A DNA stretch of 64,000 nucleotides from the NCBI RefSeq assembly GCF_002813775.1, contig NZ_CP020370.1, forward strand, positions 1,455,501 through 1,519,500. The letters run 5' to 3'. Each line of letters opens with the position of its first letter. The stretch's first letter is position 1. Source of the DNA: Candidatus Thiodictyon syntrophicum (lineage in GTDB: Bacteria; Pseudomonadota; Gammaproteobacteria; Chromatiales; Chromatiaceae). Position numbers and translations under genes: made by a program. Of the stretch, positions 1-64,000 are shown piece by piece. The notes below the pieces were generated by a model. It worked only from the letters and a program-made list of their open reading frames with translations. It was not told where the DNA came from and searched no databases.

Positions 1-1178
1 GTCAACCAGCCCTTGACGATCGGGGTATAGAGCTCGAGCCGGGCAAAGTGGCGGGCGGCGACGGCCGGATCGGTCGCATACAGAGCCCGGTCGGCCTCGG
101 CCGCCGCGACCAATGCGAGCACGCGCATCGCCTCGATGCAGCTCTTCATCGTCATCAACATGCGCCGCACGTCGGGGAATTCGATGATGGGGATGCGTGA
201 GCCGTCGCGCCGCGTCCCCTGCAGCCGGTCCTTGGCATATTGCAGCGCCTCCTGATAGGCGCGCTCGGAGATGGCCAATCCCTGCAGGCCGACCGACTGC
301 CGGGCGTGGTTCATCATCGTGAACATGTACGCTAGGCCATTGTTGGGCTCACCCACCAGGAAGCCGACGGCGTCGGTGAAGTCCATCAGGCAGGTCGGGC
401 TCGCGTGGATACCGAGCTTGTGCTCCAGCGACAGGCAGTTGACCGCGTTGCGCTCGCCCGGCTCGCCCTTGGCGTCGAGCAGGAACTTGGGCACGATGAA
501 GAGTGAAATGCCCTTCACGCCGGGGGGCGCATCGGGCAGCCTGGCCAGCACCAGGTGCACGATGTTATCGGTCATTCCGTGGTCGCCCCAGGTGATGTAC
601 AGCTTCTGCCCGGTGATCAGGTAGTGATCGCCTGCGGGCTTGGCCTTGGTCTTGATGGCGGCAAGATCGGAGCCCGCGTCGGCCTCCGTGATATTCATGG
701 TGCCGGTCCATTCACCGGTCGCGAGCTTCGGCAGATACAGTGCCTTGAGGGCGTCGTCGGCATGGTGGCCGATGGCCTCCATCGCGCCCTGGCTCAGCAT
801 GGGGCACAGGGCGAAGGCCATATTGGCGGAGTGCCAGATCTCGTTTACCGCGGTACCCAGACAATTGGGCAGGTCCTGGCCCCCGAAGTCCTCCGCAACC
901 GTCAGCGACAGCCAACCGGCATCGGCGAACTGGCGATAGGCGTCCTTGAATCCGGGGCTTTCCTCCACGCCCTGGGCGCCCATCTTGGCGCCCTCGCGGT
1001 CGCCCACCCGGTTCAGCGGGGCCAGTACCTCGCTGCCCAGCCGGCCGGCCTCCGAGAGAATGGTCGCCGCCAGATCGGCATTGATCTCGTCATGGCCTGC
1101 CGCCGCGCAGAGGGCATCGAAATCGACCACTTTGCGCAGGACGAAATCGACGTCCTGATAGGGGTGCAAATAGCTCAT
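1..1178 (-). CDS. acyl-CoA dehydrogenase (partial, C-terminus outside window)
   Basis: FAD-dependent acyl-CoA dehydrogenase that oxidises acyl-CoA to enoyl-CoA and passes electrons to ETF. About 392 residues are visible from the ATG at 1178 (MSYLHPYQDVDFVL...); the rest lies beyond position 1. The N-terminus matches the long (about 600 aa) subfamily that includes 3-methylmercaptopropionyl-CoA dehydrogenase-like enzymes. The motif ITEADAGSD and the later ITWGDHG segment are the typical FAD and substrate-binding middle-domain signatures. It is the last visible gene of a minus-strand operon, 14 bp downstream of etfA. Substrate chain length cannot be read from sequence. The family call is firm; a specific DmdC role is only one possibility. 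Confidence 0.9.
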   Translation of the reverse strand, partial: MSYLHPYQDVDFVLRKVVDFDALCAAAGHDEINADLAATILSEAGRLGSEVLAPLNRVGDREGAKMGAQGVEESPGFKDAYRQFADAGWLSLTVAEDFGGQDLPNCLGTAVNEIWHSANMAFALCPMLSQGAMEAIGHHADDALKALYLPKLATGEWTGTMNITEADAGSDLAAIKTKAKPAGDHYLITGQKLYITWGDHGMTDNIVHLVLARLPDAPPGVKGISLFIVPKFLLDAKGEPGERNAVNCLSLEHKLGIHASPTCLMDFTDAVGFLVGEPNNGLAYMFTMMNHARQSVGLQGLAISERAYQEALQYAKDRLQGTRRDGSRIPIIEFPDVRRMLMTMKSCIEAMRVLALVAAAEADRALYATDPAVAARHFARLELYTPIVKGWL

Positions 1179-1192
1179 GCTCTGATTCCTGC

Positions 1193-2122
1193 TCAAATAC
1201 TGTCAATCAATTCGGGCAAGGCGGTAAAGAGATCCGCGACCAGCCCATAGTCCGCTACCTGGAAGATCGGGGCCTCGGCATCGCTGTTGATGGCGGCGAT
1301 GACCTTGGACTCCTTCATGCCGGCAAGATGCTGGATGGCCCCGGAGATCCCGACGGCGATATAGAGGTCGGGTGCCACGACCTTGCCGGTCTGCCCCACC
1401 TGCAGATCGTTGGGCACATAGCCCGCGTCCACCGCCGCCCGGGTCGCGCCCACCGCGGCACCGAGCTTGTCGGCCAGGCGATAGAGCAGGGCGAAATTCT
1501 CCGCCGAACCGACCCCGCGGCCGCCGGATACGACGATGCGTGCCGAGGTGAGTTCCGGCCGGTCGGATTCGACCAGCGATTCACTGACAAAGCGCGTTCT
1601 CACCGCCTCGAATACCTCCGATACCGGCGTGATGGCGGCGCTGCCGCCGCTCAATGCCACGGCGGGAAAGGCGGTGGCACGCACCGTCGCCACGATGACT
1701 GGGTCCTCGACCTGCACGGTGGCGATGGCATTACCGGCGTAGATGGGTCGCCGGAAGCTGTCGGGGCCGACCACCGCGGTGATGTCCGATAATTGGTTCA
1801 CCCCCAGGAGCGCCGCCACCCGCGGCATGAAGTCCTTGCCGGTGGTGGTGGCGGGGGCCAGGATATGGCGGTGTCCCGGGGCCAGGGCCACGACCAGGCG
1901 GGCGATATTCTCTGCCAACTGGTGGGCATAGGCCGGGGCGTCCGCCAGCAGGACGGTCCGCACGCCGGGGATGGCGGCAACGGCGGCGGCGACGGCCTGG
2001 CAGCCGCTGCCGGCGACCAGCACATCAAGGTCGCCGCCGATTTGCGTCGCCGCCGCCAGGGTGTGCAGGGTGGCGGACTTCAGTTGGTGATGGTCGTGCT
2101 CAGCGATAACGAGAATACTCAT
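1193..2122 (-). CDS. etfA: electron transfer flavoprotein subunit alpha
   Basis: Alpha subunit of the ETF heterodimer, which takes electrons from acyl-CoA dehydrogenases and delivers them to ETF-quinone oxidoreductase. 309 residues, the normal length. The C-terminal FAD-binding domain shows [11 protein letters not shown], then [14 protein letters not shown] and [11 protein letters not shown], the ETF-alpha signature region. The ATG at 2122 is preferred over an in-frame upstream start at 2164 because it gives the family N-terminus [10 protein letters not shown] and follows a GGGGAGCA ribosome site. It sits 20 bp after etfB and 14 bp before the dehydrogenase, consistent with one transcript. Confidence 0.95.
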
Positions 2123-2142
2123 GGCCTGCTCCCCTATAATAC

Positions 2143-2886
2143 CTAGGCCTGATTTTTCAGGCAATCGACCAGCGCCGCCACCGACTCGACCTTGATACCG
2201 CCGCGGCGTTCCTCTGGGGGCTTGACCTCCAGGAGCCTGACACCGGTGCCGGGACTGACCGCGAGTGCCGCGGGACTGGTCGTCGCCAGCGGCTTACGCT
2301 TGGCCTTCATGATGTCGGGGAGCTTGATATAACGCGGCGTATTCAGACGCAGGTCCGCGGTGACGACCGCGGGCATCGTCAGCGCCAGCGTTTGCAGCCC
2401 GCCGTCGATCTCGCGCGTTACCTCCACCTCGGTCCCCTTGACCTCGAGCTTCGAGGCAAAGGTGGCCTGGGGCCAGTCGAGCAGTGCGGCCAGCATCTGG
2501 CCGGTCTGGTTATTGTCCGTGTCGATCGCCTGCTTACCCAGCAGCACCAGCCCCGGCTGCTCGTCGCGCACCACCTGTGCCAGCAGGCGGGCGACGGCCA
2601 GACCGCTCAACTCGGTATCCTCCGTCTCCACCCAGATGCCGCGATCCGCACCCGCGGCCAGGGCGGAGCGGATCTGTTCCTGTACCGCCTTGGGGCCGAT
2701 GGAGACCACCACGACCTCGGTGGCGGCCCCGCTCTCCTTCAGCCGCACCGACTCCTCGACGGCGATCTCACAGAAGGGATTGATGGACATTTTGACATTC
2801 GCGAGATCGACATTACTGTTGTCGGCCCGGACCCGCACCTTGACGTTGTAGTCAATGACGCGCTTGACGGCTACCAGTACCTTCAT
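2143..2886 (-). CDS. etfB: electron transfer flavoprotein subunit beta
   Basis: Beta subunit of ETF, which binds AMP and contacts the dehydrogenase partner. 247 residues with the conserved [14 protein letters not shown] start, the [12 protein letters not shown] segment and the [15 protein letters not shown] signature. The ATG at 2886 has a good GGAGG site upstream and lies only 2 bp after the stop of the acyl-CoA synthetase gene, so the two are very probably translationally coupled. A longer in-frame reading to 3012 overlaps the synthetase and is not supported. Confidence 0.95.
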
Positions 2887-2888
2887 TC

Positions 2889-4523
2889 TCAAACCTCCGG
2901 GTTCGCGAGCTGACGCAAGAGATATTTCTGGAGCTTGCCGGTCGAGGTCCGCGGCAAGGTCTGAAACACGACGACCCGCGGCGCCTTGAAGTGCGCCAGA
3001 CGCTCGCGGCAATACGCGATGACCTCCTGCTCGGTCATTTCCGCACCAGGTTTCAGTGTGATGAAGGCGCAGGGTATTTCACCCCACTTGACGTCGCGCT
3101 TGGCCACGACCGCGGCGTCCTGGATCAGTGGATGCTCGAAGAGCGTATTCTCCACCTCGATACTGGAGATATTCTCACCGCCGGAAATGATGATGTCCTT
3201 GGAACGGTCCTTGATCTCGAGATAGCCGTCGGGGTGCCATACCGCAAGATCGCCGGAGCGGAACCAGCCGCCCTCGAAGGCCGCCTCGGTGGTCTTCGGA
3301 TTCTTCAGATAGCCCTTCATGACGATATTGCCGCGCATGAAGATCTCGCCCATGCTCTCGCCGTCCTGCGGCACCGGGACCAGTGTCACCGGGTTGGCCA
3401 CCATCAGACCCTCCTGCATCGGCACCCGCACGCCCTGGCGCGACTTCATCCGGCTGCGCTCCTCGATCGGCTTGTCATCCCAGTCATGGTTCCAGGCGCA
3501 CACGACACAGGGGCCGTAGGTCTCAGTCAGGCCGTAGACATGGGTGACGTCGAAGCCCATCTCCTCCATGCCCTGAATCACGGCGGCGGGCGGCGGTGCA
3601 CCGGCGGTCATGATCCGCACCTGATGGTCGATACCCTCCTTCAGCGGCGCCGGGGCATTCGTGATCATGCTGAGCACGATGGGTGCGCCGCAGAGGTGAT
3701 CGACCCGTTCCTTCCTGATCAGATCCAGGATGGCGGGGGCCCGTACCTGACGCAGACACACATTCACCCCGGCGACCGCGGCGATCGTCCAGGGAAAACA
3801 CCAGCCGTTACAGTGGAACATCGGCAGTGTCCACAGATAGATCGCGTGGTTCGGCATGCTCCAGGACAGGGCGTTGCTGACCGCGTTCAGGTAGGCGCCG
3901 CGATGGTGATAGACCACACCCTTGGGATCGCCGGTAGTGCCCGATGTATAGTTGAGGCTGATCGCGTTCCATTCGTCGGCGGGGCCTTGCCAGGCGAAGT
4001 TTGGATCGGCGTTGGCGAGAAATTCCTCGTAGGTCATCTCGCCCAAGAGTTCCCCGCCCTCGAACGAGGGGTCGTCGATATCGATGACCAGTGGACGCAC
4101 CTGCATCCGCGCCAGCGCCACACTGACGATCGGCGACATCTCGCGCTCGGTGATCAGCACCTTGGCCTCGGAGTGCTGCATGATGAAGGCCACGGCCCGG
4201 GCATCGAGCCGGGTATTGATGGAGTTGAGCACGGCCCCCACCATCGGCACGCCGAAGTGTGCCTCGAAATGCTCGGGCAGGTTCGGGCACATGACCGCGA
4301 CCGTATCGCCCAGGCCGATGCCGCGCTTACTGAGCGCGCTGGCCAGGCGGCGGCACCGCGCATAGGTCTCGCTCCAGGTGCGCCGGACCTCGCCGTGTAC
4401 AACCGCAAGCTTGTCCGGAAAGACGGTTGCCGCACGTTCGATAAAGGTCAGGGGGCTCAGGGGCGCGTAGTTGGCAGGGACCTGCGGGAGGTCCCGATTG
4501 TAGATGTTGTCCGCAGCAGACAT
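2889..4523 (-). CDS. acyl-CoA synthetase (AMP-forming)
   Basis: Activates a carboxylic (fatty) acid to its CoA thioester through an acyl-adenylate. 544 residues from the ATG at 4523. The ATP/AMP-binding motif [11 protein letters not shown] lies at about residues 190-200, [18 protein letters not shown] and [16 protein letters not shown] form the hinge region, and the catalytic lysine is in [11 protein letters not shown] near the C-terminus. It is the first gene of the operon with etfB, etfA and an acyl-CoA dehydrogenase, so it probably feeds beta-oxidation or degradation of a particular acid. Substrate unknown. The start MSAADNIYN fits family length; longer upstream readings add unlikely sequence. 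Confidence 0.9.
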
Positions 4524-4993
4524 GGGTTTAATAACCTCATTGACAGCATTAGCGTACTCGCGCTCGCGCCGCACGGGGCCGCAATCGTCAGTGCCGGGCC
4601 GCCCCGCATCGCTCGCCCCCGGCGGGACCAAGTTAGATGGGGGCCGGTCGCACACTCACCGTTGGTGCAGGGCGCCCCGATCGACCGGTGGGCGCAACCA
4701 TGGCGCGGCTGCGTCGAGGCTGCGGCGCCACTCTCCCGGCAGCATACTACCCCAGCTAGACAGCGTGTACCGTGCGATGGCGCACCCACGATCCCGGTGA
4801 TTTCGCGGCCAACGCCAGCCGGGAATCCAAGCGGACGAGGCGTTCAGCGGGGCTGGTGGTCGGGGGCGACTCCAGCCGGGTCGGACTCCCGGTGCCGACA
4901 GCAACGCGGCCTTCGTGGTACGAAGTTTTTCGGACATCGCCCTGACTTCGGCCACGCGCCCTTGCGGCAACCCGTCGCGGCCGGGGGCCGCTC
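4524..4993. other. intergenic region upstream of the acyl-CoA synthetase operon
   Basis: 470 bp with no convincing gene on either strand; the open frames here have no recognisable domain. It should hold the operon promoter on the minus strand. Near 4976-5001 is the phrase GGCCGGGGGCCGCTCCTACG, similar to a stretch near 43190-43225, so a degraded short repeat may be present. Confidence 0.5.
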
Positions 4994-5252
4994 CTACGCC
5001 GTCGAATCGGCAAAGATCTGCCGGATCAGGTTCCGGTTACGGACCTCGATCTCGGCCTCGATCTCCCTGACGGTGGGTGGGCGTGACCGCGGCGCCCTGA
5101 CGGTCGAAGAGTGCGACCCCCAGCGACTCCTCCAAGGCGCGAATACTGCGCGAGAAGGCGGGCTGGGACAGGTGTTGTGCCTTGGCGGCACGGTGAAAGG
5201 TCCCGTAACGCGAGAGCGCCAGGGCATGGGCCAACTGCTGCAACTTGATCAT
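4994..5252 (-). pseudogene. LysR-family transcriptional regulator remnant
   Basis: From the ATG at 5252 the frame encodes a clear LysR winged helix-turn-helix (MIKLQQLAHALALSRYGTF..., AAKAQHLSQPAFSRSIRALE, then GVALFDRQG...VTPT). Immediately after VTPT the frame is lost, and another frame encodes REIEAEIEVRNRNLIRQIF and a stop at 4994, which resembles a short C-terminal tail. The roughly 200-residue effector-binding domain is missing. This is best explained as a gene collapsed by a large internal deletion with a frameshift. It faces the same way as the acyl-CoA synthetase operon and may once have regulated a neighbour. Confidence 0.75.
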
Positions 5253-5375
5253 GATGCATTAAAGGTATCAGAAGACCACAAATCATGCATTTGACTTTCG
5301 CCGACAGCGGATTGATCCTTGCCCGCCCAAGTCCGGTGGTTTGATCGTCGGATGCTACCTGCGACCACAAAAGCG

Positions 5376-6150
5376 ATGGAAATGACTCAGCGCAACAACG
5401 GCCTATTTGAAATCCTGCCCGCGATTTACCGGGCGGCGGGTATGGCAGTGCTGATCGCGGGACCCGCGGCGGCGCAGGGCCCCGGCTGGAGCTTCGCCGT
5501 GTCTCCTTATACCACCAGGAATCACGGCGTCCGTCGGCACTGCATGGGGAACTGTTGAGGTCGAGAAGACCAGCAGTGATGTACTCTCCAAACTCGATCT
5601 CGCGTTCATGGGCGCGTTCGAGGCGCGCAACGGCCGCTGGGGCCTGATCGCCGACCTGTTTTACGCCGACCTCTCCCAGACCCGTGCCACGCCGCTCGGT
5701 CTACTTTTTTCACGGGGGCGGATCGCGACCGAAGCGAGGGCGTTGAGCGGCTATGCCGCCTATCGGGTCCGTGATGACGAGCGGATCGCCGTTGACCTTA
5801 CGGTCGGCTTGCGAGTCAACTCCGTGGACCTCGATGTATCGCTCTCGCCCGGCATGCTTGCGGGGCAGCGCTTCGGAGTGAGCGAGACCTGGGTCGATCC
5901 GCTGATCCGAGCCCGTGTGCGATTTGTGATCGCCGACGGGTGGTTCGCGACGGCCTTCGCGGATATCGGCGGTTTCGGCGTCGGATCCGACATGACCTGG
6001 CAGGCTTTCGCGAGTCTTGGATACCAGTTCAACGCCCGCTGGTCGGTCCAGGGTGGCTGGCGTTACGTCGCGATCGAGAAGCCGATCGAGGGTCGCGATG
6101 TCGCGATGGACTTCAGCGGTCCCTTACTCGGCTTCACGGTGCGGTTCTGA
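5376..6150 (+). pseudogene. outer-membrane beta-barrel protein with frameshift
   Basis: The first part (from the ATG at 5376) encodes a signal-peptide-like stretch ending AGPAAAQ followed by WSFAVSPY. After about 5510 that frame runs into a stop near 5558, while another frame continues as PPGITASVGTAWGTVEVEK and then LAFMGAFEARNGRWGLIADL and on to ...SGPLLGFTVRF, with the alternating hydrophobic pattern of a small barrel ending in aromatic Phe. The match of the two halves to one family (SPYLW..PGITGSVG) indicates a deletion of a few bases near 5510. Only the part from 5608 could be translated alone, without a signal peptide. A sequencing error would make this an intact gene of about 255 residues. 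Confidence 0.7.
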
Positions 6151-6216
6151 TGCTAAACCGCGTCTTGAGCGATGGGTGTTAAACCCTTGTCACTAACCAT
6201 CAACGCGAGGAACACC

Positions 6217-8613
6217 ATGAGCAGTCGATTTATTTCAATCATCGCCCTCCTGCTTGCCGCATCGGCGCCACTGGGTCTCGTGCGGGGCACTGAAACAACC
6301 GACAGCGCAACTCAGGCCCAGACCTTCACCCTGCAACGGGGCGAAAACCTCTCCGGGGTGTGCGCCAGTATTCGGAAAGCCGGAGTCACCACCTCGATTG
6401 CCGATTGCGTCAAGCAGATCCTGTTTGAGAACCGGCAATGGTTCGATACCAATTTCGGCTATGTGTGGAAAGATCCGGCGGCCGTCAATCTCGATTCGGC
6501 CATTCGCCTCTGGGTCGGCGTTCCATATCGGATTCCGGCGGCGCTTGCGCAAGCGAACCCTCAAACAAATAAAATGGAAAGCAAGCCGGGAACAGGGGAT
6601 ACGACCGCCACCCAGATCGCCTTCCATCCGGGTCATTTCGATCCCAAGGGCAAGGCACCATCGCAATTCACTATCGAAGTGCTCAAGCAGTCTGCGGCGG
6701 CGCTGCCATTCAGCGATACGCGCGATTTCGATGAAAACCGGAAGGGCCTGATTGCGCCCATGAAAGAGATGAAGATCATGGCCGATGCCGGTCATGTCGC
6801 CTGGGATATGGAGCAGTACCAGTTCATCGATAAGCAGGATGCGTTCGATAGCATTCATCCGTCCCTGCATCGTATCGCCAAACTGAACAACAACTACGGC
6901 CTCTACGAAGTCGTGCCGGGTTTCTATCAGGTGCGTGGCTTCGATCTGGCTCAGATCTCTTTCATCCGGGGCAAGAATGGCTGGATCGTCCTTGACCCGC
7001 TGGTCAGTGCCGAAACCGCCCGCGCGGGTCTGAAGCTCCTGCAGGAGCATGTGGGCGAGGGGCGTCCGGTCACGGCGGTCATCTATTCGCATGATCATGC
7101 CGACCACTGGGGCGGTGTGCGCGGCATCGTCGACGAGGCGAATGTCCGCGCCGGAAAGGTCGAAATCATCGCCCCGGATGGCTTCATGGAGGCCTTGGTT
7201 TCGGAGAACGTATTTGCCGGTAACGCCATGAACCGGCGGCTTTTCTACCAATACGGCACCTTGCTGCCGCGCAGCCCCTACGGTTACGTCAGTCAGGGAC
7301 TTGGTCAGGGCGTCTCAGCCGGTGCCGTCGGTCTGATTCCGCCGACCCGGCTGATTACCAAGCCCATTGAGGAGGTCACGGTCGATGGTGTCCGGATGGT
7401 TTTCCAGCTCACACCGAACACCGAAGCCCCGACCGAGATGAACACCTGGTTTCCCGACACCAAGGTGCTCTGGATGGCGGAGAACGTGATGGCCGGGCTG
7501 CATAACATCTATACCCTGCGTGGCGCACCGGTGCGCAACCCGCTGAACTGGTCGAAGTACCTGAACCAGTCGCTCCACCTGTTCGGCACCCAGGCCGAGG
7601 TCATGTTCACCGCCCACCACTGGCCGCGTTGGGGCAATGGCCGCATTCAGGAAGTCCTGCGTGCTCAGCGCGATCTCTACGCCAATATGAACAACCAGGT
7701 ACTGCATCTCGCCAACCAGGGCGTCACCATCAACGAGATCCACAACGTCTATGAGCTGCCGAAGAGCTTGCAGCAAAACTGGTATACCCGGGGCTATCAC
7801 GGTTCGCCCGAGCACAACAGTCGGGGCGTGATCCAACGCTTCCTCGGCTTCTGGGATGCCAACCCGGCCACGCTGATCCCGCTGTCCCCCGGCGATTCCG
7901 CGCCGCTGTACGTCGAGATGATGGGCGGTTCCGACAAGATCCTGGCGCGTGGTCGGCAGCTCAATGATAAGGGTGCCTATTTCTACGCCCAGGAAATCCT
8001 GAACAAACTGGTACAGGCCGAACCCCGGAATCAGGCGGCTAAGGACTTGTTGGCGGACACCTTCGAGCAGATCGGTTACCAGCAGGAGAATCCCGGACTG
8101 CGAAACAGCTTCCTGGCCGGCGCCTATGAGCTGCGCAATGGCATCCCGCAGGGTGAGATCGCCCAGACCGCTGGCCCGGATACCGTCCGCGCCATGTCGA
8201 CCGGACTGTGGCTCGATTTTCTCGGCATCCGTATGGACAGCCGCCAGGCCGAGGGGATGCGCTACACGATCAACCTGATCACCCCGGACAACGGCGAGAA
8301 ATACCTGATCGAACTGGAGAACGCGACGCTGACCAACATCCAGGGCTTTCAGGCCGACAAGCCGGATCTGACCCTCACCATCAAGCGTTCGGATCTCGAG
8401 CAGACGATGATGGGCGTTAAGACGTTCGAGGCGCAAATTGCGGAAGGCACCGCCAAGGCGCAAGGGGACGTGGGGATACTGAAGCGGCTTGCCTCGATCA
8501 TGGTCGACTTCGACCCGCGTTTCGAGATCATGCCCGGTACCAAGGCCAGAGAGGCCGAGGTTGAGCCGGCCACCCCCTTCAAGGGCGAGGTGGGCGCCCC
8601 GATCGCCGAGTAG
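6217..8613 (+). CDS. alkyl sulfatase, metallo-beta-lactamase fold (SdsA/YjcS-like), exported
   Basis: Hydrolyses primary alkyl sulfates such as dodecyl sulfate to alcohol and sulfate in the periplasm or outside. 798 residues from the ATG at 6217, which follows a GAGGAA site and starts a signal peptide (SIIALLLAASAPLGLVRG). The zinc-binding motif HDHADHWGG is at about residues 292-300, with TAHHWPRWGN and the dimerisation region following, and a C-terminal SCP2-like lipid-binding domain (LWLDFLGIRMD...LTIKRSDLEQTM) from about 660. Unusual: residues about 28-110 form an extra segment (TFTLQRGENLSGVC...LWVGVPYRIP) resembling a LysM-type module, absent from classical SdsA1. Single gene, not obviously in an operon. 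Confidence 0.9.
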   Translation: MSSRFISIIALLLAASAPLGLVRGTETTDSATQAQTFTLQRGENLSGVCASIRKAGVTTSIADCVKQILFENRQWFDTNFGYVWKDPAAVNLDSAIRLWVGVPYRIPAALAQANPQTNKMESKPGTGDTTATQIAFHPGHFDPKGKAPSQFTIEVLKQSAAALPFSDTRDFDENRKGLIAPMKEMKIMADAGHVAWDMEQYQFIDKQDAFDSIHPSLHRIAKLNNNYGLYEVVPGFYQVRGFDLAQISFIRGKNGWIVLDPLVSAETARAGLKLLQEHVGEGRPVTAVIYSHDHADHWGGVRGIVDEANVRAGKVEIIAPDGFMEALVSENVFAGNAMNRRLFYQYGTLLPRSPYGYVSQGLGQGVSAGAVGLIPPTRLITKPIEEVTVDGVRMVFQLTPNTEAPTEMNTWFPDTKVLWMAENVMAGLHNIYTLRGAPVRNPLNWSKYLNQSLHLFGTQAEVMFTAHHWPRWGNGRIQEVLRAQRDLYANMNNQVLHLANQGVTINEIHNVYELPKSLQQNWYTRGYHGSPEHNSRGVIQRFLGFWDANPATLIPLSPGDSAPLYVEMMGGSDKILARGRQLNDKGAYFYAQEILNKLVQAEPRNQAAKDLLADTFEQIGYQQENPGLRNSFLAGAYELRNGIPQGEIAQTAGPDTVRAMSTGLWLDFLGIRMDSRQAEGMRYTINLITPDNGEKYLIELENATLTNIQGFQADKPDLTLTIKRSDLEQTMMGVKTFEAQIAEGTAKAQGDVGILKRLASIMVDFDPRFEIMPGTKAREAEVEPATPFKGEVGAPIAE

Positions 8614-8626
8614 CGGATGCATGGCA

Positions 8627-8652
8627 GGCGCGAGCGCGATGACGCTCGCGCC
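8627..8652. terminator. stem-loop after the alkylsulfatase gene
   Basis: Perfect 10-bp stem GGCGCGAGCG / CGCTCGCGCC with a 6-base loop, starting 14 bp after the stop codon. No T-tract follows, so it may stop transcription weakly or protect the mRNA 3' end. Confidence 0.5.
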
Positions 8653-8767
8653 CATGCTCGTCAGTGGCCAAGCCCGACGTGCCGCGGGGAGGGTGACTGT
8701 GAAAGGATTCAGGGTCGGTTGGGCTGAGGTACGAAGCCCAACGCTCGGCCATATTTAACCGCCTGAT

Positions 8768-8794
8768 GGTTGCGCCTCGTTCGTCGGCGCAACC
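8768..8794. repeat. 9-bp inverted repeat upstream of the binding-protein fragment
   Basis: GGTTGCGCC and GGCGCAACC flank a 9-base spacer about 80 bp before the start at 8873. It could be an operator or a hairpin in the leader; nothing else identifies it. Confidence 0.4.
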
Positions 8795-8872
8795 TATAGC
8801 AGGACGCGTCGGCGGGCACTAGCCGGCACGCAGACGCTCGATGTCGACACGCACAGGTCGCGGAGGCCCTGG

Positions 8873-9643
8873 ATGAAACTCGTTCGGACTCTTTGGTTTG
8901 CCGCCTTGCTGGTCCTCCCGCTCAGCGTCGTGCCACGGGCCGAAGCGGGCGAGGTACTCGATGCTGTGAAGGCACGCGGGCAAGTGCGCTGCGGGGTGAG
9001 CCAGGGCATCCCCGGTTTCTCCGAGATGGACGCGGCCGGAGTCTGGCGCGGACTTGATATCGACTTCTGCCGGGCGGTGGCGGCCGCGGTCCTGGGCAAC
9101 CCGGACCGGGTCAGGTTCGTGCCGCTGAGCACCGCGGCCCGTTTCCCCGTGTTGCAGACGCACCGGATCGATCTGTTGCTGGGCAATACCACCTGGACAC
9201 TGACCCGCGAGGCGGTGTTGAAGGTCCAGTTTCCCGGGATCCTGTTCTTCGACGGCCAGGGCTTCATGGTCCCGGCCGCCGCCAGGATCGCAGGACTTGC
9301 CGACCTGAATGGCACGAAGGTCTGTGTGGAGAGGGGAACGACGCACGAGCGCAACCTGACCGACTATTTCCGGATGCACGGCTGGTCCGTGGAACCGCTG
9401 GTTATCGACTCGGCCCCCAAGGCCGCGGCGGCCTTCTTTGCCGGCGATTGCCGCGCCTTCACCTCGGACTCGGCCGCACTGGCCGCCATGCGTCTGCTGG
9501 CACCGGGCGATCCGCAGGTGTTCACGATCCTCCCTCGACGGCGGCGATCTGATGCCGATCGTGCACACCGCCGGCGGCCCGCTCGCCCTGCTCTTCGGCG
9601 GCATGGTGGTGGCGCGGATGATCGCCAAGACCGGGATCTTTGA
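8873..9643 (+). pseudogene. periplasmic amino-acid-binding protein (family 3), C-terminally truncated
   Basis: Resembles the polar amino-acid ABC transporter binding protein AapJ/BztA. Signal peptide (LVRTLWFAALLVLPLSVVPRA), then EVLDAVKARGQVRCGVSQG, IPGFSEMDAAGVWRGLDIDF and LLGNTTWTLTREAV, all typical. The family match stops near 9534 (about residue 220 of an expected 340), after which the frame reads arginine-rich nonsense to 9643. At that point another frame takes up an anion-permease sequence. No ABC permease or ATPase genes follow. This is most likely a broken gene produced by a deletion that fused two unrelated genes. Good GGAGG site before the ATG. Confidence 0.75.
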
Positions 9644-10745
9644 ATGGCTTGGGGATGCCGTCCTGCGGGCGACGGACGGCAGCGGGAAGCGGCTGCTGCT
9701 GCTCATTGTGGCGCTGGTGGCACCGGTCTGCGCCCTGCTGCCCAACGCGACCGCCGTCATCCTGGTGGCGCCGGTCGTCATCGGCGTCTGCAAGGCGCTC
9801 AAGGTCGACTTCGTCGGACCACTGATCATCACGGCCATCGTCAGCAACGCGGCCGGCATGTTGACCCTGGTGGGCGACCCCGCGACCTTTCTCGTCGGGA
9901 GCGCGATCGGGCTGTCCTTCGTCGATTACTTGCGGATGGTGAGTCTGGGCGGCGTGCTGGCCGTACTGGCCGTCGTGCCGCTGCTGCCGTTCCTGCTGCC
10001 GACGGTCTGGGCGACGCGCTCCACGCTGCCGGCCGCACGCCCGCGCGTCGTCATTGAGCGCCCGGTCTTCCTGGGGCTGGCGCTGCTGGTGCTCGTCGTC
10101 ATGGTGCTGCTGTTCCTGTTCGGGGAGTATCTGCCTAATCACATCGTTCCGCCGGCGGTCGCGATCATCGGTGCCTCGCTCGCGCTGCTCGTCGTCTATG
10201 GCGTGCAGGTCGAGCCGGTCACCGAGGTGATCCGCGACGTAGACTGGAAGTCGCTGGTGTTCCTCGCCGCCATCTTCACGCTGGTCCATGCCGTCATCAA
10301 GACGGAACTGCTGCAAAGCCTCTCCGTCCAGCTCTACGAGTGGTTCGGGGACGATGTCATGTCGGTCGCTTTCCTGTCCCTGGGCGGCATCGCGATCCTG
10401 TCGAGCCTGCTGGCCAACATCCCGGTGGTAGCGGCCTCGCTGGTGATGGTCACCGGTTACCTGGTGGTGGCCGGGGCCGTGCCTGAGGTCGCGCTCGCCG
10501 CGGGTTTCGACGAGTGGCCCGACGCTACGCTGCCGGTGTTCGTCGCGATGATGTTCGGCGGTACCCTGGGCGGTAATGCCACGCTGATCGGGGCCGCGGC
10601 CAATATCGTCGCCGTCGGGATCTGTGCGGCTCAGGGTCGGCGCGTCAGCTTCGTGCAGTTCCTGCGCATCGGGCTGCCGATCGCGGTGGTGCAGTTGTCG
10701 GTCGGGGCGCTCTATGTCCTGGGGCTGGCCTCGTTCCTGGATTGA
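9552..10745 (+). CDS. SLC13/ArsB-type anion permease, N-terminally truncated
   Basis: Membrane protein with about ten predicted membrane segments, e.g. LLLLIVALVAPVCALLPNAT, LALLVLVVMVLLFLFGEYL and VVQLSVGALYVLGLASFLD. Conserved features of the ArsB/NhaD superfamily are LLPNATAVILVAPVVIGVC, SNAAGMLTLVGDPATFLVG and the second half-repeat with FGGTLGGNATLIGAAANIVAVG. Relative to the family the first 50-60 residues are missing: the match starts at GGDLMPIVHTAGG, right at the junction with the amino-acid-binding-protein fragment. The frame is open upstream to 9438, so the ATG at 9552 is only the first plausible start and has no clear ribosome site. Probably non-functional; the substrate cannot be told. 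Confidence 0.65.
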   Translation: MPIVHTAGGPLALLFGGMVVARMIAKTGIFEWLGDAVLRATDGSGKRLLLLIVALVAPVCALLPNATAVILVAPVVIGVCKALKVDFVGPLIITAIVSNAAGMLTLVGDPATFLVGSAIGLSFVDYLRMVSLGGVLAVLAVVPLLPFLLPTVWATRSTLPAARPRVVIERPVFLGLALLVLVVMVLLFLFGEYLPNHIVPPAVAIIGASLALLVVYGVQVEPVTEVIRDVDWKSLVFLAAIFTLVHAVIKTELLQSLSVQLYEWFGDDVMSVAFLSLGGIAILSSLLANIPVVAASLVMVTGYLVVAGAVPEVALAAGFDEWPDATLPVFVAMMFGGTLGGNATLIGAAANIVAVGICAAQGRRVSFVQFLRIGLPIAVVQLSVGALYVLGLASFLD

Positions 10746-10789
10746 TGAGGAGGCGGTGGCGGTCGCGGCCGGGCTCGACGGTATCTATG

Positions 10790-11230
10790 TCAACCGCGGG
10801 GCATCGCCGCCTCGACCCTGGTCCGGAAGCCTTCCGGAATGACGGCGGGCCGTTTGGCCGCATAGTCGAAGAACAGGATGCCCAACTTGCCCCGGGCCAC
10901 TTCGCGACTGCTGGCCTGGTCGGCGGCCCGCCACAGCAGGTCGAACCCGTACTTGTTGAAGTCGGCGGGGACCATCTCAAAGCGCAGGATTTCACCGTAA
11001 AAGGCCTCCGACACATATTGCATGGCGGCATCGGCTACCACGATGCCGACGCCAGCCACGTCCAACTCGTCATAACCGAGGAAGCGAAAGAAGCGTACCC
11101 GCGCCTCCGACAGCAAGCCGATGAGGGCCGCATTGTCGAGGTGCTGTGCCTTGTTGATGTGCGTAACGCAGATCGGCAGTTGGGTCGTGAACAGGACCTC
11201 CGGTGGGAGGTCGATGATGATTCGGGCCAT
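10790..11230 (-). CDS. acyl-CoA thioesterase, 4-hydroxybenzoyl-CoA thioesterase fold
   Basis: Hotdog-fold thioesterase of 146 residues, probably cytosolic, splitting an acyl-CoA. The N-terminal VTHINKAQHLDNAALIGLLSEARVRF part aligns with the family segment around the catalytic region (HINxxxHLDN), and IVVADAAMQYVSEAFYGEILRFE is the conserved central strand. The ATG at 11230 gives MARIIIDLPPEVLF. A GGCAAC-type hexamer repeat lies 10 bp upstream of the start, in the position expected for the leader. Physiological substrate unknown. Confidence 0.8.
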   Translation of the reverse strand: MARIIIDLPPEVLFTTQLPICVTHINKAQHLDNAALIGLLSEARVRFFRFLGYDELDVAGVGIVVADAAMQYVSEAFYGEILRFEMVPADFNKYGFDLLWRAADQASSREVARGKLGILFFDYAAKRPAVIPEGFRTRVEAAMPRG

Positions 11231-11240
11231 GGGGTAGAAC

Positions 11241-11270
11241 CGGCAACGGCAACGGCAACGGCAACGGGCG
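11241..11270. repeat. tandem hexanucleotide repeat (CGGCAA)x5
   Basis: Five perfect CGGCAA units directly upstream of the thioesterase start (minus strand). Related CGACAA/CGACTA tandem repeats occur at 12213-12334, 30588-30617 and 56921-56990. Confidence 0.9.
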
Positions 11271-11511
11271 CGATGCTAGCCCCGCACCGGGTCGCTGACA
11301 AGCGCCTCTGCGGCTGGGTCGGCGCGGCTGGCTGGCCGGCTCGCGCGAAGAGCCGCGCAAGCAGCAACGGCTGGTGGTAACGTGGCGCGTCGGCACCAGG
11401 TGCGGACCGGACGGGGGGATTGCCCGCCCGCCGGCCCCGGTCGGCCCCGTCTTGCCGGTAACCCCCGGTGCGCGGGACTTGAGTAAAACCAGATGCTAAG
11501 GTGTGACCGCC

Positions 11512-12174
11512 ATGCAACCTTCGTTTTGGCACGAGCGCTGGGAGCGGGCCGAAATCGGCTTCCACCAGCAGGATCCCAACGCCCTGCTGGCGCAGTTCTG
11601 GAGCCGTCTGGCGCTGCCCACCGGTCAGCGGGTATTGGTTCCGCTCTGCGGCAAGAGCCTCGACCTGCTGTGGCTCGCCGGGGAGGGCCATCCGGTGACC
11701 GGGGTGGAACTGAGCCAGGTCGCGGTCGAGGCCTTTTTCCAGGAACAGGGCCTGTGCCCGACGCGGCGCGGCAGTGGCGCGATCGAGGTCTGGGAGGTCG
11801 ATGAGATTCGCATCTTATGCGGGGATTTCTTCGACCTGGCGCCGCACCAAGTCGCCGATTGCGCCGCCGTCTATGATCGCGCCGCGCTGATCGCGCTGCC
11901 GCCGCCGATGCGGGAGCGCTACGCCCGCCAACTCGACGCCATTCTGCCGCCCGCCATCCAGATGCTGCTGGTAACCCTGGAATACGACCAGGGACTGCGC
12001 CCGGGTCCGCCGTTCGCGGTCGACGAGGCGCAGGTACGGGCACTGTACGAACCGGCGTACGCCGTGGAAATATTGTATAGTCGCGATGCCTTGGCAGAGA
12101 ACTCTGCCTGGCGCGCGCAGGGCCTGACCTGGCTGCACGAGAAGGTGTACCGACTGGCGCGCCGCGGGCCCTAA
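11512..12174 (+). CDS. tpm: thiopurine S-methyltransferase (TPMT)
   Basis: SAM-dependent methyltransferase of 220 residues; bacterial TPMTs methylate tellurite, selenite and thiopurines. Family signatures are the start MQPSFWHERWERAEIGFHQQ, the SAM site VLVPLCGKSLDLLWLA, GVELSQVAVEAFF, and AVYDRAALIALPPPMR. The ATG at 11512 is chosen over a GTG three codons earlier because MQPSFWH is the conserved N-terminus. The next gene on the same strand is fabI, 248 bp away with repeats between, so it is probably a separate transcript. Confidence 0.93.
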   Translation: MQPSFWHERWERAEIGFHQQDPNALLAQFWSRLALPTGQRVLVPLCGKSLDLLWLAGEGHPVTGVELSQVAVEAFFQEQGLCPTRRGSGAIEVWEVDEIRILCGDFFDLAPHQVADCAAVYDRAALIALPPPMRERYARQLDAILPPAIQMLLVTLEYDQGLRPGPPFAVDEAQVRALYEPAYAVEILYSRDALAENSAWRAQGLTWLHEKVYRLARRGP

Positions 12175-12212
12175 CCGGGGTTGGTAGCCGATGCGTGATG
12201 CGGCGCCATTTT

Positions 12213-12334
12213 CGTTGTCGTTGTCGTAATCGAGGTTATCGTGGTTCCCCGGATTCTCTCGCACCCCGCATTGCATCGCTTCTCCGACTACGACTACGAC
12301 TACGACTACGACTACGACAACGACAACGACAACG
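12213..12334. repeat. CGACAA/CGACTA hexamer repeats forming an inverted repeat upstream of fabI
   Basis: A left arm CGTTGTCGTTGTCGTAATCG at 12213-12232 is almost the reverse complement of the right arm, which is a tandem run of five CGACTA units followed by CGACAA units at 12284-12334. The two can pair as a long hairpin with about a 70-base loop. It lies between tpm and fabI, ending about 90 bp before the fabI start. The same arrangement occurs upstream of ftsY (56921-56990). Confidence 0.85.
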
Positions 12335-12422
12335 GTTGTGTTTGTGTCTTACTTTTCCTTGACTCATATCGCAGCCCACCGGCGCCGCCTGGCCGTCAAT
12401 CCACCACTTGAGGAGCCCCCGT

Positions 12423-13205
12423 ATGGCCAATCAACCCCAGATTCCGCTGCTCAAGGGCAAGAAGGCGCTGGTCGTCGGCATCGCCAACGAACACTCCATC
12501 GCCTACGGCTGTGCCAAGGCGTTCCGTGAATTGGAAGCGGACCTGGCCATCACCTATCTCAACGAAAAGGCCAAGCCCTATGTCGAGCCGCTGGCGCAGG
12601 CCCTGCAGGCGCCGATCGTCATGCCGCTCGATGTCAGCCAACCGGGGGAGCTCGAGGCGCTGTTCGCCGCCATTACCGCGCAGTGGGGGCGGCTCGATAT
12701 CCTGGTCCATTCCATCGCCTTCGCCCCCAAGGCCGATTTGCAGGGCGGTTTGCTCAATTGTTCGGCGGCCGGTTTCGCCCAGGCCATGGATATCTCCTGT
12801 CACTCGTTCATCCGCATGGCCCGGTTGGCCGCGCCGCTGATGACCGAGGGCGGGACCATGTTCGCCATGACCTATCACGGCGCCACTGAGGTGGCCCCGA
12901 ACTACAACGTGATGGGGCCGGTCAAGGCGGCACTGGAGAGCGCCTGTCGCTACCTGGCCTATGAATTGGGCCGCAATGGTATCCGCGTCCATGCCATTTC
13001 GCCGGGACCGCTGAAGACCCGCGCCGCCTCGGGGCTCAAAGACTTCGACCTGCTGCTCAACGAGGCGGCCAGCCGCGCCCCGCTCGGGGAATTGGTGGAC
13101 ATCATGGACGTCGGCTTCACCTGCGCCTTCCTCGCCACCCGCTACGCCCGCCGCCTGACCGGCAGCACCGTCTATGTGGACGGCGGCGTCAATATCATGG
13201 CCTGA
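12423..13205 (+). CDS. fabI: enoyl-[acyl-carrier-protein] reductase (NADH)
   Basis: Catalyses the last reduction of each fatty-acid elongation cycle in the cytosol. 260 residues, SDR fold. The FabI-type cofactor region [20 protein letters not shown] is at residues 14-33, and the catalytic pair is Tyr161 and Lys168 (YNVMGPVK), matching Tyr156 and Lys163 of E. coli Fab[22 protein letters not shown] is the substrate loop. The ATG at 12423 gives [14 protein letters not shown]. The stop is 19 bp before the CoA-transferase start with a CGGAGG site between, so the two are probably cotranscribed, an unusual partner for fabI. Confidence 0.93.
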
Positions 13206-13224
13206 GATACCGGAGGCTGATCCG

Positions 13225-15240
13225 ATGGCTGACGCGTTTGCGCAACACCCCCTCCTGGCGTCGGCGCGACTGCCGCTAAAGGGCAAGATCGTCACCGCCG
13301 CCGAGGCCGTGCGGCTGATCCGCGACGGCGATACCATAGCCACCGACGGCTTCGCCGGGATCGGGGTCGCCGAGGGCCTCATGATTGCCTTGGAGGAGCG
13401 CTTCCTGCGCGGTAATCCCAAGACCGGCGAGGCCCCGGGCAGGCCGCGCGATCTCACCCTGATCTATGCCGCCGGTCAGGGCGACGGGGGCGAGCGGGGG
13501 CTCAATCATCTCGCCCATGAGGGCCTGCTGCGCCGCGTGATCGGCGGTCATTGGGGGCTCGCCCCCAAGCTCGGCCAATTGGCCATCGCCGGGAAGATCG
13601 AGGCGTATAACCTGCCGCAGGGGGTGATTGCGCAACTGTTTCGCGATATCGCCGCGCATAAGCCGGGGCATCTGTCCACCGTCGGGCTCGGCACCTTCGT
13701 CGACCCCCGCTTCGGCGGCGGCCGGCTCAATGCGCGCACCACGGTCGACTTGGTGCGGCTGCTGCCCCTGGACGATCAGGAATACCTCTTCTATCCGGCG
13801 CTGCCGATCAACGTCGGCATCATTCGCGCCACCACCGCGGATTCCGACGGCAACCTCAGCATGGAGCGCGAGGCCCTGACCCTGGAGGTCCTGGCCATCG
13901 CCATGGCGGCCCGCAATTCCGGCGGACTGGTCATCGCGCAGGTGGAGCGCATCGCCGACCGGGGCGCCTTGAATCCGCGCCAGGTCAAGGTCCCCGGCGT
14001 ATTGGTCGATTGCGTGGTGGTCGCCGAGCGGCCGGAACACCACATGCAGACCTTCGGCACCCAATACAATCCCGCCTTCAGCGGTGAATTGCGTATCCCG
14101 CTGACGGCGATCGAGCCGTTGGCGCTGGACGAGCGCAAGGTCATCGCCCGGCGCGCCGCCATGGAACTGCGGCCCAATAGCGTGGTCAATCTCGGGATCG
14201 GCATGCCGGAGGGGGTCGCCAATGTCGCCAACGAGGAACACCTGGGCGACCTGCTGACCATGACCGCGGAGCCGGGGGTGATCGGCGGCGTGCCGGCCGG
14301 GGGGCTCGATTTCGGCGCGGCGGTCAATACCCAGGCGATCCTGGACCAGCCCTACCAATTCGATTTCTATGACGGCGGCGGCCTGGACATCGCCTTTCTC
14401 GGCCTGGCCGAGGCGGACCAGGCGGGCAATGTCAACGTCAGCAAGTTCGGTCCCAAGCTGGCCGGGGCCGGCGGCTTCATCAATATCAGCCAGAACGCCA
14501 AGAAGGTGGTCTTTGTCGGTACCTTCACCGCCGGCAAGCTCGGGCTTGAGGTGGCGCAGGGGCAACTGCGGATCAGCCGGGAGGGCCAGGCGCGCAAATT
14601 GGTGGTCATGGTCGAGCACCGCACCTTCAGTGGCGAATACGCCGCGCGCCGCGGTCAGTCCGCCCTATACATCACCGAGCGTTGCGTCTTCGCGCTCGGT
14701 GCGCAGGGGCTGGAGCTGATCGAGATCGCGCCCGGCATCGACCTGGAGCGCGACATCCTGGCGCAAATGGACTTCCGGCCCCTGATGCATGAGCCGCCGC
14801 GCCTGATGGACGCCCGCATCTTCCGCCCGGAGCCGATGAATCTGTACGCTGACCTGCTCGACCGACCGCTGGAGGGGCGACTCACCTATGACCCGCAACA
14901 TAACCTGTTCTTCGTCAATTTCGAGAACCTGCGGGTCGGCAGCCACGAAGATATCGCGCGCATCGCGGCCCTGGTAGCCGCCCGGCTGGGCCCGCTGGGG
15001 CATAAGGTATTCACCATCGTCAATTACGACGGCTTCAGTATCGCGCCGGCGCTGCTGGACGATTATCTGGCGATGGTCAGGGACGTGGTGACGCGGTATT
15101 ACAGCGGGGTCACGCGCTATACCACGAGCGCCTTCCTGCGGGTGAAAATGGGGGAGGCGCTGGCCGCACGTGGTCTGGCGCCCTATATCTACGAGAGCGC
15201 CGCGGAGGCGCGCGCACACCTGCTGGCCCTGGAGTCTTGA
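13225..15240 (+). CDS. acyl-CoA:acetate/3-ketoacid CoA-transferase family protein with C-terminal extension
   Basis: Class I CoA-transferase of 671 residues containing both alpha and beta halves, like YdiF or propionate CoA-transferase. The alpha half starts [20 protein letters not shown] with [12 protein letters not shown]. The beta half has [23 protein letters not shown], then [16 protein letters not shown] where Glu349 is the expected catalytic glutamate that forms the CoA thioester. After about residue 530 there is an extra domain of some 135 residues ([19 protein letters not shown] ... [12 protein letters not shown]) not present in the short enzymes. It lies 19 bp after fabI, and the following unknown gene starts 3 bp after its stop. 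Substrates cannot be read from sequence. Confidence 0.85.
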
Positions 15241-15243
15241 GCG

Positions 15244-16254
15244 ATGAACCTGTTCCAATCAATCTTCGGCGGCCGTGAGGAGACCCACGACAACTACCCC
15301 GAGTCGCTCATTGAGGCGGCCATTGAGCGCGCGGTCGATGGCACCGACGCCCGGCTGCGCCTCCTGCCGGGCTACCGCAAGCGCCTGCGCGCCCCGGTCA
15401 TCAACGCCATCGACCAGGTGATCCCGCTGGTGGACAACATATCCGCACCGGTGGCGGCCGGGCCGCGCGAGTTCACGGCCGACTCCACCCTCTGCGCCTT
15501 CTATGCATCCGCCGCGGATATGCTGGATCACTTCAGTCGGGACCGCTCGCTCCAGGAGTACCTGGCCACGTCGGAGGGCCGCGGGGCCGATCGGGTGACC
15601 GCACTGGTGCTGGCGGAGCGCACGCAGCGGACCACGCTGGGGATCGATCTGGCGGGCGAGACGCTGCGGCGCGAGGTGCCGCAGGTCACGGTCAACTTCC
15701 GTGAACACAACGTGCTCGACCCCAGGGACAGCGAGCCCGAGGCGCGCCGCCAGCTCAAACGCCGCGCCTTCGACCACCTGCTGTTCCTGGCACTGACCAG
15801 GATCGGCGAGGTCCGCGTGGAGCGCGCCGACCTCACGCGCCAGCGCGACCTGCTGCGCGGCAAGCTGGCGGCACTCACACGCGGCGGCTGGAGCCTCAAT
15901 CCGGCCGAGGACGAGCACCCGGACCCGGCCGCCCTGACCAGCGAACTGGACGCGATCACCGGCGAACTGGCCGGCTTGGGCACCGAAGACAAGGTCCTGG
16001 AACACCATCTGGAGATCGTCGCCGAGCTGCTCGACGATGCCGCGCACCAACTCTGGGCCGAAACGGTCACACTCTACATCGACGCGATGAACATCGAGCG
16101 CGATCCGCAGGACCCGGCCGCCCGCCAACTCGTCCTGCATGAATTGCACAATGCCCGCGGTAGTCGCTCGGCCATGCTGCTGGTGTCGATCGCACCCCGC
16201 GACCTGCCGCAGCGCGAGGACCTGGTGACGGCGGCGGGGCGCTATCTGTACTGA
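15244..16254 (+). CDS. conserved protein of unknown function
   Basis: 336 residues, soluble, no signal peptide or membrane segment. Not recognised as a named family. It starts MNLFQSIFGGREETHDNYPE, is rich in charged helical segments, and has a coiled-coil-like stretch around residues 195-265 (RVERADLTRQRDLLRGKLAAL and the later LDAITGELAGL region). ATG 3 bp after the CoA-transferase stop, so probably the third gene of the fabI transcript. Its final 66 bases (16190-16255) are repeated nearly identically at 26478-26543 and partly at 30017-30060, which suggests the 3' end served as an insertion site for a mobile unit. Confidence 0.8.
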   Translation: MNLFQSIFGGREETHDNYPESLIEAAIERAVDGTDARLRLLPGYRKRLRAPVINAIDQVIPLVDNISAPVAAGPREFTADSTLCAFYASAADMLDHFSRDRSLQEYLATSEGRGADRVTALVLAERTQRTTLGIDLAGETLRREVPQVTVNFREHNVLDPRDSEPEARRQLKRRAFDHLLFLALTRIGEVRVERADLTRQRDLLRGKLAALTRGGWSLNPAEDEHPDPAALTSELDAITGELAGLGTEDKVLEHHLEIVAELLDDAAHQLWAETVTLYIDAMNIERDPQDPAARQLVLHELHNARGSRSAMLLVSIAPRDLPQREDLVTAAGRYLY

Positions 16255-16255
16255 C
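16190..16255 (+). repeat. 66-bp direct repeat, copy A (3' end of the unknown gene)
   Basis: Begins TCGCACCCCGCGACCTGCCG and ends CTGTACTGAC. Copy B at 26478-26543 has the same length and orientation with a single difference by eye (GTGACG against GTGACC). A shorter, less exact copy C lies at 30017-30060. Copies A and B frame the block holding the ATPase, recombinase/IS91, attC, VapBC and type I R-M genes, like attachment sites of an integrated element. Confidence 0.85.
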
Positions 16256-16298
16256 TTTCACGGTGCCGACTATTCGCGCCCGGCCCAGCTTGCGGAGT

Positions 16299-16316
16299 CC
16301 AAGGCTTCAGCCTTGG
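16299..16316. repeat. palindrome CCAAGGCTTCAGCCTTGG
   Basis: Perfect 8-bp-arm hairpin between the unknown gene and the ATPase gene. An equivalent palindrome (CCAAGGCTGAAGCCTTGG) occurs at 44889-44906, and a partial one near 37800-37820, so it belongs to a small interspersed hairpin family. Between two convergent genes it could also act as a terminator. Confidence 0.7.
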
Positions 16317-16351
16317 ATCTGAAAAAGGGGCAGGCCACCCGCGGTCAGGGC

Positions 16352-17383
16352 TCATTGCCACAACAGCCGCTCCGCCTGGCCCAACAAATAGCAAAGCACA
16401 TGGGCCGGCACCTTGAGAAACTCGGTGTCGATGCCCGTGATCCGACTGACGCCGAAGTCCGCATCCTGCTTGGTGACGAGGTACGCCTCCAGCGTCTTGG
16501 CGACGGTCTGATGGGCTAGGATGCCGCCGGTATGCAGACAGAGATAGATAAAGAGACGTTCCAGTTCGTTGACGTTGCGCACCCCGAACAGGGCGGTCAT
16601 ATCGCGCTTGAGCACGCGCTCGACGACATCCTCGCGCAGCAGCCGCTGGCAGAGGCCGATATCTTCCTGGCGGGCGGTCTCCGGGAAGCCGCCGACCAGT
16701 AGATAGCGCTGGAAGAGCGGCAACAGCGGGCGCAGTTGTGCGGCAACCTGGAGCAAGTCCGCCGCGGGCAGGGCGAAGAGGTCCTGGGGGCGCAGACCTG
16801 GGTCCAGACTGGGCAGGGGCTCGCCCCGGATACGGACGAATTCATAGAACGACAGGGTCGGCACCTGCACCGTCACCCAGCGTCCCACCCCGCTCTCGGC
16901 CAGCCGATCCCGATGCACCACGGAGGCCGAGCCGGTGGCGACGATGCGGTAGTTCGGTCCGTGGTCGACCAAGAGCTTGACCTCGGTCTCCCAGGCCCGG
17001 GCATACTGGACCTCGTCCAGGAGCAGCACCGTCGGCCTGCCCTCGCCCTGGATGTGCGCGTGATAGAGCGCAAGAATATCCCTCAAACCCAACAACTTGA
17101 GCACTGGGTGGTCGAGACTGAGATAGAGGATCGAGCGGGGTTCGAGACCCTCGCCCAAGAGCGCCTCGGCGAGTTGGTAGAGCACCGTGGTCTTGCCCAC
17201 CCGGCGTGGCCCGGACAGCAGGACCGCCCGCCGCAGCGTTGGGTTGTCGAAGTAGACGCGGCAGGCGTCGAAGGCCAAGCGGCGAAAGACCGGGGCGGAC
17301 ACCGGACGCCCCAACCACCAGGGGTTGAAACCCTGGAGGACCGCAATCCGCTCGTCAAGGGGGATAAGTTGAGTTACTGGCAC
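16352..17383 (-). CDS. AAA ATPase of the DUF4143 family with internal deletion
   Basis: P-loop ATPase of the ATP-binding/DUF4143 group often found in mobile and defence contexts. The Walker A motif GPRRVGKTT is at about residues 55-63, Walker B is VLLLDEVQY, followed by IVATGSASV and the LVGGFPE segment that begins DUF4143. After TVAKTLEA the sequence jumps to YLVTKQDADFGV and LKVPAHVLCYLLGQAE, which in relatives are separated by roughly 100 residues holding most of DUF4143. An in-frame internal deletion is therefore likely. No ATG fits; GTG at 17383 (VPVTQLIPLDERIAVLQG) matches the family N-terminus. A fragment of the same family occurs at 30075-30186. Confidence 0.7.
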   Translation of the reverse strand: MPVTQLIPLDERIAVLQGFNPWWLGRPVSAPVFRRLAFDACRVYFDNPTLRRAVLLSGPRRVGKTTVLYQLAEALLGEGLEPRSILYLSLDHPVLKLLGLRDILALYHAHIQGEGRPTVLLLDEVQYARAWETEVKLLVDHGPNYRIVATGSASVVHRDRLAESGVGRWVTVQVPTLSFYEFVRIRGEPLPSLDPGLRPQDLFALPAADLLQVAAQLRPLLPLFQRYLLVGGFPETARQEDIGLCQRLLREDVVERVLKRDMTALFGVRNVNELERLFIYLCLHTGGILAHQTVAKTLEAYLVTKQDADFGVSRITGIDTEFLKVPAHVLCYLLGQAERLLWQ

Positions 17384-17580
17384 GTTTTTAGCGTAATTGC
17401 GAGATATATGTTGAACTAATCCGCTCCGCGGGGCCTTCCGCGGCCATCCCGCAGCGCCATTGAATAGCGAATGAAGCGCGGATAAGCCCAGCCGTCCCAC
17501 GGTTACCCGCGGCCCCGCCCCGTCCCCCATCGTCCACACTCGTAACGGCCCACTCCGGGTCGTTGACCGAGAACCAGACG
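17384..17580. other. divergent intergenic region, ATPase / recombinase
   Basis: About 200 bp between divergently read genes; it should hold both promoters and possibly the left end of the IS91-like element. No clear terminal sequence was recognised. Confidence 0.4.
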
Positions 17581-18429
17581 ATGACACCCCTGCGTCAGCA
17601 GATGATCACGGCCATGCAGATGCATGGCTTCTCGCCGCGCACCCACGAAAGCTATCTCGACGCGGTGCGTGACCTCGCCAAATTCACCCGGCGCTCCCCG
17701 GACACCCTGGAGCACGCCGATCTCACGCGCTACTTCGAGCATCTGGTGGTGCAGCGCAGTTTGGCCCCGGCCAGCGTGCGGCTGATGTACAACGGCATCC
17801 GCTTCTTCTATCTGCGGGTGCTCGGCTGGCCGACGGTCGACCTGGAGGTCACCTTACCCAAGCGCCCGCAGCGCATCCCGGAGCTGCTCACCCGCGGCGC
17901 GGTCGCCGCCATCCTGGCCGCCTGCGACAATCCGCGTTACCGCATGATGTTGACGGTCTGCTATGGCTGCGGACTGCGCCTGAGCGAAGTCCTGGCCCTG
18001 CGGGTGCAGGACATCGACGGCGAGCGCCGACTGCTGCGGATCACCCAGGGCAAGGGGGCGAAGGACCGCCTGGTCCCACTCTCACCGACCCTGCTGGAGG
18101 CGTTGCGGGACTATTGGCGCCTCTATCGGCCAGCGGATTGGCTGTTCGCCGGGCGCGCCGGGACGCCGCTGTCGCCGACCGGCTTGCAGAAGGCCTTCAC
18201 CGACGCCAAGCGCCAGGCCGGCGTAACCACGGTCGGCGGGATCCATGGGCTGCGCCACGCCTACGCCACCCATCAATTGGCGGGCGGGTTGTCGGTGGAG
18301 CGCCTGCAACGGTTGATGGGCCACCGCAGCATCCAGACCACCCTGCGCTATGTGCATTGGCTGCCCAGTGCCAGCGAGGGCGAAGGGACCCTGGACCTGC
18401 TTGCCCAATTGGAGGCCGGCCATGGCTAA
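17581..18429 (+). CDS. tyrosine-type site-specific recombinase (IS91-associated)
   Basis: 282 residues with an N-terminal SAM-like core-binding domain (HGFSPRTHESYLDAVRDLAKF) and a catalytic domain carrying the tyrosine-recombinase residues: Arg in CGLRLSEVLAL, Lys in QGKGAKDRLVPL, HGLRHAYATH (HxxR), LMGHRSIQTT and the nucleophile Tyr in LRYVH. It lacks the long insertion before HxxR that marks integron integrases, so it looks like the recombinases that travel with some IS91-family transposases. The next gene overlaps by 8 bp. The ATG at 17581 is used; a TTG six codons earlier is possible. Confidence 0.9.
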   Translation: MTPLRQQMITAMQMHGFSPRTHESYLDAVRDLAKFTRRSPDTLEHADLTRYFEHLVVQRSLAPASVRLMYNGIRFFYLRVLGWPTVDLEVTLPKRPQRIPELLTRGAVAAILAACDNPRYRMMLTVCYGCGLRLSEVLALRVQDIDGERRLLRITQGKGAKDRLVPLSPTLLEALRDYWRLYRPADWLFAGRAGTPLSPTGLQKAFTDAKRQAGVTTVGGIHGLRHAYATHQLAGGLSVERLQRLMGHRSIQTTLRYVHWLPSASEGEGTLDLLAQLEAGHG

Positions 18430-19579
18430 TACCTCCCTGCAAGCGGTCATGGCGGCGTGCCTGTCCGGTTATGCCGAACATCACCCGTTGAGCCCGCACC
18501 AATGGCAGGTCTGTCATCACATCCTGGACTGTCGTACCGCCGCGCTGGGCGGCTTCGCCCTGGAATGCGACCAGTGTGGGGATTGCCCCTTCCTCTATCA
18601 CGCCTGCCGTGATCGCCATTGCCCGCGCTGCCAACGCCGGGCCTCCGAGGAATGGGTCGAACGCCAGCGTGCGGCGGTGCTGCCGGTGACCTATCACCAT
18701 CTGGTCTTCACGCTACCCGACACCCTCAACGGCTGGGTCGAGGTCCACCCCGAGGTGATCTACGCCTTGCTGTTCGAGACGGTGTGGGCGACCCTGTCCG
18801 CCTTCGCTGAGGACCCCAAGCGCCTGGACGGGCAGTTGGGGATGACGGCGATGCTGCACACCTGGGGGCAGACGCTGGTACGCCATGTCCACCTGCACTG
18901 TCTGGTGCCGGGCGGGGCCTTTGGCGCCGACGGGACCTGGCATCCGGCCAAGAGTACCTATCTGTTCCCGGTGCGGGCGCTGTCGCGGCACTTCCGCGGC
19001 GGTTTGGTCAGCCGGTTGCGCCGGGCCTTCAAAGACGGGCGACTGTCGCGCCTCACGGCCGCGGAGGTTGACCGCGTCCTCAACGCCCTGATGCAGCCCG
19101 AGTGGGTGGTCTATTCCAAGCCTTGTCTGGCGCGCACCGACACCGTGATCGAGTACTTGGGCCGCTACAGCCATCGCATCGCCCTGTCGGACCGGCGGCT
19201 GCTGGCCTTCGATGAAGAGGACGACACGGTGGACGTCCGCTACAAGGACTACCGCGACGGCAGTCGCAACAAGGTCATGACCCTGACCGGCGAGGAACTG
19301 ATCCGGCGCTTCCTGCTGCACGTCTTACCCAAAGGGTTCATGCGCGTTCGTCATTTCGGTTTCCTGGCCAACCGCTGCCGGGCGCGCTGTCTGGCGCTGA
19401 TCCGTGCGGCGCTGGCGGCCCCGCCGCCGACGCCGGAACCCGCCACGGCACCGGCGGCGACGGCGCCCTTTGACGGCTATCCCTGTCCCAAGTGCCGCAC
19501 TGGGCGCTTGCACGTCACCGCGCACCTGGCCCCGCTACGGCGTGGTCAGGGGGTTTCGCTGATGCCCGCCACCTGCTAA
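18422..19579 (+). CDS. IS91-family transposase
   Basis: Y2-type HUH transposase for rolling-circle transposition, 385 residues. N-terminal zinc-binding domain with ECDQCGDC and CRDRHCPRCQRR, the HUH-type motif His157-Leu-His159 (RHVHLHCLVPGG), and the paired catalytic tyrosines Tyr245 and Tyr249 in YLGRYSHR. A last cysteine pair CPKCRTGRL lies near the C-terminus. The start ATG at 18422 overlaps the recombinase stop by 8 bp, indicating translational coupling. It appears intact. Confidence 0.93.
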   Translation: MANTSLQAVMAACLSGYAEHHPLSPHQWQVCHHILDCRTAALGGFALECDQCGDCPFLYHACRDRHCPRCQRRASEEWVERQRAAVLPVTYHHLVFTLPDTLNGWVEVHPEVIYALLFETVWATLSAFAEDPKRLDGQLGMTAMLHTWGQTLVRHVHLHCLVPGGAFGADGTWHPAKSTYLFPVRALSRHFRGGLVSRLRRAFKDGRLSRLTAAEVDRVLNALMQPEWVVYSKPCLARTDTVIEYLGRYSHRIALSDRRLLAFDEEDDTVDVRYKDYRDGSRNKVMTLTGEELIRRFLLHVLPKGFMRVRHFGFLANRCRARCLALIRAALAAPPPTPEPATAPAATAPFDGYPCPKCRTGRLHVTAHLAPLRRGQGVSLMPATC

Positions 19580-19847
19580 GCCTCAGCGCCCGCCGGCCGT
19601 CCGGGACAGGCCGCCCGCGGCCTGCGTTCGCGCTCGCCCAACATCCGGGAAATGGGCTACACTTCGTCCTCAATAGCCCGTTGTCCAGCCCCGCGGAGCC
19701 CTGCGGAGGCCCGCTTGGTGCCGCACCGAGCGGCATCCGGGTGCTGCAACGTGGTCCGGGACCGACCGGCGCCCCGGCCTCAGGGATACAATTCCCTCTC
19801 TTAAAGAGGACCGCGGCCGCAGCAGGCGTCGTGCCAGGAGCGGATTA
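19580..19847. other. region between IS91 transposase and attC site
   Basis: 268 bp with no convincing gene. It may contain the terminus of the IS91-like element and, if the attC site belongs to a normal cassette, the remnant of the cassette that preceded it. Confidence 0.4.
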
Positions 19848-19943
19848 GTCCAACAAACGTTTATCCGTCGTGCGCGCGCGGCGTCGCGCTCCGACTCGGG
19901 GTCAGTTGGGCGCGCACGACGGATAAACGCTTATTCGTTAGGC
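19848..19943 (+). other. integron-type attC recombination site
   Basis: Left core GTCCAAC (19848-19854) fits RYYYAAC and right core GTTAGGC (19937-19943) fits GTTRRRY. Between them two long arms pair: GTTTATCCGTCGTGCGCGC on the left against its exact complement GCGCGCACGACGGATAAAC on the right. The segments between core and arm are unequal (AAAC against GCTTATTC), as expected for the unpaired central spacer of attC. Total 96 bp, within the attC size range. By integron rules the cassette to the right would begin TTAGGC, just before the VapBC pair. No integron integrase gene is in the window. Confidence 0.75.
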
Positions 19944-20093
19944 GTACTAGCCATAAAATAGGCATCTATGTCATATCTTAGTACAAAACCACCTAAACTC
20001 GAGCGTCCGTTGAGCGCCTGCGGCGCGCAATCGCAACATCAACTAAACTTGAACCTACCAATTTTATCGATCCAGGCCGTAAGGCGTAGCGCT

Positions 20094-20309
20094 ATGGAAA
20101 CCACCACTTTGTCGACCAAGTATCAACTGGTCCTGCCGAAGGCGCTGCGCGAGTCCATGAATTTCAAGCCCGGACAGCGTTTTATGGTCCGAGCGAGCGA
20201 ACACGGGATCGAAATGCTGCCGTGCGAGCCGGTGTCCGCATTGCGTGGGTTTCTGGAGGGGGCCGACACCTGTCTCGACGACATCCGCACACGGGATGAT
20301 CGAGTGTGA
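20094..20309 (+). CDS. AbrB/SpoVT-type antitoxin of a VapBC pair
   Basis: 71 residues. A swapped-hairpin AbrB domain is evident from METTTLSTKYQLVLPKALRE, then GQRFMVRASEHGIEML. The C-terminal tail should wrap the toxin. It binds and neutralises the PIN toxin encoded next and usually represses the operon. Its stop overlaps the toxin start by 4 bp (GTGA), as usual for such pairs. It lies 151 bp after an attC site, a common place for toxin-antitoxin cassettes. Confidence 0.85.
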   Translation: METTTLSTKYQLVLPKALRESMNFKPGQRFMVRASEHGIEMLPCEPVSALRGFLEGADTCLDDIRTRDDRV

Positions 20310-20701
20310 ACCTGCTCGACTCATCCGGCTGGATCGAGTATTTCGCCAACGGCCCCAACGCCGGTCAGTTTGCCCCGGTGGCGACCGCCACTGCCGCGTT
20401 GCTGGTGCCGACCATCGTCCTGCACGAGGTCTATCGCTGGGCCGAGCGCGAGGGGGGCGAATCGGCGGCCAACCGCGCGATGCTCGCGATGCAGGAGGGC
20501 GCGGTGGAGCCCCTGGATGCGGACCTGACCATTGCGGCGGCCTGTCTGGCCCGTCGGCACAGGTGACCGACGGCCGACAGCATCATCTACGCGACCGCGC
20601 AGGCCCGCGGGGCGACCGTCTGGACTCAGGATGATGATTTGGAGACCCTGCCGGGCGTACGCTACTTCGCCAAGGCCAAGCCTGGGCGACCGACCGCCTA
20701 G
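20306..20701 (+). pseudogene. VapC-type PIN-domain toxin with in-frame TGA
   Basis: PIN-domain ribonuclease that would cut RNA. The acidic residues are Asp5 (MNLLDSSGW), Glu41 (VLHEVYRW), then Asp91 (PTADSIIYATA) and Asp109 (WTQDDDLE). A TGA stop at 20564-20566 falls between Arg86 and Pro88, before the last two acidic residues, yet the same frame continues with perfect PIN sequence to the TAG at 20701. One base change of a leucine or similar codon would explain it. The 86-residue product would lack half the active site, so the toxin is probably inactive while the antitoxin is intact. Confidence 0.8.
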
Positions 20702-20924
20702 TCGTCCGGCGACCGGAGTAGAATTCCAAGCAGAGGTTCGACCTCGCCTGCCTATCCGGCGCGGTCGGCCGAATATACTGTCGGTCCATCGCTGACAAGC
20801 ATGACGGCAACCAGTTTGGAAACGCACGATCAAAGAGCAGCGCCGCGCGCTCGCCTTCCATCTCAAACCTGAAGGGGCGCGACAGACGGCGCCACCTCGC
20901 CGTTTATCTAACCCAAGGACTTCC

Positions 20925-23900
20925 ATGGCCCGTTCCACCGTTCACTACGCCGATAAGGAAACCAACAACATCCTCAAGAAGCTGCACAATAAGCTGCGGC
21001 CGGCGGGGACCCCGGTGCAGCGGGTGGAATACATCATCGAATTGCTGTTGCTGCGTATCTTCGAGGTCAAACTGGTACAGGACCCGGACTTCGCCCCGCT
21101 GCGCGCTGCCTTCAGGGGTGACAACGAGGGCCTGCTGTTTTCCTCCCTTCTCAGCCTGCCAAACGATGAGATCCTGCCGACCCTCAACCTCGATTTTTTC
21201 CCTTTTTACGCCGGTATACTGAGCGAGGCACGCAAGGTCTGGCGCGGCAACCTGAGCGACAAGGTCCAGGACCAACTGGTGCTGATCGAGGAGGTCTTCA
21301 GCAACTCCAACTTCACCAACAACGTGACCAGCGGCAACATGGCCGAGATCATCGGTCTGGTGGCGGAACTGGATAGTGACCGGCTGCTCAAGACCGACCT
21401 ACTGGGCGATGCCATCGAATCGGCCCTCTCCGAGACCGGCGGCACCAAGGACATCGGCCTGCACCGCACCCCGGACCACATCCGCGAGTTCATGGTCGGC
21501 CTGGCGGCGCCGACCTTTCAGTCACGGCTGTTCGATCCCACCGTCGGTACCGGCGGCTTCATGTTCGACAGCTTTGAATATGTGCTGGAAGGCGTCTATC
21601 GCGAAGGGCACTGGCCAGGCCCCAAGTCACATCCCGAACTCGCCGCCTGGTTCAAGGCCTGGTTCGAGCACCATCCAGTGCCGGTGCCGTCCATCGAAGT
21701 CAATACCGACTTCTACCGGACCGGTGTCGGCGGCATCGAGTACCTGGGCATGGTGCGCAAGATGGCCGCCATCAACTTCTATGTCCGCGGACTCAACCCC
21801 GGTAATATCCGCCAGGGCGACGCACTGGAGAAGTTCGGAACCGAGATCAGGGCCAACAGCAAGAGCATCGTGCTCGCCAACCCGCCCTTCGGTGCACAGC
21901 GGGACAAGGAGTCCTATCCCAACGTCTGGAGCGAATACCCCACTGAGAGCGAGACGACCATCCTGTTCGTCAAGCTGATGCTGGAACTGATCAAGCCCGG
22001 CGGGGTCTGCGGGGTCATCGTCTCCGAGGGGTTCCTGACCTGGGACCAGAACAGCGCCCGCGCCCTGCGCCGCAGCCTGCTGGAAGACTGCGACCTGCAG
22101 GCGATCATCAGCCTGCCTCAGGGCGTCTTCGTCAGCAAGGGCGGGCAGGGACCCAAGACGTCCATCCTGTTGTTCGTCAAGGGCCGCCCCACCGAGCGGG
22201 TCTGGTTCTACAAGGTTACCAACGACGGCTATTCCATGGGCACCAACCGCAAGCCCATGCCCGGCTGCCAATTGGTCGAGGCGCTCGACCTGTTCCACAC
22301 CTACGTGCGCGAGGGCCGGGAGCCGCCCGAGTCGCGCCATTCATTCTGTATCCCCGCGGAATGGATCAAGACCCTGGACCCGCGCATCAAGGACCGCATC
22401 CGCGCCGAGACCCGGGCCGAGATGGCCGTCAAGAGGGCCGCAGACCGGGACAAGCTGGAACAGAAGTGGGCGGCCCAGATCGCGGCCAAGCGGCTCACCG
22501 AGGGCGGGCGGTTGCAGCGGTTCGCTGATCACGCCGACCTGTGGCAAACCAAGACCGAGAGCGAGATCGCCCGCAAGATCGAGCGGGCGCACCTCTACTC
22601 ATTCAACCTGCCGAACTACCGCAGCGCTTTATCCGCGGCGCAACTGGATGCCTGGCGCGCATTCGCGGCGAGCCAGGTGCGGGAGGCCGAGCCGGAAGAC
22701 TTGCTGGAACGGAGATACCGCGCCGTTGCCGCCGCGCCGATCGAGCGTCTGGATGAACTCCTCTCGACGCTGGACCCGCGACATACGCTTGAACTCGATT
22801 GGGCAAGGCAGTTCCTGCAGGATGTCTCGGCCGACGAGTTCGTGCGTTACCCGCACTTGGGGACCTTGCAGGAGATCATTGCGTCGCAACAACGCTTGCC
22901 ACGCGTACCTCTCAATGAGTTACTCAAGATACGGCGCGAGGTAATGATCCAATCCGATTATTCCGGCGAAGCCGACATTGTAGGGAAGATACGTTTCTCT
23001 GACGGAAAGTTATTCATGCGTGAGGATCGGGCTGCCGAGACCAATCTTCAGTGGGCCGAAAAAGGTGATTTGATTATTTCTAAAATTAATTTCCACCAAG
23101 GCGCAACGGCGATTAACGACGCAGGTCGAGTGCTAGCGTCCATGGATTATTTGATTTATACAGTGAACTCATCTCAGGCTTCCGCTGCCTTATTGGTTCG
23201 ATTACTTCGTTATCCTGATTTCCTAGCCACCCTTGCAGCAAATAAACCTGGCGGCATAAAAGGTAGATCGCAGCCCGACTTTATCGAAAACCTCACGGTT
23301 CCGCTACCAGATTTAGTTGAACAGGAACGCGTTGCGTCAACATTGAGTCGCCATGATTCTATCATCCAAGGCGTGACCCTGGTTGAGAAGAATTGGAAGC
23401 TCGACCAGACGCTTTTCAGTGGACAGGAACAACAACTTTCTGCCATAGGAGAAATCGGTACAGGATCTACCCCATCCCGAAGTAATCTTGCGTATTTCGA
23501 TGGTGATTTCCACTGGGTTCTGACCGCGGAAGTCAACGAATGCGATATCGAAAAAACCACGGAAACACTGACTGATCAGGCCGTACAGGATTACTGCCTG
23601 CGCATCTACCCGCCGGATACCATTCTCGTTGCCATGTACGGGCAGGGCGCAACACGAGGCAAAGCGGCTTACCTGCGTGTTCCCGCCGCCATCACCCAGA
23701 ACTGCGCGGGAATCGTCATCACGCGCCCAGACGTGCTCCCGCGCTACGTTTATTACTACCTCCGCTCGATGTACGAGGAAATCCGGGGGCAGGAATACAG
23801 CGGGGGCGGTGTGCCTCACCTGAACCTGTCTGTCATCGCGAATCTGCGTGTGCCGATACCAAGCTTGGAAGAACAGCAAGCGGTCGTTGCGGAACTCGAC

Positions 23901-23993
23901 CGTCAGGCGAAGCTGCTGGCCGATCTGCTTGGACTCAAAGCACAGGCGGAAGCCAAGGCACGCAAGATTCTGGACGAGATCTGGGAGTCCTGA
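20925..23993 (+). CDS. type I restriction-modification HsdM-HsdS fusion (N6-adenine methyltransferase plus specificity)
   Basis: 1022 residues. The N-terminal half is an HsdM methyltransferase: an N-terminal helical domain, the SAM motif DPTVGTGGF at about 204-212, and the catalytic NPPF in VLANPPFGAQ at about 319-322. From about residue 655 the chain continues as a specificity subunit with two target-recognition domains (around 670-800 and 845-1000), the second ending GGVPHLNLSVIANLRVPIP, then a helix EEQQAVVAELDRQAKLLADL. It methylates adenine in a bipartite site and guides HsdR. No separate hsdS is present. ATG at 20925 after AAGGA; hsdR follows after 2 bp. GC content dips in the TRD region around 23000-23450, suggesting exchange of recognition domains. 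Confidence 0.9.
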   Translation: MARSTVHYADKETNNILKKLHNKLRPAGTPVQRVEYIIELLLLRIFEVKLVQDPDFAPLRAAFRGDNEGLLFSSLLSLPNDEILPTLNLDFFPFYAGILSEARKVWRGNLSDKVQDQLVLIEEVFSNSNFTNNVTSGNMAEIIGLVAELDSDRLLKTDLLGDAIESALSETGGTKDIGLHRTPDHIREFMVGLAAPTFQSRLFDPTVGTGGFMFDSFEYVLEGVYREGHWPGPKSHPELAAWFKAWFEHHPVPVPSIEVNTDFYRTGVGGIEYLGMVRKMAAINFYVRGLNPGNIRQGDALEKFGTEIRANSKSIVLANPPFGAQRDKESYPNVWSEYPTESETTILFVKLMLELIKPGGVCGVIVSEGFLTWDQNSARALRRSLLEDCDLQAIISLPQGVFVSKGGQGPKTSILLFVKGRPTERVWFYKVTNDGYSMGTNRKPMPGCQLVEALDLFHTYVREGREPPESRHSFCIPAEWIKTLDPRIKDRIRAETRAEMAVKRAADRDKLEQKWAAQIAAKRLTEGGRLQRFADHADLWQTKTESEIARKIERAHLYSFNLPNYRSALSAAQLDAWRAFAASQVREAEPEDLLERRYRAVAAAPIERLDELLSTLDPRHTLELDWARQFLQDVSADEFVRYPHLGTLQEIIASQQRLPRVPLNELLKIRREVMIQSDYSGEADIVGKIRFSDGKLFMREDRAAETNLQWAEKGDLIISKINFHQGATAINDAGRVLASMDYLIYTVNSSQASAALLVRLLRYPDFLATLAANKPGGIKGRSQPDFIENLTVPLPDLVEQERVASTLSRHDSIIQGVTLVEKNWKLDQTLFSGQEQQLSAIGEIGTGSTPSRSNLAYFDGDFHWVLTAEVNECDIEKTTETLTDQAVQDYCLRIYPPDTILVAMYGQGATRGKAAYLRVPAAITQNCAGIVITRPDVLPRYVYYYLRSMYEEIRGQEYSGGGVPHLNLSVIANLRVPIPSLEEQQAVVAELDRQAKLLADLLGLKAQAEAKARKILDEIWES

Positions 23994-23995
23994 TC

Positions 23996-26398
23996 ATGCC
24001 CAAGCCCAACAAGACCGGCATCTTCGACAACGAGGCATCGGCCGTCGACCTCCGGGTCTATGAGGCGCTGAAGGCACTGGGCTGGCGCTTGGGCGACACC
24101 CTGCTCTATCAACCGAGCTATGCCCTGACCGAGGATGAGCAGCGGGACTATCCCGGCAGCAAGTCCATCCGCCCGGACTTCGTCTTGCAGGACATCCAAG
24201 GCGAGGCACTGGCGGTGCTCGAGGACAAACTGGATGACCCGGCCAAGGCCCTGCCGAAGCTACGGCTCAAATACAGCCGGGTCCTGCGGCCCCGGTTCCT
24301 CTATGCCTGCGCCGCGGACGGGGCGGGCGGGCTCAAGCTGCTGTTCTTCGACCTCGCCTGGCGCGGGGTGGACGCGGCGGAGTTTCGGTCCGTCACCGAT
24401 TTCATGACCCTGGACGCGATGAGGCTCAAACTGGAGCAGGACCGACAGAAACGCCGCCAACAGGAGATCCGCATCGATACCACCCTTGCCGGCGGCTTCG
24501 ACCCGGCCGCCGGCAAGGAGCGCACCTATCAACTGGACTGCATCCGCATTCTGCTTGGACTCTATCGTGAGGGCAAGATGAAAATGCTGGTCCATATGGC
24601 CACCGGGCTCGGTAAGACCCGTACCCTGGTCGCCTTCGCCAAGGCGCTGTTGGACTATGCCCTGGCGCGCCGTGTCCTGTTCGTGGTGGACCGCCGCACC
24701 CTGGCGCATCAGGCCATCAAGAAGGGTTTCAGCCTGCTCTCGCCCGCGTACAACAGCCATTGGATCACCTCGGGGAGCTGGCGCGCCCATGCGAACAAGA
24801 ATATCCATGTGGTGGTCATCGATACCCTGGAGCTGCTCTATGACCGCATCCCCAGTAACTTCTATGACCTGATCATCGTCGATGAATGTCATCGCTCCAT
24901 CACGGTGAACCGTAATCTGGTCTTTGACCACTTCGTCTGTCCGCGGGTCGGTCTTACCGCTACTCCGCGCATCGCCGTCCCTGCCAAGGGGGCGACGATC
25001 GACGACGCCGACTTGGCTGTGAATGACACCTATTGCCTGTTCGGCTGCGCGTCCGGCGAGCCGGACTATTGTTTCGATCTGGAGCAGGGCATCAACGAGG
25101 GGTTCCTGGCGCCCTACGGCAAGGAGGAGCACATTACGGCCCTGACCCAGGAGGCGATGGATGCGGGCGTGCTCTATGACCATCTGCTGGACCCGGATAC
25201 CCGCGCACGCATCGAACTGGGAAACGCGGAGCGGATCGCACTGGAGCAGCTCAATAAGCGCATTCTGAGCGAGGAACAGGCCAAGCGGTGGGCCGAGATC
25301 CTGCGTAAGGAGACGGACTATGGAGAGAAAGTGCTCGTCTTCGCCGCCAGCCAGGCCCATAGCCTGATGCTGGTGAAGGCGATCAATGCCGTCTTCAACT
25401 CGACCGACGACAGTCCGCGCTATGCAGAGGCAGTCATCTCGGACAACGACGATATCAACGAGTCGCTCAAGAACTGGTTCGAGCGGCCCTATTCCAACCC
25501 GCGGATCGTGGTGTCGGTGGATATCATGAGCACGGGCGTGGATATCCCCTGCCTGCGCTATGTCGCCTTCGGCGCACTGACCAAATCGGTTGCCAAGTAT
25601 CTGCAGATGCTCGGACGCGGCACCCGGCTCGATCCGAAGACCGGCAAGTTCAGCTTCCAGATCCTGGATTTCGTGGGCCTGTGCAGGCGTATGGATGACA
25701 ATGGGAAGGGGTCGCCCAAGCCCAATGAAAAGGTCGTGACCGGCGGGCCTGATGGGGGCGGGGCTGGCGGGGGCGGTGGCGCCCGGGTGGACGGGATTCT
25801 GGACAATCCGGACCCGGCCAGTCTGATTCAACGCACACTGATGACGCCTGAGGGTCTGAAGATCGTCGACAACATCCCCGTTGCTCGGGCGCGGGAGTTG
25901 TTCGAGAGCGGAGTGAAGTCGACCATGGACCCGCGCATTGCGCTCTTGCGCCGCAAGGTCTGGGAGGACAAGGACTACCAGCCGAGCGAGGAGGAACTGG
26001 CCCTGGTCATGGCCTGGGCCGCGGCGCCGGACGTGATCCTGAGCGAGGAACAGTTGCAGCGGATCTACGATTACCCCGCGGGTTCGGTCTGGGACTTTTT
26101 CCTGGCGGTGCTCGGGGTGCGCAAGATCCCGACGACGCGTGATCGCATCGAATCGGGATTCGAGAGTTACCTGGCGCTCTATAATTTCACCGACGCGCAG
26201 GCGAGGGCCCTGGGTAAGATCAAGGACGCCTTCATCGCCAACCTGTCATCCCAGGGCCGGGTCGACCTGGATGCGATCTTCGCCAATCCGATCTATGCGC
26301 GGCTGATCGGCAGCTTCGAGGATATCAACCGCCAGTTCGACGGGCGACTCCGGGAGGTGGTGGCGGAAATGCAGGGCAATTTCAGGAATGCGGCATAG
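23996..26398 (+). CDS. hsdR: type I restriction endonuclease R subunit (HsdR)
   Basis: 800-residue motor and nuclease subunit of the system encoded upstream. A PD-(D/E)XK-type nuclease pattern is visible early (PDFVLQ then VLEDKLDD, residues about 60-80), followed by an SF2 helicase with Walker A MATGLGKTRT at about 201-210, the DECH box in VDECHRS at about 295, the SAT-like GLTATPRI, and motif VI QMLGRGTRLD. A glycine-rich linker (GGPDGGGAGGGGG) separates the motor from a C-terminal domain of the EcoEI type. The start is 2 bp after the HsdMS stop. The gene looks intact. Confidence 0.92.
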   Translation: MPKPNKTGIFDNEASAVDLRVYEALKALGWRLGDTLLYQPSYALTEDEQRDYPGSKSIRPDFVLQDIQGEALAVLEDKLDDPAKALPKLRLKYSRVLRPRFLYACAADGAGGLKLLFFDLAWRGVDAAEFRSVTDFMTLDAMRLKLEQDRQKRRQQEIRIDTTLAGGFDPAAGKERTYQLDCIRILLGLYREGKMKMLVHMATGLGKTRTLVAFAKALLDYALARRVLFVVDRRTLAHQAIKKGFSLLSPAYNSHWITSGSWRAHANKNIHVVVIDTLELLYDRIPSNFYDLIIVDECHRSITVNRNLVFDHFVCPRVGLTATPRIAVPAKGATIDDADLAVNDTYCLFGCASGEPDYCFDLEQGINEGFLAPYGKEEHITALTQEAMDAGVLYDHLLDPDTRARIELGNAERIALEQLNKRILSEEQAKRWAEILRKETDYGEKVLVFAASQAHSLMLVKAINAVFNSTDDSPRYAEAVISDNDDINESLKNWFERPYSNPRIVVSVDIMSTGVDIPCLRYVAFGALTKSVAKYLQMLGRGTRLDPKTGKFSFQILDFVGLCRRMDDNGKGSPKPNEKVVTGGPDGGGAGGGGGARVDGILDNPDPASLIQRTLMTPEGLKIVDNIPVARARELFESGVKSTMDPRIALLRRKVWEDKDYQPSEEELALVMAWAAAPDVILSEEQLQRIYDYPAGSVWDFFLAVLGVRKIPTTRDRIESGFESYLALYNFTDAQARALGKIKDAFIANLSSQGRVDLDAIFANPIYARLIGSFEDINRQFDGRLREVVAEMQGNFRNAA

Positions 26399-26407
26399 CC
26401 CGCGTAG

Positions 26408-26433
26408 GGCGGAACTCCGCAGGAGTTTCCGCC
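26408..26433. terminator. hairpin after hsdR
   Basis: GGCGGAACTCC and GGAGTTTCCGCC pair with one bulged base and a 3-base loop, 10 bp after the hsdR stop. No T-run follows, so a terminator role is only likely. Confidence 0.45.
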
Positions 26434-26477
26434 AGCCGGCTGACCGGCAGGACGGAGGATCGGCATTCGGATGTCAT

Positions 26478-26543
26478 TCGCACCCCGCGACCTGCCGCAG
26501 CGCGAGGACCTGGTGACCGCGGCGGGGCGCTATCTGTACTGAC
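26478..26543 (+). repeat. 66-bp direct repeat, copy B
   Basis: Same orientation and length as copy A (16190-16255), ending in the same CTGTACTGAC. Here it is not the end of the 336-residue gene; it overlaps the last codons of the oppositely oriented surface-protein gene. It marks the right limit of the putative defence island. Confidence 0.85.
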
Positions 26544-29301
26544 CGGGGTGGTCGGCGCGGCCCCGGCCGGGCCGCCAATACCGGCCAAGCGCGCCCAGGA
26601 GCAGCAGGGCCAGGGTCGATGGGGCGGGGGCGGCGGCCTCGGTGACGGTCAGAATCCCCAGGCGCAGGGCTGCCGGGTCGAAGCCGAGACCCGGGGCGCC
26701 GGAGATCAGGACCTCGTCGAAGTCACCGAAGAGCCCGCCGCCCAGGTCGAGAAAGTCGAACCGGTCGCCGACCTTGGGCAGGAATCCGTCGATGAAGGCC
26801 AGGAGCAGGGTGCCGCCTAAGTGGACGTCGCCGGTGACGCTGAGCAGGTCGAAGCCAACCCCGGGATTCGCACCGCCGATCTCGATCTCAAGCAGGCCCC
26901 CGGCGTCCAGGAACAGGTCGCCCGCGAGGGTCAAGTGCCCGGGGCTGAGGCCCGGCCGCAGTGCGCCCCCGGCCATGACCTGGAAGGTCGGGCCGACCAC
27001 CGAGCCGCCGCTGCCGAAGAACTGGCCGCCGGCCCCGATGAAGACGCCCTGCGTGGTGGTCAGGCGCCCGGTGGCGCTGACCTCCAGCACCCCGGCCAGG
27101 GGTGTGACAATCGCGTCCGGGTCGAGCAGGCCGCTGACGTTGCCGACATAGACCCCCTTGGCGGTGACGGCCGCACCCTCCCCGGAGACGCGCAGCTTGC
27201 CGCGCCCCTGAATGCCGACGGCGATGTTGTTGGCGATGTCCATGCGGGAGCCGGCCCCGGTGACCTCCACCAGCGGCTGGCCGTCGGCCAGCGCGGCGCC
27301 GATGCTCAGCCCCGGGGCACTCAGATGACCGCCGTCGAGCACCCGCACCTGACCGCGGGCGCCGACCTCCACCGCCTGCGCGACCATGGCGCCGAGGGCG
27401 TCCGGGTCTGCCGATGTCCCCTGAAAGGAAAAGTCGGCGCTGCCCCTGATATCCACCGTCGCCTGGATCCCGCTCCCGCCATAGGTACCCACCCGCAGCA
27501 GACCCAGGTCCAGGGCGGCCCCCGAATCCACCTGGAGGTGGCCGGTCGCCGTGGCGGTGGCGTTGCCCCCGAAGATGATGGCGCTGTTCTCACCGCCCTC
27601 GATGCGCCCGCCACTGCGCACCCGGACGGTCCCCTGGCCGCCCAGCCCCGGCAGGGTATCGATGCCGCCGACGCCCAGGATCCCGGCATCGCTGGAGAGG
27701 CGGACCAGGCCCCCCGCGGCGACGTCCAGGAGTCCCTGGCCGCGATGCCCGACCATGAAGGCGCCATCGCCGCCCATCTCGAACAGGGCCCCGGTCCCGC
27801 CGATGCTCAGGGTACCCTGGCCGTCGTCGTCCCAGCCGATCCCGCCGCCCTGGGCCTTGAGGGTGCCGCCGGCCGCGACCTGTACGGTGCCGGTCCCGGC
27901 CACGCCGATGCCCACCAGGCCGGCGTCGAGGGTCGCGCCGGTCCCGACTGCCACGGACCCGGTGCCGCCCTCCTCCTGTCCGACGATCAGCCGGAAGGTA
28001 TCGAGTACGGCCCCGTTGCTCAGTTGCGCCTGACCGATGCCGGCCCGGCCCACCACCAGGCGGTTGCTCAGGGTCGTCACGCCGTCGAGCTGCTCCGGGT
28101 TCGCGCCGCCGGCCACGAGCCCGCCGATGTCCGCCCTGGTCCCGGCCCCGTCCAGGGTGAGGGTGCCGGTCCCGAAGCGGGTTTGCACCCCGGCGCTGCC
28201 GGTGGTGGTCTCGGAGAAGGCGCCCAGCACCAGGTCCGGGGCGACGAAGGTCGCGCCCTCGGTGACGGTGACGAACCCCTGCCCGAGGGCCCCGGCGATG
28301 ATCTCCCCCCGGCCGTTGAAGCCTGACCCGGCACCGCTGACCGCGATCTCCCCGCGGGCCGCCGCCAGGGCCTCCCCGTCCGTGCTGGCCCCGGCCCGAC
28401 CGGCGTCGGCGCCCAGGACCAGGCCGACGCGCTCGGCGACCGCAAAGGTCCCGCCCATGTCCACCTTGACCAGGCCGTTGCTGCCGGCCCGCCCGCCGAT
28501 GATGTTGAAGGGCGACTCGGTCAGCAGTTCCAGGCTGGCGCCGCGGCGCACGGCGATCTCGCCGCGGGCGGTCTCGCCGACGCGCAGGACGTCCGTTTTC
28601 AGGGGGGTGTCGAACAGGCTCAGCTTACCGTTCTGCGCCCCCGAGGCGGGTGGCAGCTCCGTCTGGCGCTGCACCAGCAGGTCCCCGGTCTCGATGGCGT
28701 CGCCGCGGGCCACGATCACCTGGGCATCCAGGACCTCGAAGCCGGCGACCTTGGGCACGGCGATGCCGCCGCTCTCCACGGTCAGGGTCCGATCGATGAC
28801 CGCGTCGGGGATCAGGCCGTCACCGAAGACCAGGGTCATCTGCGGGCCAATGAACGTGATGGGGTTCCATTCGACCTGGCTGCCGCTCAACAGGGGCGCG
28901 CTGTCGGGCGTGGTCGTGGGACCCAGTAACCGGGGCGTGATTGCGGAATGCTCGTTCTGCCCATCCGGCGGTCGATCGACAGGCTCCGTGCGTTGCTCCT
29001 CAATGCGATTCAGCCGCAGCGGACCGGTGAGGTCCAGGTCGCGACAGCCCTCTTCGTAGGTGACCTGGCAGGTCGTGTCGCAGTTCCCGTCGGGACAAGA
29101 AATGAGGGAGGGACAGAACCTGGACACTTCTTGGCGGAAATACTGTTGCCCGAAGCCACAGGTGATGGCCTGCGCCGGGCCGGCCAGGGCCAAGGCCAGC
29201 GCGGCGATGCTGACGCTGGTCCCCAGGTTCCGGGCCGGGGCGCCGCCGAGCGCGCGACGTTCCCGAGTACCATCGCAGCGGTGGTCGACTGGCTGAATCA
29301 T
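26530..29301 (-). CDS. large exported surface protein with beta-helix-type repeats and PEP-CTERM-like tail
   Basis: 923 residues from the ATG at 29301. The signal peptide is SVSIAALALALAGPAQAI, followed by a cysteine-rich segment (CGFGQQYFRQEVSRFCPSL...CDTTCQVTYEEGC). From about 120 on there are many loose repeats of the type GxGxxxVxxGGxL/M, expected to form a right-handed beta-helix as in autotransporter passenger domains. No transporter barrel follows. Instead the C-terminus has APAPSTLALLLLGALGRYWRP, resembling a PEP-CTERM sorting signal (Pro-Ala-Pro/Ser, hydrophobic segment, basic end). The last codons lie inside the 66-bp repeat, so the C-terminus may have been altered by the insertion. 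Function unknown, probably adhesion or matrix. Confidence 0.75.
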   Translation of the reverse strand: MIQPVDHRCDGTRERRALGGAPARNLGTSVSIAALALALAGPAQAITCGFGQQYFRQEVSRFCPSLISCPDGNCDTTCQVTYEEGCRDLDLTGPLRLNRIEEQRTEPVDRPPDGQNEHSAITPRLLGPTTTPDSAPLLSGSQVEWNPITFIGPQMTLVFGDGLIPDAVIDRTLTVESGGIAVPKVAGFEVLDAQVIVARGDAIETGDLLVQRQTELPPASGAQNGKLSLFDTPLKTDVLRVGETARGEIAVRRGASLELLTESPFNIIGGRAGSNGLVKVDMGGTFAVAERVGLVLGADAGRAGASTDGEALAAARGEIAVSGAGSGFNGRGEIIAGALGQGFVTVTEGATFVAPDLVLGAFSETTTGSAGVQTRFGTGTLTLDGAGTRADIGGLVAGGANPEQLDGVTTLSNRLVVGRAGIGQAQLSNGAVLDTFRLIVGQEEGGTGSVAVGTGATLDAGLVGIGVAGTGTVQVAAGGTLKAQGGGIGWDDDGQGTLSIGGTGALFEMGGDGAFMVGHRGQGLLDVAAGGLVRLSSDAGILGVGGIDTLPGLGGQGTVRVRSGGRIEGGENSAIIFGGNATATATGHLQVDSGAALDLGLLRVGTYGGSGIQATVDIRGSADFSFQGTSADPDALGAMVAQAVEVGARGQVRVLDGGHLSAPGLSIGAALADGQPLVEVTGAGSRMDIANNIAVGIQGRGKLRVSGEGAAVTAKGVYVGNVSGLLDPDAIVTPLAGVLEVSATGRLTTTQGVFIGAGGQFFGSGGSVVGPTFQVMAGGALRPGLSPGHLTLAGDLFLDAGGLLEIEIGGANPGVGFDLLSVTGDVHLGGTLLLAFIDGFLPKVGDRFDFLDLGGGLFGDFDEVLISGAPGLGFDPAALRLGILTVTEAAAPAPSTLALLLLGALGRYWRPGRGRADHPGQYR

Positions 29302-29325
29302 CCGGTGTTCCCCCGAGGTTGTCTT

Positions 29326-29783
29326 GTGGCGCATGTCTTGTTGGCGAACGAATACGGCGATGGTCTGGGCCATATCAACCATCTGCGCGCCCTGATCGCG
29401 CCCCTGCGCCCGTCGCCGCCTGGCGCGCCCGCGGCCTGCTGCTGCGCACCACCGCGGCCCCGTTCCCGCGGACCCTGGCCGCCGCGAGCGTCCTCATCCA
29501 CGACGGCGGGCTCAACACGGCCAACGAGGCCCTGGCCCTGGGGCGACCGGTCATCGCCATGCCCGCCGGGCTGGAGAGCCAATTGACCGCCCGTCGGCTG
29601 GTCGGGCTTAAGATCGGAATCAGTCTGGCCGAGCCGGTAGAACCCGCGGACCTGGCCGCCGCGGTGCGCGACGCGCTGACCCTCGGTGTCCCGGCCTACG
29701 CCCTGTCACGGCACATTCAGCGTCCGTTCGGCCTGCCGACGACCCTGGCCGTGATCGAGCGCCTGTTGGGATCGACGGTGTGA
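29326..29783 (+). pseudogene. glycosyltransferase remnant (UGT/MurG-like), internally deleted
   Basis: The start (GTG at 29326) encodes HVLLANEYGDGLGHINHLRAL, the usual N-terminus of UDP-glycosyltransferase-like proteins. After about 29400 a different frame carries the C-terminal part: GLLLRTTAAPFPRTLAAASVLIHDGGLNTANEALALGRPVIAMPAG through ERLLGSTV at 29783. Around 250 residues between them are missing and the frames do not match. A decayed gene, divergent from the surface-protein gene. Confidence 0.75.
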
Positions 29784-30016
29784 CGCCGCCGCGCGCCGGG
29801 TTGTCCGACGCGGCACTGGCATACCAAAACCAAGTAAATTGGTCAAGATACTAGCGCACCCCCATCCGCACCGCAATGCCTGCCGGTTCCTCATCAGGTC
29901 CCGACTGGCCGACCCTGAGTGGCCGGAGGCCGGCTGGGCGGATGCCGTCAGGCCTGCCTTGATCATAATTCCGCCCACTCGTCCGGCCCCGGAGTCGCCT
30001 ACCCTTTGTCGAACAT

Positions 30017-30060
30017 TCGCACCCCGCGACGTGCCGCAGCGCGAGGACCTCATGACGGCC
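30017..30060 (+). repeat. partial copy C of the 66-bp direct repeat
   Basis: Begins TCGCACCCCGCGACGTGCCG; it matches copies A and B over about 40 bp with a few differences, then diverges after CATGACGG. As in copy B, it is preceded by CAT. Same orientation as A and B. Confidence 0.75.
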
Positions 30061-30074
30061 GGGCTCTTGACGAT

Positions 30075-30186
30075 TGGCAGAGGCCGATGTCTTCCTGGCG
30101 GGCGGTCTGCGGGAAGCCGCCGACCAGTAGATAGCGCTGGAAGAGCGCCAACAGCGGGCGCAGTTGTGCCGCAACCTGGGACAAGT
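30075..30186 (-). pseudogene. fragment of a DUF4143 ATPase gene
   Basis: About 110 bp nearly identical to 16647-16760 inside the ATPase gene, in the same orientation; read on the minus strand it encodes QVAAQLRPLLALFQRYLLVG and the following FPQTARQEDIGLCQ. Both ends are cut: one near repeat copy C and one at the IS66 remnant. Confidence 0.85.
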
Positions 30187-30187
30187 T

Positions 30188-30415
30188 AGATGTGCTTGGT
30201 CTGGCGCAGGAGCAGTCCGGTCGCGCCGACACCGGCCTGGATCAGCTCGATTTCATCCCGGCCATCCCGCCGGCCGCGCAGTCGCTGGTCCGCGCCGCGG
30301 ACCCTACGGGCGCGGAGCCCTCCAGTGGGCTCCGCTGTGCGGACCGGGCATGGCTGGCCGGAGCTACGTCAAGGCCGTCCACGAGAGGGGCTAGGAACAG
30401 GGGGTAAACGGTTAC
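30188..30415 (-). mobile_element. IS66-family remnant
   Basis: 30188-30262 matches the reverse complement of about 42045-42115 (inside the IS66 transposase), and 30262-30415 matches the reverse complement of 41284-41442 (the element's left end), ending in GTAAACGGTTAC. The roughly 600 bp between these parts of the intact element are deleted, as is everything beyond 42115. The outer end abuts an hsdM fragment. Confidence 0.8.
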
Positions 30416-30553
30416 CCTGCGCAAGGTTATCGACCACATCGACGAACTGCGCTTCCGTTCCCAGACCGAGAAGCACGAGCTGTCGCATCTCTATGAGGCC
30501 AAGATCAAGAACATGGGCAACGCGGGCCGCAACGGGGGTGAATACTACACCCC
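30416..30553 (+). pseudogene. fragment of a type I methyltransferase gene (hsdM)
   Basis: Read on the plus strand it encodes LRKVIDHIDELRFRSQTEKH, then ELSHLYEAKIKNMGNAGRNG and GEYYTPRPL, a highly conserved block of HsdM just before the SAM-binding domain. It begins exactly at the end of the IS66 remnant and stops after PRPL. It is unlike the HsdMS fusion at 20925, so it comes from a different type I system that was destroyed here. Confidence 0.85.
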
Positions 30554-30587
30554 GCGCCCGCTCAGAATCCGGGCGCTACGATAATCT

Positions 30588-30617
30588 CGACAACGACAAC
30601 GACAACGACAACGACAA
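30588..30617. repeat. tandem hexanucleotide repeat (CGACAA)x5
   Basis: Five CGACAA units, 15 bp from the end of the FtsX-like permease gene. Same family as 11241, 12213 and 56921. Confidence 0.9.
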
Positions 30618-30632
30618 TGGCGCTTCGCGGTC

Positions 30633-31868
30633 TTAAATGTCGCGCAACGCCTCCGCCGGATCGATCCGGCTCGCCCGGTACCCGGCAGCGAGCGCGGCGA
30701 TGACTGCGACCAGGAGCGTGGCGGCGGCAGCGGCGCCGAGCTGCCTTGGCTCCAGCCGGCAGACATAGCCCTGCCCGGCCAGGTTTTGACCCAGGCTGCG
30801 GTTGAAGGCGGCGGCGCCGGCCAGGTAGGCCAGGGCGGCGAGGGCGAAGGCGAGTGCGGCGATCACGGCGGACTGGATGAGCGGCATCAGGACCACGGTG
30901 CCGTTGGGGAAGCCGAAGAGGCGCAGCAGGGCCAGATCCCGGCGCTTGCGCTCGACGTTCACCCAGAGCGCGCCGCCCAGGGCCAGGGCGCAGCCGCCGA
31001 GCCCGATCAGGGCGATGACCCGCAGGATGAATGAGAGGGTGCGGTCGAAGGCGCGCACGGTGGCGATCCGCTCGGCCTGGGTGCGGACCTCGATCCCCTG
31101 GTCACGCATGGCTGCGGCCAGGGTGTCGACCCCGTCCAGGTCGCGGGCATAGACGCGGGCGCCCGCATACTCGGCACGCTCGCCGACGACGCCGCCGTGC
31201 AGGTCCGCGTCGCTGAGGTCTGCGCGCAGGCCGTCGCGGTAGTCCTCGGCGGCGACCAGCAGGTCCGGGTGGGTGAGGACCGCCTCGCGGGCGAGGCTCG
31301 CTTGCGGGATGACGGCGATGACGGTCAGGGTGAACCGGGCGGCCTGTGGGGTGCCATTGCGGGTGCGGCGCAAGACCCCGGTCAGGGGCGACCCGGGAGA
31401 GACGCCGATCCGCTCGGCCAGGGTCGCGGTCAGCAGTACCTGGTCCGCCTGGGCGGGGGAGGGCAGTCCGGGCGGCAGCAGGGGGTCGCCGGGGGCGGTC
31501 GGGATCAGGTCGAGCGCCTCATAGGGGCGCTGCGCCTGGTCCAGGAGGTCGATGGTGGCGTTGATGCTGCGCGTGCGGGGCAGGAGGAAGCCCAGGTCCG
31601 CGCGCGCACGCATGGCCGCGAACCAGGCGCGGTCCAGGCGGTGGGCGCCGTAGACGATGATCTCGCGGTTGCGCGGGTCGTTGAGCAGGTCCTGGCGCAG
31701 CGTGGCGATGACCCCGGTCTTGAGCCCGAGCAGCAGCATCAGGGGGGCGAGGATGGCGGCCACGGTCAGCACCAGCACCAGGGCGGTGCGGCGGTCGTGC
31801 CACAGGTCCTGGAGCGCCAGGCGTACCCACTCCAGACGGGATTGGCGGCGCGCGGGGTCGCTAGCCAT
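30633..31868 (-). CDS. ABC transporter permease, FtsX/MacB-like
   Basis: 411 residues from the ATG at 31868. One membrane segment near the N-terminus (TALVLVLTVAAILAPLMLLLG), a periplasmic domain of about 230 residues, then three C-terminal segments including LRVIALIGLGGCALALGGALW and AAAAATLLVAVIAALAAGY, ending in RASRIDPAEALRDI, a hallmark of FtsX-domain permeases (usually ...P.EALR). The ATP-binding partner overlaps it by 8 bp upstream. Together with a VWA protein it forms a three-gene operon; the substrate is not known, but such permeases often act on lipoproteins, peptides or cell-wall enzymes. Confidence 0.85.
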   Translation of the reverse strand: MASDPARRQSRLEWVRLALQDLWHDRRTALVLVLTVAAILAPLMLLLGLKTGVIATLRQDLLNDPRNREIIVYGAHRLDRAWFAAMRARADLGFLLPRTRSINATIDLLDQAQRPYEALDLIPTAPGDPLLPPGLPSPAQADQVLLTATLAERIGVSPGSPLTGVLRRTRNGTPQAARFTLTVIAVIPQASLAREAVLTHPDLLVAAEDYRDGLRADLSDADLHGGVVGERAEYAGARVYARDLDGVDTLAAAMRDQGIEVRTQAERIATVRAFDRTLSFILRVIALIGLGGCALALGGALWVNVERKRRDLALLRLFGFPNGTVVLMPLIQSAVIAALAFALAALAYLAGAAAFNRSLGQNLAGQGYVCRLEPRQLGAAAAATLLVAVIAALAAGYRASRIDPAEALRDI

Positions 31869-32568
31869 CGAAGCGCGACCCGAACCCATCCGCCAGCGGC
31901 ACCGCCCGGACCTCACGCAGTCCCCGGGCGCGCACCCGGTCCTGCTCATGGGTGGCGAGGATCACGCTGGTGCCCAGGCGCTCGACCAGGTGCAGGAAGA
32001 GCTCCATCACTTCCTCGCCCAGGCGCGGGTCCAGGGCGGAACTGGGTTCGTCCGCCAGCACCAGGCGCGGCCGGTGGGCCAGGGCGCGGGCGATGCAGGC
32101 GCGCTGGTATTGGCCGACGGAGAGCTGCGCCGGTTTCTTGTCGAGCAGGCGGCCGATCTGGAGTTGGTCGATGATGGTGTCCACGTCGGGGTCGCGCGCC
32201 GGCAGGCACAGCAGGCGGCGGTTGATCCCGATGTTGCCGGCGACGCTGAGATAGGGCAGCAGCCCCCCGGTCTGGAGCACGAAGCCGATGGCCGCGGCGC
32301 GCAGCCGCGCCAGGCGGGCGTGCCGGTCGCCTCGCCAGAGGGCGGCGAGGTCGTGCGGCTCCCCGTCCGTGGCGAAGCGAAAGCGTCCGGCGGTGAGCGG
32401 CCGCACCACCAGCCCCAACAGTTCCAGCGCGGTGCTCTTGCCGCAGCCGCTCTCCCCGGTGAGCGCGACGATCTCCCCCAGGTCCAGGGTCAGGGAGGCG
32501 ATCAGCACCCGGAAGGCCTGGTCGCCGCTGCCGCGGGTGTAGCTCAGGTCGGCGCAGTCGAGCAGCAT
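31861..32568 (-). CDS. ABC transporter ATP-binding protein, LolD/MacB-like
   Basis: 235 residues. Walker A GESGCGKST, Q-loop in IGFVLQTGGLLPYLSVAGNI, signature LSVGQYQRACIARAL (the usual GGQ altered to VGQ), Walker B LVLADEPSSALDP and the H-loop VILATHEQDR. It should power the FtsX-like permease encoded downstream with an 8-bp overlap, and lies 10 bp after the VWA protein gene. Confidence 0.9.
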   Translation of the reverse strand: MLLDCADLSYTRGSGDQAFRVLIASLTLDLGEIVALTGESGCGKSTALELLGLVVRPLTAGRFRFATDGEPHDLAALWRGDRHARLARLRAAAIGFVLQTGGLLPYLSVAGNIGINRRLLCLPARDPDVDTIIDQLQIGRLLDKKPAQLSVGQYQRACIARALAHRPRLVLADEPSSALDPRLGEEVMELFLHLVERLGTSVILATHEQDRVRARGLREVRAVPLADGFGSRFDG

Positions 32569-32578
32569 GGCGGGGACC

Positions 32579-34675
32579 TCAGGGGAGGTCCTTCAATGGG
32601 ATCGGATAGACCGCCTCCCGGTTGCGCGGATTGTCGGCTTGGGCGATGTCGACCCAACCGAAGGTGTCGGCATAGTAAAGACCGTAGAGGGTGGCCTTCT
32701 TGCGCAGCCGGTCCACGAAGTCCGCCTGCCGCTGTATGCCCCAACTCGACCAGTCGCTGCGTCTGAGATCCAGCACGTCGCTCTTGTAGGGCAGACCCTC
32801 CAGATAGTCGAGCAGCAGGTCCTGGTGCGCCAGTTCCGCGGCGCGGCGGCGCCCGGTGGCCTGCGGGTCGCGCTCGAAGGTGGCGGCGATGGAGGCGAGC
32901 CGGTCATAGAACGCCTGGGTGCTGTTGGTGCCGTCCAGGTCCGCCTCGGCGGTGTCGATCACCTGCGCCACCAACTCCTTGAGGTCCGAGAGCTGATCGC
33001 GCGACATCAGCACCCGCACCTCGACCGGGCGCCGCCCGGGGTCGGCCAGGTCAGTGTCGCCGATCCATGCCTCAAAGACCTCCGGGGCGGCCGTCTGGCG
33101 CTGTTCCCCCAGATAGGCCAGTTGCATGGCGTGTCCCAAGGAGGCGACGATGGCCTGGATGCGGGCGCGCTGGTCCGGGTCATCGGCCGCGTCCGCCGGG
33201 GCGGTGGTCGGCGCCCGGACGGCGGGGTCTGAAAGCGTCGCGTAGCCCTGGGCGCTGTGGTCGATCTGCTCGATGACGCCCCCCGCAAAGACGTCGATGG
33301 CCGACCGCAAGCGGTTGCGGGCGCCGTCGGCGATGGGGAAATACGCCTCCTGCTGGGTCATGGCGTTGCGCGCCAGGTCCTTGTATTGCTCTGCGGCCCG
33401 CGCCAGGTCGCCGACGCGCCGGGCCTCGGGGGTTTGCAGGTGCATGACCGTGATCGCCACCCCGGCGCGGCGGGCCAGGTCCTGGATGGCCGCGGCATTG
33501 AGGCCGGTGCGGGAGTCAACCCCCTGGACCGCCCGCTCCTTGGTCGCCACGGGCACTGGTGCGGACCCGGGTGCCGCGTTGAAGGTGCCGTCCAGGGCAC
33601 CGGCATCGGTGATCAGCACGATGTGGCGGGCGTCGAACCGGTCCTTCCACTCGGGCATGTCCAGGGCGGCGCGCACCCCGGCGTAGGGGTCCTCGTCGAA
33701 GAAGTCAGTGGCGACCGGGGCCTCCTTCAGGGTCGCGATCCGGGCCAGGAAGTCGTCTCCGTTGCGGACCTGGGTGGGGGCGGCGAAGACCTTGGCGACA
33801 TAGTCGAGCCGCCGGTTCTTCTCCGCGCTGGCCGTTTCGGCGCGGAAAGCGACCAGGCCGAAGGCGACCTTGTCGAGCAGTCCGGCGGCGCGGATGCGCT
33901 CGTAGAACTGCTTCACCGCGGCGCGCGTCTCGGCGATGTAGGGGCCCATGGAAACGGTGGAGTCGACCACGAAGACGATGGCGGCCTTGAAGTCCTTCAG
34001 TGGGTTCGCCGACGCTGTCGCTGGGGCGGGTGGCCGGGACTCGGGGCCAGGGGCCGCGGGCAGGGTCACGGAGGCGACCTTGAGTGCGCGTACGCTGCTG
34101 CCGACGCGGCTGCTGTAGTCCCTAAATTCCAGGATCGGCAGGAGATAGAACCGCTCATAGAGGTCCACAAAGGTCTCGGGCTCCAGGGCGACCACTCGCG
34201 GGTCCTGAGCGCCCGCGGCGATCCCCTGAATCAGGCTCCGCCCCGCCGTGGCCGGCGAGGGCGAATCCAGCACCGCGCGCAGTGAGTCCCAGTCGCGGAA
34301 AAAGATCAGCCGCTCGCGCCCCGCCGGGTTGGTCAGGGCCAGGGTCAATTGCTGATTCCAGGCCAGGGTCAGACCCGCCGGCACCCAGCCCAGGAGGTTC
34401 TTGCCCAGGGCATCGGTGCCGAGCCGCAGCCAGTCCTGACCCGCCCGGGTCTGGCGCTCGTAGACATAGAGACGGCTCAGGGCGTTGATCAGCCCTGTGC
34501 CGGCCTCGCCGGGCGTGTCGCTCGCCGCCGCCCCCGGTTTGGTCAGCACCCGTTGGTACAGGACCTTGGTGCCGGGCAGGATCAGGGGCGTCTCGGCCGC
34601 GACCGGGCAGGACAACATCGGCAGCAGGATCAGGGCGAGGGCCGCGAGCAGGTGGCGGGCAGGGCAGGGGGGCAT
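32579..34675 (-). CDS. exported von Willebrand factor A-domain protein
   Basis: 698 residues. The signal peptide is LLAALALILLPMLSCPVAA; an N-terminal region of about 200 residues includes GTKVLYQRVLTKPG and LSRLYVYERQTRAGQDWLRLG. A VWA domain starts at about 230 with a MIDAS-type DSTVSMGP motif (FVVDSTVSMGPYIAETRAAV) and later VLITDAGALDG. The C-terminal third is helical and not recognised. It resembles the C-terminal sensor part of PpkA-like proteins. First gene of an operon with an ABC ATPase (10 bp downstream) and an FtsX-like permease. The ATG at 34675 is chosen for the signal peptide; longer readings upstream are charged and unlikely. Confidence 0.8.
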   Translation of the reverse strand: MPPCPARHLLAALALILLPMLSCPVAAETPLILPGTKVLYQRVLTKPGAAASDTPGEAGTGLINALSRLYVYERQTRAGQDWLRLGTDALGKNLLGWVPAGLTLAWNQQLTLALTNPAGRERLIFFRDWDSLRAVLDSPSPATAGRSLIQGIAAGAQDPRVVALEPETFVDLYERFYLLPILEFRDYSSRVGSSVRALKVASVTLPAAPGPESRPPAPATASANPLKDFKAAIVFVVDSTVSMGPYIAETRAAVKQFYERIRAAGLLDKVAFGLVAFRAETASAEKNRRLDYVAKVFAAPTQVRNGDDFLARIATLKEAPVATDFFDEDPYAGVRAALDMPEWKDRFDARHIVLITDAGALDGTFNAAPGSAPVPVATKERAVQGVDSRTGLNAAAIQDLARRAGVAITVMHLQTPEARRVGDLARAAEQYKDLARNAMTQQEAYFPIADGARNRLRSAIDVFAGGVIEQIDHSAQGYATLSDPAVRAPTTAPADAADDPDQRARIQAIVASLGHAMQLAYLGEQRQTAAPEVFEAWIGDTDLADPGRRPVEVRVLMSRDQLSDLKELVAQVIDTAEADLDGTNSTQAFYDRLASIAATFERDPQATGRRRAAELAHQDLLLDYLEGLPYKSDVLDLRRSDWSSWGIQRQADFVDRLRKKATLYGLYYADTFGWVDIAQADNPRNREAVYPIPLKDLP

Positions 34676-34740
34676 GGTGCGTCTCACAGTTCGGTTCCTT
34701 TTTTTCCGTCGATGCGTTTCTGTCCCCGTACGCTGATCCG

Positions 34741-35619
34741 TCAGTGGATGACCTCGTCGATGCTCGCGGCGACCAGTGCGCGATCCAGCCACTCCAGCAG
34801 GGTCTCGGCGTCGGCAGACTCGATCCGCTGGCGCGTCGGCTCGGGGATGTCGCCGAATTTATGGCGCATCACGCGCATCAGTGCCACAACCTCGCCCTGC
34901 TGCACGCCCTCGTGCCTGCCTTTTTCGTGGAAACGTTGGTAAAAACTACTCACTGTTTGCGCCTCGCTCGGGTAGTCGCGTTCGTAGCGGGCACGCTCGT
35001 TGTCGTCGAGCGCGGCGTAGATGTCGATGAATTCTGCGTACTTGAGCCGCTTCTCCGGGTCCGGCTCCAAGCTGGTCAGACCGCGCACGGCAGCGGCGTA
35101 GACGGCAACCCTTTCCGCTGGCTCGTAGCGCATATTCGGGAGGTTGAGGCGGACCACGAGGTTGTCGCTGTCCTGGTACTGTCGAAAGGGCAGCCGCGAC
35201 AGTTCGACACAGAGGAACCGAAAGCGCAGATAGGTCTCGCGGTCGCCACCCAGGTCGAAGGTGCGCTCCGACGGCCCGCCGCGCAGAAAGATTACCACCG
35301 GGACCACGCGTCTGGTCTGCAACAACTCGGCGATGTCGATGCAGTAGTGGGCCAGGCGGCTTGCCGAGAAGCGTGCCGGGTCAGTCTCCTCCTCGACCAC
35401 GAAGACCAGGGCGGCCCGTCGGCCGTCGGGCCACTCCACCAGCAGGGGAATGTCCAGTTCCCGGAAGCGCTCGCCCAGGCGTTCCTTGAGCTGTTCTTCG
35501 CGCACCGGGGTGATGCGCACGTCCGGCGTGATCTGTTGCGCCTCGGACTCGGCAAAGAAGGCCAGGGCCTGACGCGGATAGTCGAGGACGAGGTTCTTGA
35601 AATTCTGATCGTGGTCCAT
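34741..35619 (-). CDS. Rpn/PDDEXK-family putative nuclease or transposase-like protein, copy 1
   Basis: 292 residues. Belongs to the large group of PD-(D/E)XK-like proteins annotated as Rpn-family or putative transposase (DUF4351-type). Visible pattern: PLLVEWPDGRRAALVFVVEEETD, with the acidic residues and core strand of a nuclease fold; then LLQTRRVVPVVIFLRGG, LRFRFLCVELSRLPFRQY, and a C-terminal helical part with LLEWLDRALVAASIDEVIH. The ATG at 35619 is conserved in copy 2. Divergent from the FGE gene at 35802 (182 bp apart). About 90 percent similar by eye to copy 2 at 37830-38726, showing a segmental duplication. Confidence 0.75.
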   Translation of the reverse strand: MDHDQNFKNLVLDYPRQALAFFAESEAQQITPDVRITPVREEQLKERLGERFRELDIPLLVEWPDGRRAALVFVVEEETDPARFSASRLAHYCIDIAELLQTRRVVPVVIFLRGGPSERTFDLGGDRETYLRFRFLCVELSRLPFRQYQDSDNLVVRLNLPNMRYEPAERVAVYAAAVRGLTSLEPDPEKRLKYAEFIDIYAALDDNERARYERDYPSEAQTVSSFYQRFHEKGRHEGVQQGEVVALMRVMRHKFGDIPEPTRQRIESADAETLLEWLDRALVAASIDEVIH

Positions 35620-35801
35620 GCGCCGATGGTAAACCAGATGGCGGGGATGCAGAAGCGGCGAAGCGGCCCGATGGCGAAGCCGCCGACCACAAGGAGCCCG
35701 CGGATTGCCCACGGACCCTGATCCGGTGCCCTAGGTCCCGACAATGCAGCCGTCCCCTCGGGTAACATGCGTCGCAATCCGAGTCCGAGGAGTCAGCCGC
35801 G

Positions 35802-37649
35802 TTGCGCGATCCCGTCGAGAAGCCCGCCGGCTCCCAGCCCTGGCCTTGCCTTGGGATCGCCGCGGCCTGCCTGTTACTCCCTTCGGCACCGCCGCGGGCC
35901 GCCCCGGCGCCGATCATTGCCTGGCCGGTGGCGCAATATAACCCCAATACGCTGCCCGATGACCTGATTCTGCCGCTGCCCTGCGGCGGGGCTATGGCCT
36001 TCCGCCCGGTGGCGACCGGCAAGTCGCCAGCGGGTGCGGCGGGACTCGCCCCGGAGCTGCAGCGGCTCTATGGGGTGGTGGGCCGGTTCGATCCATACCG
36101 AACGGGCATCGGCCATCTGCTGATCGGCAAATACGAGGTGACGCGGCTGCAATATCAGGCGGTCGCCGCGGCGGCCCGGGGCCTGGCGTGCCCCAGCCCC
36201 GACGCCCGGTCGGCCCTGCCCCAGGCGGAGGTCAATCGTCGGGATGCGGAAGGCTTCGGGCTCGACCTCTCCCAGTGGCTGGATGGGCGGAAGGACAAAC
36301 TGCCCGATTGCACCGCGGGCCTGACCCCCTGCCTGCCGCGGGTCGATGGGGTCGCCGCCACGGTGCGCCTGCCCGGCGAGGACGAATGGACCTTCGCTGC
36401 CCGCGGGGGGCTCGCGGTCAGCGCCGCTGACTTTGCCGCGCCCGTCTACCCGATGCCGAAGGGTCTCGCCCGCACCCTCATCGGCAAGCGTGAAGGCGGC
36501 AGTGCTGCCGCACCGATCGGCGGCCCGCGCGCCAATCCGCTGGGGCTGCACGATATGCTGGGCAACGTCGAAGAGATCATGCTGGACCTCTACCGGGTAG
36601 AGGGGGCCACCGGCGAGATCGGCGGCTATGTGGTGCGCGGGGGCAGCTTCTATTCCGTGCCCGGTGAGATCGCCGTGACCTTGCGCCGGGAGGTGCCCCT
36701 GCTCAACAAGACCAGCGACACCGGCTTCCGCGTCGTGGCGGCCGTGCCGATCTATACCTCAACGCGGCGGATGGCGGAGGTCCAACAGCAGGGAACTGGC
36801 GGACCGGCGCCGACCCTGGTGCCAGAGCCAGCGCCGCCGGTTGCCCCGACCCCTGCGATTGCGGAGCCGCAAACAGGTCTCCCGGCTGGGTTCCGTGAGG
36901 AGCAGCTCGCACTGCCGGAGCCGCCCCCTGCGATTGCGGAGGCGCAAACACGCCTCCCCTTCGAGCCCGAGATGGTCGAGGTCCCTGGTGGTTCGTTTGA
37001 CATGGGTTGCAGCCCCGGGGACGGTCAGTGCATCGACAACGAAAAACCGGTCCATCCGGTCTCGATCCGCCCCTTCCGCATGGGCCGATACGAGGTGACC
37101 CAGGCGCAATGGCAGGCGGTGATGGGCGAGAATCCAGCCCGCTTCAGAGGCGCCGAGCGGCCGGTGGAGCAGGTCTCCTGGGACGATGCCCAGGCGTACA
37201 TCAAGGCGCTGAATACCAAGGCCAGTCCCGCCAAGCCATACCGGCTGGCGACCGAGGCCGAATGGGAATATGCCGCCCGCGCCGGGACCCGAACCCCCTA
37301 TTGGTGGGGTCAGGAGATCGGCACGGGCAACGCCAATTGTTACAACTGCGGCAGCCGGTGGGATGACAAGGAGACCGCCCCGGTCGGCTCCTTCAAGCCC
37401 AACGCCTTCGGACTCTACGATACCACGGGCAATGTCTGGGAGTGGGTACAGGACTGCTACCACGAGCGGTACGCTGGTGCCCCGTCCGGCGGTTCGGAGT
37501 GGCGTGATGATTGTCTATCCGCTGGCCGGGTGTTGCGCGGCGGCTCCTGGTACAACCTCGCCTGGTACACGCGCGTCTCGCACCGCTTCAGGCTCACTCC
37601 CGCCTACCGCGGCGGAAGGCTCGGTCTGCGGCTGGCCCAGGACCTTTAA
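35802..37649 (+). CDS. exported protein with two FGE/SUMF1 (C-type-lectin-like) domains, copy 1
   Basis: 615 residues. Signal peptide around GIAAACLLLPSAPPRAAPAP, then a degenerate FGE-like domain (about 40-305) with GKYEVTRLQYQAV, LPGEDEWTFAARGG and GLHDMLGNVEEIM, a proline-rich linker with a repeated PPPAIAEAQT/TPAIAEPQT motif, and a canonical FGE domain (about 385-615): MVEVPGGSFDMGC, GRYEVTQAQWQAVM, ATEAEWEYAARAGT, TGNVWEWVQDCYH and RVLRGGSW. After RVLRGGSW the C-terminus reads like a hypervariable region. The start is TTG at 35802 after AGGAGT; copy 2 uses GTG one codon earlier, where copy 1 has GCG. Role unknown: the fold is used for ligand display as well as for formylglycine formation. 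Confidence 0.8.
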   Translation: MRDPVEKPAGSQPWPCLGIAAACLLLPSAPPRAAPAPIIAWPVAQYNPNTLPDDLILPLPCGGAMAFRPVATGKSPAGAAGLAPELQRLYGVVGRFDPYRTGIGHLLIGKYEVTRLQYQAVAAAARGLACPSPDARSALPQAEVNRRDAEGFGLDLSQWLDGRKDKLPDCTAGLTPCLPRVDGVAATVRLPGEDEWTFAARGGLAVSAADFAAPVYPMPKGLARTLIGKREGGSAAAPIGGPRANPLGLHDMLGNVEEIMLDLYRVEGATGEIGGYVVRGGSFYSVPGEIAVTLRREVPLLNKTSDTGFRVVAAVPIYTSTRRMAEVQQQGTGGPAPTLVPEPAPPVAPTPAIAEPQTGLPAGFREEQLALPEPPPAIAEAQTRLPFEPEMVEVPGGSFDMGCSPGDGQCIDNEKPVHPVSIRPFRMGRYEVTQAQWQAVMGENPARFRGAERPVEQVSWDDAQAYIKALNTKASPAKPYRLATEAEWEYAARAGTRTPYWWGQEIGTGNANCYNCGSRWDDKETAPVGSFKPNAFGLYDTTGNVWEWVQDCYHERYAGAPSGGSEWRDDCLSAGRVLRGGSWYNLAWYTRVSHRFRLTPAYRGGRLGLRLAQDL

Positions 37650-37829
37650 CCTTTACACTTTACGACTCTTACCCTTTCTCTTCTTTTCCCCACGCCGCCC
37701 CCGCGGTCCGCGGGCGGGACCGCGACCATGACCGGCCCGGCCTTCACTATCATCCCGGCCACTGCGCTGACTGCGAGGCCGTTGGTCCGCACCGCGGACC
37801 CGACGGAAGGCTGAAGCCTTGGGCTCCGG
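37650..37829. other. short intergenic region with pyrimidine-rich stretch and partial hairpin repeat
   Basis: Directly after the FGE gene is a pyrimidine-rich tract (TTTACACTTTACGACTC, then CTTTCTCTTCTTTTCCCC), and a related tract follows copy 2 at 40998. Near 37783-37829 are pieces of the GGTCCGC and AAGGCTGAAGCCTTGG repeats seen elsewhere. Confidence 0.5.
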
Positions 37830-38726
37830 TTAGTGGATGACCTCGTCGATGCTGGCGGCGACCAGTGCGCGGTCCAGCCATTTGAGCAGGGTTTCGGGGT
37901 CGGCGGCCTCGATCCGCTGGCGCGTCGGCTCGGGGATCTCGCCGAATTTATGGCGCATCACGCGCATCAGCGCTACGCCCTCGCCTTGGCGGACGCCTTG
38001 CTGAACACCCTGCTGCCTGCCTTCCTCTCGGAAACGTTGATAAAAACTACTCACTGTTTGCGCCTCGTTCGGGTAGTCGCGTTCGTAGCAGGCACGCTCG
38101 GTGTCGTCGAGTGCTGCGTAGATGTCAATGAATTCTGCGTACTTGAGCCGCTTCTCCGGGTCCGGCTCCAAGCTGGTCAGACCGCGCACGGCGGCGGCGT
38201 AGACCGCGACCCGTTCCGCCGGCTCGTAGTGCATATTCGGGAGGTTGAGGCGGACGACCAAATTGTCGCTGTCCTGGTACTGTCGATAGGGGAGCCGCGA
38301 CAGTTCGACACAGAGGAAGCGAAAGCGCAGATAGGTTTCACGGTCGCCGCCCAAGTCGAAGGTCCGCTCCGACGGCCCGGGTCCGCCGCGCAAGAAGATC
38401 ACCACCGGGACCACGCGCCGGGTCTGCAACAACTCGGCGATGTCGATGCAATAGTGGGCCAGGCGGCTGATCGAGAAGCGTGCCGGATCAGTCTCCTCCT
38501 CGACCACGAAGACCAGGGCCGCCCGCCGACCGTCGGGCCACTCCACCAGCAGGGGGATGTCCAGTTCCCGGAAGCGCTCGCCGAGGCGTTCCTTGAGTTG
38601 TTCTTCGCGCACCGGAGTGATGCGCACGTCCGGGGTGATCTGTTGCGCTTCAGACTCGGCGAAAAAGGCCAGGGCCTGACGCGGATAGTCGAGGACGAGG
38701 TTCTTGAAATTCTGGTCGTGGTCCAT
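37830..38726 (-). CDS. Rpn/PDDEXK-family putative nuclease or transposase-like protein, copy 2
   Basis: 298 residues, close paralogue of the protein at 34741-35619: same start MDHDQNFKNLVLDYPRQALAF, same LLVEWPDGRRAALVFVVEEE core and the same C-terminus ASIDEVIH. Differences include a GPGPSERTF insertion against GPSERTF, and a longer repeat near EEGRQQGVQQGVRQGEGVAL where copy 1 has EKGRHEGVQQGEVVAL. Divergent from FGE copy 2 with 181 bp between, the same layout as copy 1, and the upstream 80 bp are nearly identical. Confidence 0.75.
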   Translation of the reverse strand: MDHDQNFKNLVLDYPRQALAFFAESEAQQITPDVRITPVREEQLKERLGERFRELDIPLLVEWPDGRRAALVFVVEEETDPARFSISRLAHYCIDIAELLQTRRVVPVVIFLRGGPGPSERTFDLGGDRETYLRFRFLCVELSRLPYRQYQDSDNLVVRLNLPNMHYEPAERVAVYAAAVRGLTSLEPDPEKRLKYAEFIDIYAALDDTERACYERDYPNEAQTVSSFYQRFREEGRQQGVQQGVRQGEGVALMRVMRHKFGEIPEPTRQRIEAADPETLLKWLDRALVAASIDEVIH

Positions 38727-38907
38727 GCGCCGATGGTAAACCAGATGGCGGGGATGCAGAAGCGGCGAAGCGGCCCGATAGCGAAGCCGCCGACCACAAG
38801 GTGTCCGCGGACCGCCCCGAAACCCCATTCTGCCGCCCGGGTTCCGACAACGCGGGCGTCGGCTCGGGTACCATGCATAGGAACCCGCTCGCTATAAGGA
38901 GTCAGCC

Positions 38908-40997
38908 GTGTCGCGCGACGTCGTTGAGAAGCCCGCTACCTCACGCCCTTGGCCTCGCCTTGGGATCGCCGCTGTTTGCCTGTTGCTTCCAGCGCCCTTG
39001 TGGGCCGCCCCGGTGCCGGTCGTCACCTGGCCAACGGCGCAATACAACCCCAATCCGCTGCCCGACGACCTGATCCTGCCGCTGCCCTGCGGCGGGGCCA
39101 TGGCCTTTCGGTCCGCGACCGCCCCAGCGCAGCCAGAACTGGCCCCAAAGGTCGCCGGGCGCGATTTCAGTGCCGTCGGAGGACCCTTCCGGGATGGGCA
39201 GGGCAAGCCCCGCTTGCTGGTCGGCAAGTACGAGGTCAACCGGCTTCAGGTCGCGGCGGTCGGGGCCTTCTCGAATGGCAGCGCTTGCCCCCGCCGCAAC
39301 TTCCGGACGGACGGCTCGCGGCCTCCACGATCGGTTGGCAGGAGGCCATGACTTTCGGCGACGACTGGACCGGTTGGTCGCTCGCCCAGGGCCAAGCCAT
39401 TCCGGACTGCACCGATGGTGCTGGCCCCTGTGTGCCGCGGGCCGACAGCGGCCCCGCCGAGGTCCGGCTGCCCTCCGAGGCCGAATGGGAATTCGCCGCC
39501 CGCGGCGGTCTGGCCGTCTCCGCCGAAACCTTCGCCCAGTCCCGCTTTCCCATGCCGGACGGCATCGGGCGTTACGCGTGGAGCAACGACAATGCAGGCG
39601 GTCAGGTCCACCCCATCGGCACCCGCGGCGCCAGTCCGCTCGGACTGCACGACCTCTATGGCAATGTCTCCGAGATGTTGCTGGACCGCACACTTAGCCG
39701 TACCCCCCAGGGTCAGACTCCGGTCTTCATCGTCCGCGGTGGCGGGCGCTATGACCCGTCCGAGAAACTCACCGCTGACCTGCGTTACGAGGTTCCCATC
39801 CACAACGAGGCCGGGCGGACACGCACCAGTGACACCGGATTCCGGGTGGTTGTCTCGACTGTGGGGGTGCCGAAGGTGTTGCCCCCGGCAACGACCAGCA
39901 ACGCCCAAGACTCGGGCCACACCCCGGAGGTATCGGGCGGGACTCCGATGCGCAAAGAGGTCGAGCCTGACCTCACCGATGAAGAGCGCCGCGAGATTCG
40001 CGGCCAGCTTGATCGTCTCGGGCTTAATGCTGGTCCGCCGCCCGGCGGGTTGTGGTTCGCAGTTCTGGATCTCCTTCGCCGGCTCGGTATCGGTCATGGG
40101 CCGGACCTCTTAGGCGAGCGGGCGCGCGGCGCGCTGGCGACATTTCAGAAGAGTGCGAACCTGGAGGCTAGCGGGTTGGTGACCGCGGAAACACGCCAAG
40201 CGCTCAGGGTGGCGGTAGACGCACTGATCGCCAAAGAATTAGCCGAGGCGGAGCGTCGGGCGGAGCTGGAGCGTCAAGCGGAGCTGGTACGGCAGGCGGA
40301 AATAGAAAAGCAGGCGAAGCGGGACCGCCAAGCCGAGCAGGAACGTTTGGCCCGGCAGGCGATTGTCGAGCAAGAACGCCAGGCACAGCAGGCGGTTCTT
40401 GATCTTCTTTTGCCGATGGCGACATTGCCCGCCGGGTCCTTCGACATGGGCTGCCAATACCCATGTGATGCGAACGAGGGACCCGCCCATCGGGTCACTA
40501 TCCGTGGCTTCCGCATCGGGAAATACAGCGTGACACAGGCACAATGGCAGACGATTATGAGCGCTAACCCCTCCCAATTAAAGGGCGACGAGCGGCCGGT
40601 GGACTCGGTATCCTGGTATGAAGCTCAGGAGTTTCTCAAACGCCTGAACGCCCAATTCCCCGGTAAGCCTTACCGCCTGCCGACTGAGGCAGAATGGGAA
40701 TATGCCGCCCGCGGTGGACTCCATCCCGACTATTGTTCGGAATGTGCCAGTGTATCGAAAGGTAAAATCTTGGAGTGGGTACAGGACTGCTACCATTACA
40801 ACTACGAAGGTGCCCCGTCCGACGGCTCAGAGTGGCGCTGGGGTCCTTGCCTTTCCGGTAACCGGGTGACACGCGGTGGTCCCTGGCTCAAGCTCGATTT
40901 CAAGCTCGATTGGTGCGAGCGTGTCACCAGCCGTGGCATGGGCGACCCCGGCGACCGCTACAAAGAACTCGGTCTTCGGTTGGCCCAGGACCTTTGA
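38908..40997 (+). pseudogene. FGE/SUMF1-domain protein, copy 2, frameshifted
   Basis: Paralogue of the gene at 35802. It starts at GTG 38908 after AAGGAGT with the same signal peptide and YNPNPLPDDLILPLPCGGAMAF. Near 39300-39335 the frame breaks: the first frame stops at 39351 while the second carries on from AASTIGWQEAMTFGDDWTGW to RLAQDL at 40997. Between the two FGE domains, copy 2 has a peptidoglycan-binding-like segment (GERARGALATFQKSANLEAS... TAETRQALRVAV) and a charged coiled coil (ERQAELVRQAEIEKQAKRD), absent from copy 1. The second FGE domain has lost about 25 residues including the TTGNVWEW core (GGLHPDYCSECASVSKGKIL joins directly to EWVQDCYH). Its C-terminus after RGGPW differs strongly from copy 1. 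Confidence 0.75.
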
Positions 40998-41024
40998 CAT
41001 TTTCCCTCTACGAGTTTACCTTTT

Positions 41025-41283
41025 TCAATCCGTATGGCGGCCTTGATCATTGAACCGGTCCTGAAACTCGCCGACGATGCGAAGGATCTCATCGAAGTCC
41101 GGCGCTTCGCCGAAAAACATCGGTCCCTTCATCTTCGCGTAGTCCGCCTTCCAGTATGGCAGGTTTTCGGTGGCGGGCCGTAGGCGCAGACGGCCCCGAG
41201 CCAGCGTCTCGTAGTCCATCCAACTCCAGCGAAAGTATGCCTGACGATGGGCGGCGATCCGCTCGAATAATCCTTCATCGGCG
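41025..41283 (-). pseudogene. abiEii: abiEii toxin gene, 3' part (split by IS66)
   Basis: Encodes the C-terminal end of the AbiEii nucleotidyltransferase: ADEGLFERIAAHRQAYFRWS, WMDYETLARGRLRLRP and FFGEAPDFDEILRIVGEFQD up to the stop at 41025. It is cut off from its 5' part (43351-44134) by the IS66 element at 41284-43350. 41276-41283 (CATCGGCG) is the target duplication. Confidence 0.9.
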
Positions 41284-41354
41284 GTAACCGTTTAGCCCCC
41301 CCTGTTCTTAGCCCCCTCGCGGACGGCGTGACGTAGTTTCGGCCAGCCACGCCC

Positions 41355-41413
41355 GGTCCGCACAGCGGACCCTACGGGGAGGCTGCGCGCCCGTAGGGTC
41401 CGCTGTGCGGACC
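41355..41413. repeat. long hairpin inside the IS66 left end
   Basis: Two 23-bp complementary arms (41355-41377 and 41391-41413; left arm begins GGTCCGCACAGCGGACC) separated by 13 bases. The same arms occur without the IS at 50999-51047, and a degenerate version is in the IS66 remnant near 30285-30345. Confidence 0.85.
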
Positions 41414-41559
41414 AGCGACCGCGCGGCCAGCGGGATGGCCGGGAGTCGGATGAATGCCTCGCCGACGATCATAAGCCTACGCGACAAAGCTCGACGGTCC
41501 TGGCAAACTATGGCCCAAGCTTCTATACGAGAGTGCGCCAGCGCCGCCACGCCCCCGCC

Positions 41560-43146
41560 ATGCACCTGAGCGATCACGACCTCAGACAATTCGACGACGC
41601 CTACCTGCAGACGCTCACGTCGGCGCAGGCGCGGGTGCTGTTGGGCAAGGCGCTGGCGGACCTGAAGGCGGCGCGCGAGCGGCTGGGGCAGAACCCCTCC
41701 AACAGTTCGCGGCCACCGAGCACGCGGCTGCCGTGGGAGGGCACGGGCGGTCAGGACACGCCCGCTGGCCAGCCCGACGTCCCCGCGGGGTCGCAGGACG
41801 GGGCCGATGCGGCAGACACCCCCGGCGACGCTGAGCCGGCGGGGCCGGCGGCGCCCCGGCCGCGCCGTCAGGGCTCGCACCGGACGGTCACCGGCCAGCC
41901 CCCCGGTCGGCGCCCGGGCAGCCCGGGGCACAGCCGCACCCAGCACCTGCCGGTGGACGCCGAGCAGCCTCACCGGCCAACCTGCTGTGCGGGGTGCGGC
42001 CAGGCGTTGACGGATGCTCATGTGGCGCGGGCACACAACGCCCGCTACGAAATCGAGCTGATCCAGCCCGGTGCCAGCGCGACCGGACTGCTCCTGCGCC
42101 AGACCAAGCACATCTATTTTGAATGCTGCTGCGATTGCGGCCACTGGACGCAGGCGCAGCCGGGGCGCGCGGCGGGCGAGGTCGAGTGGACGGTGGCCCT
42201 GACCGAGTGGCATTTGGCCGGACCGTTGCTAGTGTCCTTCATCTGCGCCTTGAGCCAGCGCATGCGGTTGTCGCGGGCGCGGGTCCGTGAGTTTCTGTCC
42301 GATTGGCTGGGTCTGGAGTTGTCGAGCGCGACCATCAACCAGTGCCTTCACGAAGCCGGACGGGCGGTGGCCCCGGTGGTCGAGGCGGAACTCTACGCGG
42401 CGGTGCGCAATGTCGAACTGCGCTATGCCGATGAAACCAGTTGGAAGGAGCATGGTCGGCTGCGGTGGCTGTGGGTGTTCACCTGTGCCACCGCCACGCT
42501 GTTCGTCGTTGGCAAGCGCTCGGTGGAGGTCGTGCGCCAGGTGCTCGGCGAGACCTTCAACGGCTGGTTGATGAGCGACGGCTTCTGGGCCTATCGCGAC
42601 CTGGACCAACGGCTGCGCTGCCTGGCCCACCTGATCCGCAAGGCCCAGGCGCTGGAAGATGGCTTGGAACCGGCGGCCCAGCGCTTTGGCAGCGAGATCC
42701 TGACGGTCATCGCGACGGTGATGGCCGCCGTTTACGACGCCCGCGGCGCCCCGCCCCCCGTCGGGGTGTTGCGCGCACGGCATGCGCGGATGCTCAACGC
42801 CCTGCTCGACGAGTGCCTGCGTCAGGTCGATGCGCCGCATGAGAAGATGCGCGCGCTGGCGCGCGAGTTGTTCAACGACTGGGACACCTTCTGGGTGGTA
42901 CTCGACCATCCGGAGTTGCCGTTGACCAACAACGAAGCCGAGCGCGCCCTGCGCCACTGGGTCATCGCCCGCCGCATCGGCATGGGGACCCGCACCGCGC
43001 AGGGCACCCGCGCCTTCGCCCACCTGGCCAGCGTCATCGAGACCTGTCGCAAACGCGCCGTCTCGCCCTGGCCGTATCTGGCCGAGGTAGTCCGCCAGCG
43101 CCGCCAAGGGCTTCAGGCCCCGCCGTTGCCCTTACCTGCCATCTGA
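41560..43146 (+). CDS. IS66-family transposase (TnpC type)
   Basis: 528 residues. Leucine/charge-rich N-terminus (LTSAQARVLLGKALADLKAA, GQNPSNSSRPPS), a zinc-binding segment CCAGCGQAL, then the DDE domain: Asp in RYADETSWKEHG, Asp in LMSDGFWAYRD, and Glu in LTNNEAERALRHWVI. The C-terminal LASVIETCRKRAVSPWPYL is typical of IS66. No frameshift seen, so it is probably active. The ATG at 41560 is chosen; a GTG nine codons earlier is also open. No IS66 tnpA or tnpB gene is present, as in the ISBst12-like subgroup. Confidence 0.92.
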   Translation: MHLSDHDLRQFDDAYLQTLTSAQARVLLGKALADLKAARERLGQNPSNSSRPPSTRLPWEGTGGQDTPAGQPDVPAGSQDGADAADTPGDAEPAGPAAPRPRRQGSHRTVTGQPPGRRPGSPGHSRTQHLPVDAEQPHRPTCCAGCGQALTDAHVARAHNARYEIELIQPGASATGLLLRQTKHIYFECCCDCGHWTQAQPGRAAGEVEWTVALTEWHLAGPLLVSFICALSQRMRLSRARVREFLSDWLGLELSSATINQCLHEAGRAVAPVVEAELYAAVRNVELRYADETSWKEHGRLRWLWVFTCATATLFVVGKRSVEVVRQVLGETFNGWLMSDGFWAYRDLDQRLRCLAHLIRKAQALEDGLEPAAQRFGSEILTVIATVMAAVYDARGAPPPVGVLRARHARMLNALLDECLRQVDAPHEKMRALARELFNDWDTFWVVLDHPELPLTNNEAERALRHWVIARRIGMGTRTAQGTRAFAHLASVIETCRKRAVSPWPYLAEVVRQRRQGLQAPPLPLPAI

Positions 43147-43350
43147 CCGATCGCCGCGACCGGCCGTGATCATAATTGCGGCCCGGCCGCGGCTGGCACG
43201 CGTCGCAGCCGGGGTCGCTCCTACGGCGTCGGAGCGGTTCCCGGCCGCGACGGGCCGCCGCAAGGGCTGATGGCCGGATTTATGATCAAGGCCGCCGCGA
43301 CCCGCCGGGACTCCTTGGCACCCAGCACCCAGGGGGGGCTAAACGGTTAC

Positions 43351-44134
43351 CATCGGCGACAGCCTTGTCTGCGATCCCCTTTCTGATCAGGCACCAGAGG
43401 TCGTAGTAATGCCGAGACAAGCGTTGGCCCCGTGTTTTGTCGGCGGGACGATAGGTTTCCTCGTGCAGCAGCATCGCCTTCTCCCAGAAAGTCCGGCGGG
43501 CGGCCACTGTGCGCACCTGGAATCGGCTAGGGCCGAATAGCTCCGGAAAGGCATTGGCCAGGTATGGAGAAATCTCGGGAGACTCGACCGGCTCGGTGTC
43601 CGAGCGAGCGCCCAACTCGATTTTGACCTGCGGCTTGATGTAGGGATCGGTTTCCGTTGCCGTCGGATAAAAGAACAAAATGGTCTGCGCGTCGTTGTCG
43701 TCTGAATCGGACAGCAGTCGCCATTGCATATCGGCTGGAATGGCCTCGGCGAACCGGTTCTGTAACGCCGGTTGCAGTGATTCGCTGATGGCCATCTGGC
43801 AAGCGTGCTTCAAGTCGTCGAAGCGCTTTTTCTTCTGCTTCTTACTCGGTCCTTTTTCTGGGGCGTGATCGCCACCAAACCCGAGATAATCGCGGTCAAT
43901 GACCAAATCAATGTCTTCTGAGAAGCGCTCGATCAGTTGCCACGCCTTGGACAGCGACGTGCCACCTTTGAAAGTCAGGTGGCTACTCCATTCCGGAAGT
44001 TCAAACAACACACGCAGCGTCCAACATACCCAGAAATCTTTCTCGATGCTGGCAGCAGGGAGCTTGAGTCGCGCTTCCGCCTCGCGGAAAGCGGTCAGAC
44101 GATCGGACGTCGAGAGAGTGAAGAGCCTTTCCAT
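43351..44134 (-). pseudogene. abiEii: abiEii toxin gene, 5' part (split by IS66)
   Basis: Encodes the N-terminal about 260 residues of a type IV AbiE toxin, a nucleotidyltransferase: LPAASIEKDFWVCWTLRVLF, the motif FKGGTSLSKAWQLIERFSEDIDLVIDR (GGTSLSK...SEDID, the catalytic GS-x9-DxD type) and HYYDLWCLIRKGIADKA. The frame leaves AbiEii sequence at VAD and runs into the IS66. Deleting the IS with one copy of the 8-bp repeat gives 1035 bp, an uninterrupted 344-residue protein (...KAVAD-EGLFERIAAH...). ATG at 44134, 12 bp after the antitoxin stop. Confidence 0.92.
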
Positions 44135-44146
44135 AATACGGTCATC

Positions 44147-44788
44147 TCACTCGCAGTTGCTTGTTGTCGGTAAACGCTCATCCGCCACGCGGCGCAGGGC
44201 AGTCGTGATCCACCAGGCCGGTGCGAGCGGGGCGTCCTGCCGCAGTACGGCCAGGTCGCTATCCGATAATCTACGCCGTAGCTTGTCGATGACCTGATCG
44301 TTTACGGCATCCTTACCTAGCCAGCGTAGCGCCTGGATGACGGTGCCGCTAATGCGCCCGGCGGTCTTCATGTTGCGCGGTGTCGTCTTCTTCAGCACGA
44401 TCTCGCGGCCGTCCACCTGGATCAGGCGCGAAGGCCCGTCGGTCAGGTACAGGAGCTTCATCGGCACCTGCTCTGTGAGGCCCAGTTGATTGGCGGCGTA
44501 GGCGCCTGCCGGCTGTAAGCGCAGCGCATCGCGTCCAGCCAGGGCGCGGGCGACGGCATCGCTCGTGACGGACAACTCGCCGAACAGCGGATGCCGTTGC
44601 GGCAGGGCATAGAGCCCGCGGGCCACCTTGCGCAGCGAGCCGTTGCCGCACAAGCGCGACAGCGCATGATCGATCGCGTCCCGGCTGCTGAGACCGAGGA
44701 AATCGCGGGGCGAAAACACCTGTCCCGGCTTCCCGGCCAGGATGTGCTCTTGGATCTGTGTGGCGATGGAGGTGCTGTGCTTGCCCAT
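44147..44788 (-). CDS. abiEi: AbiEi-type antitoxin (DUF6088), transcriptional regulator
   Basis: 213 residues from the ATG at 44788 (MGKHSTSIATQIQEHILAGK). N-terminal winged helix (GQVFSPRDFLGLSSRDAIDHALSRL, then GNGSLRKVARGLYALPQRHP) and a C-terminal AbiEi domain (KLLYLTDGPSRLIQVDGREIVLKK). In AbiE systems this protein both neutralises AbiEii and represses the operon by binding an inverted repeat. Such a repeat, TTTTGTCAGAAA with its complement, lies directly upstream. The antitoxin is intact while its toxin is interrupted. Longer readings to 45055 overlap the next gene and are rejected. Confidence 0.88.
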   Translation of the reverse strand: MGKHSTSIATQIQEHILAGKPGQVFSPRDFLGLSSRDAIDHALSRLCGNGSLRKVARGLYALPQRHPLFGELSVTSDAVARALAGRDALRLQPAGAYAANQLGLTEQVPMKLLYLTDGPSRLIQVDGREIVLKKTTPRNMKTAGRISGTVIQALRWLGKDAVNDQVIDKLRRRLSDSDLAVLRQDAPLAPAWWITTALRRVADERLPTTSNCE

Positions 44789-44790
44789 GG

Positions 44791-44826
44791 TTTTGTCAGA
44801 AATAATGGCTTCTTTTTCTGACAAAA
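44791..44826. promoter_or_regulatory. inverted repeat, probable abiE operator
   Basis: TTTTGTCAGAAA (44791-44802) and TTTCTGACAAAA (44815-44826), a perfect 12-bp inverted repeat with a 12-base spacer, ending 3 bp before the abiEi start. Position and symmetry fit autoregulation by AbiEi. Confidence 0.75.
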
Positions 44827-44888
44827 ACAAGCTCCAGACACGGCAGCGTTGCGTGGTCCGCGGGACGCGGGGCTTCCTGGACTGCACG

Positions 44889-44906
44889 CCAAGGCTGAAG
44901 CCTTGG
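44889..44906. repeat. palindrome CCAAGGCTGAAGCCTTGG
   Basis: Same hairpin family as 16299-16316. It lies between the divergent abiE operon and the AAA ATPase gene. Confidence 0.7.
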
Positions 44907-44975
44907 ACTCCAGGGGAGGGCGCCTGGCGCGCGAACGGCCCCGCCCGGGCGCGCCCGCCGGTATACTGCGCCCCC

Positions 44976-46208
44976 ATGTCGCTGCTCAGAAAAAAACCCG
45001 CCTGCCCGATCCACGGCTGCGAACTGTGCCTCTCGCACCACGGCAAGAAGACCAACCCGGGGCACTACTGGATCGAGGTCCAGGGGGCGCCGATCCTCTA
45101 CTGCCCCGAGTGCCACGAGCGCGGTACCGATACCTCGGTGGAGATCGAGGCGGGGGCCTCCAATGCCTTTCTGCGCCAACTGATCCGGCTCTACGACGGG
45201 TTCAGCTTCCCCGCCGAACTGGGCAAGCCGCGCATCCGCGTGGACTTCAACCCGGGGCGGGCGGTCGCGGACGGGCTGCCGACCACCGCGACGACCGGGC
45301 AGCCCCTCTATCAGGCCCTGTCGCCGACGCCCGCGCCGCCCCCGGCCGCGCCCCCCGGCCGTGCGCCCGGTCCCCAGGAGGCAGCGCCCGATGACACCCA
45401 GACCTTCGAGAGCTTTGAGCCCCGCCGGCCCCGCCATCACCTGGACCAACTGGTGCTGGACCAGGAGACCCTGGCGCGCATCCGCGAGGCGGTGAATGTG
45501 CTGCTGTCCCAGGACCTGCTGTTCGGCTGCTGGAACCTGGGGTCGGTGGCGCGCACCGGGCGGCGCGTGGCGCTCAACTTTTTCGGGCCCCCGGGGACCG
45601 GCAAGACCCTGGCCGCGGAGGCGATCGCGGCCATGCTCGAGCGCGAGATCCTGGTCATCAGCTATGCGGAATTGGAGTCCAAGTATGTCGGGGAGACGCC
45701 CAAGAATATCCGCGCCGCCTTTCGCCGCGCCGCCGAGACCGGGGCCCTGCTGTTCTTCGATGAGGCCGATTCGATCCTCGGCAAGCGCCTGACCAGCGTG
45801 ACCCAGGCGGCCGACAATTCGATCAATGTCGCCCGCAGCACGACCCTGATCGAACTGGACAACTTCGACGGGGCCGTGATCTTCGCCTCCAACCTGGTGA
45901 AGAACTACGACAGCGCCTTCCTGCGCCGGGTGCTCGCCCATGTGGAATTCCCGCTGCCCGCGACCGAGCAGCGCCGCCGGATCTGGGAGTGCCACATCCC
46001 CAAGGAACTGCCGCTGGCGCACGACGTGGACTTCGCGCTGCTGGCCCAGTATTCGGAGCACGCGGCGGGCGGGGACATCCAGAACGCCGTGCTGCTCGCC
46101 GCCTCCTATGCCTCGCTGCGCCAGGGCGCGGCGCAGGTCGTCGGCCTGGGCGACTTCAAGCGGGCCATCGCCTTTATCCTCGACGGCAAGCGGCGCATCC
46201 TGGAATGA
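44976..46208 (+). CDS. AAA+ ATPase with N-terminal zinc-ribbon-like segment
   Basis: 410 residues from the ATG at 44976. N-terminal cysteine/histidine pairs (CPIHGCELCLSHH and CPECHERG) suggest a metal-binding knob. After a proline-rich linker comes one AAA+ module: Walker A FFGPPGTGKTLAAEA, pore-loop region YAELESKYVGETPKNIRAAF, Walker B LLFFDEADSILGKR, sensor-1 VIFASNLVKNYDSAFLRRV and a C-terminal lid. It is of the SpoVK/classical AAA type that remodels or threads protein partners. No partner gene is evident; the MFS gene follows after 325 bp with hairpin repeats. Confidence 0.85.
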   Translation: MSLLRKKPACPIHGCELCLSHHGKKTNPGHYWIEVQGAPILYCPECHERGTDTSVEIEAGASNAFLRQLIRLYDGFSFPAELGKPRIRVDFNPGRAVADGLPTTATTGQPLYQALSPTPAPPPAAPPGRAPGPQEAAPDDTQTFESFEPRRPRHHLDQLVLDQETLARIREAVNVLLSQDLLFGCWNLGSVARTGRRVALNFFGPPGTGKTLAAEAIAAMLEREILVISYAELESKYVGETPKNIRAAFRRAAETGALLFFDEADSILGKRLTSVTQAADNSINVARSTTLIELDNFDGAVIFASNLVKNYDSAFLRRVLAHVEFPLPATEQRRRIWECHIPKELPLAHDVDFALLAQYSEHAAGGDIQNAVLLAASYASLRQGAAQVVGLGDFKRAIAFILDGKRRILE

Positions 46209-46533
46209 CCACCCGTGCTCTCCTTCCCAGGCTCCGAGACGGTGCAGGGGTTCCTGTAGGATGGGTAGAGCGCAGCGAAACCCATCGCCTGCGCGACTCT
46301 GGGGCCTCGATTGCTGGGTTTCGCTGCGCTCTACCAAGCCTACGGAGCTATGCAGCGGGTGTGAAGCGGGTCCCGGGCGAATAGTTGCCCAGTCTTTCCC
46401 GCGTGGGAATGCAGTCTTGGCCGCTCCAGCGGCCCCCAGTGCCATGCGACGGCCTTCACGTCGCGACTTGCTCCCACGCTGGAGGGTGGGGGCCGCCAGT
46501 GACCAACCGGAGTATCACCGATGAGCACCCCCC
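46209..46533. repeat. intergenic region with two hairpin repeat units
   Basis: 46258-46343 contains GGATGGGTAGAGCGCAGCGA and, inverted, GGGTTTCGCTGCGCTCTACC, a long interspersed hairpin. 46400-46490 contains GCGTGGGAATGCAG... and TCCCACGCTGGAGGGTGGG, a second repeat type. No gene is evident. Confidence 0.7.
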
Positions 46534-47850
46534 ATGACCTCTGAGCCGCGCCCATACCGCATCGGCTTCATCACGCTCGCCCCCGGCATCCTGCCCCGCC
46601 ATGGCTGGAGCCTGCTGGCCGCGGCCTTCTTCTCCATTGGCCTGGTGACCTTCATCGCCATCGGCCAGACCTATGTGCTCAATGCGATCCTCAAGGTGCC
46701 GACCACCGAACAGGGGTCCATCAGCGGCAATCTGGTGTTCTGGACCGAGATCATCGCGCTTGCGCTCTTCATCCCCGCCGGGATCCTGATGGACCGGGTG
46801 GGGCGCCGGTCCATCTATGCCGTGGGCCTGCTGCTGCTGGCCCTGACCTATGCGCTCTATCCGCTGGCGACCTCGGTTGACGACCTCTATCTCTACCGCA
46901 TCCTCTATGCCTGCGGGATCGTGGCGGTGGCCGGCGGGCTCTCGACGGTGATGGTGGACTATCCGGCCGAGCGCTCCCGCGGCAAGCTGGTGGCGCTGCT
47001 GGGGGTCTTGAGCGGGCTCGGCATCGTCTTCACCAACCAGGGGTTCGGGGCCCTGCCGCAGGCGCTGGTCAAGTCCGGCTGGAGCGGCGAACAGGCGGGG
47101 GTCATCACCCACCTGGCGGTCGCCGCGCTTGCGGTGGGCGTAGCGCTCCTGGTCAGCATCGGGCTCAAGGGCGGGACCCCGGTGCACAAGCATGATCGCC
47201 CGGGGGTGCGCGAACTCTTTACCAGCGGCTTCGCCCAGGCGCGCAATCCGCGCATCCTGCTCGCCTATGGCGCCGCCTTCATCGCCCGCGGGGACCAGTC
47301 GGTCAATGCCACCTTCCTGATCCTGTGGGGCACCGTGGCCGGGATGGCGGCCGGCATGGGCCATGCGGAAGCGCTCAAGGCAGGCACCATGATTTTCGTC
47401 ACCGCCCAGATCGCCGCCCTGTGCTGGGCGCCCATCCTGGGGCCCCTGATCGACCGCATCGACCGGGTCAGCGTCCTGGCCATCTGTATGGTGCTCGGGG
47501 CCATCGGCAATTTCGCATTGCTGCTGCTCGATAACCCGCTGGCCGGGGGCTCCGCCGTGATCTTCTTTATCCTGATCGGCATCGGCCAGATCAGCGTCTA
47601 TCTGGGTGCCCAATCGCTCATCGGCCAGGAGGCGCCGACCCGTCAGCGCGGCTCCGTCATCGGTGCATTCAATGTCTCCGGGGCCATCGGGATCCTGGTG
47701 GTGACCTCGATCGGCGGGCGCCTGTTCGACTTCGTGGACCCGCGGGCGCCCTTCATGGTGGTGGGGGCGATCAATGTGCTCCTGTTCCTGGCGAGCGTCT
47801 ATGTGCGGGTCAAGGCGCCGAGTCCGCCGATTGACCGGGGTGGGGCTTGA
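46534..47850 (+). CDS. major facilitator superfamily transporter
   Basis: 438 residues with about 12 membrane segments, e.g. WSLLAAAFFSIGLVTFIAIG, ALFIPAGILMDRVGRRSIYA and SAVIFFILIGIGQISVYLGA. The loop-2 motif GILMDRVGRRS is the MFS signature, and ILGPLIDRIDRVSVLA is its half-repeat. Substrate unknown. The stop is 15 bp before a TTG-started TIR-FGE gene with an AGGAG site, so the two may be cotranscribed. Confidence 0.85.
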   Translation: MTSEPRPYRIGFITLAPGILPRHGWSLLAAAFFSIGLVTFIAIGQTYVLNAILKVPTTEQGSISGNLVFWTEIIALALFIPAGILMDRVGRRSIYAVGLLLLALTYALYPLATSVDDLYLYRILYACGIVAVAGGLSTVMVDYPAERSRGKLVALLGVLSGLGIVFTNQGFGALPQALVKSGWSGEQAGVITHLAVAALAVGVALLVSIGLKGGTPVHKHDRPGVRELFTSGFAQARNPRILLAYGAAFIARGDQSVNATFLILWGTVAGMAAGMGHAEALKAGTMIFVTAQIAALCWAPILGPLIDRIDRVSVLAICMVLGAIGNFALLLLDNPLAGGSAVIFFILIGIGQISVYLGAQSLIGQEAPTRQRGSVIGAFNVSGAIGILVVTSIGGRLFDFVDPRAPFMVVGAINVLLFLASVYVRVKAPSPPIDRGGA

Positions 47851-47865
47851 ATCAGGAGCCAGGCG

Positions 47866-49069
47866 TTGGACGCGGACATCTTCATCCGCTATGCACGCAA
47901 GGACCTCGGGCGGGTCGAGCCCATCGCCCGGGCGCTCGCGTCCCTGGGCTATGGCGTCTGGTGGGGCGCGCACCTGCGCGCCGGGAAGCGCTTCCACCAG
48001 GACATCGAGCGGGAACTCGCCGCCGCGCGCTGCGTGCTGGTGGTCTGGACCCAGGCCGCGGTGGCTTCCAACTGGGTCTACGCGGAGGCCAACGAGGCCC
48101 TGGACGCCGATAAGCTGGTGCCGGTCTTCCTCGAACCGGTCAAGCCGCCGCTGCTCTTCCGTCAGGTACTATGGTGTTGACCTGAGCGGCTGGGACGGGC
48201 TATCGGGGCATGGCGAATTCCAGCGGCTTCTGCGCGCCGTCGCGGAGTTGGCCGGGCCTGGTGCGGCAGCGCGTGCGCCGGTCGGTCCCCCGCGGGGTCC
48301 GGCGATCGTCGGCGCGCCTGGGCCCGCGGCCTTGAGTGTCTTCCAGGACCGGCTCAAGGACGGCGGCGAGGGACCGGAGATGGTCTGGCTGCCGCCCGGT
48401 ACTTTCCTGATGGGCTCGCCAGACGGCGATGACCTGGCCTATCCGTCCGAGTGGCCCCAGTACGAGGTGCGCATCGCGCGGCCCTTCGCCATCGGCCGCT
48501 TCCCGGTGACCTTCGCGGACTATGACCGGTTCTGTGCCGCCGCCGGGCACAAGCTACCCCGCGATCAGGGCTGGGGCCGCGACCGCCGCCCGGTGATCGA
48601 CGTTTCCTGGAACGATGCCGTCGCCTATTGCCTCTGGCTCACCGGTCAGACCGGCCGGACCTACCGGCTCCCGCGCGAGGCGGAGTGGGAATACGCCTGC
48701 CGGGCGGGGACCCGGACCCGCTGGTCATTCGGTGACGACGGGGATGCCCTGGGTGCCCACGCCTGGTTGAAGGACAACTCGGGAGGCAAGACCCACCCGG
48801 TTGGGGAGAAGCGGCCGAACCCCTGGGGGCTGCACGACATGCACGGGAATGTCTGGGAGTGGGGCCAAGACCATTGGCACGACAGCTATCAGGGCGCCCC
48901 CAAGGATGGTACTGCTTGGGAGATGACCATAGGCGAGGGGCGTGTGCTGCGCGGCGGCAGTTGGGCCGACGGGGCGCAGGACCTGCGCTCCGCGTGCCGC
49001 AACCGCCTCGTCCCCGGCCTCCGCTTCCTTTACTTTGGTTTCCGGCCGGGCACCGCAACTCCCGGCTGA
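47866..49069 (+). pseudogene. TIR domain-FGE/SUMF1 fusion protein with a frameshift
   Basis: Starts at TTG 47866 after AGGAG. Residues 1-105 are a TIR domain (DIFIRYARKDLGRVEPIARA, YGVWWGAHLRAGKRFHQDIE, VVWTQAAVASNWVYAEANEA) including Glu74, the expected NAD-cleaving residue. At about 48165-48175 the frame shifts: frame 1 ends VLWC-stop at 48180, while the neighbouring frame continues YGVDLSGWDGLSGHGEFQRL and an FGE domain (MVWLPPGTFLMGSPDGDD, GRFPVTFADYDRF, LPREAEWEYACRAGT, MHGNVWEWGQDHWHD, RVLRGGSW). The tail after RVLRGGSW looks hypervariable. A one-base error would restore an intact fusion of about 400 residues. Such fusions are thought to be conflict-system sensors that kill or arrest the cell through TIR activity. 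Confidence 0.75.
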
Positions 49070-49139
49070 CAGGGTACCCCGCTGTCCTTTCCGGTGACAC
49101 CGCTCCAGAGACCGGGCAAGTAGTCGCCACAAACTCCCC

Positions 49140-49246
49140 GTAGCCCGGATGGAGCGCAGCGGAATCCGGGGTGGCCTCGCAGAAATACGATGACTCAGTG
49201 GGTTGGCGCCGGGACCTGGATTCCGCTGCGCTCCATCCAGGCTACG
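49140..49246. repeat. interspersed hairpin repeat
   Basis: GTAGCCCGGATGGAGCGCAG at the left and GCGCTCCATCCAGGCTAC at the right are inverted copies around about 70 bp. Same general class as the unit at 46258-46343. Confidence 0.75.
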
Positions 49247-49257
49247 ACCTCCCAGGT

Positions 49258-49500
49258 TCAAGCAACCTTGTCGCGCAGCAAGACCTCGGGATCGTAGTCT
49301 TTGAGCCCAAGATCGGCGCGGGTCAGTCCCAGCAGGTCCGCTTGCTCCAGCGCGACGGTCAGCACGTCGTAATAGGCGGTTTTCAACCCGAGCGCGAATT
49401 GGCCGCGCTCGTGTTGGGCCTGTTCGGCGGAACGTCGGGCCGCCAAGAGGACTTCTTCCAGCACGACCAGTGCGGTCTCATTTTTCGTCGGTTCGCTCAT
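49258..49500 (-). CDS. small conserved hypothetical protein
   Basis: 80 residues from the ATG at 49500 with AGGTG upstream (MSEPTKNETALVVLEEVLLA...LGLKDYDPEVLLRDKVA). Largely helical and acidic. No family recognised. A longer in-frame reading to 49605 is possible but starts without a good site. Coding by position, start and amino-acid composition, but with only moderate certainty. Confidence 0.55.
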   Translation of the reverse strand: MSEPTKNETALVVLEEVLLAARRSAEQAQHERGQFALGLKTAYYDVLTVALEQADLLGLTRADLGLKDYDPEVLLRDKVA

Positions 49501-49668
49501 GGATGACACCTGCTTGACACTCGGCAGTCGGCGTTGTTGCTGCAACCATCCATGGTGCGGGTTGCCCTCCGTTTTGGCGACCTCGTAAGCAGACCGCTTG
49601 ACCATGGAGAGTGTAGCTCCTGAGGGTGGCGAACGAGCTTAAGTGTGGCGCCGCGGCGGAAGTCCCCC

Positions 49669-49740
49669 GTGGGAGCGGCTTCAGCCGCGACGAGGCCACG
49701 ACGGCTCGCGAGGTCGCGTCGCGGCTGAAGCCGCTCCCAC
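49669..49740. repeat. interspersed hairpin repeat
   Basis: GTGGGAGCGGCTTCAGCCGC and its inverse at the right end, arms of about 25 bases around a short spacer, just beyond the end of ygfZ (convergent with nothing). Common repeat type in gammaproteobacteria. Confidence 0.8.
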
Positions 49741-49754
49741 CGGGGCCCAAGAGG

Positions 49755-50801
49755 TTACACCGCGGGCGCGGGGAATCCGTAGGGCGGCGGCTGCAAGTGC
49801 AGGAGCGGTCCGGCGCTGCCCAGGCGGACCTCACCGCGCTGCGCGGCCTCGATCTCGACCACGGCCAGGAGTGCGTAGCGGCCCTCGCCGTCGGGACGGG
49901 CATCGACGACGCGGCCGGGGGTCTGCTCCGAGGTGCTGCCGAGCGCTTCCAGTGCGTCGCCCGGTTGCGGCGGAGTGGGGCTCGCGACCTCGGCGAAGTA
50001 CATCCGGCGCTTGAGCTTACCCAGGTATTGCATCCGTGCCACGACCTCCTGGCCGGTATAGCACCCCTTGGTGAAGCTGACCCCGTCGATCAATTGGAGA
50101 TTGGCCATCTGCGGGACGAAGGCATCGACGGTGGCGGTGTAGACGCTGGGGATGCCGGCGCGGATGTCGAGCAGTGCCCAGGCGTCCTCGTCGCCCCAGG
50201 TCGACCCCGGTTCCAGGCCCTCCCAGATCGCCGTCTGGCGGGCGGAATCGGCGATCAGCGCGAAGCGAGGCACCGGGGAGGGCAGGCGCAGCACCGTGAC
50301 CCCGTCGGCGGCGGCGACATCGTTGTCCCCTGCGGGCAGCGGCAGCCCCAGGCGCTCCAACTCCCGCGGGGCGCCCGCGCCCGCAAGGCCGATCCGCACC
50401 GGGCCGTCGCTTAAGTCCTCCAGCGTGACCTTGGAGCGCAGCACATAGAGCCGCAGCCGTTTGATGGCCTCGGCGACCCGCTCGCGGGGCAGTTGCAGCC
50501 AGATGCCCTCGCCGTGGCGCACCACCCGGAACAGGGCCAGCATCCGGCCCTTGGGGCTGCAATGGCTGCTGAGGTGGGAGTGGGTCGGGGTCAGTGCCTT
50601 GATATCGTTGCTGAGCTGCCCCTGCAGGAAGCTGTCGGCATCCGCGCCGGCCACGCCGATCAGGCCCAGGTGCGAGAGGTCGTAGCGGGTGCAGTCGGTG
50701 GGGGGCTCGCCCGCGGCGGTCCGGGCGGCCGGTACGATCCGGCCGTCCTCGCCGATGCGGGCGCCGCGGGCGGTCAGAAAGGTGCGCCAGTCTGGATTCA
50801 T
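49755..50801 (-). CDS. ygfZ: folate-dependent tRNA-modifying protein YgfZ
   Basis: 348 residues, GCV_T-like fold. It binds folate and supports the synthesis or repair of some Fe-S enzymes and tRNA modification. The diagnostic motif KGCYTGQEVVARMQYLGKLK is present, together with LGLIGVAGADADSFLQGQLS near the N-terminus. ATG at 50801. It is alone on its strand and divergent from the RNase gene at 51191. Confidence 0.95.
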   Translation of the reverse strand: MNPDWRTFLTARGARIGEDGRIVPAARTAAGEPPTDCTRYDLSHLGLIGVAGADADSFLQGQLSNDIKALTPTHSHLSSHCSPKGRMLALFRVVRHGEGIWLQLPRERVAEAIKRLRLYVLRSKVTLEDLSDGPVRIGLAGAGAPRELERLGLPLPAGDNDVAAADGVTVLRLPSPVPRFALIADSARQTAIWEGLEPGSTWGDEDAWALLDIRAGIPSVYTATVDAFVPQMANLQLIDGVSFTKGCYTGQEVVARMQYLGKLKRRMYFAEVASPTPPQPGDALEALGSTSEQTPGRVVDARPDGEGRYALLAVVEIEAAQRGEVRLGSAGPLLHLQPPPYGFPAPAV

Positions 50802-51190
50802 CGTCGCTTCCTCGAATAGTTGGCCGGAAAATCGGCTCGTCGGTTGCCGCGGCGCATCGGCGCCAGCGGATCACGGCATGGGGGTATCATACCCAAAGCG
50901 GACCCCGACCCCGCGCCGTCGCCGCCCGTGCGGCTGATCCCAGGCCGGGCGGCGGCAGCGCAGAAGCCTGGATCAGGCTGGTCAGACCCGGCGGCGTTCG
51001 GTCCGCACAGCGGACCCTACGCGCCGTAGGGTCCGCTGTGCGGACCGCAAACCTTGCAGATCGCGGGATGTCCGGTCCGCCCATCACCCAGGCGTCCGGT
51101 TCATTTGCGGACAAATATTCCTTCTCCCACTATCAGGCCAAGCCCCGCCGCCCCGGGTAAAGCCCCCATCCTCTCGGAGCAATCAGCCTT
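50802..51190. other. divergent intergenic region, ygfZ / RNase
   Basis: 389 bp holding both promoters, a 23-bp-arm palindrome (50999-51047) and a half-copy of the TTTGCGG repeat at about 51100-51116. No gene recognised. Confidence 0.6.
50999..51047. repeat. long palindrome, 23-bp arms
   Basis: Arms at 50999-51021 and 51025-51047 are perfectly complementary with a 3-base loop; the same arm sequence is found inside the IS66 element at 41355. Between divergent genes, so not a terminator of either. Confidence 0.9.
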
Positions 51191-53017
51191 TTGTCGACAC
51201 ATCAACCCAGCCCCCCGGCGAACAGCCTGGTGCTCTACAAGGTCCATCCCGCGCGCATCGTCAACCTGGGCGAAAAGATCGAGATCGAGCTGGCGGGCGG
51301 GCAGTCCAAGCGGGTGCGGGCCAAGGACATCGAACTGCTCCACCCCGGGCCGCTGCGCAGTCTCACGGAACTCGCGCCCCAGCAGGGGGAGCCGGAGGCC
51401 GCCTGGGAACTGCTGGAGGGCGCCGAGACGACCCTGCAGGAGTTGGCCGAACTCGCCTTCAATGCCTTTACCCCGGCTACTGCCTGGGCCGCCTGGCAGT
51501 TGGTGGCGGACGGCCTGAGCTTCAGCGGCACGCCCGCGGCCATCCGCGCCCGCACCCGTGAGGAGGTGGAGCGCATCCGGGCCGAGCGTGGGGCCAAGGC
51601 GAACGCCGAGAGCGACTGGCAGGCCTTCCTGGTGCGGATGGCGGACTCATGCCCGGCCCCGGAGGACGGGGCACGCCTGGGTGAGGTGGAGCGCCTCGCC
51701 CTGGGGCAGAGCGAGCGCAGCCGCATCCTGGAGGCCCTGGGGCACGAGCAGACCCCGATCAACGCCCACCGGGCACTGATCCAGGTGGGCTACTGGACGG
51801 ATCGGCACAATCCCTATCCGCGGCGCTGCGCGGTGCCCACCGCGGAGCCCGGGCAGCCGGTCCCAGGGCTCATCGAAGAGGACCGGCTCGACCTCACCGC
51901 GCTGCCCGCCTACGCGATCGACGACGTGGGCAATCAGGACCCGGACGACGCGCTGAGCCTCGACGGTGACTGCCTCTGGGTCCATGTGGCGGACGTCGCC
52001 GCGCTGGTCGCGACCGAAGGCGAGATCGAGCGGGAGGCGCGGGCGCGCGGGAGTAATCTGTATCTCCCGGAGGGGGTCATCAACATGCTGCCGGCGGGCG
52101 TGACCGAGGCCCTGGGGTTGGGGTTGCAACCGCTCTCGCCCGCCCTGTCGTTCGCCCTGCGCTGCGACGATCAGGGGGAACTGCTGTCAGTGGCGGTCCA
52201 TCGCACCTGGATCCGCGCCCAGCGACTCACCTATGACGAGGTGGACGGCCGCCTGACGGAGGAGCCCTTCGCTGCCCTGCGCGCCCTGACCGATCGCTTT
52301 CGCGCCCGTCGGACGGCCGCCGGGGCGACCAGCCTGGATCTCCCGGAGGTGAGCGTGCGGGTTGAGGACGGCCGGGTGACGATCCGCCCCCTGCCGCGGC
52401 TGGCGAGCCGGGAGTTGGTCGCGGACGCCATGCTGATGGCCGGGGAGGGTGCGGCGCGCTTTTGTCTGGAGCACGCCATCCCGATCCCCTTTGCGACCCA
52501 GGCCCCGCCCGAGGCCGGCGAGCAACCGCGCGACCTGGCCGCGATGTATGCCCGCCGCCGGGCCTTCAAGCCGTCGCGCCTGGTGGGGGCGCCGGACCCG
52601 CACGCGGGGCTGGGGCTGGCGCTCTACACCCGGGCGACCAGCCCCTTGCGGCGCTACTCGGATCTGCTGGTCCATCAGCAGATCCGTGCCTGGCTCGCCG
52701 GTCTGCCGACCCTGACGGCAGAGCAGGTGACCGAGCGCATCGGCGAGGCCGAGACGGCCGCGGCCCTGGTGCGGCGCACCGAGCGGCTGTCGAACCTGCA
52801 CTGGAAACTCGTCTACCTCAAGGACCACCCGGACTGGCAGGGCCAGGCGACCATCGTCGGCAAGGAGGACCGCAAGGGTGTGGCCCTGGTGCCACTGCTG
52901 GCCCTGGAGACGCGGCTGCGCCTGCGCGAAGAGCCGGCGTTGAACCAGGGCCTGCGGGTGGCGGTGCGCGATGTCGATATCCCGGCCCAGACGGTCAGTT
53001 TTCGGGTATTGGGCTGA
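51191..53017 (+). CDS. RNase II/RNB-family exoribonuclease
   Basis: 608 residues. Probable 3'-5' hydrolytic exoribonuclease for RNA turnover. The RNB catalytic core has YAIDDVGNQDPDDALSLDG with the metal-binding aspartates, then LYLPEGVINMLPAGVTEALG, LALYTRATSPLRRYSDLLVH and the C-terminal S1-like strand. It is shorter than E. coli Rnb (644) and differs at the N-terminus, so it is a bacterial RNB subgroup rather than canonical RNase R. No ATG fits; the TTG at 51191 (LSTHQPSPPANSLVLYK) gives the fullest reading, with GGAG 13 bp upstream. A GTG at 51230 is the alternative. Confidence 0.88.
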   Translation: MSTHQPSPPANSLVLYKVHPARIVNLGEKIEIELAGGQSKRVRAKDIELLHPGPLRSLTELAPQQGEPEAAWELLEGAETTLQELAELAFNAFTPATAWAAWQLVADGLSFSGTPAAIRARTREEVERIRAERGAKANAESDWQAFLVRMADSCPAPEDGARLGEVERLALGQSERSRILEALGHEQTPINAHRALIQVGYWTDRHNPYPRRCAVPTAEPGQPVPGLIEEDRLDLTALPAYAIDDVGNQDPDDALSLDGDCLWVHVADVAALVATEGEIEREARARGSNLYLPEGVINMLPAGVTEALGLGLQPLSPALSFALRCDDQGELLSVAVHRTWIRAQRLTYDEVDGRLTEEPFAALRALTDRFRARRTAAGATSLDLPEVSVRVEDGRVTIRPLPRLASRELVADAMLMAGEGAARFCLEHAIPIPFATQAPPEAGEQPRDLAAMYARRRAFKPSRLVGAPDPHAGLGLALYTRATSPLRRYSDLLVHQQIRAWLAGLPTLTAEQVTERIGEAETAAALVRRTERLSNLHWKLVYLKDHPDWQGQATIVGKEDRKGVALVPLLALETRLRLREEPALNQGLRVAVRDVDIPAQTVSFRVLG

Positions 53018-53198
53018 GCTTGCAACGGAATTTGTTCGCGGAACAACGCCAATCGACCAGCGGGTGTTGCTCGGGACGGTCTGAGCGTTTATCCTCGCGC
53101 CGGCTATTGACCTGACGAATACTGTGGTCTCCTAGCGTGCTGCTGGGATTAAGCGCGGCCGGTACCGCCGGGCGCAAGGTCCCAGACCATTCGCAAAC

Positions 53199-53231
53199 AA
53201 AAACGCGGGGCCGGCGGCCCCGCGTTTTTTG
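53199..53231. terminator. bidirectional rho-independent terminator
   Basis: AAAACGCGGGGCC - GGC - GGCCCCGCGTTTTTT: a 13-bp stem with a T-tract on the plus strand and an A-run on the other side. It separates the convergent RNase and M15-like peptidase genes. Confidence 0.95.
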
Positions 53232-53290
53232 TACCCCCCGATCGCGATCAAAGACCCGTCACCCGCGGGTCAGGAAGCGGGCCGGCCTGA

Positions 53291-53818
53291 TCAGGACTTC
53301 CACACGCGTACGTTGCCGGTGTCCACATGGACGAAGTTGGAACTGGGGTAGTAGCCGACACCGCCGCGGCCCAAGGCGACGGCGGCGTCCCGGATGTGGC
53401 TCGGCGCCAGGTCGGGGAAGCGGATGTCGATGGCCTGGCCGTACAGGTGCATGCTGTTGCGGGCGACCCCGTGGCCCTCGGCGCGCAGCATGGCATTGGT
53501 CTTCGGCGAGCGGTAGGCGCTCAGGATCTCGTAGCGGGCCTCGGTGTCGCCGAGCGACGCCTTGACGTCGTAGAGGATGTCGAGCAGTTGCGGGTCCATC
53601 GGCATGGTGTCGCCGGTGCGGAAGTCCCGCAGGAAGAAATTGAGCTGCTGCAAGGCGCTGCGCTTGTAGTGGTCACCCTCGCGGTAGACCACGGAGATTC
53701 TCTCGTCCGTGTGCATGTGGTGCAGCGACAGGGCGCGCGGGCGCTCGGCTGGCCTCTTGGCCAGCACTGGTGCAGCCATGGCGGACAGAGAAACCCCTAG
53801 AAAATAACGTCTGTTCAT
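53291..53818 (-). CDS. DUF882/M15-like peptidase (YcbK family), Tat-exported
   Basis: 175 residues from the ATG at 53818 with GGGGGAAC upstream. A twin-arginine signal (MNRRYFLGVSLSAMAAPVLA) directs export to the periplasm. The remainder matches the YcbK/peptidase M15 fold: LSAYRSPKTNAMLR, NSMHLYGQAIDIRFPDL (His and Asp of the zinc site) and SSNFVHVDTGNVRVW (the last zinc-binding His). It probably trims peptidoglycan cross-links. It is not linked to an L,D-transpeptidase here. Confidence 0.9.
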   Translation of the reverse strand: MNRRYFLGVSLSAMAAPVLAKRPAERPRALSLHHMHTDERISVVYREGDHYKRSALQQLNFFLRDFRTGDTMPMDPQLLDILYDVKASLGDTEARYEILSAYRSPKTNAMLRAEGHGVARNSMHLYGQAIDIRFPDLAPSHIRDAAVALGRGGVGYYPSSNFVHVDTGNVRVWKS

Positions 53819-54066
53819 GTTCCCCCCGGACAATGTGACGTTGCAGATAGTGCAGGCTGATTATAGGCGGGGCGACCGGAAAGGCAATAACAAATTTGCC
53901 TTGAGATGCATCCGTTCGTCGGTTCTTGCGGCACACTAAGAAACAAATATAACCTTATCATAATCATCTGGAAATAATGAAGCCCCCGGAGCCTACTTGA
54001 TTCGGCGGGCGACGTGTTCCAAAGTAGCGGTGTCGGCGTTCCCTAAATCAATGCTAAGGTTTGCGC

Positions 54067-54684
54067 ATGGCCCGGGAGTTCGAGATCATTGGTCGGGAGC
54101 CGCTGAGCGACGGATTTCTGAAGCTCAATCGCTATCGGCTGGCCCGCGTGGCGCCGGGTCGGCAGGCGCCGACTCTCGTTGACAGAGAGTGTATCGATGG
54201 CCTGGGTGCCGCGGCGGTGCTGCCTTACGACCCGGTGTCGGGGTGCATCGTGCTGGTCGAGCAGATGCGTGTCGGGGCCCTGGGCAGCGTCCCCGGCGGG
54301 CTGCTGTTGGAGCCCCCCGGGGGGGTGATCGAGGCGGGTTGCAGTGGTGCCGCGACCGCCCGTCGCGAGGCCTGGGAGGAGGCCGGGTGCCGGATCGGGG
54401 CCATGACCCCAATCGGCGTCTGTCGCCCCAGCCCCGGGTTCAGCGACGAGTCGGTCGCGCTTTACTGCGGCGAGACCAGGGTGGCCGGGGTCGCGCGGTT
54501 TGGGGGGGACCCCCGGGAGGGCGAGTGGACGCGGGTCCTGGTGTGGGACCTGGAGCGGGCGATCCGTGGGCTGGGCCGCGAGCCGCTGACCCCCGCCACG
54601 CTGATCATCGCCGTCCAGTGGTTGGCCTTGAATCGGCACCGGGTCCGAGACCTGTGGGCCGCGTCAGCGGGCGAACCCGCCTGA
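54067..54684 (+). CDS. nudF: ADP-ribose pyrophosphatase (Nudix)
   Basis: 205 residues. Hydrolyses ADP-ribose to AMP and ribose phosphate. The Nudix box GGVIEAG...A.ARREAWEEAG is complete at about residues 90-115, preceded by the NudF-type GLGAAAVLPYDPVSGCIVLV. ATG at 54067; a TTG two codons earlier is not needed. Confidence 0.92.
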   Translation: MAREFEIIGREPLSDGFLKLNRYRLARVAPGRQAPTLVDRECIDGLGAAAVLPYDPVSGCIVLVEQMRVGALGSVPGGLLLEPPGGVIEAGCSGAATARREAWEEAGCRIGAMTPIGVCRPSPGFSDESVALYCGETRVAGVARFGGDPREGEWTRVLVWDLERAIRGLGREPLTPATLIIAVQWLALNRHRVRDLWAASAGEPA

Positions 54685-54740
54685 GCGCACGTCGGCGCCT
54701 GCGGCGGCTGGTCGGCGGCTGTCACGTTACTAATGAAGAG

Positions 54741-54880
54741 TATTTGGCCGCAAATGAACGCAAATAAGCGCAAATAAATCTGCTGGTTAGGATCGTCGCG
54801 GGCGTCACCCGGATGGTGAACAGGCAGTAAAGGCCAAGTCTGCGATTATTTGCGTCGATTTGCGTTCATTTGCGGCTAAA
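54741..54880. repeat. inverted AT-rich repeat unit (CCGCAAATGAACGCAAATA type)
   Basis: The left arm contains GCCGCAAATGAACGCAAATA and the right arm the complement ATTTGCGTTCATTTGCGGC, separated by about 60 bases. A second such unit is at 55643-55850 and a half copy near 51100. Between nudF and the transglycosylase gene. Confidence 0.8.
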
Positions 54881-54925
54881 CTGTTTTTTCTGGGGTTAGG
54901 CCTTTGGTTTTAAGGGGGGTGAGAG

Positions 54926-55639
54926 ATGCCGAGGGTTTTGCCGATGCTGGTGCTCGCGGCGGCCGTGCTGCTTGCGGCCAGCGCCCGGGCCGACGTCTAT
55001 AAGTATGTCGATGCCAAGGGTAATACCTATTTTACCGACGCCCCGCTCACCGGCCCCAAGTACCGGCTCGCGTGGAAGCGGGAGTCGGAGCGGCTGGTGA
55101 GCGAAAATCGCCAGCGCCTCGCCAAGCTCGGTCGAAACCTCGGCCGGGTCGCGGGTCTCACGTCGGGGCCGGTCGCGGCGGCCGCCCCGGCGGCGCTCGC
55201 GCCGACTCAGGGGGCCGCGCGGGACCAGCCCGTCGCGACCCGCCGCGCCCGCTTCGAGCGGGTGATCAACGCCTATGCGCGGGTCTACGGGTTGAGTCCG
55301 GAGCTGTTGCACGCGGTGATCCGCACCGAGTCCGCCTACAACCACGAGGCGGTGTCGCGGGCGGGCGCCGAGGGGCTGATGCAGTTGATGCCCGGCACCG
55401 CCGCGCGCTACGGGGTCAAAGATTCCTTCAACCCGGTGGAGAACGTACGCGGCGGGGCAGCCTATCTGCGCGACCTGCTCGACCTGTTCGGTCAGGACCT
55501 GCGCCTGGCGCTGGCCGGGTACAACGCGGGGGAGAACGCCGTGATCCGCAACGGCCGCCAGATCCCGCCCTACGCCGAGACCCAGAACTATGTGCGGCAG
55601 GTGCTCCAGCATCTGTGGTCGGCGCGCGCCGGCGGGTAG
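54926..55639 (+). CDS. lytic transglycosylase (SLT domain) with DUF4124 N-terminus
   Basis: 237 residues, exported: signal peptide LVLAAAVLLAASARA, then a DUF4124 module (DVYKYVDAKGNTYFTDAPL), and a C-terminal SLT catalytic domain from about 115 with AVIRTESAYNHEAVSRAGAE (Glu is the catalytic acid), GLMQLMPGTAARYGV and LALAGYNAGENAV. It cleaves peptidoglycan glycan strands to 1,6-anhydro products. It is flanked on both sides by inverted AT-rich repeat units. Confidence 0.93.
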   Translation: MPRVLPMLVLAAAVLLAASARADVYKYVDAKGNTYFTDAPLTGPKYRLAWKRESERLVSENRQRLAKLGRNLGRVAGLTSGPVAAAAPAALAPTQGAARDQPVATRRARFERVINAYARVYGLSPELLHAVIRTESAYNHEAVSRAGAEGLMQLMPGTAARYGVKDSFNPVENVRGGAAYLRDLLDLFGQDLRLALAGYNAGENAVIRNGRQIPPYAETQNYVRQVLQHLWSARAGG

Positions 55640-55642
55640 GAT

Positions 55643-55850
55643 TTTTGTCCGCAAATGAACGCAAATAGGAGAAATAGTCCCCGTCCTGGCGGCAACCATC
55701 CTCAAACCTTGTAAAGAGCGGATGAACTGCAGCGGCTCGGAGTAAGGATCGCTCAGTTGACGAGGAGTCTGCGCCAACCCTCGGGATGGCGCTGATTCGG
55801 TCGTGAAGCCTTTGTCTTATTTGCGTTTATTTGCGTTCATTTGCGGACAA
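55643..55850. repeat. inverted AT-rich repeat unit, second copy
   Basis: Left arm TTGTCCGCAAATGAACGCAA at 55645-55664, right arm TTGCGTTCATTTGCGGACAA at 55831-55850, exact complements around about 165 bases. It lies between the transglycosylase and the DUF3050 gene. Confidence 0.85.
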
Positions 55851-55888
55851 TACCACTTTCTTCCAGCGACTATAACAGGGTGCGAGTG

Positions 55889-56668
55889 TCAGGGACCGCG
55901 GGCGGTCTCGATGGCCTCCAGGATGCCGTCCCAGAAGCGTAACCGCGCGCACACCGCCTCCTCGGCGGCGGCCTCCGCCTCCTCCAGACGCAGGGCGTCG
56001 TTGCCGCACAGTTGGGTCAGCAGTTGCATCGACAGGGGGGCATGGAAGTCCTCGTCCAAGTGGACGTGGCAGTTCACGTAATAGTGGAAGCCCGGGGCCT
56101 GGGTCGGGCCGAGCGGCAGGTGCGCCAGCAAGCCGCGGAACATACCGGGGAGCAGGTGCTCGCGGCCCATCACCAGGGCGGCGGCCACCTCGTGCGGCTT
56201 GTCCTCGTGGATGAAGCAGAAAGTGGTTTCGGCGAAGTAGCGCGCCGGCTGGGGCACCAGTTCGGAGTAGAGCGCCTTGTCGAGTCCGCGCTCGGCGACC
56301 AGTGCGAGAAAGCGTTTGGGGCGCTCCCCGTCGGCGCCGATCTCGTTCATGGCCTGGCAGTAAAGCTCGAATTGGCTCCCGTAACGCAGCGCGCCGTCGC
56401 GGGTCGGGGCGCTGTCGGACTCCTGCTCCAACACCAGCCGGTTGATGAAGTAGCGCAACGCCGGGTCCCCGTGGGGCATCCAGGGCACCTGCGTCGGCGC
56501 CAGGTGCCGCTGCATGTACTTGATCAGCGACATGAAGTCCCAGACCGAGTAGACGTGATGGGCCATGAAGACCCGCAGGTCCCGCAGCTCACGGATGGCA
56601 CTGTAGAGGGGGTGGTTGTTGATCTGCTCCTGCAGCGGGCGTAAATGGTCCAGGTTTAGTACTGCCAT
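55889..56668 (-). CDS. DUF3050 domain protein, haem-oxygenase-like fold
   Basis: 259 residues from the ATG at 56668 (MAVLNLDHLRPLQEQINNHP). Typical DUF3050 features: LYSAIRELRDLRVFMAHHVYSVWDFMSLIK, HGDPALRYFINRLVLEQESD and FHYYVNCHVHLDEDFHAPLS, with His and acidic residues placed as in haem-oxygenase-like diiron proteins. Function unknown; related genes often act on small molecules or as cofactor oxygenases. Single gene. Confidence 0.88.
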   Translation of the reverse strand: MAVLNLDHLRPLQEQINNHPLYSAIRELRDLRVFMAHHVYSVWDFMSLIKYMQRHLAPTQVPWMPHGDPALRYFINRLVLEQESDSAPTRDGALRYGSQFELYCQAMNEIGADGERPKRFLALVAERGLDKALYSELVPQPARYFAETTFCFIHEDKPHEVAAALVMGREHLLPGMFRGLLAHLPLGPTQAPGFHYYVNCHVHLDEDFHAPLSMQLLTQLCGNDALRLEEAEAAAEEAVCARLRFWDGILEAIETARGP

Positions 56669-57126
56669 GGCGGGGCTCCTCGTCACAGGGTCGATCACCG
56701 GATACTGGTCCGTCACTATACGGTTTGGCACGCGGAAAACCAGTCGCACGGTCGTGCGATGCGCCGCGCGGGTGCGCGGTGTTCCCGGGTGTGCGGCGCG
56801 GGTGCGATCAGAACTGATGTGTTAACGCACATGTCGTAGGGTACGCATCGCGTGCCCACCGAGCCGCGGCAACCTCTAGGGCCGGGTACGTTACAGCGAC
56901 CGGGCCTTCTCACGGACCGGACGTCGTTGTCGTTGTCGTAATCGTAGTCGGATCATTCGATTACGACAACGACAACGACAACGACAACGTACCCGCGATC
57001 TCGGTCACCACATCAGGTCCGATCGCACCCGTTCGACGCTCCCACACGGCCAGGGGGCGGTCGATCTGTTAGCATGACGCGCCCGCGCGGCGATCCTTCC
57101 CCTACGCACCCATCCTGGCGATCTCT
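56669..57126. other. intergenic region before ftsY
   Basis: 458 bp between divergent genes, with a GC-rich, G/T-skewed stretch around 56755-56810 and the hexamer hairpin at 56921-56990. No gene recognised; the ftsY promoter must be here. Confidence 0.5.
56921..56990. repeat. CGACAA hexamer hairpin upstream of ftsY
   Basis: Left arm CGTTGTCGTTGTCGTAATCG and right arm CGATTACGACAACGACAACG are exact complements, the right side continuing with two more CGACAA units. It ends 137 bp before the ftsY start. Near-identical to the fabI upstream repeat. Confidence 0.9.
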
Positions 57127-58572
57127 ATGTTCGGTTTCGGAAGAAAAAAGCTCAAACAAACGGCGGTTAGCGAAGACGGGCAGCCGTCCGGCGGTGAGGA
57201 GTCCCCGGCGGCCAAGGAGGGGATTTTCAAACGCCTGTTCGGTGCCCGTGACGGGGAGGACCTGGGCTGGGTGCCGGGGCTCGGGCCGCTGCCGGAGGCG
57301 GGCGGTGCGCCGACGGCGCTGCCGGGCGGTGCGGTCGCTCCGGTCGCGCAGACGGTGCCCGAGACCCCGGTCGAGTGCGAGGCCGCCCCTGAGCCCGAAC
57401 GCGCGTTCGCCCCTGCGCCCGAGCCGACCCCCGGGCCCGCCCCGCGGGCGGAGTCCGGCGAGTCACCCGGGCCCTCGGTCGGGCTGTTGAAGCGCATCTT
57501 CCACCGCACGGACGAGGTCCCGGACGCGCCGCCGGCCGCGCGGCTCGAGTCGGCGCCGCCCGATCCGGCGGCCCGGCCCCCCAAGCCGCCCTATGCGCTG
57601 AAGATCATCCCGATCCGCGACCAGCCGGTGGACTGGGAGTTGCCGGAGGTCAGGCAGGGGCTCTTCAGCCGCCTGCGCGAACGGCTCTCGCGCAGCCGCA
57701 CCCAACTCGGATCCGGGCTCGGTAACCTGTTCCTGGGCCGCAAGAAAATCGACGATGAGTTGATGGAGGAGTTGGAGACCCTACTCCTGACGGCCGATGT
57801 GGGGATCGATGCGACCGCGCGCGTCATTGATGATCTGACCCGCCGGGTGAAACGCAAGGCGCTCGCGGACCCGCAGGCGCTGCTCGCGGCGCTGAAAGAG
57901 GCGTTGCGTCAGATCCTCATCGCCGCGGCAGCCCCCGTCCGGCAGGCGGCCCCGGACCGGCCCCAGGTGGTCCTGATGGTGGGGGTCAACGGGGCCGGCA
58001 AGACGACGACCATCGGCAAGCTCGCGCGCTACCTGCAGGCGGACGGCAACAGCATCATGCTGGCTGCGGGGGACACCTTCCGCGCCGCCGCGGTGGAGCA
58101 GCTACAGGCCTGGGGCGAGCGCAACCGGGTGCCGGTGATCGCCCAGAAGGGCGGGGCGGACTCCGCCTCGGTGATCTTCGACGCGCTGCAGGCGGCGACC
58201 GCCCGCGGGGTGGACGTGCTGATCGCCGACACCGCCGGGCGTCTCCATACCAAGACCAACCTGATGGACGAACTGACCAAAATCGCCCGGGTGATGCGCA
58301 AGATCGACCCGCAGGCCCCGCACGAGGTGCTGCTGGTGGTAGACGCCACCACGGGTCAGAACGGGCTCAATCAGGCGGTGCAGTTCCACCAGGCGGTGCC
58401 CCTGACCGGGATCGCCCTGACCAAGCTCGACGGCACTGCCAAGGGCGGCATCGTCTTCGCCATCGCGGAGAAGCTCAAGGTGCCGATTCGCTTCATCGGG
58501 GTGGGGGAGTCGATCGAGGACCTGCGGCCCTTCGACGCCGATGAGTTCCTGGATGCCCTGTTGGGGCAGTAG
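57127..58572 (+). CDS. ftsY: signal recognition particle receptor FtsY
   Basis: 481-residue SRP receptor GTPase at the inner membrane, for cotranslational insertion of membrane proteins. The acidic/proline-rich N-terminal A-domain carries three similar membrane-binding motifs (GIFKRLFG, GLLKRIFH, GLFSRLRERL). The NG domain has G1 GVNGAGKTTTIGKLA at about 286-300, DTFRAAAVEQL, DTAGRLHTK, TKLDGTAKGG and the closing RFIGVGESIEDLRPF. ATG at 57127. The next gene is rpoH; ftsE and ftsX, which lie between them in many gammaproteobacteria, are missing here. Confidence 0.97.
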   Translation: MFGFGRKKLKQTAVSEDGQPSGGEESPAAKEGIFKRLFGARDGEDLGWVPGLGPLPEAGGAPTALPGGAVAPVAQTVPETPVECEAAPEPERAFAPAPEPTPGPAPRAESGESPGPSVGLLKRIFHRTDEVPDAPPAARLESAPPDPAARPPKPPYALKIIPIRDQPVDWELPEVRQGLFSRLRERLSRSRTQLGSGLGNLFLGRKKIDDELMEELETLLLTADVGIDATARVIDDLTRRVKRKALADPQALLAALKEALRQILIAAAAPVRQAAPDRPQVVLMVGVNGAGKTTTIGKLARYLQADGNSIMLAAGDTFRAAAVEQLQAWGERNRVPVIAQKGGADSASVIFDALQAATARGVDVLIADTAGRLHTKTNLMDELTKIARVMRKIDPQAPHEVLLVVDATTGQNGLNQAVQFHQAVPLTGIALTKLDGTAKGGIVFAIAEKLKVPIRFIGVGESIEDLRPFDADEFLDALLGQ

Positions 58573-58889
58573 GCGGGTCCGCGGTGGTCGCCATCTGCAC
58601 ACGCGGCGCTGGATGAAGTAACTGTAATCTGCCTGTAATATTGTGCGGGTAATATCAGAACTTAACGAATAATAAGGATATTTTTCGGGCATCGTCAGAG
58701 CATATCGGAAGGATCGGAACATTCGATGCCCCGTTTGCCGGAATGGCTATTGTACAAACCGCCAACCTTGCCTAAAGTCCTCCCAAGCCTTGAAGCAGGC
58801 GGTCGCCGCAACCACTGTAAAGTTGCTGGTAAAATCCGCAGTGTTCTGCTAGGCTTTTGTTCCAGGCGTCCAACTCAGGTACCAAGCAC
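58573..58889. promoter_or_regulatory. AT-rich rpoH upstream region
   Basis: 317 bp, noticeably richer in A and T than its neighbours (around 58610-58690), expected to hold the rpoH promoter(s). No exact promoter or leader structure was assigned. Confidence 0.5.
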
Positions 58890-59729
58890 ATGGCCAAAGA
58901 TTTCGCTCTCATGCCCACCGGCAATATCGATGCGTACATCAGCGCCTCCTACCAGATCCCGGTGCTGACCCCCGAGGAGGAGCGGAGCCTCGCCGAGAAC
59001 CTGCGCGACCATGGTGATATGGAGGCGGCGCGGCGGATGGTGATGTCCCACCTGCGGTTCGTGATCCGTATTGCCCGCGGTTACTTGGGCTACGGCCTGC
59101 CCCTGCCGGACCTGATCCAGGAGGGCACGGTGGGCCTGATGAAGGCGGTAAGGCGCTTCGAGCCCGACATGGGGGTGCGCCTGGTCTCCTTCGCGGTGCA
59201 CTGGATTCGTGCCGAGATTCACGAGTACATCCTGCGCAACTGGCGCATCGTGAAAGTGGCGACGACCAAGGCCCAGCGCAAGCTGTTCTTCAACCTGCGT
59301 AGCGCCAAGAAGCGGCTCGGCTGGTTCACCCACGCCGAGGTGCTGGCGGTCGCGGCCGACCTGGGGGTGAAGCCCGAGACGGTGCTGGAGATGGAGTCGC
59401 GCCTCTCCAACCAGGACCTGGCCTTCGACGGCTACGAGGACGATGATGACGAGTCCCCCTCCGCGCCATCGACCTACCTGCCGGATTCGCGCATGGAGCC
59501 CCTGCGGATGCTGGAGCGCGAGGATACCGAGAGCAAGGACAAGGCGCGCCTCTATGCCGCCATCCAGGGCCTGGACGAGCGCAGCAAGGTGATCCTGCGC
59601 GAGCGCTGGCTGGCGGAGAAGAAGCAGACGCTGCATGAACTCGCCCAGCAGTTCAACGTGTCCGCCGAGCGGATCCGCCAGATCGAGAAGAATGCGATGA
59701 AGAAGCTGCGACTGCAACTGGCCGTCTGA
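58890..59729 (+). CDS. rpoH: heat-shock sigma factor RpoH (sigma-32)
   Basis: 279 residues. Directs RNA polymerase to heat-shock promoters. Region 2 is visible as [38 protein letters not shown] and [19 protein letters not shown]. The RpoH box [10 protein letters not shown] lies at about 128-137, and region 4 ends with [22 protein letters not shown] at 58890. Followed by hairpins that serve as a terminator. Confidence 0.97.
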
Positions 59730-59737
59730 ACCTGTCG

Positions 59738-59801
59738 GGGCGGGCGTCAAACCCGCCCCCGCGGCATCACATCCCACCAAGGCCCGCTCAGTGCGGGCCT
59801 T
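59738..59801 (+). terminator. two stem-loops after rpoH
   Basis: GGGGCGGG/CCCGCCCC at 59738-59760 and AAGGCCCGC/GCGGGCCTT at 59779-59801, the second followed by TGTCGTTG. Probable rpoH terminator. Confidence 0.75.
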
Positions 59802-59956
59802 GTCGTTGGCGCCGCCGCAAGCGTCGCTGCGTGACTTTCACGGTAAGGACTGCTACCGAGTTCACACCCCTCGGTGGTATAAGTCCTAGAATCCGAGTTG
59901 AGACGACGCGCGGGGCGCCGCGCGTCTGGTAAATTCCACATACCGGGGGAGAGGTT

Positions 59957-62248
59957 GTGGTAACGATAATGGAATCTCCGGGCGCACGCTCTGGTGGTGA
60001 CGAGGCCCGCGCCTTGTCGGCCCCGCGGGCAGCGATGGCCGATCAACCAGCCGGCCCGGCGAACTGGGGGGGAAGCCCCTCTCGGGAGCTCAACGAGGCG
60101 CGCTTTCAGAAGTTGTTCGACGAGGCGGAAGCCATGTCGATCCAGGGCTATTACCCCGATGGAACAGTGGTCTACTGGAATCACGCCTCCGAAAAGGTCT
60201 ACGGTTATACGGCTCAGGAGGCCTTGGGCGCCAATCTGCTGGACCTGATCATCCCCCCCGCGTTGCGCCGACAGGCGGAGCAGGGGATGCGCTGCATGTT
60301 CGAGACCGGTCAAGGTGTGCCGCCCGGGCGTCTGACCCTCAGGCACAAGGACGGGCATACGGTACCGGTCTACTCCAGCCACACCATCGTGACCGTCCCG
60401 GGCCAGGTCCCCGTGTTGTTCTGCATGGACTCGGACATGAGCGAGTTGGATCGCGCCGAGGCCGAGCTGCGGGTGGCTGCCACCGCCTTCGAGTCCCAGC
60501 AGGGCATGATCATCACCGATGCGCAGGGCGTGATACTGCGGGTCAATGAGTCCTTCAGCCGGGCGACCGGGTACGCGGCGCAGGAGTGCGTGGGACAGAC
60601 GCCGCGCCTGCTCCGCTCAGACCGCCACACCCCGGATTTTTACGCCCGGATGTGGCGCTCCCTGCTCGCTACCGGGCACTGGCAGGGCGAACTCTGGAAC
60701 CGGCGCAAGGGCGGCGAGGTCTATGCGGTCTGGGCCACGATCTGCGCCGTCACGGATGACGCCGGGCGGGTGACCCACTATGTCGGGACCCAGACCGACA
60801 TGACCCAGCGCAAGGAGGCGGAGGCCAGGATCCTGCATCTGGCCTTCTATGACCCCCTGACCCGCCTGCCGAACCGGCGCCTGCTGCTCGACCGGCTCCA
60901 GCACGCGGCCGTCGCGAGCTTGCGCAACCAGTGCGTCGGGGCCCTGCTGTTCCTCGATCTGGACCATTTCAAGACACTCAACGATACACTTGGTCACGAC
61001 CTGGGCGACCTGCTGTTGCAGCAGGTGGCCGAACGGCTGACGCGGGCGAGCGGCGACAATGCGACCGTCGCCCGCTTGGGGGGGGATGAGTTCGTGGTGA
61101 TGCTCGAAGACCTGAGCCCTACCCAAGAGGACGCCGCCACTCAGGCCGAGGCCTTGGGCGAGACGCTCCTGGACTCGCTCAACCAGGTCTACCGCCTCCA
61201 GGGGCATGAGTACGTGGGTAGCGTGAGCATCGGTATCACCCTGTTCTCCAGTCAGGAAACCAGTGTCGATGCGCTGATGAAGCAGGCCGATCTGGCCATG
61301 TACGACGCCAAGGCCGCCGGGCGCAATACCTTGCGCTTCTTCGACCCGGAGATGCAGGAGGCCGTCACCTTGCGGGCCGCGCTGGTGAACGGACTGCGCG
61401 AGGGCCTGCGCGAGCGGCAGTTTCGACTCTTCTACCAACCCCAGGTGGACAGCGGCGGCCGTCTCGTCGGGGTCGAGGCCCTGGTCCGCTGGCAATGCCC
61501 AGTCCGCGGCCTGGTGTTGCCCGCGGAGTTTATCCCGGTTGCCGAGGAGACCGGGTTCATCCTGCCCCTGGGGCAGTGGGTCCTGGAGGCCGCCTGCACC
61601 CAGTTGGCGGCCTGGGCGGCGCGGCCGGAAAGCGCGCATCTGTCGCTGGCCGTCAATGTCAGTGTCCGCCAGTTCTGCCGGGCCGATTTCGTCGCTTCGC
61701 TGGTGGCGACCCTCGCCCGCACCGGGGCCGATCCACGGCGGCTCAAGCTGGAGTTGACCGAGAGTCTGCTGGTGGAGGATGTCAGCGACATCAGCGCCAA
61801 GATGTCGGCCCTGAAGGAACTGGGCCTTGGTTTGGTCCTGGACGATTTCGGCACCGGGTATTCGTCGCTGTCCTACCTGCGGCGCCTGCCCCTGGACCAG
61901 TTGAAAATCGATCGGTCGTTCGTGCACGACCTGCTGTTTGACCCGAACAGTGTGGCCATCGCCCAGACCATCATCGTACTCGGTCAGACCATGGGCCTTG
62001 CGGTGCTCGCCGAAGGCGTGGAGACCGCCGGCCAGCGCGATTTGCTCGCCGGCCTGGGCTGTCACCTCTACCAGGGCTACCTGTTCGGCCAGCCGATGCC
62101 GCTTGAGGAGTTTGCGCGGTTGGTCCAACAAACTGAGGGACATTCGACCGGGCTACACCCGCATCGCGCAGAGCGGCACCAGCAGTTCGGTCCGACTCAG
62201 ACCCCCATGCTGGCCGATCAGTGTCTTGGGTTCCTCGAAGGGCAGTGA
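59957..62248 (+). CDS. PAS-GGDEF-EAL cyclic-di-GMP signalling protein
   Basis: 763 residues, no membrane segment. Two PAS domains (about 40-160 and 170-285, the first with GYYPDGTVVYWNHASEKVYG, the second with ITDAQGVILRVNESFSRATG), a GGDEF domain with intact GGDEF at about 375 (ARLGGDEFVVMLED), and an EAL domain with VEALVRWQ, ETGFILPLG and LDDFGTGYSSLSYLRRL. Both enzymatic motifs look intact, so it may make and break c-di-GMP in response to the PAS ligand. The start is GTG 59957 with GGGGGA 7 bp upstream; the ATG at 59969 is an alternative. The last 96 bp overlap the convergent gene at 62153. Confidence 0.93.
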   Translation: MVTIMESPGARSGGDEARALSAPRAAMADQPAGPANWGGSPSRELNEARFQKLFDEAEAMSIQGYYPDGTVVYWNHASEKVYGYTAQEALGANLLDLIIPPALRRQAEQGMRCMFETGQGVPPGRLTLRHKDGHTVPVYSSHTIVTVPGQVPVLFCMDSDMSELDRAEAELRVAATAFESQQGMIITDAQGVILRVNESFSRATGYAAQECVGQTPRLLRSDRHTPDFYARMWRSLLATGHWQGELWNRRKGGEVYAVWATICAVTDDAGRVTHYVGTQTDMTQRKEAEARILHLAFYDPLTRLPNRRLLLDRLQHAAVASLRNQCVGALLFLDLDHFKTLNDTLGHDLGDLLLQQVAERLTRASGDNATVARLGGDEFVVMLEDLSPTQEDAATQAEALGETLLDSLNQVYRLQGHEYVGSVSIGITLFSSQETSVDALMKQADLAMYDAKAAGRNTLRFFDPEMQEAVTLRAALVNGLREGLRERQFRLFYQPQVDSGGRLVGVEALVRWQCPVRGLVLPAEFIPVAEETGFILPLGQWVLEAACTQLAAWAARPESAHLSLAVNVSVRQFCRADFVASLVATLARTGADPRRLKLELTESLLVEDVSDISAKMSALKELGLGLVLDDFGTGYSSLSYLRRLPLDQLKIDRSFVHDLLFDPNSVAIAQTIIVLGQTMGLAVLAEGVETAGQRDLLAGLGCHLYQGYLFGQPMPLEEFARLVQQTEGHSTGLHPHRAERHQQFGPTQTPMLADQCLGFLEGQ

Positions 62249-63343
62249 CTGGCGCACGATCCGGTGCCCCTGGGGCAGCAGGCAGTAGTCCCCGATGCGG
62301 TCACTGAAGCGCGGATGGGGGCGGCCGGTGCCGAACCAGCCGGCGTCCACCAGGTCCCGGCTCGGCCGGACCTCCACCAGGGCGCCCAGGGGCCCGGCGC
62401 AATAGTCCAGAAAGCGGTCCTCGCGCCCGGCGCGCAGGTAGCAGAAGGCGGCGCGCGGCTCGCCGCACAGGGGTAGGGCCAGGCAGTCGGCCAGCGCCGG
62501 GTGGTCCGCCAGATCGATCAGGTCGGCGGGCCCCGTGTCCACCTGGCCGTGGTCGGCGGTCACCAGCACCAGGGTATCGGTCCCGGCGGCGGCGACCAGG
62601 AAGTCGGTGATCGCCTGCTCGAGCGCGCGCAGGTGGGCCGCCGCCGCCGCGCTGCCCATCCCCTGGTGGTGCCCGATCGAGTCCAGTTCCGGCCAATAGC
62701 AATAGACATACTTGGGCACCCGGTCGCGGCGCAGCGCCCGGGTGGTCTGGCGGAACAGGTCGTGCAGGTCCGCGTAGGGCACGACCTGCGCCGGCCCCAC
62801 ATGCGCCAGGTTGTAGTCCGAGCGGGCGATGCGGCTGGGGCTCACCACCAGGGCGCGGGTGCGGATGCGCGCGAAGATCGACTGGTGCCCGAAGAGCCGC
62901 AGCGGGTCGATCCCGGCCTTGCGGTAGGGCACGCCGCCGTAGCGGGGGACGCCCGGCAGCACCGTCATCACACAGGCGAGTTCGGAAAACCAGGTGTACC
63001 AGCCGGTCAGTCCGTGCTGAAGCGGTCCATCGCCGGTCAGAAAGCTGGTGATCGCGGTGGCCGTGGTCGAGGGGAAGACCGTGGTCAGGGTCCCCACCCG
63101 GTGCCGGCTCAAGAGCCCGGCGGGCGAACGCTCCGCCAGCCAGTCGGCCCCCAGCCCATCGATCACCAGGAGCACGATGTTGGTCGCGCGCGCCATCTCG
63201 GCGGCGGGGATCAGGGTCGACTGCGGGTAATCGCTGCGCCCGCCCCGGGCGCGGATGATCGAGGCCATCAGATTGACGATGCCGCCGCCTTGGTAGTCGG
63301 GTTTGAGGGCGGGGGTGGGAACTGGCGGGGCGTCTGGGGTCAT
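62153..63343 (-). CDS. alkaline phosphatase superfamily (nucleotide pyrophosphatase/phosphodiesterase-like) protein
   Basis: 396 residues from the ATG at 63343. Motifs of the type I phosphodiesterase/NPP branch: VLLVIDGLGADWL (metal-binding Asp), TLTTVFPSTTATAITSFLTG (nucleophile Thr), WPELDSIGHHQGMG and LVLVTADHGQVDTG (metal-binding Asp and His). No clear signal peptide. Substrate unknown. The 3' end overlaps the GGDEF-EAL gene by 96 bp in a convergent arrangement. The start is not strongly supported by a ribosome site. Confidence 0.85.
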   Translation of the reverse strand: MTPDAPPVPTPALKPDYQGGGIVNLMASIIRARGGRSDYPQSTLIPAAEMARATNIVLLVIDGLGADWLAERSPAGLLSRHRVGTLTTVFPSTTATAITSFLTGDGPLQHGLTGWYTWFSELACVMTVLPGVPRYGGVPYRKAGIDPLRLFGHQSIFARIRTRALVVSPSRIARSDYNLAHVGPAQVVPYADLHDLFRQTTRALRRDRVPKYVYCYWPELDSIGHHQGMGSAAAAAHLRALEQAITDFLVAAAGTDTLVLVTADHGQVDTGPADLIDLADHPALADCLALPLCGEPRAAFCYLRAGREDRFLDYCAGPLGALVEVRPSRDLVDAGWFGTGRPHPRFSDRIGDYCLLPQGHRIVRQSLPFEEPKTLIGQHGGLSRTELLVPLCAMRV

Positions 63344-63451
63344 CCGGGTACGTCGGTTGGGGGGCACGACCACCGCGCCCGTGCGGCTAGCGTATCACCC
63401 CGGCCCGGGCCCTTCATGGCTCGTTCTGCCGGGGCCTGCGGCGAGCCGGCT

Positions 63452-64000
63452 TCAACCGTCCTTCTTGAGCCTGCTTTGCTGCGCCATCCCAAGCAGGCCC
63501 AACAGCAGACAGAACAAGGTCGTCGAGACCTTGGATGTCACCTGCGGATCGGCCGCCTCGATCGCCGCCGCCACATCGATCATGGGCACCGCCATGGCAT
63601 CCTCGACCCGGTAGATCGTCGCGGCCCCAGGAATCGCGGGCGACGCGGGGCGCGGATAGACCTGGGGGTTCTCTGGAATCAGGTCTTTCAGCGTGTTCGC
63701 TGCTGCCGAGCGGGGCGTCAAGCTGCCGTCGAGTCCGAACTGGGCGCAGACCGTGCTGATCAGGCTGGTATGATCGAACAGGTTCGTACGGTCCTTGCCG
63801 GGCGGCGGATAGATGGTGTTGGGCGGGATGCAGGGATTGACGAGGATGGCGGGAACGCGGACTCCATAGCGCGTGTAGGCAAAGTTGTCGACCTCATGCG
63901 CAAAGGGCGACACGGCCTCCGGCGGTCCGACATGATCGTAGAGACCGCCATGCTCGTCGTAGATGACGATCAGCAACGTCTTCTTGAAGGTGTCCGGATA
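63452..64000 (-). CDS. phosphoesterase family protein (phospholipase C / acid phosphatase AcpA-like), partial
   Basis: C-terminal about 182 residues; the N-terminus lies beyond position 64000. The sequence LLIVIYDEHGGLYDHVGPPE contains the metal-binding pattern DEHGG..DHV of the phosphoesterase (PF04185) family, followed by YGVRVPAILVNPCIPPNTI and a C-terminal hydrophobic segment TTLFCLLLGLLGMAQQSRLK that could anchor it in the membrane. Probably a phosphodiesterase acting on phospholipid or phosphate esters. Confidence 0.85.
   Translation of the reverse strand, partial: YPDTFKKTLLIVIYDEHGGLYDHVGPPEAVSPFAHEVDNFAYTRYGVRVPAILVNPCIPPNTIYPPPGKDRTNLFDHTSLISTVCAQFGLDGSLTPRSAAANTLKDLIPENPQVYPRPASPAIPGAATIYRVEDAMAVPMIDVAAAIEAADPQVTSKVSTTLFCLLLGLLGMAQQSRLKKDG

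Follow-up and report, generated by a model that had tools for sequence, protein, structure and literature searches.

Do the C-terminal tails of FGE proteins in a purple sulfur bacterium carry variable repeats (VRs) of a diversity-generating retroelement (DGR), and if they do, where is the element that would have written them? In a DGR, a reverse transcriptase (RT) copies a template repeat, erring at adenines, and the cDNA replaces the VR; this mechanism is established. The question arose from a stretch of 64,000 nucleotides (C1:1455501-1519500, hereafter the window) of "Thiodictyon syntrophicum" Cad16, in which the tails of two FGE copies and of a TIR-FGE gene had been proposed, from the letters alone, to be DGR variable regions. 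The genome of 7,738,984 bases is closed, in three contigs, and the accessible text of its report describes it as complete, with a chromosome and plasmids (PMC5944118). A profile search found the FGE family (PF03781) at 68 places in it. The copy-1 and TIR-FGE tails are both the C-termini of C-type-lectin-fold (FGE) domains (PF03781, Pfam), and for these two the original prediction held in kind; it was not supported for copy 2, which is a decayed gene. The features discussed below are, in window coordinates:

36963-37637, plus strand: second FGE (C-type-lectin-like) domain of copy 1, ending in the variable tail (PF03781 at C1:1492463-1493137; Pfam residues 389-612)
37526-37640, plus strand: putative variable repeat of copy 1, an orphan with no template found in its own genome (codon-position differences to G006:C856; comparisons with the G170 and DGR-B templates)
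37635-37665, plus strand: 3' edge of that repeat (GCCCAG, 37635-37640) and conserved flank GACCTTT.ACC beyond the stop codon (VRs of G170 and G005:C279; alignment of relatives)
37784-37800, no strand assigned: REP-like palindrome GGTCCGC..GCGGACC, 135 bases 3' of copy 1 (pattern scan)
40863-40997, plus strand: tail of FGE copy 2, decayed, with no VR evidence past the common 3' end (43-base match to copy 1)
47851-48180, plus strand: TIR domain frame of the TIR-FGE gene, terminated by a stop and out of frame with the FGE part (TIR_2, 71 bits)
48371-49045, plus strand: FGE domain of TIR-FGE, in the frame 47705-49069 (PF03781 at C1:1503871-1504545; Pfam)
48932-49046, plus strand: putative variable repeat of TIR-FGE, an orphan, with the sisters' conserved end CTTGCCCTAG missing after 49046 (G006 template match)

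Codon usage in the tails

The proposal had leaned on codons ending in C. Copy 1 is a 615-aa ORF (35802-37649) terminating in an FGE domain, and of the 27 codons after RGGSW 17 end in C, versus 240 of the 577 codons upstream of them in that ORF. The sequence is thus as had been described, but the codon list was selective, as the stretch also contains TGG, ACG, TCG, AGG, ACT, GGA and CTG codons, and the pattern alone is weak because 15 of 551 upstream 27-codon stretches of copy 1 are equally rich. The similar pattern claimed for the TIR-FGE tail was borne out (18/27 codons, with 3 of 361 upstream stretches equally rich). Copy 2 also has many codons in C (17/29), but it is decayed and matches its relatives solely in its last 43 bases. 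We rejected C-ending codons as sole evidence for VRs; the case is carried by the comparison with relatives, not by the codon count.

The unexceptional codon use and the abundance of FGE places would both suit ordinary FGE paralogues, in which ligand loops evolve fast under diversifying selection and tails are spread by recombination, with no retroelement involved. The sections that follow bear on this alternative.

Intact DGRs in Cad16 and its genus

Judged by sequence, the genus is rich in DGRs. The Cad16 genome has 11 RVT_1 places, none in the window; we sought templates near all of them and compared these against 59 loci (602,211 bases). Four places adjoin template/VR pairs with adenine-only mismatches, and the search for a DGR-type RT that had been suggested along with the prediction came out positive, giving four DGRs with RT, template and target:

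DGR-A: template C1:2974824-2974950; two VRs with 21 and 13 A mismatches, 0 others
DGR-B: template C1:3498839-3498955 (locus C1:3.494-3.499 Mb); one VR with 12 A mismatches, 0 others
DGR-C: template C1:2229085-2229210; two VRs with 13 and 14 A mismatches, 0 others
DGR-D: template C1:5510069-5510199, in two pieces with 9 and 5 A mismatches, 0 others

In DGR-type RTs, [ILV]GxxxSQ replaces the usual motif; the RTs of DGR-A to D read IGNLTSQ, IGNLTSQ, IGALTSQ and IGNLNSQ, respectively, plus YxDD. DGR-B has an nSTAND1-FGE target and an adjoining bAvd gene (Pfam), and DGR-D serves an unrelated repeat. Three weaker template/VR pairs (L039, L041/L057, L048) have 1-2 non-adenine mismatches each. The companion search for a template matching the flagged tails came back empty in Cad16, both for copy 1 (BLAST, 40 of 65 candidates scored) and for TIR-FGE (BLAST, 40 of 97); own-genome absence of templates rests throughout on BLAST, with 40 candidates scored out of 65 to 134 first-look ones.

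Eight genomes were used for comparison within the genus. Many further template/VR pairs, with 0-2 non-adenine mismatches and adjoining RTs, occur in the congeners G001, G004, G005, G006 and G007.

The TIR-FGE tail fits a template of a congener

A BLAST search of the own genome with 48900-49075 gave 10 matches, itself and weaker ones included (40 of 97 candidates scored), and revealed five sister tails, 81-84% identical and carried by FGE genes scattered over the genome. Compared pairwise, the six sisters differ 88, 173 and 26 times at codon positions 1, 2 and 3 in 360 codon pairs of tail, and 644, 691 and 1034 times in 2108 codon pairs upstream, the pairs not being independent of each other.

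A search of the eight genus genomes (40 of 134 candidates scored) found a match in G006:C746, adjoining a DGR RT with the motif IGSLTSQ. We compared this template with 17 tails over 115 bases. The two VRs of G006 itself differ from it at 18/23 and 17/23 adenines and at 0/92 other bases; for the window TIR-FGE tail the counts are 15/23 and 6/92, for its five own sisters 12-17/23 and 5-7/92, and for the other nine tails 12-16/23 and 6-15/92. Among 15 templates aligning above 50% with the TIR-FGE tail, only that of G006:C746 fits (14/21 A, 6/76 others), the other 14 leaving 20-28 of 71-78 non-adenine bases changed. The tail fits a real DGR template of G006 almost solely through changes at adenine sites. 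For TIR-FGE, this direct fit to an RT-adjoining template already disfavours ordinary paralogy. Plasmid records contained no template for the tail. The conserved end CTTGCCCTAG, kept by the five own sisters, is lost from the window copy.

Two other FGE tails of Cad16 were seen to resemble the template of a DGR in G007 (C480): one at G000:C1:1162277-1162882 (L035; 21 A and 7 other mismatches in 142 bases) and one at C1:3729097-3729324 (L022, L202; 27 A and 9 others in 145 bases). These are possibly further orphan VRs.

A probably emptied DGR locus in Cad16

G006:C746 aligns with Cad16 C1:4113000-4119000 at 88% identity on both flanks (1098 and 1232 columns). Between the flanks, G006 has an HRDC accessory gene (Pfam HRDC, 61.2 bits), the RT (RVT_1, 53.9 bits) and the template. 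The syntenic locus of Cad16 retains both VRs and an HRDC stub (residues 6-42 at 92%), and no RT match was found in this interval. The G006 template matches just the six VRs and weaker relatives in Cad16 (40 of 83 candidates scored); the 64 bases 3' of it are 98% identical at C1:4114869-4114932, with the template itself absent there. The remaining HRDC stub leads us to infer that Cad16 once had the DGR core and lost it, rather than G006 having acquired it. Such a syntenic remnant is hard to reconcile with tails that never had a retroelement. Accessory genes differ between the elements, with bAvd at DGR-B and HRDC at the G006 DGR and, as the stub, in the Cad16 remnant.

The Cad16 locus now contains a RAYT transposase (NF047646, 164.4 bits with a cut-off of 80; Pfam Y1_Tnp under its cut-off) and 12 REP-like palindromes (in L205; pattern scan). 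The motif GGTCCGC..GCGGACC is common to this array and to the palindromes of the window, of which the pattern scan found six, at 30287, 37784, 41355, 41397, 51000 and 51030. Those at 37784 and 41355/41397 stand after FGE copies 1 and 2.

In another congener genome, the same locus (G002:C69:58980-61728, L268) reads VR, RAYT-like ORF, template remnant (118 bases at 93%) and VR. Its HRDC part covers 71 residues at 76%, and no convincing RT match was found in it.

Codon-position differences in the copy-1 tail

For copy 1, we compared differences by codon position in 15 pairs; the row pairing it with G4C6 was left unused, as a gap within the tail puts it out of register. Against its nearest G006 relative, G006:C856, the tail differs 7, 8 and 0 times at positions 1, 2 and 3 over 27 codons, versus 28, 34 and 60 times over 172 codons upstream (Fisher p 1.3e-4). 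VR pairs of intact own DGRs, used as positive controls, gave 7/8/0 (DGR-A) and 10/8/0 (DGR-C), and two FGE pairs without a DGR, the negative controls, 3/0/1 and 0/0/1. With two unlike own FGEs the copy-1 tail gave 16/11/14 and 16/11/13. Copy 1, C856, C538a and C538b form five further pairs, with p values of 0.009-0.031 and 2-4 third-position changes. The copy-1 tail shows, against its G006 relatives, the DGR pattern seen in VR pairs of intact elements.

The pattern with third positions kept occurs in 3 of the 14 aligned copy-1 relatives, all from G006 (C856, C538a, C538b). It is confined to these, because the remaining 11 differ at 7 to 18 third positions of the tail in a wider alignment. That most relatives vary at third positions too is what ordinary paralogues would be expected to show, but the near absence of third-position change beside many first- and second-position changes, as in intact DGR pairs, is not. 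Orthologous pairs of Cad16 and G006 diverge by about 8-13% at third positions; the two genomes are close, and the zero third-position change of copy 1 therefore gives no date for the last activity.

A G006 region, C538:991-8352 (L270), holds two FGE genes (C538a and C538b) with bodies unlike copy 1 and with copy-1-like tails and 3' flanks. Because these bodies are highly divergent from copy 1 and the tails resemble it, the comparison suggests that tails are homogenised separately from bodies.

In the own genome, the copy-1 tail matched only the DGR-B VR (72%), the DGR-B template (69%) and copy 2 (40 of 65 candidates scored). A template of its own was found neither in the eight genus genomes, nor in plasmid or phage records, nor by the family-wide search of 194 genomes by itself (4 candidates scored per genome), from which the closest template in hand, that of G170, was drawn. 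Against the G170 template, 19/29 adenines and 15/86 other bases of the tail are changed, versus 4/86 and 2/86 non-adenine bases in the two VRs of G170 itself. Against the DGR-B template (99 bases), the counts are 14/21 adenines and 21/78 others, and 28/78 non-adenine positions differ from the template of G005:C198. Of 16 templates compared, 14 align above 50%, and against those the tail has changes at 21-29 of 73-80 non-adenine positions. Enrichment of changes at adenines is expected even against unrelated templates, and uninformative, because many FGE tails share homologous positions.

The 3' edge of the variable repeats

The end shared by copies 1 and 2 had been suggested as a homing mark. 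The sequence GGCCCAGGACCTTT lies at 37634-37647 of copy 1, and copy 2 ends with it as well. At this point the VRs of G170 and G005:C279 read GCCCAGGACCTTTGACC, with a GCCCAG-GACCTTT edge, where the G170 and G005:C198 templates have GCCCAGTCCGCC (GCCCAG-TCCGCC). What the two copies share is thus the edge at which VRs of related DGRs end on their 3' side, plus a conserved GACCTTT flank that falls just outside the template-matched part. Many of the 14 aligned relatives have the GCCCAG-GACCTTT edge. Copy 1 retains it as in the G170 and G005 VRs, and TIR-FGE is without the end of its family.

Apart from itself, the copy-2 tail matches only 43 bases of copy 1. The copy-1-like N-terminal part of copy 2 lies at 38881-39351 and its C-terminal part, in another frame, at 38928-40997; with these broken frames and an interrupted FGE domain, copy 2 (38928-40997) is a pseudogene.

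Origin and fate of the tails

We give a probability of roughly 0.82 to the reading that the copy-1 and TIR-FGE tails are DGR VRs, the TIR-FGE writer being lost, the copy-1 template not found and both tails probably frozen. As the anatomy of the loci suggests, a DGR RT would have made errors at adenines while copying a template repeat, and the cDNA would have replaced the VR; AAC-type codons would then encode random residues on the ligand face of the FGE domain, with third positions unchanged from the template. The source for TIR-FGE would be the DGR that survives intact in G006 in the order VR - HRDC accessory - RT - template - VR. At C1:4.113-4.119 Mb, Cad16 would have lost RT and template, where REP palindromes and the RAYT transposase now lie, and six VRs, for which no template was found, would be left without a writer. 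Copy 1 would belong to a tail family served by DGR-B-like elements with Avd, to which G170 supplies the closest template in hand. With the six VRs seemingly lacking a writer and no template located for copy 1, both tails are probably frozen now. The proteins themselves probably acted as conflict or defence sensors, much as the nSTAND1-FGE target of the intact DGR-B would.

The tails could instead still be diversified in trans, by a template or RT that some members of the population have, that a mobile element carries or that the searches missed. Four DGR RTs persist in Cad16, the reading frame of copy 1 is open and its 3' edge intact, and the accessible text on Thiohalocapsa PB-PSB1 reports trans-diversified remote targets and structural variants (PMC10907252). 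We nevertheless consider this unlikely, as no template appeared in the closed genome (BLAST, 40 candidates scored per search), in plasmid or phage records (copy 1) or in plasmid records (TIR-FGE), and as the TIR-FGE VR is missing its former 3' end and the two parts of the gene stand in different frames. Ordinary paralogy is, on the third positions, the template fit and the syntenic remnant described above, highly improbable. That any of the four DGRs intact in Cad16 targets either tail can practically be dismissed despite the likeness of copy 1 to DGR-B, since copy 1 differs from the DGR-B template at 21/78 non-adenine positions, and TIR-FGE from DGR-A, B and C at 21-26 of 73-76, where true targets differ at 0; direct templating by DGR-A, B or C is refuted at the sequence level, and copy 1 was rejected as a DGR-B target.

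Going beyond the preferred reading of orphaned and probably frozen VRs, the genus might share a hypermutation system in which VR tails, together with the flanks 3' of them, pass from one FGE body to an unrelated one and from species to species. We would bet against it at long odds; if true, templates of some species would write tails in carriers without machinery, and receptor diversity would be a property of the pan-genome, not of the cell.

Cross-species template matching would connect DGRs with a set of hypervariable, receptor-like proteins in a purple sulfur bacterium, and it makes orphan VRs recognisable where a template search in a single genome fails. The intact locus of G006 and the emptied one of Cad16 would form a before/after pair of one DGR locus, a natural test of the fate of a hypermutated sensor after the loss of its writer.

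Comparison with known systems

Our literature search found no paper joining DGRs with Thiodictyon. To judge by the accessible text of Dore et al. 2024 (PMC10907252), the DGRs of Thiohalocapsa PB-PSB1 are the closest precedent. Nine DGR loci are described there, some remote or degenerate; loci are degraded by transposons, with MITE-like arrays replacing RT or template, structural variants place intact components beside disrupted ones, and activity was measured from metagenomes. As far as this text goes, the two systems share a Chromatiaceae host, several DGRs per genome, remote targets, degraded loci, and fusions of FGE/CLec targets to nSTAND or further conflict domains, with TIR among related targets. 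Unlike in PB-PSB1 as described there, the template of one family of six dispersed VRs is lost from the closed genome of Cad16 and can be recognised through congeners alone, REP palindromes and a RAYT have taken the place of the lost parts, and the evidence is sequence rather than metagenomic activity.

The G006:C746 DGR is syntenic with Cad16 C1:4.113-4.119 Mb and its template fits the window TIR-FGE tail; unlike Cad16, it keeps the HRDC accessory, RT and template, and its VRs have 0/92 non-adenine mismatches. DGR-B and the DGRs of G170 and G005:C198 belong with copy 1 to one tail family, of which the G170 and G005 VRs have the GCCCAG-GACCTTT edge, and their templates are unlike copy 1 at 21/78, 15/86 and 28/78 non-adenine positions, respectively.
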